NCBI GenBank assembly: GCA_031127225.1
Contig: JARIEV010000003.1
Coordinates: forward strand, 1-64,000
Length of the DNA: 64,000 nucleotides
Direction: 5' to 3'
DNA from: Gemmatimonadota bacterium
GTDB taxonomy: Bacteria > Gemmatimonadota > Gemmatimonadetes > Gemmatimonadales > Gemmatimonadaceae
The notes under the pieces are model-generated. The model did not search any database. It saw only the letters and a list, made by a program, of their open reading frames with translations, and had not been told where the DNA came from. Of the stretch, positions 1-64,000 are shown piece by piece. How positions within the stretch are numbered: position 1 is the stretch's first letter; the number at the start of each line of letters is the position of its first letter. The position numbers were made by a program, and so were the translations under genes.

Positions 1-1
1 C

Positions 2-379
2 TGTACGCTCGACATCTACACCTGCCGGACGACCGACTTCAATTGCGGCATTTCGCCGGCGGTGCACGGTGACATCCAGCGTCTGGTTGACGGTGGCTAC
101 AGCGCCGACGAGATCATGGCCGCGATGACCCAGACGTACGGCGATTTCATCTTGATGCAGCCGCGCAAACAGGGGTTCAATCTGCTCGCGTGGTTTGCGC
201 CGTTCGCGGCGATCGGGCTGGGCGCGGTGGGGATCGGTGCCTTGCTGCGTAGCTGGCGTCGGAATGCGGACACGGCCGCCGTCCGGCGGGCGGCGGCACC
301 GGCCGCGTCCGACCGCGCACTCGATGCGACGCCCGACGAACTGGCGCGCCTCGATGCGGCGTTGCGCGAGGAGCGGTAG
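2..379 (+). CDS. ccmH: Cytochrome c-type biogenesis protein CcmH family (5' truncated by window edge)
   Basis: Frame open from position 2 (CTLDIYTCRTTDFNCGISPAVHGDIQRLVDGGYSADEIMAAMTQTYGDFILMQP...) followed by a TM helix; CcmH-like. Confidence 0.75.
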   Translation, partial: CTLDIYTCRTTDFNCGISPAVHGDIQRLVDGGYSADEIMAAMTQTYGDFILMQPRKQGFNLLAWFAPFAAIGLGAVGIGALLRSWRRNADTAAVRRAAAPAASDRALDATPDELARLDAALREER

Positions 380-984
380 TGATGCTCGCTGCGATCCCCG
401 AAGGGGCCGTGCCGCTCGTGCTGGGCACCGCGCTGGCGCTGACGGCGCTCACGCTGGTACTGTCGCCGCTCCTCTCGGGCGAGGCCGACGTCCGGGCCGC
501 GGACGACGCGCAGGATGCGCGCGAGGCGGCGCGTCGTCGTGCCGCACGGGCACGCCGCATCCGCGGCCAGGATGAACCGCTCGACGGCGCGGTGGCGGCG
601 CTCCGCGAAATCGAGTTTGACCGGGAAACGGGAAAGCTTTCGGACGACGACTACGCCGAGTTGAAAACGCGCTACACGCGTGAGGCACTGGCGGAGTTAC
701 GGGCCGCCGATGCGCGGGAGGCGGTGGTGGCGGGAGTCGGCGCGGCGCCGTTGTCGGTGGTGTCCGCGGATGCGTCGCTCGACCCCGTGGAAGCCGCCAT
801 CAGCCGGGCGCGCGCCAACCAGCGCTCGTGTGGTGTGTGTGGTCCGCGTCCCGAACCCGACGCCACGTATTGCTCGAGCTGCGGGCGGTACCTGCCCGGG
901 TGCTGTGCGCGCTGTGGCACCAGCGTGGATCTGGTGGGGTCACGCTTTTGTGGCGGTTGCGGCGAGCATCTCGCGGCGGCGTGA
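379..984 (+). CDS. CcmI-like N-terminal region (TM + ALREIEFDRETGKLSDDDYAELK) with C-terminal double zinc ribbon
   Basis: Directly abuts ccmH; C-terminal CGVCGPRPEPDATYCSSCGRYLPGCCARCGTSVDLVGSRFCGGCG. Confidence 0.6.
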   Translation: MMLAAIPEGAVPLVLGTALALTALTLVLSPLLSGEADVRAADDAQDAREAARRRAARARRIRGQDEPLDGAVAALREIEFDRETGKLSDDDYAELKTRYTREALAELRAADAREAVVAGVGAAPLSVVSADASLDPVEAAISRARANQRSCGVCGPRPEPDATYCSSCGRYLPGCCARCGTSVDLVGSRFCGGCGEHLAAA

Positions 985-1128
985 GGGCCAGGGGGATCTG
1001 ATGGGACGAGGCGAGGTGCCGGGTAACATCACCGTCACGTCGCCTTTTTCCTTCTTAAAAAGAAGCGGTGGTGCGGCTACGGTTTGGGTGAGATCAGTCC
1101 TGCTCCGTCACTTCTACGTCCGGACCCC

Positions 1129-4089
1129 ATGCGAGATCGCCTCTCCCGTGCCGCGCTGAGCGCGCTGGCCTTCGTCGCGTCGGCCTGCTCAAGCGCTGAC
1201 GTTGTCACGCCCGACGCGGCGACACCGGCGATCCCGCGCTTCTCGGTGACGTCCACGCGACCGACGGTCGTGATCAGCCAGATTTATGGTGGCGGTGGTA
1301 ACTCCGGATCCGTTTACCGGAACGATTTCATCGAACTGCACAACACCGGCACGACGTCGGTGAGTGTGGCTGGGTGGAGTGTGCAGTATGCGTCGACGGC
1401 TGGCACCACGTGGTTTGTGACCGCGCTTTCGGGCACGATCCCGGCGGGCGGCTACTACCTCGTGAAGCAAGCCGCCGGTGCTGGTGGAACGACGGACCTG
1501 CCGACTGCCGATGCGACGGGCACTACCGGTATGAGTGGCACAAGCGGCAAGGTCGTGTTGTCGTCGACGACGACGGTCCTGACCGGCACGTGTCCCGATG
1601 GCGCTGAGGTCGTGGATCGCGTTGGCTACGGCTCCACCAGCTGCGCGGCGAGCGATAATACCGCCGCGCTCACAAACACCACCGCCGCCCTCCGCGCCAG
1701 CAACGGCTGCGCGTGGACCGGCAACAATGCGGTCGACTTCAGCACCGGCGCGGCGGTCCCTCGCAACAGCACGACCACGGCGGTGCAATGTACGTCTGGC
1801 CCCGTCGTCGGTCCGATCGCAGCCGTCGTCGTCACGCCGACCACCGGATCAACGCCCATCGGTGGAACGCGCGCGTTCACCGTGGTGGCCAAGGACGCCG
1901 CTGACCTCACGGTCGCCAGCCCCGTCATCACCTGGACCTCGAGCGCGCCGCTGGTGGCCAGCATCAGCACGTCGGGCGTCGCCACGGCGCTCGATATCGG
2001 CACCACCACGATCACCGCGACGGCGGCCAACGGCGTGTTCGGCACGGCGACGATGACCGTGACCGAAGCGGCCTCGTTGCCGTCGGTGCGCATCAGTGAA
2101 ATCCACTACGACAATTTCGACGTGGATGTCGGTGAGGCCATCGAGATCGAAGCACCGGCCGGTACCGATCTGTCCGGATGGAAATTGGTGCTGTACAACG
2201 GAAGTGGCGGCGCAGCCTACAACACGCGAATGCTTGACGGAGTCGTTGCATCCAGCTGCAGTGGACGTGGCGTGTTGTATTTCGAGTATCCGGCCAATGG
2301 TATCCAGAACGGTGCGCCAGACGGTGTCGCATTGGTGAACGCGCAGGGTATGGTCGTCGAGTTCCTGTCGTATGAGGGTGCGTTCGCCGCGACGGACGGC
2401 GCCGCGGCCGGACTCACCTCGATCAGTCTGAGCAACGAGGAGAGTGCCGCGACGCCGGCCGGCAACTCGTTGCAACGCTCGCTCGCCAACACGTGGAGCG
2501 CTGGCCCGGAGAACTTCGGTGGCTGCAACGGCCGCACCGCCGGCGTGTTGCGCACGTCCTTCAGCTTCTCTGGTCGCGATTTGGCTGACCCTGCGCTTCC
2601 GGTCGGCTTTCAGGATCAGATCTTCGCGAATGCGTCGCGTCTCGGCGTGGCCGTCACCGGCACCTTCAGCTGGAGCAGCGACACCCCCACGATCGCCAGC
2701 GTCGATGCGAATGGCGTGATCACCGGACTGGCCGTGGGCAATGCTGTGCTGCGCGCCACGACGGCCGACGGTTTGTCGAGCGGTACCTACACGTTGCCCA
2801 TCGACGTCGCAATCGCGGGCAACACCGCGGCCTACGGCAACCACACAGAATTCGGCACGCCGGCCGACGGTACGCCGGCCGACGACTTTATCATCACGCG
2901 CCCGCAGTTCACGGTGTCGTACAGCAAGGCACGCAACACGCCGAACTGGGTGGCCTACAATCTCGAAGCCACGCATATCGGCGAGTTCGACCGCTGCGAT
3001 TGCTTCACGTACGATCCGGCGCTGCCGGCAGACTATCCGCGATACACCACGGCCGACTACACCGGTGCGGGAACCTTTGCCGGCTACGGCATCGACCGCG
3101 GCCATCTGGCGCGATCGTTCGACCGCACCACCGGCGCGCTCGACAACGCCCGCACGTTCTACTTCAGCAACATCATTCCGCAGGCCGCCGACAACAATCA
3201 GGGGCCGTGGGCGGCACTGGAAAACGATCTCGGAGCGCGCGCCCAAAACAGCAACAAGGAAGTGTTCATCGTGGCTGGCGTGGCCGGCAACAAGGGCACG
3301 GTCAAGAACGAAGGCAAGATCGTGATCCCCGAGTACGTCTGGAAGGTTGCCGTGATCCTGCCGCGCAATCAGGGACTCGCCAATGTCACGTCGCTCGAGG
3401 CCGCGGAGATTGTGGCGGTCGTGATGCCGAACGTGTCGGGTATACGCAATGTCCCATGGGCCACCTACAAGACCACGGTCGACTCGGTCGAAGCGCTCAG
3501 TGGCTACGACCTCCTCAGCCTCCTGCGCAACGACCTCGAAATCGCGCTCGAGAGCAACACCAAGCCGCCGGTCGCGGCGGTGAACGGACCGTTCAGCTCC
3601 ATCGAAGACGAATCGGTCGCCATGTCGGCGTCGGCGTCCACCGACCCGGACACGGATGCGCTCACCTACGCCTGGAGCTTCGGTGACGGCGCGACGGCTA
3701 CGGGCGTGAACACATCGCACGTGTACACCGCGTCGGGCACCTTCACGGTGCGGCTCATCGCCACCGATATCCGCGGCCTTGCCGATACGGTGACGACCAC
3801 CACCACGGTGCTCTCGCCGGCACAGGCGCTCGATAACACGGCCATCATGGTCGATGCGCTGGCCGGCACCGGCCGCGTGAACAAGGGCGTGCTCAACTCG
3901 CTCAACGCAAAGATCACTGCCGCCGCGAACTCGGTCCGTCGGGGCAACGCAACCGCCGCGATGAATCAGCTCGACGCGCTGATCAACGAACTCGATGCGC
4001 TGGTGCGGAGTCGTGGCCTCACGGACGCGCAGGCGGCGCCGATTCGCACCATGCTTACCCGCGTGATCCGCTCGCTGTCGATTTCGTAA
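1129..4089 (+). CDS. Secreted lipoprotein with lamin-tail-like domain, Big_2-like repeats, DNA/RNA non-specific endonuclease (NUC1-type) and PKD domain
   Basis: Lipobox-like ALAFVASAC; VVISQIYGGGGNSGSVYRNDFIELHNTG (LTD); nuclease motif YGIDRGHLARSFDRT; PKD-like YAWSFGDGATATGVNTSHVYTASGTFTVRL. Confidence 0.75.
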   Translation: MRDRLSRAALSALAFVASACSSADVVTPDAATPAIPRFSVTSTRPTVVISQIYGGGGNSGSVYRNDFIELHNTGTTSVSVAGWSVQYASTAGTTWFVTALSGTIPAGGYYLVKQAAGAGGTTDLPTADATGTTGMSGTSGKVVLSSTTTVLTGTCPDGAEVVDRVGYGSTSCAASDNTAALTNTTAALRASNGCAWTGNNAVDFSTGAAVPRNSTTTAVQCTSGPVVGPIAAVVVTPTTGSTPIGGTRAFTVVAKDAADLTVASPVITWTSSAPLVASISTSGVATALDIGTTTITATAANGVFGTATMTVTEAASLPSVRISEIHYDNFDVDVGEAIEIEAPAGTDLSGWKLVLYNGSGGAAYNTRMLDGVVASSCSGRGVLYFEYPANGIQNGAPDGVALVNAQGMVVEFLSYEGAFAATDGAAAGLTSISLSNEESAATPAGNSLQRSLANTWSAGPENFGGCNGRTAGVLRTSFSFSGRDLADPALPVGFQDQIFANASRLGVAVTGTFSWSSDTPTIASVDANGVITGLAVGNAVLRATTADGLSSGTYTLPIDVAIAGNTAAYGNHTEFGTPADGTPADDFIITRPQFTVSYSKARNTPNWVAYNLEATHIGEFDRCDCFTYDPALPADYPRYTTADYTGAGTFAGYGIDRGHLARSFDRTTGALDNARTFYFSNIIPQAADNNQGPWAALENDLGARAQNSNKEVFIVAGVAGNKGTVKNEGKIVIPEYVWKVAVILPRNQGLANVTSLEAAEIVAVVMPNVSGIRNVPWATYKTTVDSVEALSGYDLLSLLRNDLEIALESNTKPPVAAVNGPFSSIEDESVAMSASASTDPDTDALTYAWSFGDGATATGVNTSHVYTASGTFTVRLIATDIRGLADTVTTTTTVLSPAQALDNTAIMVDALAGTGRVNKGVLNSLNAKITAAANSVRRGNATAAMNQLDALINELDALVRSRGLTDAQAAPIRTMLTRVIRSLSIS

Positions 4090-4882
4090 GCGATTTCGGA
4101 GGGGCGTTCTTCGCTCGGACGCCGCGCCGCGTCCCCTTCGGGGGACGCGGCGCAGTGCCGTGCTGGGCGTCGGCGTCCTGCGCCGCCGCCGCGAGCAATG
4201 GATACGTGGCGCAGCCGGCGGTGAGCGGACAGGCCGTGCAATGGGCCACACGGGCGGTGCACACCAGCGCGCCCAGTTCCATCAGCGCCTGATTGTGCGT
4301 CCACGTGCTCTTGCCGGTGCGTGGCAACAGTTGTTCAGCGATCACCCACAGCTGCTTCAGGCCGGGCCCCGACTTCGGGTGCAGGTGCGGGGCGAACACC
4401 CGCTGCAGCACGCGCGCCACATTCGTGTCCACGAGTGCAGCGCGTTTTTCGTACGCGAACGACGCCACCGCTCCTGCGGTGTACGCACCCACGCCCGGCA
4501 ATTCGCGCAGAGCCACCGGTTCGCTGGGAATCACGCCGTCCTGCTCAGTCGTGACGTGCCGCGCGAGGGCGTGCAGGTTGCGTGCGCGGGCGTAGTACCC
4601 CAGCCCCTGCCACGCTTCCATCACCTTTTTCGGGCGGGCATCCGCGAGCGCCTGCAGATCGGGAAAGTAGTCGAGGAAGCGGCGGTAGAAGTCGAGCACC
4701 CGCGATACCTGCGTCTGCTGGAGCATCAGCTCCGACACGAGAATCCGGTAGGGATCCCGTGTGTGGCGCCACGGCAGATCACGGCGGTGCTTCCGGAACC
4801 ACGCGTGCAAGCGACGGCGGAACGCGGCGGCCGCGTCGGGAGCAACAGTCTGGGCGGGCGGGGCGGGTCGACGGGGTGCCAT
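4055..4882 (-). CDS. mutY: A/G-specific adenine glycosylase MutY-like (HhH-GPD with 4Fe-4S), short form
   Basis: SELMLQQTQVSRVLDFY, GVGAYTAGAVASFAY, VDTNVARVLQRVF, C-X6-C-X2-C-X5-C cluster motif. Confidence 0.8.
   Translation of the reverse strand: MAPRRPAPPAQTVAPDAAAAFRRRLHAWFRKHRRDLPWRHTRDPYRILVSELMLQQTQVSRVLDFYRRFLDYFPDLQALADARPKKVMEAWQGLGYYARARNLHALARHVTTEQDGVIPSEPVALRELPGVGAYTAGAVASFAYEKRAALVDTNVARVLQRVFAPHLHPKSGPGLKQLWVIAEQLLPRTGKSTWTHNQALMELGALVCTARVAHCTACPLTAGCATYPLLAAAAQDADAQHGTAPRPPKGTRRGVRAKNAPPKSLTKSTASGSRG
4124..4153. terminator. Perfect 13-bp stem with TTCG loop at convergent gene ends
   Basis: GCGCCGCGTCCCC-TTCG-GGGGACGCGGCGC, lies within the 3' coding end of mutY. Confidence 0.6.
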
Positions 4883-4939
4883 CGGGGCAGAACCTAGCGA
4901 CCGCGCGGCGCGACCGCACTCGGCAACCCGCGCGGCCCG

Positions 4940-6643
4940 TCAGTGCCGCTCGATGCCGTCCAGCCGTCGCCGCGCCATCACCAGCGGCACCACGGTCGCC
5001 GCCACGCACGCCGCCGCAGCCGCCACGAATGGCAATACCATGTCGGCCGGCGTGCGCGCCCACCCAAAATGCTCGGCCACCACGTACCGCGCTGCCGGCC
5101 GCCCCGTGAGATAGGCCACCGCGCCGATCAGGACGATCGCCGTCATCATGAACAGCAGTCCGCCGAAGGACGTCGGAATCTGCGCAGCATTCTCGGTGTC
5201 GAATTGCGGATAGAAGGTGCCGTAACTCAGCGCGAGCGCCGTGAGCGGGAACACCAGCCCCGTGATCGCCGCGATCGATACCAGGTGCACGAAGGGTCGC
5301 ACCCCAAGCATCAGGTTGGTGCACCCCACCAGCACGAGCGCCAGCAACAGCAGGGGCACCGCCCCCACCCAGAACTTGGCCCAGAGCAGGTCCGACATCC
5401 GGAGCGGACTGGATCGCAGCAGCCACAGCGCCCGCCCCTCGAGACTCACACTCGGGAACACGAACCGCGCCGCAATAGAGGCCAGCACGAACCCGGCCAG
5501 CGCCAGATTCAGGAACGGGATCACGTTGCGCAGCAGCTCAGTCATCCCCGCGCCGGACAACGGCAGATACCGCACGTTGGCCACGTACACCACCAGCAGC
5601 ACCGCCAGCATCACCAACTGCGACCACTGCGTGCTGTCGCGCATGAACACGCGGAGCTCCTTCAGCACCAGTTCGCGGCGCGTGGTGCTCAGGAACGACA
5701 GCAGGCGGTCCAGCAGGGGGCGCCCGGTGCGACGCGCCGACCGCTGGCTGGCTCCCTCCTGCGCCATGCTGTACGCACGGTGCCATCCCCGCCCGTACGA
5801 CAGCTGCCCGATCAGCGTCAGCGCCGCCGCCACGCCCCACAGGCGCACGAGCGGAAACCACGCCGCCCGCCCGTCCAGGAACTTCACGATCGACTCGGCC
5901 ACCCACTCACTTGGCAACCACGGCGACGACGGCGTGTCGAGCGCCGCGATGAACTGCATGAAATTCTGGAAGCCTTCCGGCCGGGCCAGCTGTTCCGGAC
6001 GCGCCGCACGGAACAACAGCACCAAGCCGCACACCGCCATCGCGGTGATCACGCTGAGCAGATCACGGGTGCGACGGGCGGGGAATACGTTCACCAGCAG
6101 CAGCGTCACGGTTGATCCGGCCGCCGCCGGGATCAGGAAGAACGGGATCAGCACCGCGCACGCAAAGGCGATGAACAACACGTTGGCCTTGTACGCCACG
6201 CCATAGGCGGCGAACAGCGGAATCAGCAGCAGGGCGACCATCCAACTGGAGTGCAGCGCCGTTTCCAGCAGCCGCGCCCGGAACAGGGCGCCAGTTCGGA
6301 TCGGCGCCGCCGCCAGCTGGTCGAGGTCACGCGCCAGAAAGCAATTCGACAGCGCCGCGATGGTGTTCGACAGCAGCAGAATCGAGCCGAACGACAGCAG
6401 GATCATCGACAACAGCTTGGCCGCCAGCAGGGCGCCGATGTCCTCGGCGCTGCGGAAGTAACGCAGCAGCTTCAGGGAAATTACGAAAGCGGCCAGCCAG
6501 AAGAGCGCGCCCAGCGTGCTCACCACCAGCAGCCGTCGGAGGTCGCCCTGCTCGTGCCGTCGCATCCGGTGACGTGCCATCTGCCACTTGGGAGCAAGCA
6601 ACTGCCAGGTGGTGGTGGCCGGCAGCGCCGCGCCCTCAGGCAT
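4940..6643 (-). CDS. ABC transporter permease (multi-TM exporter)
   Basis: 567 aa with many hydrophobic segments; overlaps start-to-stop with adjacent ABC ATPase. Confidence 0.7.
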   Translation of the reverse strand: MPEGAALPATTTWQLLAPKWQMARHRMRRHEQGDLRRLLVVSTLGALFWLAAFVISLKLLRYFRSAEDIGALLAAKLLSMILLSFGSILLLSNTIAALSNCFLARDLDQLAAAPIRTGALFRARLLETALHSSWMVALLLIPLFAAYGVAYKANVLFIAFACAVLIPFFLIPAAAGSTVTLLLVNVFPARRTRDLLSVITAMAVCGLVLLFRAARPEQLARPEGFQNFMQFIAALDTPSSPWLPSEWVAESIVKFLDGRAAWFPLVRLWGVAAALTLIGQLSYGRGWHRAYSMAQEGASQRSARRTGRPLLDRLLSFLSTTRRELVLKELRVFMRDSTQWSQLVMLAVLLVVYVANVRYLPLSGAGMTELLRNVIPFLNLALAGFVLASIAARFVFPSVSLEGRALWLLRSSPLRMSDLLWAKFWVGAVPLLLLALVLVGCTNLMLGVRPFVHLVSIAAITGLVFPLTALALSYGTFYPQFDTENAAQIPTSFGGLLFMMTAIVLIGAVAYLTGRPAARYVVAEHFGWARTPADMVLPFVAAAAACVAATVVPLVMARRRLDGIERH

Positions 6644-7391
6644 CCAACACCTCGATCAATTCCCGCGCGACGAGGTCACCGGTGAGACGCAGGAAGATGT
6701 CCTCTAGCGCGTCGTCGGTGCCCGAACTCCGGCGCAGCTCGTCCATCGTGCCGCACGCCACGAGTTCGCCCTGCTGCATGATGCCGATCCGGTCGCACAT
6801 CCCCTCGGCGATCTCGAGCGTGTGCGTGGACATCATCACCGTGTGACCACGTCGGGTATACTCGCGGAACAGGTCCTTCAGGATGCGCGACGACTTGGGG
6901 TCCAGTCCCACCATCGGTTCGTCCACGACGATCACGGCGGGCCGGTGCACGAACGCGCTGGCGATGATCAGCTTCTGGCGCATGCCGTGGCTGTAGCTCT
7001 CCACCAGCTCATTTCGCCAGGCCTCGAGATCGAACAGGGCAAGCAACTCCTGGCCGCGGTTCTCCACCTCGGGCCCTTGCTCGCCGTACAGTCCCGCACT
7101 GAAGCGCAGGAACTCGATCCCGGTGAGCTTCTCGTAGATGAAGGGGCGGTCCGGGATGAAGCCCAGGGCCCTCTTGGCTTTCAGTGGGTCGGCCCGGAGG
7201 TCGTGGCCGGCGATCCGGACGGAGCCGCTGGTCGGCTGCAGGATGCCGGCGATCATCCGCATGGTGGTCGTCTTACCGGCCCCATTCGGCCCTAAAAAGC
7301 CGAACAGCTCACCGGCAGGCACCACGAGGTCCAGCGAGCGAACCGCCGTGAACGACCCGTACCGCTTACAAAGCGCATTGATCTCGATCAT
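6636..7391 (-). CDS. ABC transporter ATP-binding protein
   Basis: Walker A GPNGAGKTTTMRMIAG; VVDEPMVGLDPKSS. Confidence 0.92.
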   Translation of the reverse strand: MIEINALCKRYGSFTAVRSLDLVVPAGELFGFLGPNGAGKTTTMRMIAGILQPTSGSVRIAGHDLRADPLKAKRALGFIPDRPFIYEKLTGIEFLRFSAGLYGEQGPEVENRGQELLALFDLEAWRNELVESYSHGMRQKLIIASAFVHRPAVIVVDEPMVGLDPKSSRILKDLFREYTRRGHTVMMSTHTLEIAEGMCDRIGIMQQGELVACGTMDELRRSSGTDDALEDIFLRLTGDLVARELIEVLDA

Positions 7392-7535
7392 GCCTAAAGG
7401 ACGATGGAGTGCTACCCGCGCGCAACTTCTTCGATCGGGGCACGGTTCCGGACCGGGTTGCCGCCCCCCAGCCGGCGCGGATTGGCCCCGCAGCGGGGTT
7501 GTCTTGCCCGTCGGCTCCCCGCACCTTCAGGGACT

Positions 7536-10445
<2,910 letters not shown>

Positions 10446-10453
10446 CGTCGATC

Positions 10454-11122
10454 ATGGTTTCTCTACTGGATATTATCGGTCCCGTCATGGTGGGGCCGAG
10501 CAGTTCGCACACCGCCGGCGCCTGCCGGCTCGGTCTGCTCGCGCGTTGTCTCGTGGGCGGCACCCCCGAACGTGCCCGCATCGAGCTGCACGGCTCCTTC
10601 GCGCGCACCGGGGAAGGACACGGCACCGATAAGGCCATTGCCGGTGGCCTGATGGGATTCCGCCCCGATGACGAGCGACTGCGCACCGCGCTCGACATCA
10701 TGGAGCGCGAGGGGCTCGACTTTCAGTTCGAGAAAACATCGCTGGGTGATGACAAGCATCCCAACACGGTCCGCATTTCACTCGAACGTGGTGATCGCAC
10801 GTCGCAGATGGTGGGCGCGTCGCTCGGCGCCGACCGCGTGATGGTCACCGAAATCGACGGGTACCCGGTGGAAGTGCCCGGGAACCTGCACACCATCGTA
10901 CTCGTGGCCGAAGATGTGAAAGGATCCGTCGCGCGCATCGCGGGGCTGCTCGCCGAGGCGAACTGCAACATCGCCACGCTCAAGCTCTCGCGGAAAGAGC
11001 GCGGCGGCGACGCGTTCATGGTGATCGAAGTGGATGACCAACCGGACGAAGCGGTGCGCGACGCGATCCGCGCACTGCCGTGGGTCACGTGGGCGTTCCG
11101 TCTCGACAAGGTGAGTGCCTGA
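10454..11122 (+). CDS. sdaAB: L-serine ammonia-lyase, iron-sulfur-dependent, beta subunit
   Basis: IIGPVMVGPSSSHTAGACRLG; C-terminal ACT-like domain. Confidence 0.9.
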   Translation: MVSLLDIIGPVMVGPSSSHTAGACRLGLLARCLVGGTPERARIELHGSFARTGEGHGTDKAIAGGLMGFRPDDERLRTALDIMEREGLDFQFEKTSLGDDKHPNTVRISLERGDRTSQMVGASLGADRVMVTEIDGYPVEVPGNLHTIVLVAEDVKGSVARIAGLLAEANCNIATLKLSRKERGGDAFMVIEVDDQPDEAVRDAIRALPWVTWAFRLDKVSA

Positions 11123-12006
11123 TGTATCGCTCGCTGGCCGATGCCATCCGCGACGCGGAGGCGCGCGGCGTGACCCTGTCGCAAGTCGCGCTCGAAGTCG
11201 AGGCGAAAGATCAGGGGCGCACCATCGAGAGTATCCGCGATGCGCTGCGGCGCGCGTTGGTGGTAATGCGCGAGGCGGTCAATCGCGGGATGGTGGGGGA
11301 CCTGCGGTCCGCGTCGGAACTTGTTGGCGGGGACGCGGCGAAGCTGCGCACCGGACCCGATGGACCCTTGGCGAATACTCCGTTCCGGGACGTCTTGGCG
11401 CGCGCGATCGCGGTGCAGGAAGTGAACGCGGCGATGGGTGTGATCGTGGCCGCGCCGACGGCCGGCGGCGCCGGGGTGCTACCGGCGGTGCTGACGGGTT
11501 TGGCCGCTGCGCGGGGCATCGACGACGAGCGCGTCATCGATGCGTTGGCCACAGCGGGACTGATCGGCGCGGTGGTGGCCGAGCGCGCGTCGCTGTCGGG
11601 CGCCGAGGGTGGGTGCCAGGCCGAGACCGGAGCCGCCGCCGGAATGGCCGCCGGTGCGGCGGTCGAGATGCTCGGTGGGTCGCCGCGTCAGGTCGGTCAC
11701 GCCACGGCGCTGGCGCAACAGGGCACGCTGGGGTTGGTGTGCGACCCGTTGGGGGGGCTCGTCGAGTTGCCGTGCGTCTTCCGTAACGCCACCGGCGCCG
11801 CCATCGCGCTCGCGGCCATCGAGATGGCTATGGCGGGCATTGAGTTCGCGATCCCGGCCGACGAGGTCATCGACACGATGGGCGAGATCGGTGCGAGTAT
11901 GGATGTGCGCTATCGCGAGACCGCCGGCGGTGGACTCGCGGCCACGCCGACGGGCCGCCGGCTGGCGCGTGAGCGGCTGTACGACCTGAAGCGTGCCGGG
12001 GGCTAA
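11122..12006 (+). CDS. sdaAA: L-serine ammonia-lyase, iron-sulfur-dependent, alpha subunit
   Basis: VIVAAPTAGGAGVLPAVL, EGGCQAETGAAAGMAAGAAVEMLGG; start overlaps sdaAB stop. Confidence 0.92.
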   Translation: MYRSLADAIRDAEARGVTLSQVALEVEAKDQGRTIESIRDALRRALVVMREAVNRGMVGDLRSASELVGGDAAKLRTGPDGPLANTPFRDVLARAIAVQEVNAAMGVIVAAPTAGGAGVLPAVLTGLAAARGIDDERVIDALATAGLIGAVVAERASLSGAEGGCQAETGAAAGMAAGAAVEMLGGSPRQVGHATALAQQGTLGLVCDPLGGLVELPCVFRNATGAAIALAAIEMAMAGIEFAIPADEVIDTMGEIGASMDVRYRETAGGGLAATPTGRRLARERLYDLKRAGG

Positions 12007-12934
12007 CTCGACGGGCCGGGCGGTGCTCGGACTGCTGCTGCTGGTCGCGACGGCCTGCGGCCGCGTCACCACACGGAACGATCGGCAGTGGGTCGTGCCC
12101 GGTGAGCCGGCGTTGCGCGGCCTCGTGCAGGTGGGAGCGTTCACCGATCCGCAGCTTCGCGAGGCCTCCGGCAGCGTGTCCAGCGCGAGCGAGCCCGGTG
12201 TGTTCTGGTCGCAGAACGACAGCGGCAACGACGCGGTGCTCTTCGCGTACGATTCCGCCGGGACGTCGCGGGCGCGCGTGGTGGTCACGGGGGTGAAGAA
12301 CACCGACTGGGAGGCGATCGCGCCCGGTCCGTGCCCCTCAGGGCGCTGCCTGTACATCGGCGACATCGGCGACAATCTCGCGGTGCGCCGCGCGGTGTCC
12401 GTGCTGCGGGTGGCCGAACCGTCGACGGCGACGGCCCGAACCGTCAAGCCACAGCGCCTGCGCGTGGAGTATGCGGGGGGCGCGCGCGACGTGGAGGCGA
12501 TGTGGGTCGCGCCTGACTCCAGTATCTGGTTCGCCACCAAGCGTCCTGCCAAGGACGTGGCCGGTCGTGCCCGGCCGTCGAGGCTCTTCCGGGTGTCGTC
12601 GCCCGATTGGAGCGGACGTCGCACGGCCCGCGCCGAGCTCGTGGACTCGCTGCCAATCGTGCCGCTGGGATCGATTGCGCGCGACTGGGTCACCGACGCG
12701 GCGCTCTCGCCGGCGGTATCCGACGGTCGACGCCGGTTGGCCGTGCTGACCTACGGATCGGTCTACATCTTCGACGCCGATCCGCACACCGGTCGCCCCG
12801 GTGCGCTGCTGGCACGTTGCGCGGTGCCGCTCTGGGAGACGCAAACCGAGGGGATCACCTGGTTGCCCGACGGGCGGGTGCTGCTGGTAAACGAGGGACG
12901 CGGCGGCCGGCTCTACGCGGGCTATTGTCCCTGA
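11993..12934 (+). CDS. Hypothetical lipoprotein, possible beta-propeller-like
   Basis: Signal/lipobox LGLLLLVATAC; overlaps sdaAA stop. Confidence 0.6.
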   Translation: MPGANSTGRAVLGLLLLVATACGRVTTRNDRQWVVPGEPALRGLVQVGAFTDPQLREASGSVSSASEPGVFWSQNDSGNDAVLFAYDSAGTSRARVVVTGVKNTDWEAIAPGPCPSGRCLYIGDIGDNLAVRRAVSVLRVAEPSTATARTVKPQRLRVEYAGGARDVEAMWVAPDSSIWFATKRPAKDVAGRARPSRLFRVSSPDWSGRRTARAELVDSLPIVPLGSIARDWVTDAALSPAVSDGRRRLAVLTYGSVYIFDADPHTGRPGALLARCAVPLWETQTEGITWLPDGRVLLVNEGRGGRLYAGYCP

Positions 12935-13050
12935 GTCCCCGATGCGACGGCTCCGTGCAGGCGGTACATTCGGCACGCGTGGACACACTCGGCGAAACCC
13001 ACGGCGTACGCCGCCGTACGGACCAGTCTCCGAACCTCAAGGAATAGACT

Positions 13051-13455
13051 ATGGTCACGCGTGAAGACATCGAAGCGTTTCTCGATCGACTGAGTGCCGA
13101 AGGGGCATCGTACCAGGAGCTGGAACCCGGACTCTGGGTCGTGCGTCCCGGCGGCGCCCTCGAGTTTGACGTGGTGGTCACGCACAACCCGCCGGTGGTG
13201 CTGTTGCGGGTGAAAGTGATGCCGCTCCCAGCCGACGCCGCCCATCAGGCGGCGCTCAACCGGCGATTGCTGGAACTCAATGCGAGCGATCTGCTCCACG
13301 GCTCCTACGGGATCGATCAGAACAACGTCGTCCTCACCGAAGCCCTTGAGCTCTCGCATCTCGATTTCGAGGAGTTTCTGTCGTCGTATGAAAGCATGAC
13401 ACTTTCGCTCACGTCGCATTTGCGTGAGCTGGCCGCCTTCCGAGAGGCTCGCTGA
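13051..13455 (+). CDS. YbjN/CesT-like small protein
   Basis: 134 aa; FLDRLSAEGASYQELEPGLWVV...VLLRVKVMPLP; immediately upstream of pspA. Confidence 0.5.
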   Translation: MVTREDIEAFLDRLSAEGASYQELEPGLWVVRPGGALEFDVVVTHNPPVVLLRVKVMPLPADAAHQAALNRRLLELNASDLLHGSYGIDQNNVVLTEALELSHLDFEEFLSSYESMTLSLTSHLRELAAFREAR

Positions 13456-13458
13456 CCC

Positions 13459-14328
13459 ATGGGTATCTTCGACCGCTTGTCCACGCTCATCAAATCGAAT
13501 CTGAATGAGCTCATCTCCTCGGCCGAAAACCCCGAGAAGATGCTCAATCAGATCATCGTCGACATGCGCAACCAGCTGGCCAAAGCCAAGCAGCAGGTGG
13601 CCGCGTCCATTGCCGATGAAAAGCGACTGAAAGATCAGGCGGACGCCGAGTTCAAGCTCGCCGACGAGTGGGAGCGTCGGGCGATGCTGGCGGTGCAGGA
13701 AGGGCGCGATGATCTCGCGAAGCAGGCCCTGTTGCGCGGGCAGGAGCACCTCGAGCATGGCCAGCAGCTGGCGACCACGTGGGAAACACATCGCATGGAA
13801 ACGGAGAAGCTCAAGCAGTCCCTCCGTGACCTGAACGAGAAGATCGAGGAAGCCAAGCGCAAGAAGAATCTCCTGCTCGCGCGTCAGCGCCGGGCGGAAG
13901 CGCAGGCCCGCATCTCGCAGACCATGTCCGGCCTTTCCGACAACTCGGCGTTCGATGCGTTCAACCGCATGGAAGAGAAGATCACGGCCAACGAACGGCA
14001 GCTGCAGGCCGCGCAGGAGATCGACGAAGAGTTCAGCGGCGACCGCCTCGCCGGCGAATTCAAGCAGCTCGAGCGTTCGTCGGGCGGCGCCAACGCCGAT
14101 CTACAGCTCCAGCAGCTCAAGCAGCGGATGGGGATGCTCGCATCCGGGGCGCCGGCCGCGTCCCGTCAACTCGGCGCAGGTGCGTCGGCCGGTGCATCCG
14201 CTCCCGCCGCCGCCCAGCTGGCGGCCGGGTCTCCGGCCGCGCCCAACAACGCAGATACGGCCCGAACCGGCGAAGCGGAATTGCTGGCGGAATTCGAACG
14301 GCTGGAAAGCGACAAGCCGAGCGCGTAA
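13459..14328 (+). CDS. pspA: PspA/IM30 family protein
   Basis: MGIFDRLSTLIKSNLNELISSAENPEKMLNQIIVDMRNQLAKAKQQVAASIADEKRL; long coiled coil. Confidence 0.92.
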   Translation: MGIFDRLSTLIKSNLNELISSAENPEKMLNQIIVDMRNQLAKAKQQVAASIADEKRLKDQADAEFKLADEWERRAMLAVQEGRDDLAKQALLRGQEHLEHGQQLATTWETHRMETEKLKQSLRDLNEKIEEAKRKKNLLLARQRRAEAQARISQTMSGLSDNSAFDAFNRMEEKITANERQLQAAQEIDEEFSGDRLAGEFKQLERSSGGANADLQLQQLKQRMGMLASGAPAASRQLGAGASAGASAPAAAQLAAGSPAAPNNADTARTGEAELLAEFERLESDKPSA

Positions 14329-14360
14329 CGCGGCAGTACATTGGGCGCATCCCCAATGGT

Positions 14361-14399
14361 CGCCGACGGCGGCTCCCTCCCGGGGGGCCGCCGTCGGCG
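14361..14399. terminator. Stem-loop, 13-bp perfect stem
   Basis: CGCCGACGGCGGC-tccctcccggggg-GCCGCCGTCGGCG after pspA; no strong U-tract. Confidence 0.5.
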
Positions 14400-14417
14400 C
14401 ATTCACGGTTACGCACC

Positions 14418-15479
14418 ATGGCATCGCGACGTTTTCTGATTCTCGCCGAAGGGAGCTTCGGTCCGCTCAGCTCCAAGACAGCGAACGCCTGCATCCGGTA
14501 TGTCCCGGACGAAGTCGCCGCCGTGCTCGACAGCGGACAGGCGGGCCGACGAGCGCAGGACGTTCTTGGGTTCGGAGGGCACATCCCGGTGGTGGCCACG
14601 TTCGCTGAGGGCATGGTGCACCGTCCCACTGCGCTGCTGATCGGGATCGCGCCGGCCGGGGGGCAGTTCCCCGACGCGTGGCGCCCGATCGTGGCCGAGG
14701 CGCTGCGCGCCGGACTCGACGTCTGGAGCGGTTTGCATACCATGCTGGGAGACGACGCCGAGTTCGCGGCGTTGGCCACGGCAGCGGGGGCTACCATCCG
14801 CGACTTGCGTCGGGCGCCGGCCGATCTGGACGTGGCCAGCGGACTGGTGCGAGAGCTCGACGCCACGGTTGTCCTCACGGTCGGCACCGACTGCAACATC
14901 GGGAAGATGACAACCCAGCTGCAGGTGCAGTCATCGGTACGGCAGCTGGGCTACCGCGTGAATTTTGCGGCTACCGGGCAGACGGGCATTCTGGTGGAAG
15001 GACGCGGGATCGCCGTCGATGCGGTGATTGCCGACTTCATCGCCGGTGCGGCCGAGTCGCTCACGATCGAGGCCGCGCAGGACGCCGAGATCGTGCTCGT
15101 CGAGGGCCAAGGTTCGCTGCTGCATCCGGCGTATTCGGGTGTGACCCTGGGGCTGATGCATGGGGCCCTGCCGCACGCGATGGTGCTTTGTGCGCAGCCC
15201 TCGCGCACGGCGATTCATCGCAACCCGTGGGTTCCCATCCCCTCGCTGCGCGACGTGATCCGGCTGTACGAGACGGCCATGGACGGGCTGCGGCCGTCGC
15301 CCGTGATTGCGGTGGCGCTGAACACCTTCGACCTCGACGATCGTGCCGCGCGTGAGGCCGTGGAACGGGTGCGGGCCGAGACCGGCTTACCAACCACGGA
15401 TCCGGTGCGCTTCGAACCCCTCATCATCGCAGAGGCGATCGCGGCGTTTCACGTGGAGCGCCGCGCCGTGCGAGGGTAG
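14418..15479 (+). CDS. DUF1611 domain-containing protein
   Basis: VLTVGTDCNIGKMTTQLQVQ P-loop-like segment; LVEGQGSLLHPAYSGVTLGLMHGALPHAMVLCAQPSR. Confidence 0.75.
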   Translation: MASRRFLILAEGSFGPLSSKTANACIRYVPDEVAAVLDSGQAGRRAQDVLGFGGHIPVVATFAEGMVHRPTALLIGIAPAGGQFPDAWRPIVAEALRAGLDVWSGLHTMLGDDAEFAALATAAGATIRDLRRAPADLDVASGLVRELDATVVLTVGTDCNIGKMTTQLQVQSSVRQLGYRVNFAATGQTGILVEGRGIAVDAVIADFIAGAAESLTIEAAQDAEIVLVEGQGSLLHPAYSGVTLGLMHGALPHAMVLCAQPSRTAIHRNPWVPIPSLRDVIRLYETAMDGLRPSPVIAVALNTFDLDDRAAREAVERVRAETGLPTTDPVRFEPLIIAEAIAAFHVERRAVRG

Positions 15480-15526
15480 CGTCCCACACACGGCGGCGTC
15501 CGCGCGATGATGGCGGCGCAGTTCTG

Positions 15527-16240
15527 GTGACACACGGCGGGCCCGATGCGGCCATCGTGTGGCCCATGATCACCACACCGCTTCTCACGCTGGCGCACAC
15601 GTGCGCCGAATGGACGGCCGGGATTGCCGGCCACTGCGCCGCGCGCGTGCGCCTGCTCGACGATGTCACGTTGCGCGTGCATGCTGGCGAACTGCTGCTG
15701 GTGCAGGGCCCTGAGTCGTTGGGGCGTGCGCTTCTGCTGAGCGTGCTGGCCGGTGCATCGTCGCCAGACCGACATCGGTACGTGCGTGGCGTGCGCGCCC
15801 TTGCGCCCCGGGTACGGATCCGCCGCGCGGCGGTGCATGCGATGGCGGTGCAGGCCATCGTGCGGGGATGGCAGGATGCCGAGTCACCCCGCGAGGCCGG
15901 CACGGAGGAGAGGCACCGTCGGCCACCCACGCTGTACTTGCTCCGGGCGTCACGCTCGGCGGCGCCGACACGATTCGAGACGCGCGAATGGCGGCGGTGG
16001 GCACGGCGCGCGCGTGAGCGTCACGACGGCATCGTGATTGTGGGCCCTGCGTCTCAACCCACGTTGCCCGACGCCATCCCGCTGGTCCGATCGGCGGCCC
16101 GTGAGCCGGCCGTGCGGTATCAGGTGCGCCGTGATCGAGTGCTGCACCGTGACGCCGGCGGGGTGCGTCTCCTCGAGATCCGCGCCGGGCGCCTCTACGA
16201 GGTGGCCGGCGCGGACAACGACACGCCGGTGCGGCGGTAG
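15527..16240 (+). CDS. Hypothetical protein resembling a degenerate ABC-type ATPase
   Basis: LLLVQGPESLGRALLLSVLAG in the place of Walker A; PPTLYLLRASRSAAPTRFETREWRRWARRARERHDGIVIVGPA in the place of Walker B/D-loop/H-loop region; start uncertain (15566 alternative). Confidence 0.45.
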   Translation: MTHGGPDAAIVWPMITTPLLTLAHTCAEWTAGIAGHCAARVRLLDDVTLRVHAGELLLVQGPESLGRALLLSVLAGASSPDRHRYVRGVRALAPRVRIRRAAVHAMAVQAIVRGWQDAESPREAGTEERHRRPPTLYLLRASRSAAPTRFETREWRRWARRARERHDGIVIVGPASQPTLPDAIPLVRSAAREPAVRYQVRRDRVLHRDAGGVRLLEIRAGRLYEVAGADNDTPVRR

Positions 16241-16271
16241 GGCACGTGGTGCTGCCGTACCGCCGTCACTT

Positions 16272-16883
16272 TCAGCGGGGCACGACCGTGTCGGACTTCG
16301 CCGCGCGGTGGTAGCGGAGCTCACGCGCCGAGCGCTTGCCGTCGATCGCCCACTCCGTGGCCTGCACCATGATGGTGCGCTGACGGCGGGTGTACTGCAG
16401 CTCGGGCACCCGGTACGAGGTCCCCACGATCGGGGCAGCGGGGGGCGCGGGTTCGCCGTTGGACTGTGCCTGCCAGGTCGTGTACTTCACCAAACCGTCG
16501 GGCTTGCGCATGATGAACGCCCGGCCCACGACGGGCAGGCCATTCACGATCGTCTGGCCGGTCGCGGGGTCAATCGGCCACGTGCCGGCGGACGGCGTCG
16601 GGGTCGGCGCGGTCGGGACCATCATCGTCACCACGGTGGTGTCAATCACCGTCATGGAGTCGGCGACCAGCGCGCTGTCCTGCCCGGCGCTGTCGGCCGC
16701 CATCGGTGCTGCCGCCGCTACCGGAGCCGCCGGCGGTGCAGCGGGCGGCTGCGTCGCGGTCTGTCGGCGCGCGGCCAGCGCCACGGTCACGAGAGCGGCG
16801 AGGCCGACGAGGGACGCAAGACGAGGGGTGCGCCCCGTGGCAGCGCGCGGAGACACGGGTGGGCGATCCTGGTGAGGCTGCAT
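16272..16883 (-). CDS. Hypothetical single-pass membrane protein with Pro/Ala-rich linker
   Basis: MQPHQDRPPVSPRAATGRTPRLASLVGLAALVTVALAARR... Confidence 0.5.
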   Translation of the reverse strand: MQPHQDRPPVSPRAATGRTPRLASLVGLAALVTVALAARRQTATQPPAAPPAAPVAAAAPMAADSAGQDSALVADSMTVIDTTVVTMMVPTAPTPTPSAGTWPIDPATGQTIVNGLPVVGRAFIMRKPDGLVKYTTWQAQSNGEPAPPAAPIVGTSYRVPELQYTRRQRTIMVQATEWAIDGKRSARELRYHRAAKSDTVVPR

Positions 16884-17015
16884 GGCGGGAGTCCGGGTGG
16901 AAAGTGGGGGCGCAACAGACCTGACATATCCTCTACATTCAACAAACGCAAGAAAACGTCGGGACATCCCGAGCGGGTTCCTGATGCCGTCTGAACATTA
17001 ACAGCGTTCACCACC

Positions 17016-18422
17016 ATGTCCGAATTCCGCCTGTACAACACGCTCGCGCGCCGCGTCGAGCCCTTCGCACCCGCCGATGGCCAGACGGTGCGCATGTACA
17101 CGTGTGGACCGACGGTCTATAACCCGGCGCACCTGGGCAATTTCCGCACGTTCCTCTTCGAGGATCTGCTGCGGCGCGTCATTCGGCTGGCTGGCTGGCA
17201 GGTCGAACAGGTGATGAACCTGACCGACGTGGACGACAAGATCATCCGGAAGGCGGCCGCCACCGGCGCCAATATCCTCGAAGTGACCGAGCCCTTCACC
17301 GAGCTCTTTCATCGCGACCGGCGCTATCTCCGCATCGAAGATGCGGAGCGCTACCCGAAGGCCACCGAGCACATCCCCGAGATGATCGCTCTCGTGGAGC
17401 GCCTCGTGGCCAACAACGTGGCGTACATCGCCGACGACGGTTCGGTCTACTTCGCCATCGATCGCTTCCCCGACTACGGCAAGCTGTCGCAGCTCGACAA
17501 GCGAGAGATCCGCGCCGGCGCGCGCGTGGCACAGGACGAGTACGCCAAGGAAAACGCGCAGGACTTCGCGCTCTGGAAAGCGGCCAAGCCGGAAGACGAA
17601 GCCACCGGCGCGGCGTGGGACTCGCCGTGGGGCCGCGGGCGCCCCGGCTGGCACCTCGAGTGCTCCGCCATGGCCATGAAGTACCTCGGCGAAACCTTCG
17701 ACCTTCATGCCGGCGGCATCGATCTCATCTTCCCGCACCACGAAGACGAAATCGCGCAGTCAGAAGCCGCCACCGGCAAGCAGTTCGCGCGCTGCTGGTG
17801 CCACGGGGAGTTCCTGCTCACCGACGGGGCCAAGATGGCCAAGCGCGTGGGCAACGTGGCCAACGTGGTCGAGATGCGCGATCAGGGGATCAGTGGTACC
17901 GCGTACCGCCACTTCGTCTTCAACGCGCACTACCGCAAGCAGTTGAATCTGGGCGAGGACTCGCTCGAGCAGTCGCGCGCGGCCGTGAACCGCATTGGCG
18001 CCTTCGCACGGCGGCTCTCCGAGGCCACGACCGGCACGGCGGCGCTCGCCGATGCCGCCACGCGGGCCGAAAAGGCGTTTCTGGAGGCGCTGTTCGATGA
18101 CTTGAACGCCCCCGAGGCATTGGCGGCGCTGTTCACGTTCATCAGCGAAGCCAACAAGGAACTCGACGAGCAGGGCAGCGACCTGCCGGCGCTGGAGCGG
18201 GCCAGGGCGGCCTTCCGGCTCATGGACAGCGTGCTCGATCTCGTCCCGGAGCAGGATGTCGACGCGGAGCTGGCCGCGTGGGTCGAGGAGCGCCTCGGGG
18301 CTCGTCGGGCTGCTCGTGAGCGCCGGGATTTCGCCGCGGCCGACGCGGCGCGGGCCGAGTTGACCGCGCGTGGCATCCTGATCGAGGATGGCCCCGGGGG
18401 GACGCGCTGGCGAAAGGGTTGA
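17016..18422 (+). CDS. cysS: Cysteinyl-tRNA synthetase
   Basis: YTCGPTVYNPAHLGNFRTFLFEDLLRR; GWHLECSAMAMKYLG; KMAKRVGNV (KMSKS-like). Confidence 0.96.
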   Translation: MSEFRLYNTLARRVEPFAPADGQTVRMYTCGPTVYNPAHLGNFRTFLFEDLLRRVIRLAGWQVEQVMNLTDVDDKIIRKAAATGANILEVTEPFTELFHRDRRYLRIEDAERYPKATEHIPEMIALVERLVANNVAYIADDGSVYFAIDRFPDYGKLSQLDKREIRAGARVAQDEYAKENAQDFALWKAAKPEDEATGAAWDSPWGRGRPGWHLECSAMAMKYLGETFDLHAGGIDLIFPHHEDEIAQSEAATGKQFARCWCHGEFLLTDGAKMAKRVGNVANVVEMRDQGISGTAYRHFVFNAHYRKQLNLGEDSLEQSRAAVNRIGAFARRLSEATTGTAALADAATRAEKAFLEALFDDLNAPEALAALFTFISEANKELDEQGSDLPALERARAAFRLMDSVLDLVPEQDVDAELAAWVEERLGARRAARERRDFAAADAARAELTARGILIEDGPGGTRWRKG

Positions 18423-18513
18423 ACAGGCCGCCAATCCGTGGGGGCTGCTTGAATTCGTGGTCCCGCCGGATTATCCTGCTCGTCTTGTCCGGAACGGGCC
18501 GTACGCCCGTTCT

Positions 18514-18586
18514 GCTGACGTAGCTCAGTTGGTAGAGCAGCTGATTTGTAATCAGCAGGTCGTCGGTTCAATCCCGACCGTCAGCT
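18514..18586 (+). tRNA. tRNA-Thr (TGT)
   Basis: Acceptor GCTGACG/CGTCAGC, anticodon arm GCTGA-TTTGTAA-TCAGC, T arm GTCGG-TTCAATC-CCGAC. Confidence 0.95.
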
Positions 18587-18636
18587 CCTTCAAAGCTCGC
18601 CAGCCGTGCCCGCCAGGGTGCGTCGGAGAGGGCCTC

Positions 18637-18719
18637 GGTGAGGTACTCAAGTGGCCAACGAGAACAGACTGTAAATCTGTCGGCGCAAGCCTTCGAAGGT
18701 TCGAATCCTTCCCTCACCA
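18637..18719 (+). tRNA. tRNA-Tyr (GTA)
   Basis: Acceptor GGTGAGG/CCTCACC, anticodon arm ACAGA-CTGTAAA-TCTGT, long variable arm. Confidence 0.95.
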
Positions 18720-18761
18720 CTGCAGGACCGCTGGTTACTTCGGCGGGTAGCATCGGAGAAC

Positions 18762-18834
18762 GCGGGAGTAGCTCAGTTGGTAGAGCGCTAGCCTTCCAAG
18801 CTTGATGTCGCGGGTTCGAGTCCCGTCTCCCGCT
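18762..18834 (+). tRNA. tRNA-Gly (TCC)
   Basis: Acceptor GCGGGAG/CTCCCGC, loop CTTCCAA, T arm GCGGG-TTCGAGT-CCCGT. Confidence 0.93.
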
Positions 18835-18864
18835 CTGCGAAGAACATCGTCAGTGTACCACGCG

Positions 18865-18898
18865 AACCGCCGGATCCATGCTCATGGGTCCGGCGGTT
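18865..18898 (+). terminator. Intrinsic terminator-like hairpin after tRNA-Gly
   Basis: AACCGCCGGATCCAT-GCTC-ATGGGTCCGGCGGTT followed by TGTCGTTT; 15-bp stem with one G-U. Confidence 0.75.
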
Positions 18899-19042
18899 TG
18901 TCGTTTCGGCCATGTGCCGAGTTGGACAGAGACTTGCGGGAGTGATGTCGTGCGGCGCTCCAGTTGTGGGAGCGAGGCGCCCCGTGCGCCGATCAATGCC
19001 CGCGCCTGTCCCTGCCCATTCTCAGTGCTCCTGAGTCATACC

Positions 19043-19519
19043 ATGGCGACACCAATCCTTCCTCCTCCAATGCGCGACAGCGACGTGCTCCGTGCGGCAC
19101 TTCCCGGGCTGCTCTTCGCCCTCGTGACGCTGTTGTTCGGCTACGCGATGGGCGTCGTGTTCGGTTTGAACGAAGACCTCATCAAGTCCCGTCTCGCCGA
19201 CTCCGCCGATGCCGTCAGCGCCACCGTCTGCCACGGCGATGCCGCCGCCATGAAGGCGGTGCTGGGTAAGTCGTGGACCTACATGCAAAGCGCGCATCCA
19301 CACGCCGGTGGAGTCGGGTCGGCGGCGATGGGCGTGATACTCCTTATCGTGATGCGCGGCGTCAGCGCGATGTGGACGCGCCTCATCAGCCTCAGCCTGG
19401 GTGCCGGCGCCTTTGGCTATTCCCTGTTCTGGCTGTGGGCCGGATTTCGCGCACCCGCGCTCGGCGGCACCGATGCCGCCAAGGAATCCTTGGTGTGGCT
19501 CGCCATCCCATCGAGTTGA
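19043..19519 (+). CDS. Hypothetical membrane protein
   Basis: MATPILPPPMRDSDVLRAALPGLLFALVTLLFGYAMGVVFGL; about three TM segments. Confidence 0.55.
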   Translation: MATPILPPPMRDSDVLRAALPGLLFALVTLLFGYAMGVVFGLNEDLIKSRLADSADAVSATVCHGDAAAMKAVLGKSWTYMQSAHPHAGGVGSAAMGVILLIVMRGVSAMWTRLISLSLGAGAFGYSLFWLWAGFRAPALGGTDAAKESLVWLAIPSS

Positions 19520-19722
19520 GCCGTCGTGGTCGCGACCGCCGCGGCGGCCGTACTGGTCGTGATGACGCTCGCGCGACACAAGGCGCCGTGATCTGATTGA
19601 TACTAACAGACCGACCGTCATGCGTTTGATACACTGAAGAGACTGTTCGGTTGGTTAGAAGTTGCGAGCGGGGGGCAGCGTTGTCGGGGGCAAAACTTCC
19701 TACCCTCCACCAACACCTCCGC

Positions 19723-22605
19723 ATGTCATTCACGGCAGTATTCTCGAAAGCGTCTCGCCTGTTCGCCGGCGTGATCGCGATAGCACTCACGACGACCGCC
19801 CCGCTGTTGTCGGCGCAGGCGCCGACGGGCACCGTGACTGGGCGTGTCACCGGTCCCGATGGTAACATCATCACCGACGCCGTGGTGTCGGTGCTGGAAA
19901 CGTCGCTGACCGCGGCGACCGATCGCGCCGGCATCTTCCGCCTGGCGAAAGTTCCCGTCGGTGCGCAGCGGATAACGGTACGTGCGTTGGGTAAGCGTCC
20001 GAGCACCCAGACGGCAACCGTCACCGCCAATGGAACGGTTTCCCTCGCCATCGCCCTCGAACTGGCGACAACGACGCTCGAAGGTATTACCGTCACCGGC
20101 GAGCGCGGCGGACAGCTGCGCTCGGCGGATCAGAAGCGCCGCAGCGTGACGGTCAGCGACGTCGTGTCGGCCGACGAAATCGGTCTATTGCCCGACCAGA
20201 ACGTGGCTGAGGCCGTGCAGCGCGTACCGGGCGTATACATCGAAACCACGCGCGGCGAAGGCCGGACCGTGTCCATCCGCGGCGTGGCGCCCAACTTGAA
20301 CAACGTCACGTTGAACGGCCAGCCGCTGGCGTCGACCTCGACGGATCGCGCGTCCGCGCTCGATCTGCTGCCGGCGTCGATGGTCGCGAATATTGAAGTC
20401 ATCAAGGCCGTCACACCCGATATGGACGCCAACACCATCGGCGGCACGGTCAACCTCCGTACCCTGACCGCGTTCGACCGCCCGCGTCCGTTCTTCTTCG
20501 GTATTTTTGAAGGGCTACAAAACAATCGGCAGGTGCCGTTCGGCGAGACCGTGCCGCAGTACGAGCTCGACATGACGACGGGACGTCGATTCGGCGCGAA
20601 TCAGACGCTGGGTGTGGTGATCTCCGGCAGTGCATCGCAGCGCGATAACGCCGTGTCGGTGCTCGATCCCGACGGCTGGATCCGCGCGCTCAATCGCACG
20701 ACCGGCGACTCGATCACGGTCTCCAACGAAATCGAGCAGCAGCTGGCGGACAACGATCGCACGCGGTACGGCCTGACGACGTCGCTCGACTGGCGCCCGC
20801 GACCGACTACCAGCCTCTTTCTGCGTGGCCTCTACACACGCACGACTGAAATTGAGCGGAACTCGGAATTCGAGATCACCTTCACGGGAGCATATGAATT
20901 CCCGGCGGGTTCCAAGGTGGGGCGCAATACGGCCAGCTCGATGGAATTGGATATCAGTCGCGACGAAGAGACAGAGAACCTTTATACACTGAGCACCGGT
21001 GGCAGTCAGCAGTGGGGCAACTTCCACATGGACGTGACGGGCGTGGCCACGCGTGGTCAGGCCAAGAGCTTCGGTCCGGATGCCACGTTTGAAAACCCTG
21101 TGGCCACCAACGTGCTGGCGCCGGTGGGTCTTGACTTCTCCAAGTATTTCTACTCAGTGACTCCGCTCAATCGGGCGTTCGTGGAAAACCCGGCCAGCTA
21201 CAACCTGAACGGCCTGAGCTACAACTACCGCGACGTGGTGGAGAACACCTACATTGGCGCGGCTGATTTCAAGTATGACACGAAGCTGGGCCGATTCCCG
21301 GCCATCCTCAAGTTTGGCACCAAGATCCAGGCGCGTGACAAAGACATCGACGACGCCTCGGATCGCTATGCTAATACCGCGCTGACATTGCTGCCGTGGT
21401 CGCAGGCGGTCACCGGCCGTTTGCAGGACGGCGCCTCGACGTTTGTGCAGGGCAACGTCGACCCGTTCAATGCCTTCGTCGACCGGATGCGTGTGCGCCC
21501 CGACTCAGTCACGCTGGACCCGATCAACACGCAGGTACAGAAGATCGACGGCGACGCATTCGTGAAGGAGCGTATCACCGCGGCCTATCTTATGGGCACG
21601 GCCGATATCGGCCGTTTGACGGCACTGGTGGGAGCCCGTATGGAGCGTACGGATTCGGATGCCGAGTTCTGGGAGCTCGGTGAGAATTCGCGGCTGCCTT
21701 CCGCTCAGCGTTACGTGTTTCCGACGGCGCGCACCACGCGGTCCAATTCGTACACCAACGTGTTGCCCTCGGCCGTTTTTAAGTTCGACGCCGGTAAGTC
21801 ATTGGTGTTGCGCGCCGCGTACACCAGCACAATTGCCCGTCCGCAGTTCACGCAGCTGGCCAGCTACACCCGCGCCAACTACATCCCGGACGCCGCGGTA
21901 CCGGGTGCCTTCGACGGTACGCTGACGGACAACAACCCGGACCTCAAGCCGTATACTTCGCGAAATTACGATGCGTCGGCCGAGTACTACCCATCCACCG
22001 GTGGCCAGATCTCGCTGGGCTACTTTCAAAAGGTGATCGACAACCCGATTTACACCTACCGTTCGGACGAACGGAACGTGAACTATGATGGACTGCAATT
22101 CACGCGCCTTCGGTACACTCAGCAGCGGAATGGCGATGCCGGCAGCTTGGGTGGAGTGGAAATGTCATGGAATCAGCCGCTCTACTTTCTGCCGGGTGTG
22201 CTCAAGGGGTTGGGCGTGACGACGAACCTTGCGTTCATCACTTCGGAGCTGACCATCGTGGGCCGTAACGAGAAACTCCCGTTCCTCGGCCAGCCGGACC
22301 AGGTGATCAACCTCATTCCGTACTTTCAGTACAAGTCGTTCGAGGCGCGGTTTGCGTATGCGCGTCGCAGTGGCTATCTGTCTCAGGTCAGCGCGATCGA
22401 AGGCTTTGATCGGTTCGCCTCGGCGCGTGAAACGATGGATCTCACGCTGCGATACCAGATCCTGGGACCGAAGCTCGAAGTGATCGGGACGGCACGCAAC
22501 CTGACAAATTCCCCCGAGGTGGGGTACCAGGGGAACGTAAACCAGTACGACGTGCATACGCTGACCGGCCGTACGTTCTCCATCGGCTTCCGGACCACGC
22601 GCTGA
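19723..22605 (+). CDS. TonB-dependent receptor with carboxypeptidase-like regulatory N-terminal domain
   Basis: Signal peptide ...TAPLLSAQA; GTVTGRVTGPDGNIITDAVVSVLET; plug NVAEAVQRVPGVYIETTRGEGRTVSIRGVAPNLNNVTLNGQPL; beta-barrel C-terminus. Confidence 0.93.
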   Translation: MSFTAVFSKASRLFAGVIAIALTTTAPLLSAQAPTGTVTGRVTGPDGNIITDAVVSVLETSLTAATDRAGIFRLAKVPVGAQRITVRALGKRPSTQTATVTANGTVSLAIALELATTTLEGITVTGERGGQLRSADQKRRSVTVSDVVSADEIGLLPDQNVAEAVQRVPGVYIETTRGEGRTVSIRGVAPNLNNVTLNGQPLASTSTDRASALDLLPASMVANIEVIKAVTPDMDANTIGGTVNLRTLTAFDRPRPFFFGIFEGLQNNRQVPFGETVPQYELDMTTGRRFGANQTLGVVISGSASQRDNAVSVLDPDGWIRALNRTTGDSITVSNEIEQQLADNDRTRYGLTTSLDWRPRPTTSLFLRGLYTRTTEIERNSEFEITFTGAYEFPAGSKVGRNTASSMELDISRDEETENLYTLSTGGSQQWGNFHMDVTGVATRGQAKSFGPDATFENPVATNVLAPVGLDFSKYFYSVTPLNRAFVENPASYNLNGLSYNYRDVVENTYIGAADFKYDTKLGRFPAILKFGTKIQARDKDIDDASDRYANTALTLLPWSQAVTGRLQDGASTFVQGNVDPFNAFVDRMRVRPDSVTLDPINTQVQKIDGDAFVKERITAAYLMGTADIGRLTALVGARMERTDSDAEFWELGENSRLPSAQRYVFPTARTTRSNSYTNVLPSAVFKFDAGKSLVLRAAYTSTIARPQFTQLASYTRANYIPDAAVPGAFDGTLTDNNPDLKPYTSRNYDASAEYYPSTGGQISLGYFQKVIDNPIYTYRSDERNVNYDGLQFTRLRYTQQRNGDAGSLGGVEMSWNQPLYFLPGVLKGLGVTTNLAFITSELTIVGRNEKLPFLGQPDQVINLIPYFQYKSFEARFAYARRSGYLSQVSAIEGFDRFASARETMDLTLRYQILGPKLEVIGTARNLTNSPEVGYQGNVNQYDVHTLTGRTFSIGFRTTR

Positions 22606-25286
22606 TGTTCGTGCCTACAATGGTGAGGCTGGCTGCGCGCATGACCGCGCGTGGCCTTGGGCTGGTGTTGGCGTTGACCATGGCGTGGCCGACCGCTCGC
22701 GTGCTGGCCGCCACGCATCCCGTCGAGCCGGCGGCAATCTTCGTGACCTGGGACGGTGATCCCACGACCACGGTCAGCATCGATTGGCACTTCGAGCCCG
22801 GCGCTGACTTCCCCTCGGTCGAGGTGCGTGCGCGCGGCACCACGAGCTGGGCGTCGCATCGCGGCATCAGCTTTCCGTTTCCTCATTCCGCGCGCATGGT
22901 GCGTCGGGCGAAGGTCAGTGGATTACAGCCGGGGGCGGAGTACGAGCTGCGCATCGGCGGATCCCGCGTCTACCGCTACCGCACGATGCCGGCTACGCTC
23001 ACGCGGGCGATCCGCTTTGCCACGGGTGGGGATACACAGTCCGGTGATGCGACGTTCGGCGCGACCAATCGCATGGTGGCGGCCCGCGATGTCGACTTTG
23101 TGCTCCTCGGCGGCGATCTCGCCTACTCCAATGGCGACCCGCGTCTCGTGAAGCGGGAAGAGCAGTGGTTCGAAACTGTCGCCAAGACTCTGGTGACGAA
23201 AGACGGCCGACTGATCCCGGTGATCGCGGCCATTGGCAATCATGAAGTGTTCTCCGCCCGTGACACCACAGTTGCCTTTCAGCAGATGATGCAGAAGACG
23301 GGTGTCACGTATGGTGAGGCGACCTACTACCAGCGGTTGCACGCGCACGCGCGCGACCGGCAGTACGGTATTATCGACGTGGGCAACTATCTCTCGCTCG
23401 TGTTGCTCAACACCGGACACACCGCCGAGATCGGTGGGGAGCAGACCGAGTGGCTGCGCGGCGAGCTCGCCAAGCGTACATCGGTGCCACATGTGTTCCC
23501 GGTGTACCATGTGCCGGGCTACCCGTCGGTACGCAGTTTTGACGGTGCCAACAGTGCGCAGGTGCGCGCGCATTGGGCACCATTGTTCGAGCTGGCGGGT
23601 GTCCGCGTGGCGTTTGAGAATCACGATCATGCCTACAAGCGCACGCCGCCGATTCGGGCCGGCCAGCGTGACACGTCCGGCGTGGTGTACGTCGGCGATG
23701 GCGCCTGGGGGGCCGGACCGCGACCGATCGCCCGGGACCACAAGCAGCCGGTGTGGTATCTGGAAAAGACGTCATCGGTCAATCACGCCATCATCGTGAC
23801 CGTAGCTCAGGGCAGCGCGCGACTGGAGGTGATGGACTCGGCGGGCGCGATGGTTGACAGTCTCCGCGTGCTCCGTCGTGCCGTTGGGATGCGTCGCACT
23901 GCCGCGGGCGCCAGCGCGGCAGACACGTCGCGACGCTGGCTCGCGGGTGATCATCATATCCACAGCGAGTTCAGCGCGGACTATCCCGAGCCTCCCGCCG
24001 GCAGCACGGAAGCGCCGAAGCCGGTGTTGGGTGCCGACGGTCGGTATCCCATCTCGCAGAACGCGACGATGGCCCGCACGTTCGGTTTGCAGTGGATGGT
24101 GTCGACCGATCATGGCGGTCCGAATCATTCCAAGCTGAATCACGATCAGGCCTACCCGAAGCTTCTGCAGTCACGGCAGGACGTGCCGCAAGTGATGCAG
24201 TTCTATGGCATGGAGTTCGACACACCTGGTGCCGATCACAGCAGCATGATCATTCCCAAGTCGGACGCTGAGCGCACGACACTGCGCGATATTGAATCGA
24301 AGTTCGCGAAACGTGACGCATTCCCGCGCGACACCGCGCGCGACTCCGAGCCCAAAATGCTCGAGGCGCTGCGCTTCATGCGCGACGTGTCGACGCCGCC
24401 GGTGGTGATCGCCAATCATCCCTCCCGTTCGGCCGCGGACATCGGCAAGTACGGACTGGACCGACCGGCCGAGCTGCGCGACTGGAATGACGCCGCGCCG
24501 CGCGTGGCGATCGGCATGGAAGGCGCACCCGGCCACCAGGCCAGCGCCATTAACAAGGACGGATCGCTCGATACGGCCGGCGCACGCGGCGGGTATCGAA
24601 ACTCCCCGACGCTCGGTGGCTTCGATCAGATGACAGCACGCGTCGGTGGCTTCTGGGATGCCATGCTCGGAGAAGGTCGCCGGTGGTGGATCACGTCGAC
24701 CTCCGACTCTCATTCGAACTGGCGCGACGGTGGCAGCGACTTCTGGCCGGGGGAGTTCTCAAAGACGTACGTGAGCGCGCGCTCCTCGACCGACGACGTG
24801 CTGGACGGCATCCGCAGTGGGCGCATCTTCGTGACCACCGGCGATCTGATCTCCGAGCTTGATGTCACCGTGAGCGGGGCACGTCAGACGGCCACGATCG
24901 GTGGCGAACTGTCAGTGCCCGCGGGCAGCGACCTCCAAGTCACCATTCGCGTACGCGACCCGAAGGGCGCCAACCATCACGGTGACTCCAACACCGTGAA
25001 GCGCCTCGACTTGATCATGGGCGATGTCACGGGTCCGGTGGCCGACCGGAGCAGTGACCGCAATCCCTCGACCCGCGTGATCAAGCGCTTCGCCGCGACC
25101 GATTGGCGCCGTACCGGCGAGATTCTCACCATGAGCGTCACGCTGCCCAACGTGCGGAGTGCGAGTTACATCCGTGTGCGCGGGACCAGCACGACGGAAC
25201 TCGAGCCGTCCGCCGATCCGCGCGGCGAGGATCCGTGGTCGGACCTCTGGTTCTACGCGAACCCGATCTTTATATCGATTCGCTGA
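22605..25286 (+). CDS. Secreted two-domain hydrolase: purple-acid-phosphatase-like metallophosphoesterase followed by PHP-type domain
   Basis: MPP motifs GGDTQSGD, LLGGDLAY, AIGNHE, FENHDHAYKR; then LAGDHHIHSEFSADYPEP, VSTDHGGPN, VIANHPSR, TSTSDSHSNWRDGG. Confidence 0.85.
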   Translation: MFVPTMVRLAARMTARGLGLVLALTMAWPTARVLAATHPVEPAAIFVTWDGDPTTTVSIDWHFEPGADFPSVEVRARGTTSWASHRGISFPFPHSARMVRRAKVSGLQPGAEYELRIGGSRVYRYRTMPATLTRAIRFATGGDTQSGDATFGATNRMVAARDVDFVLLGGDLAYSNGDPRLVKREEQWFETVAKTLVTKDGRLIPVIAAIGNHEVFSARDTTVAFQQMMQKTGVTYGEATYYQRLHAHARDRQYGIIDVGNYLSLVLLNTGHTAEIGGEQTEWLRGELAKRTSVPHVFPVYHVPGYPSVRSFDGANSAQVRAHWAPLFELAGVRVAFENHDHAYKRTPPIRAGQRDTSGVVYVGDGAWGAGPRPIARDHKQPVWYLEKTSSVNHAIIVTVAQGSARLEVMDSAGAMVDSLRVLRRAVGMRRTAAGASAADTSRRWLAGDHHIHSEFSADYPEPPAGSTEAPKPVLGADGRYPISQNATMARTFGLQWMVSTDHGGPNHSKLNHDQAYPKLLQSRQDVPQVMQFYGMEFDTPGADHSSMIIPKSDAERTTLRDIESKFAKRDAFPRDTARDSEPKMLEALRFMRDVSTPPVVIANHPSRSAADIGKYGLDRPAELRDWNDAAPRVAIGMEGAPGHQASAINKDGSLDTAGARGGYRNSPTLGGFDQMTARVGGFWDAMLGEGRRWWITSTSDSHSNWRDGGSDFWPGEFSKTYVSARSSTDDVLDGIRSGRIFVTTGDLISELDVTVSGARQTATIGGELSVPAGSDLQVTIRVRDPKGANHHGDSNTVKRLDLIMGDVTGPVADRSSDRNPSTRVIKRFAATDWRRTGEILTMSVTLPNVRSASYIRVRGTSTTELEPSADPRGEDPWSDLWFYANPIFISIR

Positions 25287-25399
25287 CGCACTCGCGTGCC
25301 CAAGCCGTAAGCGAGGGGTTGCCGATGACCTCGGATTCGTCTACGCTTAGGTGTGACGGTGGATGTGGTCTTTACGATTGCCTTCACCGTAAGCAGGTC

Positions 25400-25472
25400 G
25401 CTCACATAGCTCAGTCGGCAGAGCACATCCTTGGTAAGGATGAGGTCACCGGTTCGATCCCGGTTGTGAGCT
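25400..25472 (+). tRNA. tRNA-Thr (GGT)
   Basis: Acceptor GCTCACA/TGTGAGC, anticodon arm CATCC-TTGGTAA-GGATG, T arm ACCGG-TTCGATC-CCGGT. Confidence 0.95.
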
Positions 25473-25485
25473 CTTTCGCACGTGC

Positions 25486-25520
25486 AGCCCCCGTCACCAC
25501 CTTGTGGTGGCGGGGGCTTT
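25486..25520 (+). terminator. Intrinsic terminator-like hairpin after tRNA-Thr
   Basis: AGCCCCCGTCACCAC-CTT-GTGGTGGCGGGGGCTTT. Confidence 0.75.
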
Positions 25521-25640
25521 GTGTTGCCCAGATACGGAGTCGGTCCCTCAGGGTCATCGGACGAATTGACATAGGGGGCGGGGGTATCCAACTATCTGCG
25601 GAGGTATCTGCGCGCTGCATTCCATGTCCCCGGAGGCCGA

Positions 25641-26039
25641 ATGTCCGAAACAATGCCCCCGTCCGTCACTGAGCCCCTATCCACGGCGCTGGCGGACCAG
25701 TCGTCGTGCGGGTGCGGCGCGGCCGGCGTCGAGCTGGCCGAAGGCAGCGGGCGCCGGGCGGTCGCGGTCGATCCCGAGAGTAAGGCGCGCAACCGCACAC
25801 GGCTCCGACGCATTGAGGGGCAGATCCGCGGATTGCAGCAGATGGTCGAAGACGACCGCTATTGCGCCGACATCCTCACCCAGATCGCGTCAGCGCACGA
25901 GGCGCTGCGCGCGGTGGGTCGTGAGCTGATGCGCAATCATCTCAAGCACTGTGCGACGGCGGCGATCGCGGTTGGCGGCGAGACGCGGGACGCGATGTAC
26001 GACGAGTTGGTGGACATGATGTACAAGCACAGCCGATGA
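25641..26039 (+). CDS. CsoR/FrmR (DUF156) family metal- or formaldehyde-sensing transcriptional regulator
   Basis: NRTRLRRIEGQIRGLQQMVEDDRYCADILTQIASAHEALRAVGRELMRNHLKHC. Confidence 0.88.
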   Translation: MSETMPPSVTEPLSTALADQSSCGCGAAGVELAEGSGRRAVAVDPESKARNRTRLRRIEGQIRGLQQMVEDDRYCADILTQIASAHEALRAVGRELMRNHLKHCATAAIAVGGETRDAMYDELVDMMYKHSR

Positions 26040-26330
26040 GGGGGCGCGCCGCGGGCCGCGTCATGCAAAACATGGAGGCACCGTGAGACGTGCTGTCGTC
26101 TGGAGCGCGGGGGCGCTTCGGCGTCTCTTCGGAGAAGATTCACGTGGCCGGTGCAACCGTCGTCCAGACCACGACTTGCGAGCACGTCCGGGCCGGACTA
26201 CGTTGCAAGGCTCACCCCCATTCGGGGGGAGATCCATCGGGGAGCCTCGTCGAGGCTACGCGCGCCCAGCGAATGCAGGCGGCGCACCCGGTGCAGCAGA
26301 CGTCTGGGTGCTGTAGCACGGAGCCGGAAC

Positions 26331-26483
26331 ATGCCGCGCGAGAAGATCATCCTCGGGTGCACCGAGTGTAAGAACCGCAACTACTTCGTCACGAAGAACA
26401 AGCGCCTGCATCCTGAGCGCGTGGAGTGGCAGAAGTACTGCCCGCGCTGCAACGCGCACAAGACTCATAAGGAAACGAAGTAA
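26331..26483 (+). CDS. rpmG: 50S ribosomal protein L33
   Basis: [50 protein letters not shown]. Confidence 0.96.
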
Positions 26484-26485
26484 CC

Positions 26486-26719
26486 ATGACGGCTCCCGTC
26501 GAGGTTTCCCGTCCGGGACTCGGCACTCGGCTCACCACGTTTTACCATGACGTGATTGCCGAGATGAAGAAGGTGACCTGGCCCGATCGCCCGCAGCTTC
26601 AGCAGGCGACGATCCAGATCATCATTTTCGTGCTGCTGCTCGGAGCGGTGATCGCCCTGGTCGATGTCGCGTTGCAAGCGCTGCTGGTGCGCCTGCCCGC
26701 GATGTTGCTCGGCCGCTGA
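26486..26719 (+). CDS. secE: Preprotein translocase subunit SecE
   Basis: FYHDVIAEMKKVTWPDRPQLQQATIQIIIFVLLLGAVIALVD. Confidence 0.95.
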   Translation: MTAPVEVSRPGLGTRLTTFYHDVIAEMKKVTWPDRPQLQQATIQIIIFVLLLGAVIALVDVALQALLVRLPAMLLGR

Positions 26720-26727
26720 CCCCGCAT

Positions 26728-27285
26728 ATGTCCCTGTCGATGCTCGAGTACCGGTGGTACACGGTCCAGACCACGTCTGGTCACGAGAACAAAGTGCTGC
26801 GCCTGATCCAGCGGAAGATCGACATGGATCCGGCGGCGCCCGAAGACCGTCTGATCCGTCAGGCGCTCGTGCCCGTTCAGGAAGTCGTTGAAATCAAGAA
26901 CGGCAAGAAGGTCACGGTCGAGCGGAAAATCTTCCCGGGCTACGTGCTCGTTGAGATGGTCGCCAGCCAGGACACCTTGCACGAGGTCAGCGCCATTCAG
27001 GGCGTGATCAAGTTCGTGGGGAAGGAAAAGGAGCCGACGCCGCTGCGGGACGACGAAGTCCGTCGTCTGCTCGGGCAGACGGATCTGGCCGAAGAAGCGC
27101 CGGCACGCGAAGAGATTCCGTTCATCGTGGGTCAGGCGGTGGCGATCACGGAAGGTCCGTTCGCGGACTTCAACGGGACCGTCGAAGAGATTCTGTCCGA
27201 TAAGGGCAAGGTGCGGGTGTCGGTCAGCCTGTTTGGCCGGCCGACGTCGGTCGAACTCGATTACCTGCAGTTACGCGGGTACTGA
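26728..27285 (+). CDS. nusG: Transcription termination/antitermination protein NusG
   Basis: RWYTVQTTSGHENKV; GPFADFNGTVEEILSDKGKVRVSVSLFGRPTSVELDYLQL. Confidence 0.96.
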   Translation: MSLSMLEYRWYTVQTTSGHENKVLRLIQRKIDMDPAAPEDRLIRQALVPVQEVVEIKNGKKVTVERKIFPGYVLVEMVASQDTLHEVSAIQGVIKFVGKEKEPTPLRDDEVRRLLGQTDLAEEAPAREEIPFIVGQAVAITEGPFADFNGTVEEILSDKGKVRVSVSLFGRPTSVELDYLQLRGY

Positions 27286-27383
27286 GTTCGACGCAGGACG
27301 TCGACACCACGCGACGGAAATGTCAGTGGGAGCACGACCGCTGCCGGATGGTCCGGCCGCGGAACTTGCGATGAGGAAGTAGC

Positions 27384-27806
27384 ATGGCCAAGAAGGTCAC
27401 TGGATTTGTCAAACTGCAGATTCCTGCAGGCAAGGCGAACCCGGCGCCCCCGGTAGGTACGGCCCTCGGTCCGCAGGGTATCAACATCATGGGCTTCTGC
27501 AAAGAGTTTAATGCTCGGACGCAGGGCGGTGATATGATCATCCCCGTCGAGGTCACGATCTACGGCGACAAGTCGTTCACCTTCATTTTGAAGACTCCGC
27601 CGGCGGCGGAACTCATCAAGAAGGAGCTCGGCGTCGAGAAGGGCTCGGGTCAGCCGAACAAGGTGAAGGTGGGCACGATCACCACGGCGCAGCTGCAGAA
27701 GCTCGCCACGATCAAGATGCCCGACCTGAACTGCGATTCGATGGACAGCGCGATCGCCATGATGGCGGGCGCGGCGCGGTCCATGGGCATTGTGGTCAAG
27801 GATTGA
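27384..27806 (+). CDS. rplK: 50S ribosomal protein L11
   Basis: [42 protein letters not shown]. Confidence 0.98.
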
Positions 27807-27811
27807 GTCAT

Positions 27812-28501
27812 ATGGCACAGAACGGGAAGAAGTACCGCAGCGCGAGTGAGCGCCGCGAACTCGGAAAGGCCTATGACGCCGCCAAGGCGATCGAGCTCGT
27901 CAAGCAGATGAGCTTCGCGAAGTTCGACGAGACCGTCGAAATCGCGATCCGTCTGGGCGTCGATCCGCGTCATGCTGATCAGGTGGTGCGCGGCACCGTC
28001 GTGCTCCCCGAAGGAACGGGCAAGACGATGCGGGTACTCGTGATTGCGGCCGGCGCCAAGGTGCAGGAAGCGCAGGACGCGGGCGCCGATTACGTCGGCA
28101 CCGAGTATCTCGCCAAGATCAAGGATGGATGGCTCGACTTCGACGTGCTCATCGCCACGCCGGACCAGATGGGACAGCTCGGCCAGCTCGGCCGCGTCCT
28201 TGGTCCGCGCGGCCTGATGCCGAACCCGAAGGCGGGCACGGTCACGTTCGACGTGGCCAAGGCCGTCAAGGAATCGAAGGGCGGTAAGATCGAATTCCGC
28301 GTCGACAAGGGCGGCAACGTGCACGCCCCGATCGGCAAGGTGTCGTTCGGTCCCGAGCAGCTCGCCACCAATCTGGCCGCGCTCATGGACACCATCGTCC
28401 GCTCCAAGCCGTCCGCGGCGAAGGGCGTGTACATTCGGAACGTCGCGATCTCCAGCTCCATGGGTCCTGGCGTCACCATCGACACCACGCCGTACCGGTA
28501 A
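27812..28501 (+). CDS. rplA: 50S ribosomal protein L1
   Basis: [36 protein letters not shown]; position in operon. Confidence 0.97.
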
Positions 28502-28516
28502 GAGGGAGACGCAACC

Positions 28517-29020
28517 ATGAAGACGAAGCCGAAGGCTAAGAAGAACGACAAGCAGATCCTGGTCGACAGCCTGAGCGCGAAGCTCGGCTCGGCGCAGGCG
28601 CTGTACTACACCGACTTCACGGGCCTGAACGTGAAGCGCATGACCGATCTCCGTCGCCGCCTGAAGAAGGCCGGCGTCGAGTACGTCGTGATCAAGAACA
28701 CCCTGGCGCTCCGAGCGGTCAACGAGGCGGGTCTCGCCGGTGTGCGGCTGCACGGTCCGACCGGTGTCGTGGTGGCGCAGGATGCCATTACGGCGGCGAA
28801 GGTGCTCTCCGATTTCGCCAAGGAGAACGACCAGCGTCCGGCCGTGAAGGGCGGGATCTATGAAGGCAACGCCGTGGATGAGGCGATGGTCAAGAAGTTG
28901 GCCTCGCTCCCGACGCGCGACGAAGCCCTCTCGATCTTCGCGGGCTATCTCAACAGCATCCCGATGATGTTCGCCCTCGCGCTCGACGCACGAAAGTCGC
29001 AGCTCGAAGGCTCCAACTGA
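28517..29020 (+). CDS. rplJ: 50S ribosomal protein L10
   Basis: [40 protein letters not shown]. Confidence 0.97.
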
Positions 29021-29087
29021 GTTCCCCAGGCGTTCGCCTGATCACACGCCCCAGCCTGCCTGGGGGAGACATACGGAGAGATGTACC

Positions 29088-29471
29088 ATGGCTAACACGA
29101 CCCTGAGCAAGGACGAGATCCTCGACGCGATCGGCGCGATGAGCGTCATCGAACTGTCGGAGCTGATCGAAACGTTCAAGACGAAGTTCAACGTCACCAT
29201 CGCCGCTGTGGCGGCGGGCGGCGGCGGCGGCGCGGCCCCGGCGGCGGCTGTCGAAGAGCAGACCGAGTTTGCGGTCATCCTCAAGGAAGCGGGCGGCAAG
29301 AAGATCCAGGTCATCAAGGTCGTGCGCGAGCTGACCGGCCTGGGCCTGAAGGAAGCCAAGGACCTGGTCGATGGCGCACCCAAGGCCGTCAAGGAAAATG
29401 TGTCCAAGGATGAAGCCGCCCAGATCAAGGCCAAGCTTGAGGCCGAGGGCGCGACCGTCGAAGTCAAGTAA
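29088..29471 (+). CDS. rplL: 50S ribosomal protein L7/L12
   Basis: [42 protein letters not shown]-type C-terminal domain. Confidence 0.97.
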
Positions 29472-29529
29472 GGCTGACGGCCGTTCTTCGTTTTACCGTA
29501 GTTCCGTCGTTGTAACGCTCCTCCCCGGG

Positions 29530-29560
29530 GGGGCCGGTCACGATTTTCGTGACCGGCCCC
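29530..29560 (+). terminator. Attenuator/processing hairpin between rplL and rpoB
   Basis: Perfect 14-bp stem GGGGCCGGTCACGA-TTT-TCGTGACCGGCCCC; no U-tract. Confidence 0.6.
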
Positions 29561-29634
29561 GTCGGGGCGGAGCGATTTGCGCCTCCGGTTTCCCGGATTC
29601 GGTGCACCCCGCACGCGGGTGAGCCCCTAAGGAT

Positions 29635-34200
<4,566 letters not shown>

Positions 34201-34202
34201 TC

Positions 34203-38534
<4,332 letters not shown>

Positions 38535-38555
38535 TCCCGATGAGGGATGTGAAAA

Positions 38556-38584
38556 GGGCGGGACCTTCGGGTCCCGCCTTTTTT
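38556..38584 (+). terminator. Rho-independent terminator of rpoBC
   Basis: GGCGGGACC-TTCG-GGTCCCGCC followed by TTTTTT. Confidence 0.93.
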
Positions 38585-38587
38585 GCA

Positions 38588-38616
38588 TCTGACGACTCAA
38601 AACCCAGTACTCAGTG
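38588..38616. repeat. Degenerate heptamer array (left)
   Basis: Minus-strand reading CACTGAG-TACTGGG-TTTTGAG-TCGTCAG. Confidence 0.45.
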
Positions 38617-38736
38617 GCGCAGGCCGGGCGACGCTCTGCCGATGAGTCGCTCCCGCCGCTCCACCGCGCGATGCAGGTCGACCGCAAACGTGCGCGCTCG
38701 CGCGAGCACGAGGAGGTTATTCGGATTCTTCGGCAT
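38611..38736 (-). pseudogene. 41-codon ORF resembling the N-terminus of four-helix-bundle (S23/IVP-like) proteins, apparently truncated
   Basis: MPKNPNNLLVLARARTFAVDLHRAVERRERLIGRASPGLRH*, stop codon lies in the adjacent heptamer array. Confidence 0.35.
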
Positions 38737-38845
38737 TGGGCGAGCTTACGATCCTCGCCGGCAAGTGCGTGACCAAACATGCGCACGCCATACCATCCCC
38801 ACGCACCATCAAACCCGCTCGGTGCTGCGGACTGTCGTTGCTGAA

Positions 38846-38911
38846 CGCTGAGCACTCTACCCAGTCTGACGCCAGAACTCAGAACACTGTGTACTGAGTC
38901 GTGAGTGAGTC
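38846..38911. repeat. Degenerate heptamer array (right)
   Basis: Minus-strand reading GACTCAG-TACACAG-TGTTCTG-AGTTCTG-GCGTCAG. Confidence 0.4.
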
Positions 38912-40832
38912 AGTCCGGCTGCATCCCCCGCGGCCTCCGCACCCTATTCACTTTCGCCGTATCTAGCCACGCGTTCACCTGCCGGGCCGCCAGCGGGAAC
39001 GCCAGGGTTGGATTCGACGCCGGTGCCATCGATTCCGACATCCGCGAGAACCGCCCCGAGCGGACGTCGGTGAAGGTGGTGAGCACCACCACGGAATCCC
39101 CGCGCGTGCTGACCATGCCGGTCACGACGTAGTCCGCACGCAGCCCCCACCCCACGCTCATCCGGTCGGGCATGGTCCGCATGGCGCGCTCCGTGAGGGT
39201 ATCGGTGACGACGTCGTAGCGATCGGAGGGAAGCGCTGCCCGGACGTCGCGCGCGACGGCGCGCGTGGTCGCGGCATATTCGCGTTTGCCGGTTGCGTTC
39301 GCGTAGGGCGTGACGACGACGCGCACCCGACCGTCGGTGGACGGCGCCAACATGGGGGTCAGCGTGGTCGGTGCGCGCGGCACATCGATGCGCGCGATTT
39401 GCGGCAGGCGTCGCATGGCACTGTCCATCTGCAGCAGCGCGCGCGCCATCGAGTCGGCGAAGATCCGACCCACCTCGGCGAGCAACTGCTCCCGATCGAC
39501 CGTGGTGGCGGTGCCGTTCGCACTGCGAATCCGGACCTGCGCCTCGCCGGGCGAGGCGGAGATGGCCGGCACGGCGGCGCCGGGCGTCTGGGTGGCCGTG
39601 GGCGCGGCGCTGCGCCGGACGGCGTCCGACCGCAGTTGGCGTGCGCTGACGGCGGCGGCGATCGCCAGTGACTCGGCGTGGCTGATCACCACCGCGACCG
39701 GTACGGACGAGGCGCGGTCGGACAGATCACGATAGACGGTGTCCACGTGGGTCGCTGCCGACTCCGGCGGCACCACGGACATCGTGCGCGCGCGATCCCC
39801 GCCCGGGCCCGCATCGCGCGCGTCGGGCATCGAATCTCCCGACGCGGCCGCTGAGTCCCGGCGCGAGCCCTGCGTGCCTTGCAGGACCACGTAGGACGCG
39901 ACGGCGACCACGATACCACCCGCCAGCACGGCGGCGCGCGCCACGACGGGACGGCGCGCCACGGCCACTGTCCGCGCGGTGGCGCTCGACATGGGCGGCA
40001 GTGCTTCGAGCGCCGCGAGCAGGGCACGCGCGGTGGCCGGACGCTTGTCGGCATCCTTTTCGAGGCAGCGCATGATCAGCGTCGACAGCGACTGCGGAAT
40101 GTCGGTGACCGAGAGGTGCGGTGCGGCCGGCATCTGGGTGAGTTGCGCGGCGAGTGTCGCTTGCGGCGAGGCGCCGGTGAAGGGCGAACGGCCCGTGAGC
40201 AGTTCATACGCCACCAGACCGACGCCGTAGATATCGACGCGATGATCGGCGGCCGGGTCGGCGGCCAGTTGTTCGGGGGCCATGTAGGCTGGGGTCCCGA
40301 TCGCCATGCCCGTCGTGGTGCTGCCATGGACGGGGATTGCCAGACTGAGTGCCTTCGCCACTCCGAAGTCGGACACCAGCGCGTGCATGCCTGACGTGAG
40401 AATATTGTCCGGCTTGATGTCGCGATGCACGATGCCGAGCTCATGCGCGTAGGCGAGCGCATCGACCACGTCATGCAGGATGCGCACCACATCGCGCGGA
40501 GGGAGCCGCTGCACCGCATCGAGTGTACCGCGCAGCGATTCGCCCTCGATATACGGCATCGAAAACCAGAGCAGGCCATCGTCGTCGCCGGCCGACAGCA
40601 ACGGTACGATGTGCGGATGCTGCAGCTGGGCCGCCAGTTGGATTTCCCGGCGGAAGCGCTCCACGTTGATGCCGGCCGCCAATTCGGGGGGGAGCACCTT
40701 CACGACGACGCGGCGCTGCAGTGCGCGCTCCGTGGCCACGAACACCCGGGACATGCCGGCTCCGCCGAGCTCCCGTTCAATCAGGAAATCGGCGTCGAGG
40801 GCGCGCTGCAGTCGGTGCTGGAAGTCGTTCAC
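38910..40832 (-). CDS. Membrane-anchored Ser/Thr protein kinase with C-terminal FlgO/TolB-like extracytoplasmic domain
   Basis: ELGGAGMSRVFVATE, HRDIKPDNIL, SDFGVAKAL, GTPAYMAPEQL; TM segment AVLAGGIVVAVASYVVL; C-terminal RVVVTPYANATGKREYAAT...YVVTGMVSTRGDSVVVLTTFTDVRSG. Confidence 0.88.
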   Translation of the reverse strand: MNDFQHRLQRALDADFLIERELGGAGMSRVFVATERALQRRVVVKVLPPELAAGINVERFRREIQLAAQLQHPHIVPLLSAGDDDGLLWFSMPYIEGESLRGTLDAVQRLPPRDVVRILHDVVDALAYAHELGIVHRDIKPDNILTSGMHALVSDFGVAKALSLAIPVHGSTTTGMAIGTPAYMAPEQLAADPAADHRVDIYGVGLVAYELLTGRSPFTGASPQATLAAQLTQMPAAPHLSVTDIPQSLSTLIMRCLEKDADKRPATARALLAALEALPPMSSATARTVAVARRPVVARAAVLAGGIVVAVASYVVLQGTQGSRRDSAAASGDSMPDARDAGPGGDRARTMSVVPPESAATHVDTVYRDLSDRASSVPVAVVISHAESLAIAAAVSARQLRSDAVRRSAAPTATQTPGAAVPAISASPGEAQVRIRSANGTATTVDREQLLAEVGRIFADSMARALLQMDSAMRRLPQIARIDVPRAPTTLTPMLAPSTDGRVRVVVTPYANATGKREYAATTRAVARDVRAALPSDRYDVVTDTLTERAMRTMPDRMSVGWGLRADYVVTGMVSTRGDSVVVLTTFTDVRSGRFSRMSESMAPASNPTLAFPLAARQVNAWLDTAKVNRVRRPRGMQPD

Positions 40833-41008
40833 GGGTTACTCACTCACGGAAAACCACGGGCTCCGGCGTCGTCAGTCACCACGGTCCGTCCGGTCGCCGT
40901 CGGCGACGCCGTGACCGGTTGCCGCATCGTTCTGCCCACACGTACGTTACCACCGTCCTGCTGTTAACGCCCATGTCGAGAGCCGGCCGCGATGCCGGAG
41001 GGGGCCTG

Positions 41009-41644
41009 ATGTCTATCGTGAAAGGAGCGCTGGCGAGCCGCCTCGTCGGTCGTGCGCGTTTTCAGTGCCGTCGACTGCCTTCGGCGCTCGCCGTGACCAG
41101 TGTCCTGCTCGGCGCGGCGGGGTGTGCGAGCACCGGCGCGTCGAAGAGCGGGGACTTTGGTACGGGCTCCGTACAGACGGCCGTGCTGCAGAACGCCCAA
41201 GGGGCCGCGCGGGGCATCAATCTCGTCTCGACGACCGAGGTGAACAGTTCCCTCGTCGCGGCCTCCGTCGAGGCCGCGTGGGCCGCGCTGCAGTCGGCAT
41301 ACACCACGCTCGGTATTCCGGTCACGGAACTCAATGCGCCCCAGCGGACGATTGGCAACCCAGCCTATCGCGTCCGGCGCCGCATCGGCGATGTGCCCAC
41401 CATGCGGGCGCTCGACTGCGGCGGCGATTCCGGGATGCCAAATGCGGAGACGTATCAACTCCTGCTGAGCGTCAAATCGCGGATCATCCCCAGTGATGCT
41501 GGCGGGAGCGTGGTCCAGACGACCATCGAGGGTACCGGCCGGAACGCGACGACGGCGGCCAGCAGCGACGTCCGGTGTTCCTCAATGGGGGCGCTCGAGA
41601 AGCGGATCGCCGACCTCGTGAAAGCGCGGGTCGCCGCGAAGTAG
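41009..41644 (+). CDS. Hypothetical lipoprotein
   Basis: Lipobox VLLGAAGC; divergent from kinase. Confidence 0.6.
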   Translation: MSIVKGALASRLVGRARFQCRRLPSALAVTSVLLGAAGCASTGASKSGDFGTGSVQTAVLQNAQGAARGINLVSTTEVNSSLVAASVEAAWAALQSAYTTLGIPVTELNAPQRTIGNPAYRVRRRIGDVPTMRALDCGGDSGMPNAETYQLLLSVKSRIIPSDAGGSVVQTTIEGTGRNATTAASSDVRCSSMGALEKRIADLVKARVAAK

Positions 41645-41673
41645 GACGTGGTGAGCGGGGATGGCTCCCCCCG

Positions 41674-41702
41674 TTGACCCACCCCCCGCTCAGGACTAAG
41701 CT
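41674..41702 (+). promoter_or_regulatory. Putative sigma70-type promoter upstream of rpsL
   Basis: TTGACC - 17 bp - TAAGCT. Confidence 0.45.
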
Positions 41703-41815
41703 TAGGGTTCTGTTCCGTGCCGCCGCAGCCTTGGGTCATTCCGGTCGCGGCGATCCACGTAGATGTCGGAGTTCGAACACCCGGTCGGTCAGGCCGTCCG
41801 GGCAACCATCCTAGA

Positions 41816-42228
<413 letters not shown>

Positions 42229-42232
<4 letters not shown>

Positions 42233-42699
42233 GCCGCCGCAAAAGCGCAGTAAAGCGCACCGTCCTTCCTGACGCCCGCTACGACAGCCAGACCGTCTCG
42301 AAGTTCATCAACAACCTGATGATTCAGGGCAAGAAGTCCACCGCCGAAGGGATCTTCTACGGCGCGATGGACATCGTGGAAGCCAAGACCAGCCAGCCGG
42401 GCGTGGGTGTGTTCAAGCAGGCGTTGAACAACCTCAAGCCGGTGGTCGAAGTGAAGAGCCGCCGCGTCGGCGGCGCCACGTACCAGGTGCCGGTCGAAGT
42501 CCGTCAGGACCGTCGTTCCGCCCTCGCCATGCGTTGGCTCATCGGGTATTCGCGCGACCGCAACGAGAAGTCGATGGCTGAGAAGCTGGCGGCCGAAGTG
42601 CTCGCGGCGAGCCGTGGCGAAGGGAATGCGATCAAGAAGAAAGAAGACACGCATCGCATGGCCGAAGCCAACAAGGCGTTCGCGCACTACCGCTGGTAG
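42229..42699 (+). CDS. rpsG: 30S ribosomal protein S7
   Basis: GTG start overlapping rpsL stop; [41 protein letters not shown]. Confidence 0.97.
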
Positions 42700-42720
42700 T
42701 TCCGGAACACCAGGTATGAT

Positions 42721-42756
42721 GAAGGCCCCTGCGACATGCGTGTCGCAGGGGCCTTC
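42721..42756. terminator. Perfect 16-bp stem hairpin after rpsG
   Basis: GAAGGCCCCTGCGACA-TGCG-TGTCGCAGGGGCCTTC. Confidence 0.8.
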
Positions 42757-42760
42757 ATCG

Positions 42761-42788
42761 TTGCCCGCGGTCCGTTGCCCACGGTCCG
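42761..42788. repeat. Tandem 14-mer x2 (alternating heptamers)
   Basis: TTGCCCGCGGTCCG TTGCCCACGGTCCG. Confidence 0.85.
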
Positions 42789-42797
42789 CTGAACGCG

Positions 42798-43847
42798 CTA
42801 CCGAGTGCTTTGCCCGTCTGCAGAGGCCATGACCGCACCGTAGACCACGGCCCCGGGGAGCAGGCGGATCGTCGGGGCGCTGACCGTGGTGCGTACTGAC
42901 GCGGACCCTACGACCGCGGCTTCGATGGCGACGGCAAATTCTGAAATGACCGGACCGCCCACACGGGCGCCGTTCCGGATCATCACGCGTGAGCGGGCGG
43001 AGCACGATCCCGTGACGATGGCGCCCGCCTGGACTTCCAGCGCGCCGTGCGCCTTGATCGAGCCCGTCACGCGCGCGCCGGATTCCACGATCACATCGCC
43101 TGTCGCGATGGCCGACCCGACCAAGGCGCAGCCAGCGGGGATCGTCAGGTCTCCGTACACCCGCCAGTAGTTCGTCCCCATCGAATCCGCATTGCCCGGT
43201 TCGAAGCGCTCATACACTCCGGTCGTGGCCGGAGGCACATCGGCCGCTCCGGTACCGACGACACGGATGATTCCCGCCTCCATCCGTTGAAACGTGACAT
43301 CGGGGGCCAGTGTGATCTGACGATCGGAGGTGGCCCGCCCGATCAGTGCCGATCCCTCCCCCACCTCGAGGATGCCGCGCGCGTGTACCCATCGCAGCAC
43401 CGTGGACCGTGGACCCAGCGTCACATCGCGCTGCCCGAGCAGCGCCCGGTACGAAACCGACGCGCTGCCGTTGAGCGTGAGGCGCGCCAAGCACTCGCTG
43501 GACAGCTCGGCGCCTTCGGGGAGCGGGGAGCTGTCCATGAGGACCACGACGTCGCGGATCGGCTTCCGGTCGCCGCGAATCGGGCTTGCCTGCGAATGGG
43601 TGCGCACGACGGATCCGTCGGCGAGCCGAGGCGGCACCATCGTCCCCAGCAGTCCCTCTTCCATGGCACGCCTGGCGAAGGATTCGGCGAAGAAGGTGAG
43701 CTGTCCCGCATCGTTGCCGACAGCATTTAGCGGGGCGGCGTCGCGTGGGCGCAGCAATTCGCCGAAGGCGGGGATGAGCGGCAGCGCCATCCAGGCTAGC
43801 ATCGCTACCAGTAACAGGCCGAAGGCCACTTCCGGTGGCAGCGTCAT
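42798..43847 (-). CDS. Membrane-anchored polymer-forming bactofilin-like protein
   Basis: N-terminal TM; repeated IPAGCALVGSAIATGDVIVESGARVTGSIKAHGALEVQAGAIVTGSCSARSRVMIRNGARVGG. Confidence 0.65.
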   Translation of the reverse strand: MTLPPEVAFGLLLVAMLAWMALPLIPAFGELLRPRDAAPLNAVGNDAGQLTFFAESFARRAMEEGLLGTMVPPRLADGSVVRTHSQASPIRGDRKPIRDVVVLMDSSPLPEGAELSSECLARLTLNGSASVSYRALLGQRDVTLGPRSTVLRWVHARGILEVGEGSALIGRATSDRQITLAPDVTFQRMEAGIIRVVGTGAADVPPATTGVYERFEPGNADSMGTNYWRVYGDLTIPAGCALVGSAIATGDVIVESGARVTGSIKAHGALEVQAGAIVTGSCSARSRVMIRNGARVGGPVISEFAVAIEAAVVGSASVRTTVSAPTIRLLPGAVVYGAVMASADGQSTR

Positions 43848-45145
43848 GCGGATGCTCCCGGAGCGGATCCCGTGCCCTTGCCGCCGTTGCTACGCACCGC
43901 GCGGTGCCGTTCGGTTTTCTGCCACTGCATGGGCTGCCCGCGCAGCCAGGAGGCACGGGAGAGTGCCGCGCGGCCCACGGCGAAGGTACTCACGAGGAAC
44001 CCGAGAAAGAGAAACGGTAACATCCGAATGCGCTCGCGCGACCCGTCAAGACGGCTGGCGGCAGCGACCTGAAAGAAGGCGGCGAAGTTACCGACGGTAT
44101 TGAATGACGCAATCGCCAGGACTGTGACGCGCCCCCATGCCGGTGGATAGCCGACATAGAAGAGGGTGATCGTGCACATCCACCCGATCATCAGCACGAT
44201 CGGCACCATGAACACCCCCAGCATCAGCACGCCGTCGACGATTTGCACCGTGGGCAACGCCCGGCGATTGCGGATGAGCTGGAAGACATACCGGCGCAAT
44301 GCCTGATTGTGTCCCTTCGCCCACCGCTTGATCTGGCGGATCCGCGACTCCCAGGTCTCCGGCACTTCTTCGTAGCACTCTGAGCGGTTCTGGTACACGA
44401 CATCCCAGCCGTTCATGACGAGGCGCACGGTCAGGTCCGTGTCCTCCGCGAGCGAGTCGGTCCGCCATCCGCCCACGTGTTCGAGCGCGGCGCGCCGCAC
44501 ACCGCCGACGGTGCCGCCGTACTGCGGCACGAGGCGCAGATTCATGCGCGCCTGCTGATCGACCTGATACCCACCGGCCCGCTCCAAGTCGAGCATGCGG
44601 GTGAGCAGTGACAGTCCGACATTCAGCGGCACAACCCGGCCCATCACCGCACCAACTTCGGGATCAAAGAACGGGGAGACCAACTGCTTGAGCAGCCGCT
44701 GACCGGGGATATAGTCAGCATCAAAGACCAAGTGGATCTCGCCCTGATGCTTCGCCATCGCCTCTTCGAGCGCGGCTGCCTTGCCGGGGGTGCCGCCATC
44801 ACGCAGAAAGGGGAGAATCAGATCTGGGTAGTTGGCCGCATACTCGAGGAGAATCGCGCGCGTGTCGTCTTCCGAGCGGTCATCGATGGGCACGATGCGC
44901 AGCCGATCAAGCGGGTAGTCGCAGGTGAGCAGCGCGTCCATTGAATCGCGCACCACGCGGGATTCATTGTGCGCGGGCACGAAGACGATCAGCGACGGCC
45001 AGTCGGCCTGCATGATGTCGACGAAGGGCTGCCGATGCCGGCCGAAGAGCCTGTTGAGGGTGAAGAAATAGTGCCGCAGCGTGTAGATCGCGAGCACGAT
45101 GATGCAGAACCAGAGACCGAGATTGGCCAGCGAGACGAGGGTCAT
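43844..45145 (-). CDS. Processive family-2 glycosyltransferase (membrane)
   Basis: VPAHNESRVVRDSMDALL, VFDADYIPG, RQIKRWAKGHNQAL (QxxRW), C-terminal TM segments. Confidence 0.88.
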   Translation of the reverse strand: MTLVSLANLGLWFCIIVLAIYTLRHYFFTLNRLFGRHRQPFVDIMQADWPSLIVFVPAHNESRVVRDSMDALLTCDYPLDRLRIVPIDDRSEDDTRAILLEYAANYPDLILPFLRDGGTPGKAAALEEAMAKHQGEIHLVFDADYIPGQRLLKQLVSPFFDPEVGAVMGRVVPLNVGLSLLTRMLDLERAGGYQVDQQARMNLRLVPQYGGTVGGVRRAALEHVGGWRTDSLAEDTDLTVRLVMNGWDVVYQNRSECYEEVPETWESRIRQIKRWAKGHNQALRRYVFQLIRNRRALPTVQIVDGVLMLGVFMVPIVLMIGWMCTITLFYVGYPPAWGRVTVLAIASFNTVGNFAAFFQVAAASRLDGSRERIRMLPFLFLGFLVSTFAVGRAALSRASWLRGQPMQWQKTERHRAVRSNGGKGTGSAPGASA

Positions 45146-46095
45146 GCGTTGCCCCCGTCACGGCCGTTTGTCGGTCCCGAGGGTACCGCGGGGCTGCCGA
45201 ATGACGGGGTAATGGCACGCACGGAAGCGGGTGTCGGGCGGGCACGATTCAGCGTACGCGCCGCCGAGGCGGGCGGACGCCGATCGGCGGAGTCGAGCGG
45301 GCCGTCGGAACGCCAGCTCATGCCCCATCCGTACAACGCCACGTAGACGAACACGTCGAGCAGCACGCCGAAGACGAGAAAAAGTATCGGCAACGCGAGC
45401 AGGGACAACCGGTGAAGCAGCCACGCATGCACCGTGGCCTGCAATGGGAGCAGCACGGCCAGGTGGCCGAGCAGCATCAGCGCCATCGCGGCCTTCTGCC
45501 AGAGCTGAAAATCGAAGATGTAAAAGGTAAACGCGACCAGAAACGGCGCGAGCAGCAGGATCACCACGCCGCACACGAGCAACCCGTTGATGTAGTCCGG
45601 CAGGTTGTAGGAAAACGGCGGCGCGGCGAAGGTGAACCACAGTTGCGCGGTCAGCTGCAGGACGGCGAGTGCGCGGGCCAGATAGGCGAACGGCGTGAGG
45701 CGTCCGCGCAACATCGCGCCGGCGAGCGCGAGGAGCAGCATGACAAGCCATCCCCCTTGCAGCTGTCCAGCCGTTGGCCATCCCGCGGACGCCGTGAAAA
45801 ACGGTACGGCGGTTGCCGCGAGCTCGAGGTCGATGACCCGAGTGGCCACGCCACCGGTGAGCCCGAGCGGCGGTTGCACCCACTCAAAGAAGGCGCGCCA
45901 CCGCTCCATGAGCGGGTCGAGGAACAGGAGCATGACGGAGGCGAAGATCGCGGGCAGCACGATCAGGTCGATCACGAGCGTCCAGGACACCTCGAGGCCG
46001 ATCATGGCGCGGTGCGGGGCGATCTTGCCGCCCCGGAATCCGCGATTGCTCAGCGACTCGGTCCGGCGGGACAGCTTCCCAGTGATGCGTGACAC
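45142..46095 (-). CDS. Polytopic membrane protein of the envelope island
   Basis: Multiple hydrophobic helices; 4-bp overlap with GT2 gene. Confidence 0.65.
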   Translation of the reverse strand: MSRITGKLSRRTESLSNRGFRGGKIAPHRAMIGLEVSWTLVIDLIVLPAIFASVMLLFLDPLMERWRAFFEWVQPPLGLTGGVATRVIDLELAATAVPFFTASAGWPTAGQLQGGWLVMLLLALAGAMLRGRLTPFAYLARALAVLQLTAQLWFTFAAPPFSYNLPDYINGLLVCGVVILLLAPFLVAFTFYIFDFQLWQKAAMALMLLGHLAVLLPLQATVHAWLLHRLSLLALPILFLVFGVLLDVFVYVALYGWGMSWRSDGPLDSADRRPPASAARTLNRARPTPASVRAITPSFGSPAVPSGPTNGRDGGNA

Positions 46096-46168
46096 TTAGC
46101 GGTTTCTCCGCAGCACGAGTGTGAGCGCGGCAGCTCCGCCCCCGGTGATGCGGCGTCCCGCGCGCGGC

Positions 46169-47377
46169 TCACCCGGCACGAGACAGTCGCTCCAGTGTGG
46201 CGTTCACCTCTTGGTGATCCAGGCGCCGCGGACCACTGCGTTCCCGCGGATGGCGCAGCAGGGTGTCGATCACCTCAGCGATCCGGAAGCCGGCACGGCC
46301 GTCTCCGAACGGATTGACGCCCGAGGTCCGTGACAGATAGGCCTCCGGATCGGTGAGCAGCGCCGAGGCACGCGAGAGAATGCGCGCGGCATCGGTGCCG
46401 ACGAGTTCACCGAAGCCGGACCGCAGCACCTCGGGGCGCTCCGTGGTGTCCCGCAGCACGAAAATCGGCTTGCGAAACGACGGCACCTCTTCCTGAATGC
46501 CGCCGGAATCCGACAGCACGAAGAAGCATCGCCGGATGATCTCGAGCAGCTCGGGATAGGGAAGCGGATCGAGCAGGAAAATGCGCGGCACGTCGCCGAG
46601 GCGCCGGAATACCACGTCACGCACCCTGGGATTGAGATGCACGGGGAACGCGATCACGACGTCGTCGTGCAACCGGACAATCGACTCAAGGGCGTCGCAT
46701 ATCGCATCGAGATGCTCGCCCAGCGATTCTCGCCGGTGGACGGTGGTGAGCAGGACACGGTGCGTGTCCCACGGTAGATCATTCAGCGACGCGGTCTCGA
46801 AGGTGGCGCGGGGCGGCACCATCTGGAGCGCATCGACCACGGTGTTTCCGGTGACGAAGATGTCACCCTCCGGGATGCCTTCGGAGATCAGGTTGTTGCG
46901 GGCTTCGGTGGTCGGCGCGAAGTGCACGTTCGCGGTGCAGGTCGCGATGCGGCGGTTAACCTCTTCCGGAAACGGGCTGGAGAGGTCGAACGACCGGAGG
47001 CCGGCTTCGATATGCCCAATTGGCACACCCTGGTAAAAACCGGCCAGGCACGCGGCGGTCACCGTCGAGGTGTCGCCCTGCACCAAGAGGAAGTCCGGCT
47101 TGACGTCAAGAAAACAGTCGGTGAGTGCGGCGAGCGCCCGGGACGTGAAGACCCCCAGGTTCTGCCCGTTCTGCATGAGGCCGAGGTCGATGTGCGGTAC
47201 GATGCCGAACACGTCGAGTGCCTGCTTGAGCATCTCCCGGTGCTGCGTGGTCGCGATGACCAGCGGTTCGAGATGGGGATGCTCGTGAATGGCCCGCACG
47301 ACGGGCGCCATCTTGATGGCCTCCGGGCGGGTGCCGATGACAATCGAGACGCGATGCGTAACCTGTGGAGCGGTCAT
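46169..47377 (-). CDS. wecB: UDP-N-acetylglucosamine 2-epimerase (non-hydrolysing)
   Basis: VSIVIGTRPEAIKMAPVVRAI; VQGDTSTVTAACLAGFYQGVPIGHIEAGLRS; PFPEEVNRRIA; SDSGGIQEE. Confidence 0.95.
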   Translation of the reverse strand: MTAPQVTHRVSIVIGTRPEAIKMAPVVRAIHEHPHLEPLVIATTQHREMLKQALDVFGIVPHIDLGLMQNGQNLGVFTSRALAALTDCFLDVKPDFLLVQGDTSTVTAACLAGFYQGVPIGHIEAGLRSFDLSSPFPEEVNRRIATCTANVHFAPTTEARNNLISEGIPEGDIFVTGNTVVDALQMVPPRATFETASLNDLPWDTHRVLLTTVHRRESLGEHLDAICDALESIVRLHDDVVIAFPVHLNPRVRDVVFRRLGDVPRIFLLDPLPYPELLEIIRRCFFVLSDSGGIQEEVPSFRKPIFVLRDTTERPEVLRSGFGELVGTDAARILSRASALLTDPEAYLSRTSGVNPFGDGRAGFRIAEVIDTLLRHPRERSGPRRLDHQEVNATLERLSRAG

Positions 47378-47504
47378 CAGCGGGTGGGTGCCGGAAGCTG
47401 GGGTGTCCTGGTCGTGCCCGTACCGGACGCGACCACCTAAAGATGAGGAAGCACTGATATTATAGTCGCCTATGCCCACATGGCGCTCCTGTCCGCCGAC
47501 CGGC

Positions 47505-47556
47505 CGCGGTGAGGTTGCGGGGTGAGGCTGCGCGGTGAGGTTGCGCGGTGAGGTTG
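47505..47556. repeat. Tandem 13-mer x4
   Basis: CGCGGTGAGGTTG, CGGGGTGAGGCTG, CGCGGTGAGGTTG, CGCGGTGAGGTTG. Confidence 0.9.
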
Positions 47557-47882
47557 CGCCACCGTCGTGGGCCGCGCGCACGGCTCCGGGTTGACTTCCC
47601 CGCCGGACTCGCCCATGTTGCCTATCTACCACCGGACGCGCCGTGTTGGCTCGGGCGGTGAGAGAGCACCACGTACCACTGTCCCGGCGATCTGCGGCCG
47701 GGCGCCCTATGGGCCACCTTCCGAGGTGGGGGCGTGTCGCCACGAGGGTTTTCCCTCGAGTCGATCACGCACGCTGTACCGGCTTCGCCGCTCGATCTGT
47801 GATCGTATCGCGCGAAGCTCCCGACAAGCAACGCAGCCAATTTGACGTCGGTCACGGAGTCCGCAGTTCTCTGTGTCCGGCG

Positions 47883-47926
47883 CGCCTGGGTCCCCACTCG
47901 CGCACCAGCGGCGAGTGCACCCGGCG
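47883..47926 (+). other. Extended imperfect hairpin in fusA leader
   Basis: CGCC(T)GGGT(ccc)CACTCGC-loop-GCGAGTG(c)ACCCGGCG. Confidence 0.4.
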
Positions 47927-48041
47927 GCAGCGGATGGATACCGGTCTCGCGCAAAGGCGAGGCGACAGGTCCAGCCGTTTTTTTGCTGGTCCACTTCTCG
48001 TCAAACATTGGCTCCGCGCAAGCGGGACGCCGCCGACAACT

Positions 48042-50162
<2,121 letters not shown>

Positions 50163-50204
50163 GCCTCACCCACTCATTCACTACCCAATTACAAGAACCG
50201 AACC

Positions 50205-51404
<1,200 letters not shown>

Positions 51405-51422
51405 TCAGAAGCATCGGGTGTG

Positions 51423-51452
51423 CCGCGGCCGGTTCGCATGAATCGGCCGCGG
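51423..51452 (+). terminator. Stem-loop between tuf and rpsJ
   Basis: CCGCGGCCGGTTC-GCAT-GAATCGGCCGCGG, 13-bp stem with one G-U; no U-tract. Confidence 0.5.
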
Positions 51453-51483
51453 TGTGCCAGGTGGTTCTCTACCAGGAATTCAG

Positions 51484-51792
51484 ATGGCTGGCCGCATTCG
51501 TATTCGCCTCAAGGCTTTTGACCACGCCGTGATCGACCAGGCGTCGGCCGATATCGTTCGCACCGCTGAAAAGACGGGCGCACAGGTGTCGGGTCCGATC
51601 CCTCTGCCCACGAAGACGCAGCGTTGGACGGTTTTGCGCTCGCCGCACGTGGACAAGAAGTCGCGCGAGCAGTTCGAACTGAAGACGCACAAGCGCGTGA
51701 TCGACATTCTCGATTCGCGTGCCGGCACGGTGGACGCGCTGACGAAGCTCGATCTCCCGGCGGGTGTGGACGTCGAAATCAAGGTTGAGTAG
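51484..51792 (+). CDS. rpsJ: 30S ribosomal protein S10
   Basis: [40 protein letters not shown]. Confidence 0.98.
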
Positions 51793-51824
51793 GACGTAGG
51801 ACGTAGGACGTAGGACGTAGGATG
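51790..51824. repeat. Tandem heptamer TAGGACG x4 plus TAGGATG
   Basis: TAGGACGTAGGACGTAGGACGTAGGACGTAGGATG; first unit overlaps the rpsJ stop codon. Confidence 0.97.
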
Positions 51825-51915
51825 AGTACAGAGGGCATCGCATACGGCGTTGTCCTCCTCAGTCCAACGGTGCGGATCCTCGGATCCCCCGCGACTCGTA
51901 CGGAGCAGACTTTTC

Positions 51916-52599
51916 ATGATCGGCATTATCGGCAAGAAGCTGGGGATGACCCAGCTGTTCAACGAGCAGGGGCAGCAAGTGCCCTGCACCGTGGTGGAGG
52001 CCACGCCCAACCCGGTCACGAAAGTGATGACCCCGGAGAAGGCGGGGTTTGCCGCGGTGGAGCTCGGATACGGCGCGCAGCGCGTCGCACGCGAGAATAA
52101 GAAGGGTGAGCGCACGCCGCGCGGACGTCGCGCGACGCAGGCGGAAGTCGGACATGCGAAGAAGGCCGGGCTCGACGCCCCGCCGTCGGTGCTCCGCAGC
52201 TTCCGTCTCGACGACGCCCCGGGGAAGAATCCGGAGGCCCCGACGTACGCGGTGGGCGATACGATCACGGTCGGCATCTTCGCGCCCGGCGAGAAGGTGA
52301 AGGTCGAGGGCACGTCAAAGGGTCGTGGCTTCCAGGGTGTGGTGAAGCGCCACGGCTTCCACGGCGGTCCGAACACGCACGGTAACACCAAGCACCGCAA
52401 GCCTGGCTCGATTGGCGCGGGCACGGATCCGTCGCGCGTTATCAAGGGCAAGAAGATGCCGGGCCAGTACGGCAACGTCCGTCACACGGTCATCGGCATT
52501 CGCATCGAGAAGATCGATGCTGAGCGCAACCTTATTTATCTGCGCGGCAGCGTGGCGGGGCCGACGAACGGCATCGTCTTCGTGCGGAAGCAGAGCTGA
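51916..52599 (+). CDS. rplC: 50S ribosomal protein L3
   Basis: MIGIIGKKLGMTQLFNEQGQQVPCTVVEA; SKGRGFQGVVKRHGF. Confidence 0.98.
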   Translation: MIGIIGKKLGMTQLFNEQGQQVPCTVVEATPNPVTKVMTPEKAGFAAVELGYGAQRVARENKKGERTPRGRRATQAEVGHAKKAGLDAPPSVLRSFRLDDAPGKNPEAPTYAVGDTITVGIFAPGEKVKVEGTSKGRGFQGVVKRHGFHGGPNTHGNTKHRKPGSIGAGTDPSRVIKGKKMPGQYGNVRHTVIGIRIEKIDAERNLIYLRGSVAGPTNGIVFVRKQS

Positions 52600-52601
52600 T
52601 C

Positions 52602-53243
52602 ATGACCACGGAAACTCAGACCTTTCAGGCGCCTGTCTTCTCGGCGCAGGGCAAGCAGGGCGGCACCCGCCAGCTCCCCGAAGGCATGTTCGACGGCACG
52701 GTGAACGTGCCGGTCATGCACCAGGCGGTGAAGGCGTTCCTCGCCAACCGTCGCCAGGGCACGGCCAAGACCAAGACGCGCGGCGAAGTGACCGGCGGTA
52801 ACCAGAAGCCGTGGAAGCAGAAGGGCACCGGTCGCGCCCGTCAGGGCTCGACGCGCGCGCCGAACTGGCCGGGCGGTGGTACCGTGTTCGGCCCGCAGCC
52901 GCGGAGCTACACGCAGATCGTGCCGAAGCAGGTGCGTGCGCTGGCGCGCAAGAGCGCGCTGAACGCCCGGGCCCGTGAGAACGCGGTGCTGCTGGTGGAC
53001 GCGCTGTCATACGGCGCGCCGAAGACGAAGGCGATTCTCAGCCTGTTCGCGTCGCTGGGTGTGGCGGGGAAGAAGGTGTTGCTCCTCACGGACGGTGTGA
53101 AGCCGAACGTGTACCTGAGCGCCCGCAACGTGGCCCATGCGCACGTGATGCCGTTCAGCGACGTGAGCACGTACCACATTCTCTGGTCCGATGTCGTCGT
53201 CATCGAGTCGTCGGCGCTCACCCAGTCTTCGGCGGAGGCGTAA
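52602..53243 (+). CDS. rplD: 50S ribosomal protein L4
   Basis: [41 protein letters not shown]. Confidence 0.98.
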
Positions 53244-53246
53244 CCG

Positions 53247-53534
53247 ATGGCCACGATTCACCGTACCATCATGCGCCCGATCATCACGGAGCGCAGCTCG
53301 GCTGCGTATCAGGATCGCGGCGAGTACACGTTCGAAGTGGCGCCTGACGCCAACAAGTACGCCATCAAGGCGGCCGTCGAGCAGCTGTTCGGCGTGAAGG
53401 TGACTGGCGTCTGGACGTCGAATGCGCGCGGTAAGTCGCGTCGCGTCGGCCAGTCGATCGGCCGCCGTCCACATACCAAGAAGGCGATTGTGACGCTGCG
53501 TGCCGGCGACTCGATTGCGATCTTCGAGGGCTGA
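53247..53534 (+). CDS. rplW: 50S ribosomal protein L23
   Basis: [45 protein letters not shown]. Confidence 0.96.
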
Positions 53535-53539
53535 TACGC

Positions 53540-54370
53540 ATGGGCATTCGTCAATTCAAGCCGGTCAGCAAGGGCTCACGCTTCCGCTCGGTGTCGGATT
53601 TCGCCGAGATCACGCGTTCGACGCCTGAGAAGTCGCTGGTCGAGCCTCTCAAGAAGTCGGGTGGCCGCGACAACCACGGCCACATCTCCATGCGCCGGAT
53701 CGGCGGTGGACACAAGCGGATGTACCGCCTCATCGATTTCAAGCGCAACAAGCACGGCATGCCGGCGGTTGTGAAGGAGATCGAGTACGATCCGAATCGT
53801 TCGGCGCGTATCGCGCTGGTTGAGTATGCGGACGGCGAGAAGCGCTACATCCTGCATCCGAAGGGACTGAAGCAGGGTGACAGCGTGGTGTCGGGCCCGG
53901 GAAGCGATTTCCGTGTCGGCAACGCGATGCCGCTGAAGGAAGTGCCGCTCGGTACGCAGGTGCACAACATCGAACTCAAGATTGGCAAGGGCGGCCAGAT
54001 GGCTCGCTCGGCCGGCGCCTTCGCGCAAGTGGTGGCGAAGGAGGGCGATTACGTGACGCTGCGCATGGGAAGCACGGAAATGCGCCTGGTGCATGGCAAC
54101 TGCTCTGCCACCATCGGCGAAGTCGGCAACTCGGAGCATGAGTTGCAGTCGCACGGCAAGGCGGGTAAGAGCCGCTGGCTGGGCAAGCGTCCGAAGGTGC
54201 GTGGTGAAGTGATGAACCCGGTGGATCACCCGCACGGTGGCCGCACGCGCGGCGGCCGGAATGTGGTGAGCCCGTGGGGCAAGCCCGAGGGCGTCAAGAC
54301 GCGCAATAAGAAGAAGGCTTCAACGCGTCTCATCGTGCGCGGCCGCAAGCGCGGCCGGGCGACGCAGTAA
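53540..54370 (+). CDS. rplB: 50S ribosomal protein L2
   Basis: [44 protein letters not shown]. Confidence 0.99.
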
Positions 54371-54394
54371 CCGCCAGGCGAATCGAGAACCGAT

Positions 54395-54694
54395 ATGTCA
54401 AGAAGCATTAAGAAGGGTCCGTTCGTCGCTGAGCGCCTCGAAGCCAAGGTGATCGCCATGAATGGCCGCAACGAGAAGAAGGTCGTGAAGACCTGGTCGC
54501 GGGCGAGCACCATTCTCCCCGAGTTCGTCGGTCACACGTTCGCGGTGCACAACGGGAACAAGTTCGTCCCGGTGTACGTGACGGAAAACATGGTCGGGCA
54601 TAAGCTCGGCGAGTTTTCACCGACGCGTCTGTTCCGCGGTCACGCGGGACAGAAGACCGACGCGAAGAAGCCCGCTGGCAAGGGAGGCAAGTAA
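54395..54694 (+). CDS. rpsS: 30S ribosomal protein S19
   Basis: [51 protein letters not shown]. Confidence 0.98.
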
Positions 54695-54697
54695 CCC

Positions 54698-55075
54698 ATG
54701 GCCAAGGCTTTGAAGACCGGCACTGAGGCGCGCGCGATTCAGCGCACGGCGCGGCAGTCGCCCTACAAAATGCGGCTGGTCATTGACCAGATCCGCGGGC
54801 AGCGCGTGAACGACGCGCTGGCGATTCTGAAGTTCTCGAAGAAGGGTGCCGCCAAGCAGATCGAGAAGACGCTGGCGAGTGCCGTCGCGAACGCAGAGCA
54901 GGCGGCCCGTGCTGCCAACACGTCGCTGGACGTCGACGCGCTGGTGATCACGAAGGCTATCGTGAACGAGGGTCCGAAGCTGAAGCGTTGGACGCCGGCG
55001 GCCATGGGCCGTGCGACGCCGATGCTGAAGCGGACGAGCCACATCGAGATCATCGTGGCGGAGGCGGTGCGCTAA
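54698..55075 (+). CDS. rplV: 50S ribosomal protein L22
   Basis: [28 protein letters not shown]. Confidence 0.97.
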
Positions 55076-55734
55076 TGGGACAAAAGACGAATCCGATCGG
55101 GTTCCGCCTCGGTGTCACGAAGAGCTGGCGGTCCACGTGGTACGCGAAGAAGGAGATGCCGGCGCTGCTGAAGGAAGACGCGCTGCTCCGGAAGTATCTG
55201 AAGGCCCGTCTCGAGAACGCGGCGATTTCCGACGTGACGATCGAGCGCAAGCCGGGGAAGGTGGTGGTGACGATTCACACCGGCCGTCCGGGCGTGGTCA
55301 TCGGGAAGAAGGGCGCGGAAGTCGACAAGCTGCGTGACGAGCTGGCACAGCTCACGGGCAAGGAAGTCGGCATCAACGTCGACGAGATCAAGCGTCCTGA
55401 GGTGGAGGCCCAGCTGGTGGCCGACAACATCGCGGCGCAGCTCTCGCAGCGTATTTCGTTCCGCCGTGCCATGAAGCGCGCCGTGCAGAGCGCGATGCGG
55501 ATGGGCGCGATGGGCATCAAGGTAAAGGCCGGCGGGCGCCTGGGTGGCGCCGAAATCGCGCGCGTTGAAGGGTACATGGAGGGCCGGGTGCCCCTTCACA
55601 CGCTGCGCGCCGACATCGATTACGCCACGAGCACGGCGAAGACCACGTATGGCACCATCGGTGTCAAGGTGTGGATCTTCAAGGGTGAGATCGTGGAAGA
55701 TCGTCGCGGCAAGACCTACTCGACCGGCAACTGA
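55075..55734 (+). CDS. rpsC: 30S ribosomal protein S3
   Basis: [35 protein letters not shown]; start overlaps rplV stop. Confidence 0.98.
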
Positions 55735-55745
55735 GGAACTAAGAG

Positions 55746-56168
55746 ATGCTGAGTCCGAAGCGGGTCAAGTTCCGCAAGATGTTCAAGGGCCGCATGACCG
55801 GGCTCGCGCACCGTGGATCGGAGGTGTCGTTCGGCACCTTTGGCCTGCAGGCGCTGGAGCCGGCATGGGTGACGAGCCGTCAGATCGAAGCGTGCCGCGT
55901 CGCGATGACGCGTCACATCAAGCGTGGCGGTAAGGTGTGGATCCGGATTTTCCCGGACAAGCCGATCACGAAGAAGCCGGCCGAAACGCGCATGGGTAAG
56001 GGCAAGGGATCGCCCGAAATGTGGGTGGCGGTGGTGAAGCCGGGCCGAGTGATGTTCGAGATCGAAGGCGTGACCCGCGAGCTCGCCGAAACGGCGATGG
56101 GGCTGGCCGCCGCGAAGCTCGGCGTGAAGACCAAGTTTGTTGCCCGTGAGGAGGCGGTGACCGAATGA
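55746..56168 (+). CDS. rplP: 50S ribosomal protein L16
   Basis: [73 protein letters not shown]. Confidence 0.98.
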
Positions 56169-56368
56169 AGACTGAAGAGATCCGCGCGCTGGCGGAGAAC
56201 GAACTGGTGGCGCGCATCGCCGAACTCGAGGAGGAGCGTTTCCGCCTCAAGTTCCGGAGCGGCACCGAAGCGCTGGAAGAGCCGCTGCGGTTGCGCAGCA
56301 TCCGCAGGGACATTGCGCGCCTCAAGACGGTGCAGCGTGAGCGTCAGCTCGCGACGCGTGGCCGCTAA
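56165..56368 (+). CDS. rpmC: 50S ribosomal protein L29
   Basis: 67 aa; [53 protein letters not shown]. Confidence 0.95.
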
Positions 56369-56382
56369 CCGGAATCCGATCG

Positions 56383-56679
56383 ATGGCTGAGATGAACAAC
56401 GCGAGCGCCACGCAGAATGGCGCCTCCGACCGCACTGCGCGGAAGCTGCGCACGGGGCTGGTCGTGAGCGATAAGATGGACAAGACGGTGGTGGTGCGCA
56501 TCGACCGACGGATGCCTCACCCCCAGTATGGCAAGATGGTGACACGCACCCGGAAGCTGAAAGCGCACGACGAGGAGAACTCGGCGAAGCTCGGCGATCT
56601 GGTGCGGATCATGGAGACCCGGCCCTTGTCGAAGGACAAGCGGTGGCGCGTGGTCGAGATCGTCGAACGCGCGCGTTAA
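56383..56679 (+). CDS. rpsQ: 30S ribosomal protein S17
   Basis: [42 protein letters not shown]. Confidence 0.96.
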
Positions 56680-56692
56680 GGGGAACTAAACC

Positions 56693-57061
56693 ATGATTCA
56701 GCAGGAATCGGTCGTGAAGGTCGCGGACAACAGCGGCGCCAAGCGCGCGCTGGTGATCCGGGTACTGGGCGGCACGCGCCGCCGTTATGCGGGCTTGGGA
56801 GACCGGGTCATCGTGGCGGTGAAGGATGCGCTTCCGAACGGTGCCGTGAAGAAGTCCGACGTGGCCAAGGCCGTGGTGGTGCGCACGGTCAAGGAAACGC
56901 GTCGCAAGGACGGCAGCTACATCCGTTTCGACGAGAACGCGGTGGTCATCATCAACGACAACGGGGAGCCGAAGGCCACCCGTATCTTCGGTCCCGTGGC
57001 GCGTGAACTGCGCGAGAAGCGGTACATGAAGATCGTGTCGCTGGCGCCTGAGGTGCTCTGA
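56693..57061 (+). CDS. rplN: 50S ribosomal protein L14
   Basis: [27 protein letters not shown]. Confidence 0.98.
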
Positions 57062-57062
57062 G

Positions 57063-57467
57063 ATGCGTAAGAACGTGTACTACAAGACCGACCGTGGACA
57101 GCGCCTCGGCGCTGGCCGCCACGCGCTGAAGGCCTCGCGCGAGGTGATCCACGTGACGAAGGGTGATACCGTCCGCGTGATGCGCGGCGATGACAAGGGG
57201 CGCGAAGGGAAGGTCCTTCAGGTGTACCCCAAGACGGGCCGCATCAAGGTGGAAGGCATCAACATCGTGAAGAAGCACCGCAAGGCGCGTACGGCGGAAG
57301 AGACGAGCGGCATCATCGAGATGGCCGCGCCCTTCCACGCGTCGAACGTGATGCTGCTCGATTCGAAGACCGGCAAGCCGACGCGCACGAAGAAGCGCAT
57401 CGACACCGACGGTACGAAGGAGCGCGTCGGCGTGAAGAGCGGTGAAGTGATCCCTCGCGCGCGCTGA
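57063..57467 (+). CDS. rplX: 50S ribosomal protein L24
   Basis: [42 protein letters not shown]. Confidence 0.96.
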
Positions 57468-57481
57468 CCGGAGCATAGCAA

Positions 57482-58279
57482 ATGGCGACCAAGGAAAAGG
57501 CCGGCGGCAAGGCCGGTGCGAAGGCAGGTGGCAAGGGTGCCGCGAAGGGCGGCGCCGGTGCCAAGGGTGGCGGCGCGGCCGCGAAGGGTGGCAAGGGCGG
57601 CAAGGCGGGGAAGGCCGGCCAGCCGCGCCAGGCGATCGACTTCACGAAGCGCGAGCACGCGGGTGCGGGGCTGCCGGTGGCGGCGCCGCGTCTGAAGGCC
57701 CATTACGAGAACGTGGTGCGGGCCGCGCTGGCGACCCAGTTCGGGTTCACCAACGGGCATCAGGTGCCGTCGCTCTCGAAGATCGTGGTCAACTGCGGTG
57801 TCGGCGAAGCGGTCAAGCAGCCGAAGCTGCTCGACGTGGTGGTCGAGGAGTTGGCGCTGATCACGGGCCAGAAGCCGGTGCGTCGCAAGGCCAAGAAGTC
57901 GATCTCGAACTTCGGGCTGCGCGAAGGGCAGGAAATCGGCGCGTCGGTGACGCTGCGTGGTTCGAAGATGTGGGAGTTCCTGGACCGGTTCGTGACGGTC
58001 GCGTGCCCGCGTATCCGCGACTTCCGCGGCCTCGGCACGAAGTCGTTCGACGGGCGTGGTAACTACACGATCGGCATCAAGGAGCAGATGATCTTCCCGG
58101 AGATCAACTACGACATGGTGGAGCAGATCCACGGCATGGACATCACGTTCGTGACGACGGCGGCCAAGGATGCGCACGCGATGGCGCTGCTGCATCAGCT
58201 GGGCATGCCGTTCCGCGGCGACGACAAGCCGGTCATTCCCAAGGTGACGCAGCCGGCGGCCACCGCGGCCGCGGCTTAA
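57482..58279 (+). CDS. rplE: 50S ribosomal protein L5 with ~45-aa K/G/A-rich N-terminal extension
   Basis: Core [17 protein letters not shown]...[13 protein letters not shown]-terminus [47 protein letters not shown]. Confidence 0.96.
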
Positions 58280-58293
58280 CCCGGTACTACGAC

Positions 58294-58599
58294 ATGGCAA
58301 AGACGAGCAAGCTGGCCCGCAATGCGCAGCGCAAGGAACTGGTGGCGCGGTATGCCACCAAGCGCGCGGCGCTGAAGGCCATCATCCAGAACCCGAAGAG
58401 CACGGGCGAAGAAAAGCTGGTTGCCGTGAACGCGCTGCATAAGCTGCCGCGCGATTCCTCGGCGACCCGTGTACGCAACCGCTGCAACATGAGCGGCCGT
58501 CCCCGCGCGTTTCTCCGTCACTTCGGTCTCAGCCGCATTGCACTCCGCGACATGGCCCTGAACGGCCTGATCCCCGGCGTCCGCAAGGCGAGCTGGTAG
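58294..58599 (+). CDS. rpsN: 30S ribosomal protein S14 (long form)
   Basis: [43 protein letters not shown]. Confidence 0.97.
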
Positions 58600-58756
58600 C
58601 AGGACGCGGTCGGTTCCCGGTGCGGCATGCCGGGTGGCGAGTTGTGGCTACGGCCCGACCCGCTACCTTGCATGCTGTACACGGTGCCGATTTTTCCATT
58701 CACTTCCTACAGGTCCCCGGCGCGGCCGGCGGAAACCCTAGGAGAACTCAGAGAGC

Positions 58757-59158
58757 ATGAGCCTCAACGACCCCATTGCCGACATGCTGACGCGCATTCG
58801 CAACGCGTGTGCGTCCAAGCACCGCCGCGTCGATATGCCGTTGTCAAAGATGAAGCTTGAGATCGCCCGGATCTTGAAGGAAAACAACTTCATCCAGGAC
58901 TTCCGCACCGTAGAGAACGAAGACGGCAAGCCGTTGCTTCGTGTGATCCTCAAGTACGCGCACGGCGGTCAGTCGGTGATCCGACAGACCAAGCGCGTCT
59001 CCACGCCCGGCCTTCGGAAGTACGTTGGTGCGCAGGAGATCCCGCGGGTCCGGAACGGACTTGGCATGGCGATCCTCAGCACCTCGAAGGGCATCATGTC
59101 GGATCGTGATGCGCGCTCCTCGAATACCGGGGGCGAGCTGCTCGCCCTCGTCTGGTAA
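58757..59158 (+). CDS. rpsH: 30S ribosomal protein S8
   Basis: [48 protein letters not shown]. Confidence 0.98.
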
Positions 59159-59169
59159 GGAGACGAACG

Positions 59170-59709
59170 ATGTCACGTATCGGCAAGCGCCCCATCCCGG
59201 TTCCGGCCGGGGTCACGGTGGCGATCGACGGCAGCAAGGTGAGTGTGAAGGGTCCGAAGGGTGAGCTCACGCGTGTGCTTCCTCTGGACATGATCATTTC
59301 GCACGAGGGGAGCGACCTGCTCGTGAAGCGTCCGTCCGATGAAGAGCGCCATAAGGCGCTGCATGGACTGACGCGGACGCTGGTCGCGAACATGGTGGAA
59401 GGTGTGACGACGGGCTTCAAGAAGGTCCTCGAGATCACCGGTGTCGGCTACAAGGCCGAGATGAAGCCGTACGGCGCGCTGTTGTCGCTTGGCTTTTCGC
59501 ACCAGATCGAGTACAAGGCGCCGGAGGGCGTGAAGATCTCCGCCACGACGCCGACGGTGGTCGTCATCGAAGGCGCGAGCAAGGAGCTGGTTGGCCAGTG
59601 TGCCGCCGAAATTCGCAGCTTCCGCAAGCCCGAGCCGTACAAGGGCAAGGGCGTGAAGTACCAGGGTGAAGTCATCCGGCGTAAGGCCGGTAAGGCGGGA
59701 GGCAAGTAA
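59170..59709 (+). CDS. rplF: 50S ribosomal protein L6
   Basis: [58 protein letters not shown]. Confidence 0.98.
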
Positions 59710-60065
59710 TGGCCAAGATCGCGATCCCGCGTACGAACGCAGAGCGGCGTAAGCGCCGTCACCTGCGCGTGCGCAAGGCAGTGAGCGGGTCGGCGGAGCG
59801 TCCGCGTCTCGTGGTGTTCCGTTCGCTGAAGCACATCTACGCCCAGATCGTGGACGACGTCACGCAGCGTACGCTGATGACCGTTGGCGACGAAGGGATG
59901 AACGGCACGAAGTCGGAGCGTGCACTCGCCGTCGGCAAGCAGGTTGCTGAGAAGGCGAAGGCGGCCGGCATCGCGAAGGTCGTCTTCGACCGTGCCGGTT
60001 ACCAGTATCACGGCCGCGTGAAGGCCGTGGCAGATGGCGCCCGAGAGGGCGGCCTGGAGTTCTGA
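59709..60065 (+). CDS. rplR: 50S ribosomal protein L18
   Basis: [61 protein letters not shown]. Confidence 0.98.
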
Positions 60066-60067
60066 TC

Positions 60068-60886
60068 ATGGCTAACGCAACGGGAACGGGTGGCGCGCCT
60101 GGTGGCAGCGCTCGCAGTGGTGGTGGACCTGGTGGCCGCGGACGCGGCGGGCCGGGTGGTGGACGTGGCGGCCCGGGTGCCGGCCGCGGACGTGGCGGGC
60201 CGGGCGGCGGAGCTCCCGGCGGTCGCGGGCGTGGCCCCGGCGGCGAGGGTGGCGGTCCGGGTGCCGGTCGTGACGGTCGTGGCCGTGACGGCGGGCGTGG
60301 CCCGTCGCAGGAGCGCGAGCAGAGCGATCTGGTCGAGAACGTGATCGCGATCAACCGCGTGGCGAAGGTCGTGAAGGGTGGTCGCCGGTTCTCGTTCAAC
60401 GCGCTGGTCGCGGTGGGCGACGGACAGGGCAAGGTGGGCTTTGCCACCGGTAAGGCGAACGAAGTGTCGGAAGCGGTCCGCAAGGCCGTGGACGCGGCGC
60501 GTCGCAAGATGGTGCAGGTGCCGCTGACCGGCTCGACGATCCCGCACGAGGTGGTTGGCAAGCATGGCGCCGGCAAGGTGCTCATGAAGCCGGCCGCGCC
60601 GGGTGCCGGTGTGATCGCCGGTGGTGCCGTGCGCGCCGTGCTGGAGTGCGCGGGTATCCATGACATCCTCACGAAGTCGCTGGGTTCCACCAATCCGCAC
60701 AACATGGTGCTGGCGGCGCTCGACGGCCTCACGCATCTGATCACGGTCGAACAGGCCGCCAAGGAACGTGGTGTGGACGTGTCGGCGATCGGCTACCGGT
60801 CGCGCGCCAAGTCGCGCACAGAGACTCATGATGCTCGCAAGGCCGCCGTGGTTGGCGCCTCGCCTAACGCCGCGGAGGTGGCATAA
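60068..60886 (+). CDS. rpsE: 30S ribosomal protein S5 with ~85-aa RGG/Gly-rich N-terminal extension
   Basis: Core [47 protein letters not shown]-terminal [25 protein letters not shown]. Confidence 0.97.
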
Positions 60887-61140
60887 TGCCGCGTACGTTC
60901 GTGTGGCATCCGTCGAAGGGACCGGCCAAGACGCCGAAGCTCGAAGCGCCGGGAACCGGCAAGCTTCACATCAAGCAGGTGCGTAGCGCGATTGGACATT
61001 CGTGGCGCATGCGGCTGACGCTTCAGGCGATGGGCCTTCGTCATCATCAGGCCAGCGTCGTGCAGCAGGATTCCGCCTCGCTGCGCGGCCAGCTCAAGCA
61101 GGTTCGTCACTTGGTGTCGGTGACGCCGGTGGAGGAATAA
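60886..61140 (+). CDS. rpmD: 50S ribosomal protein L30 with N-terminal extension
   Basis: [54 protein letters not shown]. Confidence 0.92.
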
Positions 61141-61144
61141 GCAC

Positions 61145-61627
61145 GTGGCAAACAATTCAGACGCCGAAGGCGTCGAGAAGATCGGCCTGCACAACCTGAA
61201 GCCGGCGCCGGGTTCACACCGCGGCCGTCGTCGTGTGGGTCGTGGTCCGGGCTCCGGTCTGGGTAAGACGTCCGGTAAGGGACACAAGGGCTCCATGGCG
61301 CGGTCTGGCCATGGCGGTCCCGGTGGCGGCAAGCCGCATTTCGAAGGCGGCCAGATGCCGATCACGCGTCGTATTCCGAAGCGTGGTTTCACCAATCCGT
61401 TCCGTGAAGACGCGCAGGTGGTGCGGCTGGATGCCCTCACGGGCATGGCGGGCAACGAGGTGACCACCGAGACGCTGGTGGCGGCGAAGTTGATCCGCGA
61501 CGGCCACGGCCCGGCGAAGCTGCTGAACAACGGTGAAGTCTCTCGTGCCTTTACGGTGAGCGGCGTGAAGGTCAGCGCTGGCGCCAAGGCGAAGATCGAA
61601 GCGGCCGGTGGCCGCGTCGACGCCTGA
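61145..61627 (+). CDS. rplO: 50S ribosomal protein L15 (GTG start)
   Basis: [37 protein letters not shown]. Confidence 0.97.
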
Positions 61628-61644
61628 CGGAGACGACCCGGCGC

Positions 61645-62991
61645 ATGGCGCAGCAATCCAACCCGGCGGCGCAAGCCGTCTCGAACATCTACCGGACGCC
61701 GGAACTCTGGTCCAAGATCACCTTCACGTTCCTGTGTATGGTGATCTACCGGATCGGCGCGCACATCACGGCGCCTGGGATCGATGTCCAAGCGCTGACC
61801 GACTACTTCACCCGCCAGCAGGGCGGTGGCCTCCTTGGCCTCTACGACATGTTCGTGGGTGGTGGTCTGTCCCGCGCGACCGTCTTCGCGCTCGGCATCA
61901 TGCCTTATATCTCGGCGAGCATCTTCGTCCAGATCGCCGGGGCCGTGCTGCCGAACGTTGATAAGATGCAGAAGGACGAGGAAGGTCGGAAAAAGCTGAC
62001 GCAGTACACGCGCTACCTCACCGTGGTGCTGGCGCTGATTCAGGCGTACGGGTTCGCGCTGTTCACGGCGTCGCTCCCGGCTGCTGTCTCCCGTCCCGGT
62101 CCGTGGTTCACGGTGCAGATGATGCTGTTCCTGACCACCGGTGCGATTTTCGTGATGTGGCTGGGTGAGCAGATCACGGAGCGTGGCCTCGGGAACGGTG
62201 CGTCGCTGATCATCTTCTTCTCGATTGTCGAGCGGATGTGGCCGTCGATCTTCCAGTCGTTCAACTTCGTGACGACGGGTGCCTTGCCGGTGCTCTCGCT
62301 CGTGGTGCTGGCGATCCTGATGGTCGGTGTGGTGGCCGGTGTCGTGGCGATTACGGTGGCGGCGCGTCGCGTCCTCATTCAGATCCCGCAGCGCACGATG
62401 GCTCGTGGCCGGCAGCGTGAAGCCGCCCGCAATTTCATTCCGCTGCGGATCAACACCGCCGGCGTGATGCCGATCATCTTTGCGCAGTCGGTGATCGTCA
62501 TTCCCGGTGCGATTGCCCAGTTCAGCGGCAACGCCAAGGCGCAGGAGATTGCGGAGCTGTTCAACCCGCAGGGTCCGAATCCGTGGCTGTATTTCGTGCT
62601 TTCGGCCGTGCTCATCCTACTGTTCACGTACTTCTACACGTCCATCATTTTCAATCCGGTGGATCTGGCGGAGAATCTGAAGAAGCAGGGCGGATTCGTG
62701 CCGGGCATCAAGCCGGGTGCGAAGACGGCAGAGTACATCGAGCAGGTGGTGGAACGCATCACCCTGCCCGGAGCGATCTTCCTGACGGCGATTGCACTGA
62801 TGCCGATCGTGATTGCGCGGTTGATCAACGTTCCGTTCGCGTTCGGCGGCACCTCGCTGCTGATCGTGGTTGGCGTGGCGCTCGACACGATGGCGCAGAT
62901 GCAGCAGCATCTGTTGCTGCGCAAGTATGACGGCTTCATGAAGAAGGGGCGCGTGCGCTTCCGCGGCCGCCAGGCGACTCAGGGCTTCTAA
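61645..62991 (+). CDS. secY: Protein translocase subunit SecY
   Basis: YRIGAHITAPGID; IMPYISASIFVQ; GNGASLIIF; KKQGGFVPGIKPG. Confidence 0.99.
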   Translation: MAQQSNPAAQAVSNIYRTPELWSKITFTFLCMVIYRIGAHITAPGIDVQALTDYFTRQQGGGLLGLYDMFVGGGLSRATVFALGIMPYISASIFVQIAGAVLPNVDKMQKDEEGRKKLTQYTRYLTVVLALIQAYGFALFTASLPAAVSRPGPWFTVQMMLFLTTGAIFVMWLGEQITERGLGNGASLIIFFSIVERMWPSIFQSFNFVTTGALPVLSLVVLAILMVGVVAGVVAITVAARRVLIQIPQRTMARGRQREAARNFIPLRINTAGVMPIIFAQSVIVIPGAIAQFSGNAKAQEIAELFNPQGPNPWLYFVLSAVLILLFTYFYTSIIFNPVDLAENLKKQGGFVPGIKPGAKTAEYIEQVVERITLPGAIFLTAIALMPIVIARLINVPFAFGGTSLLIVVGVALDTMAQMQQHLLLRKYDGFMKKGRVRFRGRQATQGF

Positions 62992-62999
62992 GGAAGAAC

Positions 63000-63641
63000 A
63001 TGATCATTGTCCTGCTTGGACCGCCGGGTGCGGGCAAGGGGACTCAAGGCGAGCGGCTTGCCGCTCGCCTTGACGTTCCTAAGATCGCCACCGGCGATGT
63101 GCTTCGCGCCGCGGTACGTGACGGCACCCCGCTTGGATTAGAAGCGAAGGCCGCAATGGATCGCGGCGATCTCGTCCCCGACGAGGTCATCATGGGCATC
63201 ATGAAGGACGCGCTCGCCGCACCCGGCGCCGCCAACGGTGCCATCCTTGACGGTGTGGTCCGTACCACGCCGCAGGCGGACGGCGTCGCGGCGATGCTCG
63301 AAGGGCTCGGTCGTGCGGTCGACGCCGTGCTCCTGTTCGATATCGCCGAGGATGAGCTCGTGCGTCGCCTGAGCGGACGGACGACGTGTGACGCCTGTCA
63401 GCGTCCGTTCTTTGGACGTCAGCCCGGCGAGCCTTGTGAGGTGGATGGCAAGGTCGGGGTGCTGGTGCGCCGCAAGGATGATGAACCCGACGCCGTCCGG
63501 AAGCGATTGCAGGTGTATCGCGACCAGACGGCGCCCGTGATCAACTGGTACGAGCAGCACGGGCCGCGGGTGGTACACATTGACGCGATCGGATCGCTGG
63601 AAGAGGTCGAAGCGCGCGCGCTTCAGGCCCTCGGCTATTGA
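63000..63641 (+). CDS. adk: Adenylate kinase
   Basis: MIIVLLGPPGAGKGTQGERLAARLDVPKIATGDVLRAAV; LID with Cys residues. Confidence 0.98.
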   Translation: MIIVLLGPPGAGKGTQGERLAARLDVPKIATGDVLRAAVRDGTPLGLEAKAAMDRGDLVPDEVIMGIMKDALAAPGAANGAILDGVVRTTPQADGVAAMLEGLGRAVDAVLLFDIAEDELVRRLSGRTTCDACQRPFFGRQPGEPCEVDGKVGVLVRRKDDEPDAVRKRLQVYRDQTAPVINWYEQHGPRVVHIDAIGSLEEVEARALQALGY

Positions 63642-64000
63642 TGGCGATCGGCGGATCAGCGCCTGCCACCTTGCTCAAGTCACCGCGCGAAATCGACATC
63701 ATGGCGCGCGGTGGCGCCTTGCTGTACGCCACACTGCAGCACATGAAGGCGAGTGTTCGCCCCGGCATCAGCACGGGCGAGCTGGACACCCTCTGCGAGG
63801 CATTCATCCGCTCGCACGCCGGCGCGGAGCCGGCCTTCAAAGGATTGTATGGGTTTCCCGGCAGCGCCTGCATTTCGATCAACGAAGAGATCGTGCATGG
63901 CATTCCGTCGCGGAAGCGCATCCTCCACGAGGGTGACATCGTGACGTGCGATGTCGGCGTCAAGCTGGAAGGGATGTACACGGATTCCGCGATCACGATC
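63641..64000 (+). CDS. map: Methionine aminopeptidase, type I (3' truncated by window edge)
   Basis: LKSPREIDIMARGGALL; PAFKGLYGFPGSACISINEEIVHGIPS; GDIVTCDVGVKLEGMYTDSAITI. Confidence 0.96.
   Translation, partial: MAIGGSAPATLLKSPREIDIMARGGALLYATLQHMKASVRPGISTGELDTLCEAFIRSHAGAEPAFKGLYGFPGSACISINEEIVHGIPSRKRILHEGDIVTCDVGVKLEGMYTDSAITI

Follow-up and report, generated by a model that had tools for sequence, protein, structure and literature searches.

In the uptake of xanthosan by Xanthomonas (XanT-XanP), a TonB-dependent transporter shares a transcript with a phosphoesterase, which cleaves the sugar phosphodiester once it has been taken up (PMC12807533), and in the PUS loci of Flavobacterium the outer-membrane TonB-type importer PusCD is clustered with periplasmic phosphomono- and phosphodiesterases (PMC8115612). 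The PhoB regulon of Caulobacter crescentus includes TonB-dependent receptors (TBDRs), a phytase and phosphatases (PMC11208175). A further group of relevance is the CehA/McbA family (NCBIfam NF038032), whose characterised members cut carbamate esters, including carbamate pesticides (PMC8292978).

Here we describe a locus in a 64,000-nt stretch of Gemmatimonadota DNA (the window, by which the whole stretch is meant), in which a TBDR gene is directly followed by a gene for a fusion of a purple acid phosphatase (PAP)-like metallophosphoesterase (MPP) half and a PHP-type hydrolase half. Like XanT-XanP, it pairs a TonB-dependent receptor with a predicted phosphoesterase; XanP, however, is a single enzyme with a known substrate and belongs to the 2H phosphoesterases, whereas the domains found in the fusion are PAP-like and CehA/McbA-like, with no 2H phosphoesterase (two HxT/S motifs) among them. 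With the PUS loci it shares the combination of a TonB-type importer and putative phosphoesterases, and relatives of its MPP half stand behind a SusC/SusD pair in other Gemmatimonadota, but the window receptor is of the TIGR01782 type with the fusion directly after it, and neither SusD nor a SusC/SusD pair is present at the window locus. A term search of the PUS paper (PMC8115612) returned no mention of PHP. By analogy, the window module may work like both systems while being a member of neither, since it has no 2H enzyme and no SusD. We know of no MPP fusion in the CehA/McbA family, and searches of the open-access literature turned up no account of PHP paired with either a TBDR or an MPP.

Organisation of the locus

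The features of the locus are presented in Table 1. The TBDR, which comprises a CarboxypepD_reg-like N-terminal domain, a plug and a barrel, scored 547.7 bits against TIGR01782 (cut-off 310); an alternative TTG start at 19651 is possible. The last base of its TGA stop codon (22603-22605) is the first base of the ATG of the fusion, as the earlier note had stated, and the resulting TGATG overlap suggests translational coupling of the two genes and fits their placement in one operon. Upstream of the TBDR, a 213-aa ORF (18878-19519) matched no Pfam family, and no FecI/FecR pair was seen at the window locus.

The second gene is a single ORF running from its ATG through a signal peptide, the MPP half (aa ~36-425) and the PHP half, which belongs to a CehA/McbA-like superfamily (aa 439-893). 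Its N-terminus, MTARGLGLVLALTMAWPTARVLAATHP, reads by eye as a signal peptide lacking a lipobox, and the product is probably soluble and either periplasmic or secreted. Thus, the single exported polypeptide described in the earlier note was recovered as an ORF, with the same fusion in a second genome (locus L012) and its export signal recognised by eye. The eight metal-binding motifs named there, assigned to the MPP half (aa 141-148, 169-174, 211-214 and 339-344) and the PHP half (aa 450-457, 500-505, 603-608 and 700-705), are all present and in order, and additional ones are found at aa 301-306, 537 and 644; ordered motif sets of this kind appeared in 0 of 20,000 shuffles of the protein.

Table 1 Features of the TBDR-fusion locus (positions in the window)
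Feature	Position	Strand	Remarks
TonB-dependent receptor (TBDR), TIGR01782 family	19723..22605	+	960 aa from ATG
TGATG overlap, TBDR stop/fusion start	22603..22607	+	identical in L012
Exported MPP-PHP fusion protein	22605..25286	+	893 aa
Predicted signal peptide	22605..22712	+	residues 1 to ~36, recognised by eye; lacks a lipobox Cys
Purple acid phosphatase N-terminal (FN3-like) domain	22728..22967	+	aa 42-121; PF16656 28.1 bits
PAP-like metallophosphoesterase catalytic core	23025..23636	+	Pfam, alignment, profile match to 2qfp
PHP-type hydrolase domain	23919..24854	+	aa 439-750; boundary to C-terminal part approximate
C-terminal beta-sandwich domain of PHP half	24855..25283	+	aa ~751-893

The PAP-like half

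The earlier assignment of the N-terminal half to the metallophosphoesterases held: Metallophos (PF00149) scored 32.2 bits, above its gathering score of 21.5, and alignment together with a profile match to PAP structures placed all seven PAP ligands (D143, D171, Y174, N212, H302, H340 and H342). A profile built from eleven MPP relatives matched red kidney bean PAP (2qfp) with an E-value of 1.9e-24. The PAP N-domain (PF16656) lies just below its gathering score of 30 in the window and above it in relatives encoded by separate genes (30.6 in L016, 44.8 in L122). The likeness to purple acid phosphatases covers the core with its seven ligands, including the GDxxY tyrosine, and, at a score just under the cut-off, the N-domain, at the level of profiles only; the window MPP differs in having NHDH for GHxH and in its fusion to PHP. 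In the full-length structure prediction this half was poorly modelled, for which mixed partial alignment rows are probably to blame, so that its fold is argued from sequence and no inter-domain geometry is claimed. If this half is a true PAP, it would carry an Fe(III)-M(II) centre and act as a phosphatase.

A relative with 68% identity is encoded by a separate gene in the Gemmatimonadaceae MAG Prado131 (L016). Others, with 43-45% identity, occur in three Gemmatimonadota genomes of another family behind an apparent SusC/SusD pair, a call that was checked with SusD and plug models in L122 only; these PUS-like arrangements lie at L122:1231-7278, L123:925-7076 and L121:5664-8676.

The PHP half

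The ligand series H451, H453, D502/H503, E537, H605, H644, D701 and H703 is invariant in 57 aligned sequences. Seven arginines are likewise invariant among the relatives (R86, R170, R223, R254, R299, R419 and R421 in domain numbering) and would suit a polyanionic substrate; in the C-terminal beta-sandwich, R857, R859 and the ELEP...DPWSDLWFY stretch are invariant. No Pfam family matched the PHP half, and a profile search against the sequences of solved structures found no relative. The NF038032 model matches all 57 aligned relatives, and in the window it covers aa 444-890 with 72.1 bits, below the curated cut-off of 80; the half is related to CehA/McbA by this profile, and because the cut-off was missed we do not file it as a member.

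The structure model of this half is confident (pLDDT 96.2). Its top Foldseek matches are beta-sandwich domains, as the C-terminal part dominates the comparison, and below them ranks endonuclease Q (7k30; probability 0.99, E-value 2.3e-3, TM 0.32), a PHP-type enzyme. Because no other Foldseek match supports PHP, the assignment draws chiefly on the conserved ligands and on the CehA/McbA profile. Hence, the PHP reading of the earlier note stands with respect to its ligands and family profile, while the fold itself was confirmed only in part.

With few exceptions the relatives are proteins of about 480-500 aa that stand alone, and the N-termini of nearly all of them look by eye like signal peptides. 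They occur in Gemmatimonadota, Pseudomonadota, Acidobacteriota, Verrucomicrobiota, Planctomycetota, Cyanobacteriota and Bacillota, as well as on Streptomyces and Deinococcus plasmids, and are annotated as "phosphoesterase" or "hypothetical protein". The window genome has a further gene of the CehA/McbA family (G000:C106:15644-16507, L137), which at 105.3 bits passes the curated cut-off.

Authenticity and distribution of the fusion

Is the fused gene real, or could it result from an assembly error or a frameshift? The same fusion, with the same TGATG overlap, is found in a second, 91% identical assembly (G020, L012), and dN/dS between the two is 0.11 for the MPP part, 0.05 for the PHP part and 0.06 for the TBDR. 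The fusion is thus shared and under purifying selection, which speaks against an artefact.

It is also rare. Among the 395 Gemmatimonadota genomes searched, the PHP half is present in 17 and an MPP match (E-value 1e-15) in 11, and the fusion occurs in the window genome and that of L012 only; among the genomes examined, no genus but one has the exact fusion. In the phylogeny, the fused PHP shares a clade with standalone PHPs from its own genus and family (L124, L125 and L126; support 100/97) and lies apart from the PHPs of the separate TBDR-PHP-MPP operons L013, L016, L018 and L026 (support 100/100). Because the PHPs of the fused gene and of the L013, L016 and L018 operons fall into different supported clades, the pairing of MPP and PHP with a TBDR probably arose more than once.

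Linkage with the receptor and gene orders

In Gram-negative bacteria, PHP often directly follows a TBDR gene. Of 82 PHP loci, 24 have a TBDR immediately upstream in the same orientation, compared with 5 of 582 control genes taken from these loci (Fisher p 4e-19). When the loci are clustered at 75% identity, which leaves some shared ancestry, the linkage is seen in 14 of 52 clusters; it spans Gemmatimonadota, Alpha- and Gammaproteobacteria and Acidobacteriota, and extends to annotated Novosphingobium and Pseudoalteromonas plasmids. The coupling to a receptor proposed in the earlier note is therefore conserved well beyond the window genome for the TBDR-PHP pair, but not for the complete TBDR-(MPP-PHP) arrangement, given the two genomes with the fusion. 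On a Novosphingobium plasmid (L142:5566-10386), an IS6-family transposase separates the TBDR and PHP genes and other IS elements flank them, and the pair may thus be movable on mobile DNA.

The order TBDR-[MPP-PHP] is fused in the window and L012. Unfused, the genes are arranged as TBDR-MPP-PHP (L136), TBDR-PHP-MPP (L013, L016, L018 and, partially, L026) or MPP-TBDR-PHP (L031). Two very distant PAP-like MPPs take part in these arrangements: those of L013, L018, L136 and L031 share only 23-24% identity with the MPP of the window, which makes repeated recruitment of a similar enzyme probable. What is conserved is the TBDR-PHP pair, to which MPP is an accessory. Neighbouring genes in the compared loci were identified by mechanical longest-ORF calls and purpose-built profiles, and some may have been missed or miscalled.

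Near many PHP relatives, among them those of Streptomyces, Paenibacillus and several Gemmatimonadota, there is neither a TBDR nor a phosphatase, and several same-strand neighbours looked unrelated (an Mrp-type antiporter, dihydroxy-acid dehydratase and an M24 peptidase). A gene for a HupE/UreJ-type membrane protein lies at or near PHP in Paenibacillus (L032:9426-10505), Deinococcus (L143:9440-10585) and Sporosarcina (L084), directly downstream in the first two, and PhoX and Nramp genes are also near the PHP gene of the Deinococcus plasmid (L143). Gammaproteobacterial loci (L052:3357-4274, L059, L063, L068, L069 and L070) encode a protein of ~305-350 aa two to three genes from PHP, for which the one member scanned gave no Pfam family; a conserved gene for 1074-1088 aa, which by eye only resembles methylmalonyl-CoA mutase, often stands between the two.

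Phosphatase neighbours and PHO-box-like repeats

Beta-propeller phytases (PF02333) adjoin PHP or lie within a few genes of it in nine loci (L019, L025, L028, L033, L040, L042, L055, L057 and L080) from at least four lineages, against ~0.18 expected by chance in 50 genomes (a size-based Poisson estimate); a phytase passed the cut-off in 32 of the 50 PHP-bearing genomes searched. In some loci of Caulobacterales and Sphingomonadales, TBDR, PHP and phytase occur together (L019, L028, L033, L040, L042 and L055), whereas at the window locus a PAP-like MPP takes the place of the phytase. Other neighbours of PHP are a MetallophosN/C phosphatase (five loci) and a tyrosine-phosphatase-like Y_phosphatase3 protein (three loci). 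The phytase of the window genome (G000:C50:2232-3134) is unlinked to the window locus.

High-scoring PHO-box-like direct repeats were found upstream of the first gene of 24 of 80 PHP operons, compared with 20 of 306 controls (p 1e-7), and on the reverse strand in 9 of the 80; averaged over identity clusters, the enrichment is 10/50 versus 20/306 (p 0.004). It is only suggestive of phosphate regulation. The window's own upstream region contains no PHO-box-like site above background.

Proposed role and alternative explanations

On balance, we lean towards the view that the locus is a two-gene, TBDR-coupled module for phosphate-ester scavenging with a bifunctional fused phosphoesterase. The TBDR would carry a phosphate-ester compound across the outer membrane, and the co-translated, exported fusion would hydrolyse it in the periplasm. 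The PAP-like half would be a phosphomono- or diesterase, and the PHP half, as another metal-dependent phosphoesterase, would take off groups beyond the reach of the PAP-like half; phosphate set free in this way would then be imported, perhaps together with the organic core. As substrates, inositol phosphates or other polyanionic phosphate esters are the likeliest class, since PHP relatives adjoin beta-propeller phytases, and inositol phosphates themselves are plausible.

The phosphatase and phytase neighbours and the modest PHO-box enrichment support this role, as do the PHP arginines and ligands, the TBDR linkage, the three unfused arrangements and the SusC/SusD-linked MPPs. Against it count the many PHP relatives that stand without a TBDR or phosphatase, the missing PHO-box-like site and unlinked phytase of the window genome, and the kinship with a family known for hydrolysing carbamate esters. 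The interpretation in the earlier note, in which the enzyme would act sequentially on a phosphoester imported by the TBDR, is partly supported, with both domain assignments, the ligands and the receptor linkage upheld, and the position of the PHP half next to CehA/McbA makes a non-phosphate substrate possible for this half.

The chief rival, which we regard as doubtful, follows from that kinship: the TBDR would import a natural ester other than a phosphate ester, which the PHP half would cleave as a CehA/McbA-like ester or carbamate hydrolase, and the PAP-like half would be an independent phosphatase or would work on a phosphorylated form of this compound. Besides the PHP-type ligands and the profile match over the whole half and throughout the PHP family, it draws on the TonB-dependent receptor upstream of cehA in Sphingomonas sp. 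CDS-1 and on the dependence of CehA/McbA catalysis on histidines of the PHP-like domain (PMC8292978). However, the window scores under the curated cut-off, the invariant arginines favour anionic substrates, and the recurrent neighbours are, as far as examined, phosphatases and phytases and not genes of aromatic degradation.

It is distinctly unlikely that the association arose by chance, that is, that two exported phosphatases were fused without a common substrate behind an unrelated TBDR. The restriction of the exact fusion to two closely related genomes and the frequency of solitary PHP genes would fit such an origin, but TBDR, MPP and PHP cluster repeatedly, in varied orders and with very distant MPPs, and the TGATG overlap is kept in both fusion genomes. 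Very unlikely, finally, is a role in iron or metal acquisition, in which the TBDR would import an iron-organophosphate (e.g., Fe-phytate) or siderophore-like complex and the fusion would release the metal by breaking the ligand. TBDR-PHP is flanked by genes for FecI-type sigma factors and FecR in loci of Caulobacter, Novosphingobium, Pseudoalteromonas and Alteromonas, which could equally point to iron regulation and counts against scavenging, and efeB lies near a Streptomyces homologue. FecI/FecR pairs, however, regulate many TBDRs and none was seen at the window locus, the phosphatase neighbours would be explained only with a phosphate ester as the ligand, and the PHO-box enrichment points to phosphate.

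Implications

Phosphate-ester scavenging thus remains our preferred reading of the locus, and it allows a broader, speculative proposal, which we put forward with low confidence: the exported PHP family may supply the enzyme for a widespread route by which TBDRs take up inositol phosphates or another polyphosphorylated nutrient, fused here to a PAP domain so that one chain completes the degradation. If true, PHP would be a new fold for the breakdown of phytate or inositol phosphates. If the scavenging reading itself is true, it gives a function, organic-phosphate scavenging coupled to outer-membrane import, to a large family that spans phyla and so far carries only the labels "phosphoesterase" and "hypothetical protein". 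The fusion would tie PAP-like and PHP enzymes together as partners in one pathway and add to the few TonB-dependent receptors for which a role with phosphate esters is known, with relevance to phosphorus cycling in soil and water.
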